Assembly: GCA_031272615.1 (NCBI GenBank)
Contig: JAISTL010000266.1
Span: 1 to 21,057 of the forward strand
DNA: 21,057 nt
Direction of reading: 5' to 3'
Source of the DNA: Methylobacteriaceae bacterium
GTDB taxonomy: Bacteria > Pseudomonadota > Alphaproteobacteria > Rhizobiales > Beijerinckiaceae
Every line of letters begins with the position of its first letter. Position 1 is the stretch's first letter. The notes below the pieces were generated by a model. The model worked only from the letters and a program-made list of their open reading frames with translations. It ran no database searches and had not been told where the DNA came from. The position numbers were made by a program, and so were the translations under genes. Below are positions 1-21,057 of the stretch, one piece after another.

Positions 1-374
1 ATATCATCGATGGAGTGATGGGTTGAGCCGAGCGACCCATAGGTCACACCCGGATTCAGGCCGAGCATCTTGACGTTGGTCTGGGAATAACAGACATCGT
101 TTTTGACCTGTTCGTTGGCGCGGTTCAACAAAAAAGGCGCGGCATTGGCGGTGAAGACAATGTGCCCGCCCAGCGCCAGACCCGCCGCGACACCAACCAG
201 TGACTGTTCGGCAATACCGACATTGACGACACGCTCGGGGTAGAGTTTCATAAACGGCGAGATTTTTGAAGTCGAAACGGAATCGCTGACAACCACCGCC
301 AGATTGGTTCCATTCTCGACCAGAGAAATCAGGGCGCTTACAACGCCGTCTCGCAGATCGGCTGTTTCATACAT
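1..374 (-). CDS. Transketolase, C-terminal subunit (partial, runs off the left edge)
   Basis: This is the pyrimidine-binding half of a two-subunit transketolase, which moves two-carbon ketol units between sugar phosphates with thiamine diphosphate. About 124 codons are visible from an ATG at 374-372, beginning MYETADLRDG. The stretch NVGIAEQSLVGVAAGLALGG (about residues 56-75) holds the conserved glutamate of the family that activates the cofactor. The ATG lies inside the end of the N-terminal subunit gene, with an 8-nt overlap (ATGTATGA), so the two are translationally coupled. The usual length of about 300 residues means most of the gene lies outside the window. Dehydrogenase E1-beta and DXP synthase share the fold, but the split arrangement and partner favour transketolase. 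The substrate pathway cannot be told from what is visible. Confidence 0.88.
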   Translation of the reverse strand, partial: MYETADLRDGVVSALISLVENGTNLAVVVSDSVSTSKISPFMKLYPERVVNVGIAEQSLVGVAAGLALGGHIVFTANAAPFLLNRANEQVKNDVCYSQTNVKMLGLNPGVTYGSLGSTHHSIDD

Positions 375-1197
375 GGTCCAACTCCTTCAGCGCCTGCTCC
401 AATTCTTCCGGACTCGGATACTTGTGGTGCCATGCGGGCTTGTTCTCCATGAAAGACACGCCGCGACCCTTGATCGTATTGGCAAGTATTACTTTCGGCT
501 TACCTTTCATTTCGAAAAGGCTTTCTATTGTTTCGATAAGTAGTTTCGGATCATTACCATTTGTGACGGCCACCTCCCAGCCGAAGGAGCGCCATTTTTC
601 ATCCAACGGATCGAGATTAATGATGTTTTTGGTGAAATCTCCAAGCTGAAGACGGTTTTTGTCGATGATGAGATAAAGATTGTCCAGTTGAAACTGGGCT
701 CCGGACAATGCCGCTTCCCAATTGGACCCTTCATCCATTTCACCGTCGCCGGTGAGCACGAACACCCGGCCGTCGCGTTTCTGTTTTTTTTCGGCCAGGG
801 CCAGACCGACGCCGATGGGCAAACCGTGGCCGAGCGCTCCGGTGCTGACTGTCACAAGTTCCGGAAGTTTCTGGCGAATCGGATGACCGGCGAGACGTGA
901 GTCGTCCTTGAGATATGTCTCCAGCTCCGCCTCGGGAATCAACCCCGCCTCAACAAGACAGCAATACCAGCCGCCGACCCCGTGGCCCTTGCTCAATATG
1001 AACCGGTCCTGCCAGCGAATCGGGTTGATCTCATAGCGCAATAGATTGAAATACAACGATGCCAGGATATCGGTTTCCGACATGTCGGCGCCGGTATGCC
1101 CACCCTTGGCGCGGCAATTCATGCGGCAGATGTTTCGGCGGATATTGAGTGCGCGAAACCGGATATCTTCAAACGAGAGAGCAAATGGGTTTCTCAT
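367..1197 (-). CDS. Transketolase, N-terminal (TPP-binding) subunit
   Basis: A 276-residue thiamine diphosphate-binding subunit of a split transketolase. The cofactor motif is clear: GDGEMDEGSNWEAA at residues 150-163, with the paired N181 about 30 residues on. KGHGVGGWY (70-78) and STGALGHGLP (118-127) are also family signatures. I chose the ATG at 1197 (MRNPFALSF) because the open frame upstream of it translates an A/T-rich, low-complexity stretch. A GAAAG ribosome-binding sequence sits 7 nt before this start. The gene forms an operon with the C-terminal subunit and diverges from a DeoR-family regulator, which suggests an inducible sugar-catabolic operon rather than the housekeeping pentose phosphate enzyme. 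The sugar is unknown. Confidence 0.93.
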   Translation of the reverse strand: MRNPFALSFEDIRFRALNIRRNICRMNCRAKGGHTGADMSETDILASLYFNLLRYEINPIRWQDRFILSKGHGVGGWYCCLVEAGLIPEAELETYLKDDSRLAGHPIRQKLPELVTVSTGALGHGLPIGVGLALAEKKQKRDGRVFVLTGDGEMDEGSNWEAALSGAQFQLDNLYLIIDKNRLQLGDFTKNIINLDPLDEKWRSFGWEVAVTNGNDPKLLIETIESLFEMKGKPKVILANTIKGRGVSFMENKPAWHHKYPSPEELEQALKELDHV

Positions 1198-1203
1198 AGC
1201 GAC

Positions 1204-1259
1204 ACTTTCGCTTTCAATTGCTTTCAAAATGCTATTGATTATTTTTTCCAAATAGTCAA
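1204..1259 (-). promoter_or_regulatory. Putative transketolase promoter with CTTTC direct repeats (DeoR-type operator)
   Basis: On the minus strand a TTGACT (1259-1254) resembles a -35 box, but the -10 at 17-bp spacing (AATAGC) is poor. Downstream, CTTTC on the plus strand occurs three times at 1205-1209, 1211-1215 and 1221-1225, including a direct repeat GCTTTCAA at 1210-1217 and 1220-1227. DeoR-family regulators are known to bind tandem TTTC/GAAA-type repeats. The repeats cover the expected transcription start and the ribosome-binding site, a natural place for repression. The repeat is seen; its function as an operator is inference. Confidence 0.4.
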
Positions 1260-1288
1260 TATAAAAAAACAAAAAAAATAATTGCCCC

Positions 1289-1317
1289 TTTTTTGTAACA
1301 GTTAGAAACGGTATAAC
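1289..1317 (+). promoter_or_regulatory. Possible promoter of the DeoR-family regulator
   Basis: TATAAC at 1312-1317 matches five of six bases of a sigma-70 -10 box. The best -35 is only a T-tract at 1289-1294 with 17-bp spacing. It lies in an AT-rich stretch about 80 bp ahead of the chosen start at 1396. Weak evidence. Confidence 0.3.
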
Positions 1318-1395
1318 GACATGGTATGCAACGGTGGAAATCATCGCAAAGTGCTGATGTCCAAAGACGGTGCGCGAGCGGTGTGGAGGTGCCGG

Positions 1396-2214
1396 ATGGA
1401 AAACGAGTCAAACAGGCGGGAAGAGAGCCCGGTGACGGCCGGGGACACACGTGTGGAACAACATCAGCGTGGTACACGCCTGTATCAGCGCATTCTCGAT
1501 GACGGCAGCGCGCGAATCGCCGATCTCGCGCAGGAATTTTCGGTATCGCTGCCGACGATCCGCAAGGACATCGAGGAGCTCGAACGGGAAGGTCTGGTCG
1601 AGCGGTCCCGCGGCATGGTGCACCTCAAAACCGCTTCCTACATGATTGACGGTACCGGTCTCACCCATTTGCAGGTTACCGCGAAGAAAGAGGCGGTCGG
1701 CCGCAAAGCCGCTTCTCTCATCGAAAACGGTGATGCGGTCATCCTCGATTGCGGCGCGACCGCCACGGAAATGGCAAAAAATCTCGTGTCGCGCCAAAAC
1801 CTCCGTGTTGTCACCAATGCCTTGAATATCGCCATGATTCTCGGCGCGGAACCGACCAACGCCGTCATGATGACCGGAGGGGTATTCAAGCCTGAAACAC
1901 TTGCGGTGTCCGGTGAAAAAGCATCGGCTTTTTTTGAGGGAATCTACGCCAACAAACTGTTTCTGGCCGTGGGCGGAATATCCATCGAGGTAGGGATTTC
2001 CTACCCCGATTTCATCGATCTGCATGTCAAGAAAGCGATGATATCCGCGGCGGAGCGTGTTTATCTGCTCGCCGATTCCGGGAAATTCGGCGTGCGCCAG
2101 TTCGCCACCTTCGGCGCGATGGACAAGGTGCACGCGGTGGTGACCGACAAGAAGCTGGACCAGAAATACGTCAAGTGGCTGCAAGGCCTCAACATCGAAA
2201 TCATCTATGTGTGA
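1396..2214 (+). CDS. DeoR/GlpR-family transcriptional regulator
   Basis: A 272-residue repressor-type protein. Residues about 25-77 form the DeoR winged helix-turn-helix (RIADLAQEFSVSLPTIRKDI, followed by ELEREGLVERSRG). The rest is the sugar-phosphate sensor domain, with NGDAVILDCGATATEMA, VVTNALNIA, MTGGVFKPET and LLADSGKFG, all typical of the family. The frame is open upstream to 1321, but the ATG at 1396 has GGAGG six nucleotides ahead and its length suits the family, so I start there. It diverges from the split transketolase operon and most likely controls it in response to a phosphorylated sugar. The inducer cannot be named from the sequence. Confidence 0.9.
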   Translation: MENESNRREESPVTAGDTRVEQHQRGTRLYQRILDDGSARIADLAQEFSVSLPTIRKDIEELEREGLVERSRGMVHLKTASYMIDGTGLTHLQVTAKKEAVGRKAASLIENGDAVILDCGATATEMAKNLVSRQNLRVVTNALNIAMILGAEPTNAVMMTGGVFKPETLAVSGEKASAFFEGIYANKLFLAVGGISIEVGISYPDFIDLHVKKAMISAAERVYLLADSGKFGVRQFATFGAMDKVHAVVTDKKLDQKYVKWLQGLNIEIIYV

Positions 2215-2216
2215 GT

Positions 2217-2233
2217 GACGGAACGTTTCCGTC
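2217..2233. terminator. Short hairpin between convergent genes
   Basis: GACGGAA (2217-2223) pairs with TTCCGTC (2227-2233) across a 3-nt loop. It lies 2 nt after the regulator stop and 6 nt beyond the gpsA stop on the other strand. Only a weak T-rich tail (GTCCTTTC) follows on the plus strand. It could be a weak bidirectional terminator. Confidence 0.4.
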
Positions 2234-2239
2234 GTCCTT

Positions 2240-3241
2240 TCAGCCCTGAACCGTTCGTTCGTGCTCCGCCCGCAACGGGCGACTCAGGAGCGTATCGATA
2301 ACGTCGTCAAGAGTTGAGGAGCGGGACAGCAGGGCGTCCACCGCCCGGGCGATGGGCAAATCGATATCGTGTTCCCGGGCAAGCTTCACCAGCACCGGCG
2401 CCGTGAACACGCCTTCGGCCAGTCTGCCGCCGCTCGGGTCCGACACATCGGTATTCCGGCCGAGCGCCAAGCCTGTGGAAAAGTTGCGGGAGTGCTCCGA
2501 CGAGCAGGTCAACAGCAAATCGCCCAGCCCGGAAAGACCCATCAGGGTTTCGGGCCTCGCGCCGAAACGATCGGCAAAGCGCAGCAGCTCGGCAAAACAG
2601 CGGGCCATCAACGCCGCCTTGGCGCTTTCTCCCAACCCCTTGCCGACCAACGCGCCGCAGCCGATGGCATAAACGTTTTTCGCCGCGCCGCCGATTTCGA
2701 CGCCGGTGACGTCGCTGCCGTGGTATACTCTGAAGCTCCTGCCGGAAATCACCTGCGCCAGTTCCCGGGCATGTTCCGCGTCCGCCGCCGCCAGCGTCAC
2801 CGCTGTCGGCAGCCCGCGCACCACGTCCGCGGCGAAACTCGGTCCGGACAATACGGCCAACCGCTGGGCGGGCAAGATATCGCGGACCACACGGCTGGGC
2901 AGCATGCCGCTTTTTCGTTCAATGCCCTTGGCGCACAAAATCAGTGTTGCCGCGTCCGCAAGATTGGGCCGGAGTTCGTTCAGCACCGGACGCAACGCCT
3001 GTGTCGGCACGACGACAAACACTATCCGGCAAGCGAAGAGTCCGGCGGCGTCGGTTGTCGGCTCAATCGCCGACGGCAGCCGGACTCCGGGAAGATAGCG
3101 CCGGTTTTCCCCGGTTTCGCGCAAATCCTGAACAAGTCCGGCGTCACGCATCCAGTGGATGACGTGGTGCCCTTTTGCAGCCATCACCGCGGCAAGGGCG
3201 GTTCCCCATGCGCCGCCGCCGATCACTCCGCAGGGTTCCAT
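2240..3241 (-). CDS. gpsA: Glycerol-3-phosphate dehydrogenase [NAD(P)+]
   Basis: Reduces dihydroxyacetone phosphate to sn-glycerol 3-phosphate, the backbone precursor of membrane phospholipids, in the cytoplasm. The 333-residue protein starts with the Rossmann motif GVIGGGAWGTALA (5-17). It then shows CAKGIE (103-108), GPSFAADV (133-140), the catalytic-lysine motif GGAAKNVYAIG (184-194) and GLSGLGDLLLTCSS (235-248). The start ATG at 3241 has AAGGA about 10 nt upstream and places the nucleotide-binding motif at the very N-terminus as in the family; the longer open frame would add 43 unrelated residues. It lies 38 bp downstream of nfuA on the same strand and is probably cotranscribed. Confidence 0.95.
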   Translation of the reverse strand: MEPCGVIGGGAWGTALAAVMAAKGHHVIHWMRDAGLVQDLRETGENRRYLPGVRLPSAIEPTTDAAGLFACRIVFVVVPTQALRPVLNELRPNLADAATLILCAKGIERKSGMLPSRVVRDILPAQRLAVLSGPSFAADVVRGLPTAVTLAAADAEHARELAQVISGRSFRVYHGSDVTGVEIGGAAKNVYAIGCGALVGKGLGESAKAALMARCFAELLRFADRFGARPETLMGLSGLGDLLLTCSSEHSRNFSTGLALGRNTDVSDPSGGRLAEGVFTAPVLVKLAREHDIDLPIARAVDALLSRSSTLDDVIDTLLSRPLRAEHERTVQG

Positions 3242-3279
3242 TTCCGGCTGTCCTTTCCGCAACAAAAAGGCGCCGGCGG

Positions 3280-3840
3280 TCAAACCGGCTGGACCTCCAG
3301 GACTTCGGGGATGAAGTGGCGCAGCAGGTTTTGAATGCCGAAGCGCAGCGTCGCCGTGGAGGACGGGCACCCGGAACAGGCGCCGTGCATGGCGAGATAG
3401 ACAATGCCGTCTCTGAATCCCCTGAAAATGATGTCGCCGCCGTCGTTGGCCACCGCCGGGCGCACGCGCTGTTCCAGGAGTTCCTTGATGGTGCGGACAA
3501 TCTCGGCGTCGGCGGGATCAAAAAACTCTTCCGTCACAACGGAGTCGGGATCGATGGTGTCCTCGAACAGCGGAACTCCGGCCACGAAATGCTCCATGAT
3601 GGTGCCGAGCACCGCCGGTTTCAGGTTGGCCCAGTCGCCGGATTTCTTGGTCACTGAAATGAAATCGCTGCCGAAGAATACCCCCGAGACTCCCGGAATC
3701 GACAGCAGGCTGCGCGCTAAAGGCGACGGCGCGGCGGCGGCTTCGTCCTGTGCTTCAAACACTCCCTGCTCCATGACGACGCGGCCGGGGAGAAACTTCA
3801 GGGTTGCCGGATTGGGCGTGGGTTCGGTCTGGATGAACAT
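3280..3840 (-). CDS. nfuA: NfuA-type Fe-S cluster carrier protein
   Basis: A 186-residue iron-sulfur scaffold/carrier that delivers clusters to target enzymes. The N-terminal Nfu domain (about 1-90) has the family opening MFIQTEPTPNPATLKFLPG. The C-terminal NifU-like domain (about 110-186) has NDGGDI and the cluster-binding CSGC motif (C155, C158), followed by PSSTATLRFGIQNLL. The ATG at 3840 is preceded by GAGGA with a 7-nt spacer, a strong ribosome-binding site; the open frame 15 codons longer lacks this support. The next gene downstream is gpsA. The length matches alphaproteobacterial NfuA proteins. Confidence 0.95.
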   Translation of the reverse strand: MFIQTEPTPNPATLKFLPGRVVMEQGVFEAQDEAAAAPSPLARSLLSIPGVSGVFFGSDFISVTKKSGDWANLKPAVLGTIMEHFVAGVPLFEDTIDPDSVVTEEFFDPADAEIVRTIKELLEQRVRPAVANDGGDIIFRGFRDGIVYLAMHGACSGCPSSTATLRFGIQNLLRHFIPEVLEVQPV

Positions 3841-3999
3841 GGGCAAATCCTCGGACAGTAGCCTTGACAAAAGGGCCTTGAACAACCGGTATCACGACGC
3901 GCCGGCCAAATCAACCGGTGCCGCTCTGCCGGACAGGGCGGACGTCCGCCGGAGAATAATCGATCATTGTGGTGAAATCACGCCGGAACCCGGAACTTC

Positions 4000-4021
4000 C
4001 CGGCCTGAACCCGCAGGCCGG
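4000..4021. terminator. Hairpin between trpS and nfuA
   Basis: CCGGCCTG (4000-4007) pairs perfectly with CAGGCCGG (4014-4021) over a 6-nt loop. It lies 59 bp past the trpS stop on the minus strand. No T-tract follows, so it may be a partial terminator or an RNA-processing or stability element rather than a full intrinsic terminator. Confidence 0.35.
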
Positions 4022-4065
4022 AACACACCGGTGCATTCCCGCGGGTTCGAGAGTCTCTTTGTTTG

Positions 4066-4079
4066 CGCGCCGAAGCGCG
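4066..4079 (-). terminator. UUCG-tetraloop hairpin directly after the trpS stop codon
   Basis: Read on the minus strand, CGCGC-TTCG-GCGCG begins immediately after the trpS TGA (4082-4080). A five-pair GC stem with a UUCG loop is unusually stable, but no T-run follows, so it is more likely a 3'-end stabiliser than a complete terminator. Confidence 0.35.
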
Positions 4080-5117
4080 TCAGTTCCGGAAGCCGACGAT
4101 ATCCCGCACCGCCCGCATGGTTTCGGCAGCGATGACCTTGGCCTTTTCCGCGCCGTTTTGCAGCACATCGTCGATATAGGCCGGGTCGGCCAGCAAGCGG
4201 CGCATTTCGGCGTTGATGGGCGCCAGATGCTCCACCGCCGCATCCGCCAGCGCCGCCTTGAAGGCGGAAAACTGCGTGCCGCCATACTCTTTCAGCACAT
4301 CGTCCACCGACGTCTGGGTGAGTGCCGCAAAAATCGACACCAGATTTTCCGCTTCCGGACGCCCGGCGAAGCCCTTATGATCGAGGGGCAGGGGTTCCGG
4401 ATCGGTTTTGGCCTTGCGGATCTTCTGGCGGATGGCGTCCACGCTGTCGGTGAGATTGATGCGGGAATAATCCGAGAGGTCTGATTTCGACATCTTCTTG
4501 GCGCCGTCGCGCAACGACATCACCCGTGTCGCCTCACCCTGAATCAATGCCTCGGGAATCGGGAAGTACGCCTCGCCGAAACCGTGAGCAGCAATGGAGT
4601 CCGCCCAATCGATGTTGAACTTCTGGGCGATGTCGCGGGTCAGCTCCATGTGTTGTTTCTGGACTTCGCCGACCGGCACATAGTGGGCGCGGTAGAGCAG
4701 GATGTCCGCCGCCATCAGCACCGGGTAATCGAACAGACCGACGGAAACGTTTTCACTGTTCTTGCCGGCCTTGTCCTTGAACTGGGTCATGCGGTTCAGC
4801 CATCCCATGCGGGCGACGCAGTTGAACACCCAGGCAAGCTCGGCGTGTTCGGCAACCTGACTCTGGACGAAAATCACGTGTTCCTTCGGGTTGATGCCGG
4901 TGGCGATATAGGCGGCAGCAACTTCGCGCACATGGGTGCGCAGTTCCGTCGGGTCCGTCCATCGCGCCGTTACCGCGTGCATATCCACGATGCAGTAAAT
5001 GCACTCGTAAGAGGACTGCAAATCGGCGAAGCGTTTGATCGCTCCCAGATAATTGCCCAAGTGCAGATTTCCGGTCGGCTGCACTCCCGAGAACACACGT
5101 TTTTCATACTGCGCCAT
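4080..5117 (-). CDS. trpS: Tryptophanyl-tRNA synthetase
   Basis: A class I aminoacyl-tRNA synthetase that charges tRNA(Trp). The 345-residue length is typical. The HIGH-type motif is in [17 protein letters not shown] (10-26), with GNLHLGN in place of HIGH. The KMSKS loop is GAKKMSKSD (205-213). The substrate-pocket motif [18 protein letters not shown] (147-164) is also present. The ATG at 5117 has GGAG eight nucleotides upstream. The 239 bp between trpS and nfuA contains two hairpins and no recognisable gene. The gene reads away from rpsO, so a bidirectional control region must lie in 5118-5556. Confidence 0.97.
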
Positions 5118-5556
5118 CAGTTCATCTCCCTGCGGTGGCCTGCTCCAAAGCGCGGCGGGTATCGCGTTTCAAAGATTCACGGCCGAAAACGAACTGTGCT
5201 TTATATGATTTTTACGTCGTGTTCCAGAAAGCATTTCGGGCAATTGTGGGAAATCCGGAAAGCCGGAGCGCGGCGTTCTTCAAATTGCCATGTTTTACAG
5301 TATACTGCGCACGAATCACGGGAAAGGGAAACAACACCGCCGTAACCGGCCTCACCGGCGACATTTTTCCAAACTGTCACTGGAATTTATTGACGGAATC
5401 GGTTATGGCGGGGCGGCTTGAAAAAAGCCGGAAAGCCCGAATGCCATGTTTGAGACCTTGCTGGACGACATCCCGGCAAGGCCGGGAGATGGCGCGGGCA
5501 TTGTGTGTTTCAATCTCCTGTCGGGATTGATGTTAATTTTGTGAAAGGATCGATCG
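5118..5556. other. 439-bp divergent control region between trpS and rpsO
   Basis: No gene is supported here; the open frames have no family resemblance and no good ribosome-binding site. It must contain the promoters for trpS (leftward) and rpsO (rightward). For rpsO, a good -10 TATACT at 5301-5306 has only weak -35 candidates. For trpS, a minus-strand TATAAA lies inside TTTATATG near 5210, also with a poor -35. The right half folds into a series of hairpins described separately. Confidence 0.5.
5456..5529 (+). promoter_or_regulatory. Structured rpsO leader, candidate S15 autoregulatory RNA
   Basis: Three stems are visible. P1: 5456-5464 with 5473-5481 (nine pairs including one G-U, 8-nt loop). 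P2: 5483-5490 with 5513-5520 (eight pairs including one G-U, 22-nt loop). P3: 5511-5517 with 5523-5529 (seven pairs including one T-G, 5-nt loop). P2 and P3 share bases 5511-5520, so they cannot form together. The element ends 27 nt before the rpsO start. Ribosomal protein S15 is known to repress its own mRNA through differing leader structures in many bacteria. Pairing is seen; regulation is inference. Confidence 0.45.
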
Positions 5557-5826
5557 ATGTCGATTACTCCCGAGCGCAAAACCGCGCTCATCAAAGAATA
5601 TGCCCGCAAAGAAGGTGATACCGGTTCGCCGGAAGTCCAGGTCGCCATCCTGTCGGAGCGCATTGCCAACCTCACCGAACATTTCAAGACTCACAGCAAA
5701 GACAACCACTCCCGTCGTGGCCTGTTGAAGCTGGTCTCCCAGCGCCGTTCCCTGCTGGATTACCTGAAAGACACGGATGAAGAGCGTTACAAGACGCTGA
5801 TTTCCAGGCTTGGCCTGCGTCGCTGA
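5557..5826 (+). CDS. rpsO: 30S ribosomal protein S15
   Basis: An 89-residue primary 16S rRNA-binding protein of the small subunit platform. The whole sequence follows the family: TGSPEVQVA (22-30), [19 protein letters not shown] (39-57), [11 protein letters not shown] (60-70) and the C-terminal [12 protein letters not shown]. The ATG at 5557 has AAAGGA at 5544-5549, a 7-nt spacer. It is followed by pnp at 367 bp, a widely conserved pairing. The leader carries mutually exclusive stems that may mediate feedback by S15 itself. The truB gene, often upstream in other bacteria, is not here; trpS diverges instead. Confidence 0.98.
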
Positions 5827-6193
5827 CGGACACGCGTCCGATGAGTCGTTTCCCATTTGGAAACTCTGTTTACCGGTGTTTCCGGCTGAATGCCGGAGAC
5901 ATGTCGCATCGGGCCGTTTCGGCTGCCCGATGGAATTGTTCGCAAGCAGACAACTGCTTAACAAAAATGGTGCACCGGTCATTTTGAGTGCGTCATGGCA
6001 GGATCGCCAGGGACTTGCGCGGCCGCCCGGAAACTCCGGGTCCGACGTAACCCGTCAGCCGCCGGGTTTGAAGAAGCGTAAACTGTCGGAGAACTCCGGC
6101 AGCGGTTCGTTCAGTCCCCGTGGAGTCTCTGGCCGTCTTGCCGATGACGGGCCGGTGTATCGTTGAAAACGATAGGATAGAAAGCGTTTAAGA
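5827..6193 (+). promoter_or_regulatory. Hairpin-rich rpsO-pnp spacer (processing and regulatory region)
   Basis: No gene is supported in this 367-bp spacer. It holds at least six hairpins: 5827-5840 (CGGAC/GTCCG), 5878-5900 (nine pairs, 5-nt loop), 5908-5931 (seven pairs), 5944-5959 (AAGCAG/CTGCTT), 6026-6040 (CCCGGA/TCCGGG) and 6083-6102 (eight pairs, GAAC loop). None is followed by a clean T-run. In enterobacteria the corresponding spacer carries the rpsO terminator and the pnp leader hairpin cut by RNase III, through which PNPase represses itself; a similar role here is inferred. The pnp ribosome-binding site is weak, consistent with controlled translation. Confidence 0.45.
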
Positions 6194-8392
6194 ATGTTTG
6201 ACATACAACGAGAAGAACTGATGTGGGCCGGACGCAAGCTCGTGCTCGAAACCGGAAGAATGGCCCGTCAGGCTGATGGCGCGGTGCTGGCAACCTATGG
6301 TGAAACCACCGTTTTGGCAACCGTGGTTTCGGAAAAGGAGCCGAAGCCCGGAACCGATTTCTTCCCCCTGACCGTGAATTATCAGGAGCGCACCTATGCC
6401 GCGGGGCGTATTCCCGGCGGCTATTTCAAGCGCGAAGGCCGCCCCACCGAACGGGAAACCCTGATTTCACGCCTCATCGACCGCCCGGTTCGTCCGCTGT
6501 TTCTTGACGGCTATCGCAATGACACCCAGGTGATTGTCACGGTGCTTTCCCATGATCTGGAAAACGACACCGATGTCTTGTCGATGGTGGCGGCCTCCGC
6601 GGCTCTCACGCTCTCCGGCGTCCCGTTCATGGGGCCGGTGGGTGCGGCAAAAGTGGCCTATATCAACGGCCAGTACAAGCTCAATCCGCTGATTCAGGAA
6701 TACGAATCGTCGGATTTAGAACTCGTGGTCGCCGGCACGGGCGATGCCGTGCTGATGGTGGAGTCCGAAGCCAAGGAATTGTCCGAGGATATCATGCTCG
6801 GCGCCGTGATGTTCGGCCACAAGCATTTCCAGCCGGTCATCGAAGCCATTGTCCGCCTGGCGGAAAAAGCCGCCCGCGAACCCAGGGACTTCCAGCCCGA
6901 AGACCTCTCGGAAATCAAAAAGGCGGTTCTTGCCTTCTCCGAAAAAGATCTGCGCGCCGCTTACCAGATTACCCAGAAGCAGGAGCGCTATGCCGCGGTT
7001 GATGCCGTGAAGGAAAAGGTGTTGGCCGAGTTCTGCCCGGAAGAGGGGGAAGCGAAGTTCGATGCCGAAAAGGTGAAAACGGTTTTCCATGATGTCCAGG
7101 CTCAAATCGTCCGCTGGAATATCCTGGATGACGGCAAGCGCATTGACGGGCGCGATGTCAAAACCGTGCGGCCGATTGTGGCGGAAGTCGGCGTTCTGCC
7201 CCGGGCCCACGGTTCGGCGCTGTTCACCCGTGGTGAAACCCAGGCTTTGGTGGTGGCAACCCTTGGAACCGGTGACGACGAACAGATGATCGATTCGCTG
7301 GAGGGAACCTACAACGAGCGCTTCATGCTGCACTACAATTTCCCGCCGTTCTCGGTGGGTGAAACCGGGAGGATCGGTTCGCCGGGGCGCCGGGAAATCG
7401 GCCACGGCAAACTGGCCTGGCGCGCCATTCATCCGATGCTGCCGACAGCCTTTGATTTCCCCTATGCCATCCGCGTGGTGTCGGAAATCACCGAATCCAA
7501 CGGTTCCTCGTCCATGGCCACCGTTTGCGGTTCCTCCCTGGCGCTGATGGATGCGGGCGTACCCATGCGCAAACCGGTGGCGGGCATCGCCATGGGGCTG
7601 ATTCTCGAAGGTGAACGGTTTGCCGTTCTCACCGACATTCTCGGTGATGAAGACCATCTCGGCGACATGGACTTCAAGGTCGCCGGCACCGCCGACGGCG
7701 TGACGTCCCTGCAGATGGACATCAAGATTACCGGCATTACCGAGGAGATCATGCGGGTCGCCCTGAACCAGGCGAAGGACGGCCGGGCTCATATCCTCGG
7801 CGAAATGTCCAAGGCGCTGTCCCAGTCCCGCGAAGAGCTGGGCGAATATGCGCCGCGTATCGAGGTGATGCATATCCCGACCGACAAAATCCGCGATGTC
7901 ATCGGTTCGGGCGGCAAGGTCATCCGCGAAATCGTCGAAAAGACCGGCGCCAAAATTGATATCAACGATGACGGCACCGTGAAAATCGCCTCCGCCGACG
8001 TCAAATCCATCAAGGCAGCCTACAACTGGATCCGTTCGATTGTCGCCGAGCCGGAAGTCAACCAGATTTATGACGGCACCGTCGTAAAAATCATGGAGTT
8101 CGGCGCGTTCGTCAATTTCTTCGGTTCCCGGGACGGCTTGGTGCATATTTCCGAGCTGGCGCCGCGCCGGGTGGCCAAGGTCACCGACATCGTCAAGGAA
8201 GGCGACAAGGTCAAGGTCAAATACCTCGGCAATGACGACCGCGGCAAGGTTCGCCTGTCCATGAAGGTGGTGGACCAGGCGACCGGTGAGGACATCACCG
8301 AGAAACTCAAAGCCGAACGGGATGCGGAACGGGCAGCCCGCGACAAGGAACGGCAGGAACAACAACGGCAGCCGCAGCCCACCGAGGAATAA
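6194..8392 (+). CDS. pnp: Polyribonucleotide nucleotidyltransferase (PNPase)
   Basis: A 732-residue 3'-5' phosphorolytic exoribonuclease involved in mRNA decay and the degradosome. Domain order is complete: RNase PH 1 (about 10-145, with [14 protein letters not shown]), an alpha-helical linker (about 245-320), RNase PH 2 (about 330-540, with [19 protein letters not shown] around 436-454), a KH domain with [11 protein letters not shown] (about 570-580), and an S1 domain from about 624 to 693 ([17 protein letters not shown]). The tail after S1 is short, charged and rich in Arg, Glu and Gln. The start [11 protein letters not shown] matches the family, although no good Shine-Dalgarno lies close by (the nearest GGA is about 18 nt upstream). 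It converges on the autotransporter gene. Confidence 0.98.
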
Positions 8393-8426
8393 CCGGCGCT
8401 GAGACGTCCGCATCGCGGTCTTCAAC

Positions 8427-8461
8427 AAAAAACCGCCGGATCGCGGTGTGCGATCCGGCGG
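8427..8461 (-). terminator. Strong rho-independent terminator of the autotransporter gene
   Basis: A perfect 12-pair stem (8433-8444 with 8450-8461, loop GGTGT). On the minus strand it is followed at once by six T residues (the A-run 8427-8432 on the plus strand). It is 67 bp past the autotransporter stop. The T-run orientation shows it serves the minus strand; it may also stop pnp transcripts to some degree. Confidence 0.92.
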
Positions 8462-8528
8462 AGGTTGGGGCGCCGGAACTCCCATGCTGTCCGGCAGCCC
8501 GTTACAGTTCCGGGAACACCCGCTGTCC

Positions 8529-11522
8529 CTAGAACCGCATGACAAATCCGATACGGCCGGTGACGGCCTGAGAACCGTGGTGGTGCAGCGACCGAGTGGC
8601 TTCCACCTCGCCGAAAATGCGATATTTTCCGCTCTTCCACGTGTGACTGACGCCGAGACCCAATCCGCCCCGGTTCCGTTCCCGGGTGCTCTCGATGGAC
8701 ACGCCGGAAACCCTGACCTTCTTCTCGTCGCGGAACTCGTGATAGAGGTTGGCAATGCCGTAGAGCCGCGTTTCGGACATTTCCCCGGCATCGCTGGTCG
8801 ATGTCCATGTATACGCCGCCTCGATCCCCAGCCGGCCGCGTAAAGAGGCCGTGTCGTCGAGCTCATAGGTGTTGCCGAACCGGTCCTTGAAGCTCCGGAA
8901 GTTGATGGTGCCGTAGGTGAGCTGTGCCTGCGGCGTCAACGTGAAGTTCGGCGTGATGTTGAACTCGTGCCCCACCTCGATGGATGCCGCCCAGCCGAAG
9001 GCTTTGGCATGATAGGCGAGGGAACCCAGCGCGTCGGCCTGGAGGTCGCTCTCAAACCACATGGCTTTGCCCTGCAGGTCCACATAGGTGCCGTCGTCGT
9101 TGTACCACGTCAGTGTGGCGCCCAAGCCGTAGCGGCGCATGTCGAGATCGCCGCTGCCGTATACCGATTTGGTCCTGGTGGTGGAACCGCCGTAGAAGAC
9201 ATTCACACCGCCCATCAGGTGAGAGCCGTTCCTCTCCCACAGCATGCCGTCAAAACCCGAGCGGATTTCCCAGTCATTGGCCGAGGAGGAAACCCCGGTG
9301 GTCGAATGACTCGGCCTGAGACTGGTGTGCGAACCGCGGATGTCGGCCCACATGTACATGGGCGTTCCGTCGCTTTTCACCGGCAGCATGATTGGAACGC
9401 CGGAAAGGCCGGGGACTCCGGCGAAATCGGGGGACTGGGTGGAACTGATGCTGCCTGTGGTTGCGGGAAAGCCGCCGAACGGCCGCGAGGAGGAGAGCAC
9501 GTCATAATGGCCGCCCATGCGATGACGGAAGCTTTCCATGTCGACCACCACCCGGGCCATGTTGGATGCATAGGCCTCGGCCACCGGCACAAACGGCTGA
9601 TAGAGGATCGGTTCGCCGCCACCGCCACCGCCACCACCCGGAGGCGTCGGCAGTGTTGCGCAGCCGTAAACCGGGCAATCCTCAGACCTGAGATACCAGT
9701 TGCCGTTGGCGGCGGAAAGGCCATCCTTCTGCAGGGTGTAGGCGTAGGCGCCGGCAACCACCGCCTGGTTGCCGCCCGGCGTCACATAATCCCCGGCGAG
9801 GGAAAACGCCCCGCCTGAGTTTCCGTCCACCTGAACGACCATGATGCCGTCGCCGGTAGTCAGCGCCCCGGGTCCGCCGGCATTGGTCACATGCAGCGTC
9901 GTGGTGCCCGAGGTATTGCCCCGGACGTGGAGCAGATCGGAGGAAGACGTGTCGTCATTCAGCTCGGCGTGAAGGTAAACGTGTCCGTTGACGCCGATGA
10001 AATCGTTCTCGACCGTAAGCGTGGTGAACATCCCGCCCGACGGGGCAATGAACCTCACCGCGGAGTTGTTGAGGGTGAGGTTGGTGAGATTGCCGGACGC
10101 GTCGGTCCATTCCGAGCCGTTGTTCATGGTCAGATTGAAGATGGAGTTGGAAGCGGGTGTGGAGGAGAGACCGTTGAATCTGGAATGGTCGGCCGTCACG
10201 TTCATATGTGTTGACGCGCCGCCCATGTTCGAGAGAATGAAGGCTACGCCCCTGCCGTTGTTCATGGTGGAGTCGGTGAGGAAAACGTCCAGGTCCCCCA
10301 CCAGCAATTCGATACCGGTTCCGGAACTGTTGAAGGTTGAACCGGTGGCCTCGACCTTCATGGTGTAGGCGGCCCCGGTGGGTTCATTGGCGCGAATCGC
10401 ATAAGCGTTGGTCCCGCCGGTGACAGTCATCGTCGTATTGGTCAATGAGACATACGGTTGCAAGGTGTTGGAGCCATTCAAAACAAGGAACATGCCCATT
10501 GCCGTTGTTACCGCCGTGACATTCCATGTGGAGCCGCCGGAGAGCGTGACACGCGCGTCTCCTTCGACAAACATGCCTTGGGCGGACATGGTAGTGCCGG
10601 TCACATCGAATTCAGCCGGGCCGGAAAAGACGGCGGTTCCGCCGGTGGACACGGAAAGACCGCGCGCACCGGTTTCACCGGTGACCCGAAGGTTCGAGGT
10701 GCCCGTGACGGTAAGAGTGCCGCCGGTTTCATAACCGTATGCCTGCCCGGCGGGGGCGCTGACGGTTCCACCGACGTTGTTGAGTGTGACGGCCGAGGTG
10801 GCGCCCTGGACAGTTACGCCGTGCACCCTGTTTCCGGAGAGATTGAGTTGGACGGTTCCGTTGGCGGTGATGGTGGCGTTGTTACCGGTGGCGAGCATGC
10901 CCCATTCGTCGTTGGTCACCGAGCCGGAAACCGGCTGGATGGTGATGGTGGCGTCATCCAGCGTGATGTGGTTGTTCGTGCCTTCGGCACCGACAGCGTA
11001 AAAGTTCGAGAGCCCTTGGGAAGTATACATGGTGACATTGGTCGCACCGGTGAAGATGATATTTGAATTGGCGTAATACGCCGAAATGCCCCGCCCCCAG
11101 TCCGACGTCAGCGTTATACTGACATTATTGCCGGTAATCGTTCCGCCGTAGCGGGCCTTGATTCCGTTCTTTTCCCGGTTGGCGATGCCTTGGGTGCCGA
11201 CGAGAACAGCGCCGCTGCCGAGATCGATGATTCCGCCGCTTTCAGCGATGACAACGCCGTCGGTATCGAAAAGAGCGGTGGAGGTGGCGTGAAGATTGTC
11301 GCCGATGGTCAGAATGCCAGTGCCCTGGGCATGAACGATGGTGCCGGTGCCTGAAATCGTCGTGTCGGCGGGCAGTGTGCAGGGTCCGGAGTTGCAAATC
11401 GCCTGAGCGTCGGCAGGGGTGGCGCTGAATGCACTCAGCGCCACCGAAGCGAGAAGCGCGGCGAAAAGTCGTCTCCCGGTCGAAAAACGGGAATCCCGGC
11501 AGCAAGTGAGAAATGAGTCCAT
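8529..11522 (-). CDS. Autotransporter (type Va secretion) with beta-helix passenger
   Basis: A 997-residue outer-membrane autotransporter. The N-terminus has a signal peptide (basic stretch to about 18, hydrophobic LFAALLASVALSAF, likely cut after ADAQA near 41). Residues about 42-625 are a Thr/Ser/Asn/Gly-rich repeat-like passenger of the type that folds as a right-handed beta-helix. A poly-glycine hinge lies at about 628-637. The C-terminal part (about 715-997) is a beta-barrel with alternating aromatic strands, ending GRIGFVMRF with the terminal Phe recognised by the barrel-assembly machinery. The first ATG at 11522 gives a complete signal peptide, though its ribosome-binding site (GGA, 8 nt) is modest. 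It is monocistronic with its own terminator. It is probably an adhesin; no catalytic triad was recognised in the passenger, so an enzymatic passenger is not supported. Confidence 0.92.
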   Translation of the reverse strand: MDSFLTCCRDSRFSTGRRLFAALLASVALSAFSATPADAQAICNSGPCTLPADTTISGTGTIVHAQGTGILTIGDNLHATSTALFDTDGVVIAESGGIIDLGSGAVLVGTQGIANREKNGIKARYGGTITGNNVSITLTSDWGRGISAYYANSNIIFTGATNVTMYTSQGLSNFYAVGAEGTNNHITLDDATITIQPVSGSVTNDEWGMLATGNNATITANGTVQLNLSGNRVHGVTVQGATSAVTLNNVGGTVSAPAGQAYGYETGGTLTVTGTSNLRVTGETGARGLSVSTGGTAVFSGPAEFDVTGTTMSAQGMFVEGDARVTLSGGSTWNVTAVTTAMGMFLVLNGSNTLQPYVSLTNTTMTVTGGTNAYAIRANEPTGAAYTMKVEATGSTFNSSGTGIELLVGDLDVFLTDSTMNNGRGVAFILSNMGGASTHMNVTADHSRFNGLSSTPASNSIFNLTMNNGSEWTDASGNLTNLTLNNSAVRFIAPSGGMFTTLTVENDFIGVNGHVYLHAELNDDTSSSDLLHVRGNTSGTTTLHVTNAGGPGALTTGDGIMVVQVDGNSGGAFSLAGDYVTPGGNQAVVAGAYAYTLQKDGLSAANGNWYLRSEDCPVYGCATLPTPPGGGGGGGGEPILYQPFVPVAEAYASNMARVVVDMESFRHRMGGHYDVLSSSRPFGGFPATTGSISSTQSPDFAGVPGLSGVPIMLPVKSDGTPMYMWADIRGSHTSLRPSHSTTGVSSSANDWEIRSGFDGMLWERNGSHLMGGVNVFYGGSTTRTKSVYGSGDLDMRRYGLGATLTWYNDDGTYVDLQGKAMWFESDLQADALGSLAYHAKAFGWAASIEVGHEFNITPNFTLTPQAQLTYGTINFRSFKDRFGNTYELDDTASLRGRLGIEAAYTWTSTSDAGEMSETRLYGIANLYHEFRDEKKVRVSGVSIESTRERNRGGLGLGVSHTWKSGKYRIFGEVEATRSLHHHGSQAVTGRIGFVMRF

Positions 11523-11826
11523 GGGTCAGTCCAAAATCGAAGGGGTCCGTCATGATTGCTCCGGCTGACGGCACCCTCGGCATGCGGGTTGTTGGTGACT
11601 AACATTAACTAATCGTAATAAGATGGTCAAGTGAATTCGTAAAACAACCGGCGGAAAAACATTGAATATGACCTGAATCGTTAACGAATACCTTCAATAT
11701 TTCGCCACAGTTTCCGGGAGACATAACATTACGTATTGGAAATATTATGATTTTGAAATACCTGGTTCTGATTCGAACTTTTTCCTCAAACCCGACAACA
11801 AAGATTATTTCTCTTCGCGCCGTGTC
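11523..11826. other. 304-bp AT-rich gap between the phage tail fragment and the autotransporter
   Basis: No gene is supported. It holds the likely autotransporter promoter (minus strand, near 11602-11630). The tape-measure gene expected after E/E' in a P2-like phage is absent; the sequence turns AT-rich directly after the E' stop, marking the left edge of the phage-derived segment. Confidence 0.6.
11602..11630 (-). promoter_or_regulatory. Candidate autotransporter promoter
   Basis: On the minus strand TTGACC (11630-11625, five of six matches) is followed after 17 bp by TAATGT (11607-11602, three of six). It lies about 80 bp ahead of the start codon in AT-rich DNA. The spacing is ideal but the -10 is weak. 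Confidence 0.4.
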
Positions 11827-11985
11827 TCACATCCGCATTGTCCGTTGTTTCAGTATCTGAACCGCGAGGTCGTGCCATTCGCGGATATCGCTCAGTTTTT
11901 CCGCCCTCAGCTCGGTCAGGCTGAAGTGGAAGGCGTAGGCGATGTCGGCGGCGAGTCCGCGCCAGTTTCCCCAAGTTCCGAGAAT
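11827..11985 (-). CDS. Tail chaperone extension E' (P2 GpE-like), reached by -1 frameshift
   Basis: This 52-codon frame has no ATG or GTG of its own and overlaps the end of gene E in the -1 frame. From the slip point it reads ILGTWGNWRGLAADIAYAFH and continues through FSLTELRAEKL and SDIREWHDLAVQIL to a TGA at 11829-11827. The pattern DIAxxFHxSxxEL followed by LxxxxxWHxxA is that of the P2 GpE family. In P2-like phages this frame is made only as an E+E' fusion through a programmed -1 frameshift, and the fusion chaperones the tape-measure protein. With the slip at 11985, the fusion would be 132 residues (80 from E, 52 from E'). Confidence 0.65.
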   Translation of the reverse strand: MLGTWGNWRGLAADIAYAFHFSLTELRAEKLSDIREWHDLAVQILKQRTMRM

Positions 11986-12224
11986 AAAGGGTCGAGCACC
12001 GCCCGAATTTTCTTGATGTCGGAGGCCGGGATACGTCGGATGACATCCATCGACAACCCGGTATGATTGGCGAGCAGCGCCATCATGGCCGCGATTTCGT
12101 TGTTTTCCTTCTGCATCACCTTGGATGACGCCTCGATATCGCCCAGCGTCGGCTCATCGATGTCAAGCTCCGTGATGAGCCTGTCGCCATCCTTAATAGG
12201 TTTTTTCAGTATGATTTTTGCCAT
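11916..12224 (-). CDS. Phage tail assembly chaperone E (P2 gpE / Mu gp41 type)
   Basis: A 102-residue protein beginning MAKIILKKPIKDGDRLITEL, followed by DEPTLGDIEAS. That is a short beta-rich start then a helical segment (ANHTGLSMDVIRRIPASDI), as in the phage tail assembly chaperone family E/41/14. The low-complexity tail ADSPPTSPTPSTSA looks like out-of-frame reading past the frameshift site, which agrees with the -1 frame being the conserved one there. The ATG at 12224 has GGAG six nucleotides upstream; the longer open frame adds an unsupported N-terminus. It lies 53 bp after a truncated gpU-like gene. No other tail genes are present, so this is an orphan prophage fragment. Confidence 0.7.
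   Translation of the reverse strand: MAKIILKKPIKDGDRLITELDIDEPTLGDIEASSKVMQKENNEIAAMMALLANHTGLSMDVIRRIPASDIKKIRAVLDPLFSELGETGADSPPTSPTPSTSA
11985..11991 (-). other. Putative -1 frameshift slippery heptamer CCCTTTA
   Basis: On the minus strand the bases are C CCT TTA in the reading frame of gene E (codons CCT 11990-11988 and TTA 11987-11985), exactly the X XXY YYZ pattern. Both tRNAs can re-pair on CCC TTT. The shift leads directly into the open E' frame. A weak stem (GGCG/CGCC) lies about 22 nt further on. Confidence 0.6.
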
Positions 12225-12277
12225 CGGTTTCTCCGGTAAAAAACCCGGCGCCCGGCCGGTGCGGTTGCGGTCACATG

Positions 12278-12685
12278 TCACCCGAACAGCGACAGGATCA
12301 TCCTCAGCGCCTCGGTGACGGCGTCAACTCCGGGGGTCGGAACTTCGGTGAGTGTCACGGTGTGTTCGACAACGTAGCCGACGCCGGTGGGCGACAGGTA
12401 TTTGTGCGCCTTGGACACCGAGGCCACCGCGTACCAGCCCAGAACGGCTCCGTCGCCGCGGGCCAGGCGGAAGCGTTCGCCGTCACGGGCCATGTCGCTC
12501 AGGGTCTGCAGCGAATCCAGCCCGCCGCGGTGAAACGGCAGCACCTGCCCGGTGATCCCGCAGACCTTTCCCGGATATGTCTGAACTATTCTATAAAACG
12601 GAATTTCGGTATGGGTTATGGTTCGTTGCGAAATGACGGAGATTTCACGAAACTCCGTTGGATAATCGGAATTTGCGCCCCGGAG
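12278..12685 (-). pseudogene. 5'-truncated phage tail protein, P2 gpU-like
   Basis: The frame stays open from an in-frame TAA at 12688-12686 to the TGA at 12278. It has no ATG; the only GTG is at 12544, deep inside the homologous part. The recognisable portion runs from about 12580: YPGKVCGITGQVLPF, then GGLDSLQTLSDMARDGE, GAVLGWYAVASVSKAHKY and GYVVEHTVTLTEVP. That layout (G/P-rich strand, GGLDxL helix, GxxLGxWxIxSV, then a final beta-strand) fits the C-terminal two thirds of gpU-type tail terminators. The first 30-35 codons are AT-rich, contain a hairpin and do not look like coding sequence. I infer that the gene lost its 5' end at a junction near 12590. The family call is from pattern, not search. 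Confidence 0.5.
12636..12658. repeat. Hairpin in the AT-rich junction (possible dispersed repeat)
   Basis: ACGGAG (12636-12641) pairs with CTCCGT (12653-12658), and TTT (12643-12645) with AAA (12650-12652) inside, leaving one bulged A and a 4-nt loop. It sits upstream of the recognisable gpU-like part and argues that this stretch is intergenic DNA. Confidence 0.3.
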
Positions 12686-12782
12686 TTACCAGCCAAAATA
12701 TATAAAATCTCGCGTGAATCCCGACATAACTTATTGATATTTAAAGTATTAAAAAAATTTGTACGTTTTATCAAAATTTCGT

Positions 12783-12810
12783 TTGACAAATCCGTATAAT
12801 TCGATAAATT
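12783..12810 (+). promoter_or_regulatory. Candidate promoter for the metQ operon
   Basis: A perfect -35 TTGACA at 12783-12788 is followed after 16 bp by TAAATT at 12805-12810 (four of six). Transcription from here would give a leader of about 380 nt before metQ, including all three hairpins described below. Confidence 0.5.
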
Positions 12811-12910
12811 AGCATTCGTTCGATATTTAGAACACAACGGAGCGTGCCATGATAATGCTTTTGTCCATGCGATGTTGTGCCGGCTGAACCTTCAAGCAAA
12901 CGCGATGGTC

Positions 12911-12942
12911 CCGGCGCTGACACCCGTCAAGTCCGGGCATGA
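12911..12942. repeat. Possible remnant of an alphaproteobacterial intergenic repeat
   Basis: The minus strand reads ATCATGCCCGGACTTGACGG and continues GTGTCAGCGCCGG. This resembles half of the CATGCCCGGACTTGA-type palindromic repeat that is common between genes in many alphaproteobacteria. Only one copy is in the window, so this is a weak call. Confidence 0.25.
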
Positions 12943-12985
12943 TTTTCTCACATAACCGGTATTGTCCACCCCTCTTGAATGTGCG

Positions 12986-13173
12986 GGAAACGGGAGCGCT
13001 CATCCCGGTTTCCGACACAGCCGAGCTTTGCTGTTTCCTGCGGGAAACAACACAGCCCTTTCCCTCTGAACTCGTGCTGCAACGGCGAATTTCACGGGCA
13101 CTGCCGCGGCGGCGCGGGTTCAGGGGGAAACAGGACACCGGCGCGCTCGCTTATCCGGACACTTCCCCCTGAA
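12986..13173 (+). promoter_or_regulatory. Three-hairpin leader of the metQ operon, unclassified
   Basis: H1: GGAAAC+GGGA (12986-12995) pairs with TCCC+GTTTCC (13003-13013), one bulged G. H2: TGTTTCC (13032-13038) pairs with GGAAACA (13043-13049), 4-nt loop. H3: an 11-pair perfect stem TTCAGGGGGAA (13119-13129) with TTCCCCCTGAA (13163-13173), 33-nt loop, ending 25 nt before the metQ ATG. TGCGGGAAAC occurs twice, at 12982-12991 and 13039-13048. I could not match it to SAM-I, SAM-II or cobalamin riboswitch signatures by eye. A methionine- or SAM-linked control element is plausible but unproven. Confidence 0.4.
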
Positions 13174-13198
13174 ATTCCCCTCATTTTGGAGATACTCC

Positions 13199-14017
13199 AT
13201 GACAAACCGTTTTACATCCCTGCTCATCGGGGTCGCTTTGGCTGCCTCCCTGATATCCAACGGCGCCGTCCAGGCCCAGATCCCCGATCCCGTCCGCGTC
13301 GGCGTGCGCGGCGGCGTCGACGAGCTGATTTGGGAGGTGATTGCCCAGGAAGCGAAGAAGGCCGACATCAATGTTGATGTGGTCGTCATCTCGGCCAGCG
13401 TCAGCCCCAATGAAGCCTTGAACAACGGCGATCTCGAGGCCAATTCCTTTCAGCACATTCCCTTTCTGAAGGATCAGATCAAGCAGCGCGGTTACAAGCT
13501 TGCCGTTGTCGGCAACACTTATATTTCCCCCATCGCCTTCTACACCAAAAAGAACTTCAAATCCCTCGGCGACCTGCCGGAGGGCGCCAAAGTCGGCATT
13601 CCCAATGATCCCTCGAATCAGACCCGCGCTCTGGTGGTGCTGCGGGACGCCGGGCTCATCACGCTCACCGACGAGTTTGACCCGTTCGAGGGTACGGCGT
13701 CTTTGAACGACGTGACCTCCAACCCGAAAAAACTGGAGCTCACCGAGGTGGCCAGCGCCGTGCTCGCCCGTTCCCTCGAGGATCTCGACGTGGCGGCCAT
13801 TGTCAACAGTTACGCCTATGAGGCCGGTCTCATCGCCACCCGGGACGGCATCGCCGTCGAAAAGAAGGACAACAACCCCTATGTCAACATTCTGGTTGTC
13901 CGCGAAGCCGACAAGGACGCTGCGTGGGCCAGGGACCTGTTGAAGGTTTATCAGTCCGAGCCGGTGTGGAAATTCATCGGCGAGAAATTCCAGGGTTCGG
14001 TGATTCCCGGATTCTGA
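13199..14017 (+). CDS. metQ: MetQ/NlpA-family ABC transporter substrate-binding protein
   Basis: A 272-residue periplasmic binding protein. The signal peptide (1-26, LLIGVALAASLI core, cut near VQA-Q) has no lipobox cysteine, so it is predicted soluble rather than a lipoprotein as in E. coli MetQ. The mature part shows the NlpA family pattern: RVGVRGGVDELIWEVI (33-48), NGDLEANSFQHIPFL (76-90), GAKVGIPNDPSNQTRAL (128-144) and an AIVNSYAYEAGL region. GGAG lies 7 nt before the ATG. It is the first gene of metQ-metN-metI, followed by a methyltransferase and a cupin. Methionine, its oxide or another sulfur amino acid is the likely ligand by family, but the accessory genes suggest a modified thioether or sulfonium compound is possible. 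Confidence 0.9.
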   Translation: MTNRFTSLLIGVALAASLISNGAVQAQIPDPVRVGVRGGVDELIWEVIAQEAKKADINVDVVVISASVSPNEALNNGDLEANSFQHIPFLKDQIKQRGYKLAVVGNTYISPIAFYTKKNFKSLGDLPEGAKVGIPNDPSNQTRALVVLRDAGLITLTDEFDPFEGTASLNDVTSNPKKLELTEVASAVLARSLEDLDVAAIVNSYAYEAGLIATRDGIAVEKKDNNPYVNILVVREADKDAAWARDLLKVYQSEPVWKFIGEKFQGSVIPGF

Positions 14018-14037
14018 CGGTTCGTGCATGAGTTGGC

Positions 14038-14075
14038 CCGGGAGCGATGTGCGTGTCGCCGGCACCCGCTCCCGG
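14038..14075 (+). promoter_or_regulatory. Stable intercistronic hairpin between metQ and metN
   Basis: CCGGGAGCG (14038-14046) pairs perfectly with CGCTCCCGG (14067-14075); inside, GTGC and GCAC can also pair. There is no T-run. In many importer operons such a hairpin protects the binding-protein mRNA 3' end so that it is made in excess over the membrane parts; that role is inferred. Confidence 0.45.
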
Positions 14076-14119
14076 CGCCGCTTCCCCAATTTCCGCGGTG
14101 TGAAACGTGAGGCATGACG

Positions 14120-15271
14120 ATGGGTCTGCAATCCGTGTTCAGAAAGAGCAATGTCGTGCTGCTGTCCGAGGTCGGCGCCCGGTTCCGCAAACCTCTTCAC
14201 CGTGCCGCGGTCGATACGGACCCGTCGCCGGTGCATATCCGTTTTGAACACCTGCATAAACGCTACTCCGGAATCGGCGATACCGTCGCCCTGAAGGATA
14301 TCTCCTTCGATGTCCACCGCAGCGATATCTTCGGCATCATCGGCCGCAGCGGCGCCGGAAAATCGACCCTGCTGCGGTCCGTCAACATGCTGGAAAAACC
14401 GACCTCCGGCAGGGTTTCCATTGACGGCATCGATATCGGCACGTTGAGTGAAGAGGTGCTGGTTGCCCGCCGCCGCCGCATCGGCATGATTTTCCAGCAT
14501 TTCAACCTTCTGTCCGCCAAAACCGTCCGCGACAATATCGGCCTGCCGCTGAAAGTTGCCGGCGCCGACAGCAACGCTGTCCGCCGGCGGGTGGATGAAC
14601 TGCTGGAGATGGTCCATCTCACCGAAAAGGCTGACGTCTATCCGGCGAATCTCTCGGGCGGGCAGAAACAGCGGGTCGGCATCGCCCGCGCTTTGGTGCA
14701 CAACCCGGAAATCCTGTTGTGCGACGAGGCGACCTCGGCTCTCGATCCGGAAACCACGCTGTCGATTCTCGAACTGTTGCGGGAAATCAACGAGAAACTC
14801 AAAATCACCATTGTGCTCATCACCCACGACATGTCGGTGATCCGCGCCGTCTGCCACAAGGTGGTTGTGCTGGACCAGGGAGAAATCGTCGAACAGGGAG
14901 ATGTCTGGACGGTGTTCGGCAACCCCGTCGCCGAAGCGACGCGCGCGCTTCTCAGCCCCTTGAAGCGCGATTTGCCCGATGATCTGAAATGCAAACTGAC
15001 GGATGACATCACTCCGGATTACCCGGCGCGAGCACTCCTCAGTCTGACGTTTTCCGGGGAAGACCAAAGCGACGGTCTGTCGCTGGCAAATCTTCTTTCC
15101 GTCGCCCCTGACATGCGGCTTCTCCACGGCGGCCTTGACCGCATCCAAGGGCACTCCCAGGGAACGCTGCTGGTTTCGGCGCCGGCGGAAACACTGGATA
15201 CCCCGGCCCTGCAATCCCTATGCTCCGCCAATCGTGTGAAGGTACTCGGTTATGTCCCTGACGATGTTTGA
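14120..15271 (+). CDS. metN: MetN-family ABC transporter ATPase
   Basis: The ATP-hydrolysing subunit of a methionine-type importer. From the start at 14120 it is 383 residues: Walker A GRSGAGKS (75-82), Q-loop IFQHFNLL, signature LSGGQKQR, Walker B ILLCDEATSALD and the switch histidine ITHD. The C-terminal part (about 300-380) is the NIL/ACT-like domain that in E. coli MetN binds methionine and inhibits transport. I prefer the second ATG (14120) because GAGG lies 7 nt ahead, whereas it is only 1 nt from the first ATG (14114). About 38 residues precede the usual start of the ATPase fold, an extension of unknown role. It overlaps metI by 20 nt, so the two are probably translationally coupled. 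Confidence 0.93.
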   Translation: MGLQSVFRKSNVVLLSEVGARFRKPLHRAAVDTDPSPVHIRFEHLHKRYSGIGDTVALKDISFDVHRSDIFGIIGRSGAGKSTLLRSVNMLEKPTSGRVSIDGIDIGTLSEEVLVARRRRIGMIFQHFNLLSAKTVRDNIGLPLKVAGADSNAVRRRVDELLEMVHLTEKADVYPANLSGGQKQRVGIARALVHNPEILLCDEATSALDPETTLSILELLREINEKLKITIVLITHDMSVIRAVCHKVVVLDQGEIVEQGDVWTVFGNPVAEATRALLSPLKRDLPDDLKCKLTDDITPDYPARALLSLTFSGEDQSDGLSLANLLSVAPDMRLLHGGLDRIQGHSQGTLLVSAPAETLDTPALQSLCSANRVKVLGYVPDDV

Positions 15272-15905
15272 CCGTTATGTGCGCGCTCTCAACGAAACCC
15301 TTTTGATGGTGGGCGTCTCCAGCGTCATTGCCATCACCTGCGGCCTGCTGCTGGCGGTGACTCTCGTCGTCACCGCGCCCGGCGGACTCTACCCGAAACC
15401 CACTTTCAACAAGGGTCTCTCAATTATCGTCAACATGTTCCGCTCGGTGCCGTTCATCATCCTGCTGGTGGCGCTCATCCCCTTCACCCGTTTTGTCGTC
15501 GGAACAACGCTTGGAACCTGGGCGGCCATCGTGCCGTTGTCCATCAATCTCATTCCGTTTTACGCGCGCATCGTTCAGGTCAGCCTGCTGGAAGTCGACA
15601 AGGGCCTCATCGAGGCGGCCCACGCCATGGGGCTGAAGCGCCGCCACATCATCTGGCACGTGCTGTTGGCGGAATCCCTTCCGGCGATTATCGGCGGCAT
15701 GACGGTATGCGTCGTGGTGATGATCGGGTCTTCCGCCATGGCCGGGGCGGTAGGCGCCGGCGGTCTCGGCGACCTGGCCATCCGCTACGGCTATGAACGC
15801 TATGAAACCAAAGTACTATTTGACATCATCATCATTCTCATCGTCATGGTCACCATCGTCCAGTTTACCGGCGAAAAACTGGCGCGATTGGTCGATCATC
15901 GCTGA
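15252..15905 (+). CDS. metI: MetI-family ABC transporter permease
   Basis: A 217-residue inner-membrane permease with about five hydrophobic helices (roughly 16-40, 56-78, 86-108, 148-172, 187-206). The cytoplasmic coupling (EAA) loop EAAHAMGLKRRHIIWHVLLA is at 121-140. GAGGLGDLAIRYGYERY (169-185) is characteristic of MetI. The ATG at 15252 lies inside the 3' end of metN (20-nt overlap), with GAAGG 9 nt upstream. It forms the transmembrane pore of the importer with MetN and MetQ. The next gene, a methyltransferase, follows after 69 bp on the same strand. Confidence 0.93.
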   Translation: MSLTMFDRYVRALNETLLMVGVSSVIAITCGLLLAVTLVVTAPGGLYPKPTFNKGLSIIVNMFRSVPFIILLVALIPFTRFVVGTTLGTWAAIVPLSINLIPFYARIVQVSLLEVDKGLIEAAHAMGLKRRHIIWHVLLAESLPAIIGGMTVCVVVMIGSSAMAGAVGAGGLGDLAIRYGYERYETKVLFDIIIILIVMVTIVQFTGEKLARLVDHR

Positions 15906-15974
15906 TGCCCCGGACATTCGAGGCGACTCCACTGCCGCCGATTTGCTCAACACGAGAAAACACAGGAAAATACC

Positions 15975-16970
15975 ATGACATCACCTGACAGCGGCACGGA
16001 TATCCCGCCCGGAACACTGCTGAATATCGACGCCTCCCGCTATCTGGGAGTGGCTCCCATCCGGCGGGTTGCGCCTGACTGGCGTATCGTCGTCACTGAA
16101 CGCACCTTTCCGCCGCGCCCGGACAATCCGCAGGCCGACTGGCTTCCCACCATCGTTGTGCCGGCGTTGAAACTCATCGTGGAAGATCGCGGACCGGCGC
16201 GCGCCTTCGCTTCCATCGGCACCGGAACGGGGGTGGATATTCTGGCGGGCATAGAGCTGCTCGGCGCCGAAGTGGTCGGGGCCACCGACGTCTTCCCCGA
16301 TATCACCGATGCCGCCGAATGGAACATCCGGCAGAATCTGCTGCCGGAACACCCGGTGGAGGTGCATGTCGGGCACGGCGACCTGCTGGAACCCCTCGCC
16401 GGTAAGGGATTGAAATTCGATATCATCTACGAGAACCTGCCCAATATCCCGTTGCCCGAAACCGCCGGCTCTCTGGAAATCAGGCGCAATTCCTCGAATT
16501 TCGTGCCGCCCCGCCCGGAGGAGGTGCCGCAGTTTGCCCGTGACTGGTTTCTTGCCCTGCATTACATCGCCCTGCTTCAGGCCCGGGAATTCCTCACGGA
16601 CGACGGGTTCGTCATTTCGACCCTCGGCGCGCGTATCCCTTTGGAGTATCTTGAACGCCTGTCCCGTGCCGCCGGGCTTGCACCGAGCTTTCTTTATTAT
16701 TCCTGGAAAGCCCAAGCCGGAGGTGAAGAGGTTCTTCCTTCCTACACCGGTTTTGAAGCCGCGGGTCTCGGGCCGTTTTACTATTACCCCGTTGACGCGC
16801 TGGAAAAAGCTTTTAATGGTGTGACGGCGCGGGAATCGGGAGTACGGGCTCTCGACATCGAAAAGGAACTGCTGCCCCATCGTCTCACCGCAACCCAGGC
16901 GTGGGAGGCATACCGTAACGGCCATCGTATCGGTCATACGGTGGCAGTGTTGAAATCGGCACGGGAGTAA
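15975..16970 (+). CDS. Class I SAM-dependent methyltransferase, possibly S-methyltransferase-like
   Basis: A 331-residue Rossmann-fold methyltransferase. Motif I is FASIGTGTGVDILAGIELLG (78-97), followed by VVGATDVFPD (100-109). The post-fold active-site loop is FDIIYENLPNIPLP (148-161), an N/D-P-P-Y-like variant. From memory, the C-terminal pattern (LPSYTGFEAAG near 254-264, and AWEAYRNGHRIGHTVAVL at 309-326) recalls the methyltransferase part of plant methionine S-methyltransferase, which has AWxYxxxGxxIxH near its end. This suggests, but does not prove, methylation of a sulfur amino acid. AGGA lies 7 nt before the ATG. It sits 3 nt ahead of a DMSP-lyase-like cupin, and after a Met-type importer. 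An N- or O-methyltransferase cannot be excluded. Confidence 0.8.
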   Translation: MTSPDSGTDIPPGTLLNIDASRYLGVAPIRRVAPDWRIVVTERTFPPRPDNPQADWLPTIVVPALKLIVEDRGPARAFASIGTGTGVDILAGIELLGAEVVGATDVFPDITDAAEWNIRQNLLPEHPVEVHVGHGDLLEPLAGKGLKFDIIYENLPNIPLPETAGSLEIRRNSSNFVPPRPEEVPQFARDWFLALHYIALLQAREFLTDDGFVISTLGARIPLEYLERLSRAAGLAPSFLYYSWKAQAGGEEVLPSYTGFEAAGLGPFYYYPVDALEKAFNGVTARESGVRALDIEKELLPHRLTATQAWEAYRNGHRIGHTVAVLKSARE

Positions 16971-16973
16971 CCC

Positions 16974-17600
16974 ATGGACGCCCTGACGGCGGAGAGCTTG
17001 ACCAACCTTGTGGATGCTGTGACCGGCCGGTATGCGGCCAAAGGCGGCGAATCCGAGCGCATCCGGCGGGAAATTGCCCTGGTGCTGGGCCATGTCCGCG
17101 AAGCGCGGCAACGACCGCCCTCGGTGCGCCGGTTTGAGCGCCACGGTGTGACGGACTACGTCGACCAGGCCGTTGCCGCCGCCCGCAAAACCGCGCCGGA
17201 GCTGGCGGCGACGCTGGAGCCCGTCGCCGCTGAACTCTATTGGCGCTACGGCTATTCACCGCGCCCGGACGCGCCGGGCCTGGAAAATGCCATGGCGTGG
17301 ACGGAACTTGTCGGGCCCGGGCACTACTGGCATTCCGATGATGTCTGTCTCGGCCTGACGTTGATTGCGCCGCACAACCTCTACCCCGACCATTATCATC
17401 CGGCGGTGGAGCTTTATACGGTGGTGGCGGGGGAATCCGACTGGACTCTGGAAGGCGTGACCACGCGGCGGTTTCCCGGTGACCGCATCCTGCATGAAAA
17501 AAACGCCGTCCACGCCATGCGCAGTTTCGATGAACCGCTGCTCGCCATCTACTCATGGACCGGCGACGTGCTCTCGCCGTCCAGGTATGCGGGTTTGTGA
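16974..17600 (+). CDS. Cupin of the DMSP lyase-like (DddQ/DddL) superfamily
   Basis: A 208-residue protein with a helical N-terminal half (about 1-90) and a cupin barrel (about 105-205). The metal-binding pattern is YPDHYHPAVELYTVVAGESD (137-156), giving H140, H142 and E146, with Y148 next to it and the distal histidine H180 in NAVHAM. This HxHxxxExY...H layout and the AGxxxW and LLAIYSWTGD strands are those of dimethylsulfoniopropionate lyases of the DddQ type, which bind iron or zinc and remove dimethyl sulfide by beta-elimination. GGAG lies 6 nt before the ATG; the gap to the methyltransferase is 3 nt, so they are very likely coexpressed. The true substrate could be another sulfonium or an unrelated small acid. 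Confidence 0.75.
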   Translation: MDALTAESLTNLVDAVTGRYAAKGGESERIRREIALVLGHVREARQRPPSVRRFERHGVTDYVDQAVAAARKTAPELAATLEPVAAELYWRYGYSPRPDAPGLENAMAWTELVGPGHYWHSDDVCLGLTLIAPHNLYPDHYHPAVELYTVVAGESDWTLEGVTTRRFPGDRILHEKNAVHAMRSFDEPLLAIYSWTGDVLSPSRYAGL

Positions 17601-17722
17601 ACACTGCAGCGATGATGGCACTGGGCTTGGAACACCTGGACGAAGAGTTTCAAATGACGATTCACCACATCTGAAGCCACCTCCGGTGAGCGCCCGACGT
17701 TTCCCTTTCCCGTATTTTTCAC

Positions 17723-17751
17723 TTGCAAAATATGGGCACGCCCCCCATAGC
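17723..17751 (+). promoter_or_regulatory. Possible obgE promoter
   Basis: TTGCAA (17723-17728) and CATAGC (17746-17751) are separated by 17 bp, just upstream of obgE. Four and three of six matches respectively. The 177-bp gap between the cupin gene and obgE otherwise shows nothing recognisable. Confidence 0.3.
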
Positions 17752-17777
17752 ATGGGCCGCAAAACAAGGGATAGTCC

Positions 17778-18812
17778 ATGAAATTTCTTGATCAGGCCAA
17801 GGTCTATATCCGTTCCGGCGATGGCGGCGCCGGATGCCTGTCGTTCCGCCGGGAAAAGTTCATCGAGTTCGGCGGTCCTGACGGCGGTAACGGCGGCAAT
17901 GGCGGCGATGTGCGGGTGGAGTGTGTCTCGAACCTCAACACCCTGATTGATTATCGTTACCAGCAGCATTTCAAGGCGGCGACCGGCGGCCACGGCATGG
18001 GCAAGAACCGCTCCGGGGCCAAGGGCGCCGACGTGGTGCTCAAAGTGCCCGAAGGCACACAGATTTTCGACGAAGACGGGGAAACCCTGCTGGCCGATCT
18101 CACCGAACCGGGTCAGCAGGTGGTGTTGGCCAAAGGCGGTAACGGCGGTTTCGGCAACGCCCACTTCACCACATCCACCAACCGCGCGCCGCGCCGGGCC
18201 AATCCGGGCCTGCCGGGAGAGGAGCGCTGGATTTGGCTGCGTCTGAAACTGATTGCCGATGTCGGCCTGGTCGGCCTGCCCAATGCCGGGAAATCGACCT
18301 TTCTGTCCGTTGTGTCGTCGGCGCGGCCGAAAATCGCCGATTACCCGTTTACCACCCTGCATCCCGGCCTGGGCGTCGCGTCGGTCTACGGCAGCGATGT
18401 TATCATCGCCGACATTCCCGGGCTGATTGAAGGGGCGCACGAAGGCGCCGGCCTGGGCGACCGGTTTCTCGGACATGTGGAACGGTGCCGGGTGTTGCTG
18501 CACCTGGTGGACGGAACCTGCGAACACGCCGGAAAGAATTATCAAACCGTACGCGGGGAACTGGAAGCCTATGGTCACGGCCTGTCGGAAAAACCGGAAA
18601 TCGTCGCCTTGACCAAAGCCGACGCCCTGGATGCCGAAACCGCGAAAAAACAATTGGAACGGCTGCGGCGGGCTGCTAAAATCAAGCCGTTTCTTCTGTC
18701 GTCGGTTTCCGGTGAACACGTGGACGATGTACTGCGGGCGCTCCACCATGAAATGCAGGCCGTCGCGGAGCAAAGCCGCGAAAACCAACCCGCCGGAGAA
18801 TGGCGGCCGTAA
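17778..18812 (+). CDS. obgE: Obg family GTPase
   Basis: A 344-residue ribosome-associated GTPase needed for 50S maturation and growth control. The glycine-rich Obg domain (1-158) has [15 protein letters not shown] and [14 protein letters not shown]. The G domain has G1 GLPNAGKST (166-174), switch I region YPFTTLHP (189-196), G3 DIPG (212-215), G4 TKAD (279-282) and G5 SSVSG (308-312). The ATG at 17778 has GGGA 6 nt upstream. It heads the obgE-proB-proA series, which is common in alphaproteobacteria. The usual rplU-rpmA upstream neighbours are not here; the importer-methyltransferase-cupin operon takes that position. Confidence 0.97.
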
Positions 18813-18845
18813 CCGGAACCGTTGAGTCTTTGAACTGGACACATC

Positions 18846-19979
18846 ATGAGCGAGCACCCGCACATTCCGAAACTGGAGAGTTTTCATCGAATTGTAGTCA
18901 AAATCGGCTCGGCGTTGCTGGTGGATCAAAACCGCGGCCGGTTGAAACACGCCTGGCTTGCCTCGCTGGTGGAGGATATCGCCGAGCTGATGGGCGGGAA
19001 GCGTGAGGTGATTGTCGTGTCCTCGGGCGCGGTGGCGCTGGGGCGCACGACGCTGAAACTGCCCAAGGGTTCGCTGAAGCTGGAAGAACATCAGGCAGCG
19101 GCGGCCGTCGGACAGATATTTCTGGCGCGCTTCTGGTCGGAAAGCCTTGCTCATCATGACATCACGTCGGGGCAGGTGCTGTTGACGCTGCAGGATACCG
19201 AGGAACGCCGCCGTTATCTCAATGCCCGCGCGACCGTATCACGTTTGGTGGAACTCGGCTGTGTCCCGGTGATCAACGAGAACGATACCGTCGCCACCAA
19301 CGAGATTCGTTATGGTGACAACGATCGCCTCGCCGCCCGGGTCGCCACCATGATCGGCGCGGATTTGCTGGTTTTGTTTTCCGATATCGACGGGCTCTAT
19401 ACCGCGCCGCCCCATCTTGACCCGACCGCCCGGCATATTCCGGTGGTGGAGAAAATTACGCCGGACATCGAAGCCATGGCCGGGGACGCCGCCTCGGAAC
19501 TGTCCCGGGGCGGCATGCGCACCAAAATCGATGCTGCCAAAATCGCCGTCAGCGGCGGCACCCACATGGTGATTGCCGACGGTCGCATCAAGAATCCGTT
19601 GAAAGCCATCCGTTCCGGCGCGCGCTGCTCCTGGTTTCTCACCTCCTCCAACCCGGTGACCGCCCGCAAGGCGTGGTTGGCCGGCGCCCTGGAGCCGCGG
19701 GGAACCTTGGACATCGATGCCGGGGCGTTGAAAGCGTTGCATTCCGGCAAAAGTTTGCTGCCGGTGGGTGTGAAGGGAGTCACGGGCGGGTTCACCCGCG
19801 GCGATGCCGTGGATATCCGGCATAACGGCATAGTTGTCGCCCACGGGCTTGTGGCGTATAACAGCGACGAAGCCCGGGCCATCGCCGGGCGCGCCAGTGG
19901 GGACATCGAAGGGATTCTCGGTTATCCCGGGCGTTCGGAAATGGTACACCGGGATGATCTCGCCGTGGTATCGGGATGA
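18846..19979 (+). CDS. proB: Glutamate 5-kinase with C-terminal PUA domain
   Basis: First enzyme of proline synthesis: phosphorylates L-glutamate to gamma-glutamyl phosphate. The 377-residue protein has an amino-acid kinase domain (about 12-265) with [10 protein letters not shown] (17-26), [30 protein letters not shown] and [12 protein letters not shown], all family signatures. The PUA domain (about 285-370, [14 protein letters not shown] onward) is typical of the long bacterial form. The start at 18846 has only a weak GGA about 7 nt upstream. It is 33 bp after obgE and 20 bp before proA. In the family the enzyme is feedback-inhibited by proline. Confidence 0.97.
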
Positions 19980-19999
19980 CAGGAATCGGGAGTGAGACA

Positions 20000-21057
20000 A
20001 TGACAACATCGGTTTCCGCCCTGATGGCCGACATCGGCGTCCGGGCCCGCGCCGCCGCCCGCGATATCGCTCTGGCGGACGGCGCCTTGAAAAACCGCGC
20101 TCTTCATGCCATGGCGCAGCAACTGCGGGACTCCGCTTCGGCAATTCTCGATGCCAACCGCGAAGATCAGGCGGAGGGGACCGCTCTTTCCGAGTCCTTC
20201 CGTGATCGCCTGATGCTGAACGGGAAACGGCTCGAAGCCGTCGCCGCCGGTGTTGACGCCGTTGCCGGGCTTGCCGACCCGGTGGGCCGGGTCCTGGCCG
20301 AATTCCAGCCCGCCAACGGGTTGCGGATTGAGCGCGTCTCGACGCCGCTGGGTGTTGTCGGCGTGATATTCGAAGCGCGTCCCAATGTCACCGCCGATGC
20401 CGGGGCCTTGTGTCTCAAGGCGGGCAACGCCTCCATCCTGCGGTCCGGGTCCTCCAGTTTCCGCACCGCCGCAGCCATTGCGGCGGCGCTGGGGCGGGGC
20501 CTTGAAAGTGTCGGCTTGTCGCCGGATATCATACAGCTGGTTCCGACAAAGGATCGCGATGCCGTCGGCGAGATGCTCAAAGGCCTTTCCGGCAACATTG
20601 ACGTCATTGTTCCGCGGGGCGGCAAAAGCCTGGTGGCGCGGGTTCAGGACGAGGCGCGGGTTCCGGTGTTTTCGCATCTGGAGGGCATCTGTCACACCTA
20701 TGTGCACCAGGCGGCAGACCTCGACATGTCCCTGAAGGTGTTGCGCAACGCCAAGCTGCGGCGCACCGGCATCTGCGGCGCCACCGAAACCCTGCTGGTC
20801 GATGAAGGGTGTGCGCCCACCCACCTGGCGCCGCTGGTTCAAATGCTGCTGGATGCCGGCTGTGAAGTGCGCGGTGACGAACGGACCAGACAGGTCGACC
20901 CCCGGGTCACGCCGGCCGTCGAGGAGGATTGGAGCGCCGAATATCTGGCGGCTGTCATTTCCGCCAAGGTTGTCAAAGACATCCATGAGGCGGTGGACCA
21001 CATCGAGCACTACGGCTCCCACCACACCGACGCCATCATCACCGCCGATGAACAGGC
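20000..21057 (+). CDS. proA: Gamma-glutamyl phosphate reductase (partial, runs off the right edge)
   Basis: Second enzyme of proline synthesis: reduces gamma-glutamyl phosphate to glutamate semialdehyde with NADPH. The first 352 codons are visible (MTTSVSALMADIGVRARAAA onward) of an expected total of about 415-425. Family motifs include TPLGVVGVIFEARPNVTADA, LKAGNASILRSGSSS, the VPRGGKSLV segment, HLEGICHTYV and the catalytic cysteine in RRTGICGATETLLVD. GGGAG lies 7 nt before the ATG at 20000. It is 20 bp downstream of proB, so the two are cotranscribed. The 3' end is outside the window; there is no sign of disruption. Confidence 0.96.
   Translation, partial: MTTSVSALMADIGVRARAAARDIALADGALKNRALHAMAQQLRDSASAILDANREDQAEGTALSESFRDRLMLNGKRLEAVAAGVDAVAGLADPVGRVLAEFQPANGLRIERVSTPLGVVGVIFEARPNVTADAGALCLKAGNASILRSGSSSFRTAAAIAAALGRGLESVGLSPDIIQLVPTKDRDAVGEMLKGLSGNIDVIVPRGGKSLVARVQDEARVPVFSHLEGICHTYVHQAADLDMSLKVLRNAKLRRTGICGATETLLVDEGCAPTHLAPLVQMLLDAGCEVRGDERTRQVDPRVTPAVEEDWSAEYLAAVISAKVVKDIHEAVDHIEHYGSHHTDAIITADEQ

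Follow-up and report, generated by a model that had tools for sequence, protein, structure and literature searches.

A conserved methyltransferase–cupin gene pair in bacterial sulfur-amino-acid islands and a candidate two-step route for carbon–sulfur cleavage

The window, that is, the whole 21,057-nt stretch of DNA analysed here (contig JAISTL010000266.1 of the Methylobacteriaceae bacterium assembly GCA_031272615.1), contains five same-strand genes in the order metQ, metN, metI, methyltransferase and cupin:

13199–14017, + strand: metQ-like periplasmic binding protein gene, 272 aa (open reading frame and Pfam)
14114–15271, + strand: metN-like ABC ATPase gene, with an N-terminal extension and a weak C-terminal NIL domain
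15252–15905, + strand: metI-like permease gene, overlapping metN by 20 nt
15975–16970, + strand: class I SAM methyltransferase gene of an unnamed family, 69 nt after metI
16974–17600, + strand: DMSP-lyase-type cupin gene, 3 nt after the methyltransferase gene

All five open reading frames are present, and their coordinates reproduce the overlap and the two gaps given in the sequence-only reading that had proposed this operon. The HxHxxxExY...H pattern assigned there to the cupin was located at H140, H142, E146, Y148, and H180. Promoter- and terminator-like sites between 12500 and 17800 occurred at about the same frequency as in shuffled sequences, so they do not define the ends of the operon. 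A scan of the window and 25 of 80 related loci (26 sources) against Rfam at the gathering threshold returned one tRNA only and no riboswitch, and thus gave no support for a SAM riboswitch.

Analysis of the three transporter genes indicated an importer related to MetQNI. The metQ product belongs to the Pfam family Lipoprotein_9 (9e-75), and its matches among solved structures include the E. coli-type MetQ 4yah (3.7e-56). Since the solved structures closest to it are those of MetQ-type lipoproteins, the cargo of the importer is, as judged from sequence, likely to be amino-acid-like. Its N-terminus is signal-like and lacks a lipobox cysteine, with no Cys among residues 1–30. The metN and metI products match ABC_tran (3.5e-36) and BPD_transp_1 (1.8e-18), respectively, and the NIL domain of the former scored 16 bits against a Pfam cut-off of 24. 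While all three proteins are recognized at the Pfam superfamily level, they fall below the curated NCBIfam cut-offs of the methionine system (MetQ versus TIGR00363, 222.3 bits for 228.85; MetN versus ABC_MetN, 332.4 bits for 499.7; MetI versus PRK10782, 203.4 bits for 212), and methionine is no more than a candidate cargo.

The cupin matched the Pfam family PF16867 (DMSP_lyase) with 95 bits (5.3e-27; gathering score 27). The DMSP lyases 5cu1 (3.7e-16) and 4b29 (5.5e-10) ranked top among the solved structures and rose to 4e-27 and 1.1e-26 with a profile built from 36 relatives. For the structure model of the cupin (pLDDT 96.6), the six best folds were DddQ-type DMSP lyase chains (TM 0.71–0.77; 4b29, 5cu1, and 4la2), followed by DddK, with 22–23% identity between the cupin and the two top-ranked structures. 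The residues Tyr120, His123, His125, Glu129, Tyr131, and His163 are given as essential in DddQ in a passage of PMC4437653, and their equivalents in the window cupin are Y137, H140, H142, E146, Y148, and H180. These six residues are kept in all 62 methyltransferase-linked cupins (the window and 61 loci). The host genome has three further cupins, of which two also keep them and the third has Phe for Tyr148, which brings the count to 64 of 65. In addition, Trp157 is found in 61 of the 62 linked cupins, with Phe in the three aligned DMSP lyases. The likeness to DddQ-type DMSP lyases thus extends from the fold and the Pfam family to the six catalytic residues. Since the DddQ catalytic residues are conserved, the expected chemistry of the cupin, on this sequence basis, would be the removal of a sulfur leaving group from a carboxylate by beta-elimination.

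The methyltransferase reached the cut-off of no Pfam family (PrmA, 16 bits against 22) and carries GxGxG at residues 82–86, the acidic D105, and "ENLPN" at 153–157. Its alignment (A1) comprises 26 relatives chosen from 120 listed, with 203 found among 8000 scored candidates. Comparison of its structure model (pLDDT 91.2) with solved structures by Foldseek revealed the methionine S-methyltransferase MmtN (7vvv, 7vvw, and 7vvx) as the nearest, with TM-scores of 0.52–0.56 and 19–22% identity; in a sequence-profile search, MmtN ranked seventh (E 0.017). With MmtN and plant MMT, it has in common the closest solved fold, the GxGxG motif, and a conserved Asp. The SAM and Met residues of MmtN are Asp69, Ser101, Leu102, and Cys121, and Glu127, Arg132, and Glu250 (PMC9135737). 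In a low-scoring alignment, Asp69 corresponds to D105, whereas the SAM-binding Cys121 pairs with Asn154 and Glu127 with Leu160, and Arg132 and Glu250 are unaligned. MmtN Group I members are >50% identical and have DMSP-synthesis neighbours (PMC9135737), whereas the window methyltransferase stays at about 19–22% identity and the genes recurring around it are those for MetY, importers, CysK, and other sulfur functions, with no DMSP-synthesis gene recognized among them. Assignment of the methyltransferase as MmtN was rejected as too distant. The actinomycete H2S/methanethiol methyltransferases MddM1/2 were also considered, from their description in PMC12904073.

One genome per species was scanned for related loci, and the set comprises the best 80 of 113 confirmed relatives from 151 pattern matches; it favours closer relatives and is phylogenetically non-independent (17 Fibrobacter, 10 Streptomyces). 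Neighbours were counted from codon-scored gene calls with approximate gene starts. The cupin is the next gene after the methyltransferase, on the same strand, in 60 of the 80 loci, which distinguishes it from DMSP lyases; otherwise a CysK-like gene (9), another gene (10), or the contig end (1) follows. The gaps range from -8 to 440 nt and are ≤42 nt in 58 of the 60 pairs, about a third of which overlap as far as the approximate starts allow. Cupin-bearing loci fall into six phyla by record title, and with one locus per genus, the pairing is seen in 27 of 33. Genes near the methyltransferase (within three positions, 442 genes) were compared with far genes of the same loci (six or more positions away, 260 genes). 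Cupins account for 61 near genes and no far gene, and together with their place as next gene, this puts the methyltransferase–cupin order beyond chance. The pair is thus conserved beyond the host genome, contrary to the absence elsewhere that had been named in advance as a refutation of the sequence-only reading. In a literature search within a set of PMC papers, no paper was recognized from its title, the start of its abstract, or its passages as describing this pair.

No cupin was called in 19 of the 80 loci. When 14 of these 19 genomes were searched, five betaproteobacterial ones carried a cupin elsewhere and the other nine (six Streptomyces, Methylosinus, Pokkaliibacter, and Rhodoplanes) had none at 1e-10. 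These loci and searches separate two methyltransferase branches. The first goes with the cupin, and the second, with 13 cupin-less loci (Streptomyces, Methylosinus, Rhodoplanes, and Pokkaliibacter), goes mostly with a CysK-like enzyme plus an EamA-type exporter, as assigned by Pfam for one Streptomyces member of each and by eye for the others. Alignments were made from chosen rows (A2, 36 of 77; A3, 48 of 50, with two short or edge-cut genes dropped), and the tree came from a quick search with SH-aLRT support only. In this tree, the window methyltransferase groups with six betaproteobacterial loci (SH-aLRT 100), four of which have MetQ or MetI genes upstream. The fewest changes on the tree are 5 for the cupin, 6 for MetQ/MetI, and 12 for MetY. 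Among 59 near genomes, the methyltransferase had only three matches, all short (E 1.4e-5 to 7.2e-4); in an overlapping phylum sample of 398 genomes, the host genome alone matched at 1e-30, and plasmid records gave no match at 1e-5. The betaproteobacterial grouping and the near-absence from the 59 near and 397 other phylum-sample genomes suggest that the window methyltransferase was acquired by horizontal transfer.

The methyltransferase–cupin pair sits in sulfur-amino-acid islands and forms a scattered module whose surroundings point strongly to sulfur. A MetY-type gene lies within six genes of the pair in 50 of the 80 loci, and MetQ or MetI lies within five genes in 12; MetNIQ as a fixed partner is thus not supported, MetY-type genes being far commoner. 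MetY-type genes make up 52 of the 442 near and 8 of the 260 far genes, and the corresponding counts are 13 and 2 for CysK, 12 and 1 for MetQ, 9 and 1 for both the SsuA type and URO-D, and 9 and 0 for MetK. Sixteen sulfur-set families together reach 135 near and 29 far genes. ThiF/MoeB (3 near, 5 far), CysE (5 and 3), and the corrinoid protein (1 and 2) are not near-enriched. Most MetY-type genes (41 of 48 at 1e-100) encode O-acetylhomoserine sulfhydrylases, and passages of PMC6302742 and PMC4958253 give methanethiol as the MetY co-substrate for making methionine.

Nitrogenase-like genes are found within eight genes of the pair in 5 of the 80 loci. Genes for D and K subunits occur in Magnetospirillum (L017, L058) and Rhodopseudomonas (L020), and H- and B-like genes in L017, Rhodopseudomonas L019, and Rhodomicrobium L063; the four clusters (Mar subunits) together give 2 near and 3 far genes, without near enrichment. 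The L058 D protein and the L020 K protein match 9fmg/9d9u at 1.4e-274 and 6.4e-197. By sequence, the genes tested appear to encode methylthio-alkane reductase, whereas those of L019 and L063 may encode either Mar or nitrogenase, because the L017 H-like protein passes the nifH cut-off. Methylthio-alkane reductase was reportedly first described in a 2020 paper. The structure 9FMG is such a reductase, converting dimethyl sulfide and related thioethers into methanethiol according to a passage of PMC12552129. Six loci, from Verrucomicrobia, Acidobacteria, and Anaeromyxobacter, have MtaA/CmuA-type corrinoid methyltransferase (URO-D) genes within seven genes of the pair, together with a corrinoid protein in five of them and a RACo-type activator in four; one representative each of the URO-D, corrinoid, and RACo-type proteins was tested and scored below the NCBIfam cut-offs. 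Such a corrinoid module could turn dimethyl sulfide into methanethiol.

A comparable set of genes is known from the sulfur salvage of Rhodospirillum rubrum, where an organic sulfur source raises MetQ/MetN-type proteins along with MetY (PMC4958253, Table 1). The partner families described there (MetY, MetQ/MetN proteins, and marBHDK; passages of PMC4958253 and PMC12552129) recur in the Magnetospirillum and Rhodopseudomonas loci, whereas the same passages mention no such methyltransferase–cupin pair, and R. rubrum carries marBHDK while our host genome has no nitrogenase-like gene. The MTXu-5P sulfurylase of R. rubrum, itself a cupin that releases methanethiol for MetY, is likened to the window cupin by function only, in that the latter would also free methylated sulfur for MetY; the sulfurylase acts on another substrate, and no methyltransferase partner is named for it in the passages of PMC4958253.

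We propose that the methyltransferase and the cupin form a conserved two-step carbon–sulfur cleavage module of organosulfur scavenging, a reading that we regard as evenly balanced between right and wrong. A small thioether would be imported, here through the MetQNI-type importer, whose gene order is observed and whose cargo is presumed, and elsewhere perhaps through SsuABC-type importers. Judging from its fold and context, the methyltransferase would move the methyl group of SAM onto the thioether sulfur, forming a dimethylsulfonium-type leaving group. With a His/Glu-held metal and a tyrosine base, as its DddQ-identical residues imply, the cupin would take the alpha proton, and a methyl sulfide, in the simplest case dimethyl sulfide, would be beta-eliminated, leaving an acrylate- or aminoacrylate-type product. 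A nearby methylthio-alkane reductase or corrinoid methyltransferase might cut this sulfide to methanethiol, which MetY, whose reaction is published, would join with O-acetylhomoserine to give methionine. The idea of methylating the sulfur and then eliminating it came from the sequence-only reading; it gains from a nearest solved fold that is a thioether S-methyltransferase and from the retained DddQ set, and the reactions themselves stay at the level of prediction.

Elimination chemistry wants the sulfur on the beta carbon, so S-methylcysteine or a methylthio acid is favoured over methionine, and the likeliest substrate would be a carboxylate or amino acid with a thioether at the beta position. 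S-methylcysteine is the best guess, if a doubtful one. Dimethyl sulfide as the cupin product is favoured mainly by the module context, because demethylating systems of two unrelated kinds are found near one and the same pair. That thioether, sulfonium, and cupin elimination, with interchangeable demethylating modules and MetY, make up a sulfur scavenging route that is so far undescribed seems to us to fall slightly short of an even chance. The two-step route calls for a rationale, given that S-methylcysteine could yield methanethiol in a single step through a PLP beta-lyase. Also counting against it are the demethylating genes, which are not the closest neighbours of the pair by the Mar and corrinoid-protein counts above, the low likeness to MmtN, the 13-locus methyltransferase branch without a cupin, and the lack of a riboswitch in the 26 sources.

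The host genome, which is 78% complete, holds two MetY-type genes above the cut-off. Neither PF00148, which would mark nitrogenase-like MarDK genes, nor DUF1847 has a match in it, and MtaA/CmuA matches only below the threshold, so dimethyl sulfide would have no visible use in the host; at this completeness, the missing routes are weak evidence. The pathway first proposed for the operon is partly supported, through the conservation of the pair in sulfur islands; the onward dimethyl sulfide routes were sought in the host and not found. Their absence keeps alive a direct release of methanethiol, in which cysteine or a 3-mercapto acid would be methylated to a thioether, the cupin would eliminate methanethiol, and MetY would make methionine. 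We consider this rather unlikely, since a thioether is a poorer leaving group than the sulfonium on which DMSP lyases act and the nearest fold is a thioether methyltransferase, although no demethylation of dimethyl sulfide would be required, which fits a host with MetY-type genes, the displayed Fibrobacter neighbourhoods contain no demethylating genes, and CysE and CysK genes recur nearby. The host's three other DMSP-lyase-type cupins lie beside other ABC importers, two on contig C284 with an SsuABC/NMT1-type set and one on contig C146 with an Opp/Dpp-type set, and no relative of the window methyltransferase was found on the stretches read. This arrangement keeps alive the cleavage of an imported sulfonium, such as DMSP or a relative, with the methyltransferase doing something else, e.g., recycling a product. 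However, the methyltransferase directly precedes the cupin in 60 of the 80 loci and overlaps it in about a third of these, which suggests consecutive steps and makes the imported-sulfonium reading unlikely in our view.

Chemistry on non-sulfur compounds, with the methyltransferase acting on N or O, the cupin acting on an unrelated metabolite, and the sulfur neighbours merely co-regulated, would have to accommodate both the near enrichment of the sulfur families and the DMSP-lyase residues kept in every methyltransferase-linked cupin, and we consider it improbable. Methionine, one of several compounds named for assays in the sequence-only reading, fares slightly worse still. The nearest fold, MmtN, and the MetQNI-type genes, found here and in part in the 12 loci with MetQ or MetI, would suit an MmtN-like enzyme that makes S-methylmethionine from imported methionine for the cupin to release dimethyl sulfide. 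The sulfur of methionine, however, is at the gamma carbon, where the leaving group would lack an acidified neighbouring proton, whereas the group expelled by DMSP lyases sits at the beta carbon; in addition, all three importer proteins score below the methionine-system cut-offs, and turning methionine into a methionine precursor yields no gain.

For the two-step module, the methyltransferase partner and the sulfur-amino-acid setting provide a concrete, testable role for some unassigned DMSP-lyase-like cupins, a family that, by the title of Lei et al. (2018), includes enzymes without an assigned function. If the proposal is true, part of the cupins now listed as unknown would gain a function, and a non-marine, anaerobic source of dimethyl sulfide would be added. 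Volatile methyl sulfides derived from thioethers would then be produced or processed by Fibrobacter, termite-gut bacteria, wetland Verrucomicrobia and Acidobacteria, and purple phototrophs, and in some such bacteria the route would feed methane-releasing enzymes. By their record titles, many of the genomes with the cupin and the methyltransferase come from guts, soils, fens, and phototrophs.

The window's own genome (G000) carries other DMSP-lyase-type cupin genes beside importer genes on two further contigs:

L089:3354-8020 (contig C284), a tandem pair of DMSP-lyase-type cupins immediately preceding an SsuABC/NMT1-type importer
L090:4904-11524 (contig C146), a DMSP-lyase-type cupin with a short-chain dehydrogenase and an importer of the Opp/Dpp type as neighbours

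In the second of the tandem cupins, the catalytic Tyr148 (window cupin numbering, equivalent to Tyr131 of DddQ) is replaced by Phe.

Among the loci fetched with relatives of the window's methyltransferase, the sulfur islands surrounding the methyltransferase-cupin pair recurrently contain DUF1847 (L015, L017, L018, L024, L036, L040, L049, L058, L061, L063, and L084), with the assignment to PF08901 tested on one member. A methyltransferase branch lacking the cupin was found in Streptomyces (L070, L073, L078, L079, and L085-L088), where the gene lies within a cassette that also holds an EamA-type exporter gene, a conserved gene that matches no NCBIfam model, a SAM synthetase gene (not seen in L086), and a gene for a CysK/CBS-like enzyme (L070, L073, L078, and L085-L088; not called in L079). 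Methylenetetrahydrofolate reductase and adenosylhomocysteinase genes are added in L073, L079, and L087. The cassette appears to be a biosynthetic unit that carries out its own recycling of SAM.

In the window, an autotransporter-like protein of 997 aa (8529-11522, minus strand) and, upstream of metQ, two small phage-tail-protein-like ORFs (11916-12544, minus strand) were recognized by eye. A 977-aa ORF that looks similar to the autotransporter-like protein (L101:1424-4357) adjoins a MetY-type gene on another contig of G000 (C342).
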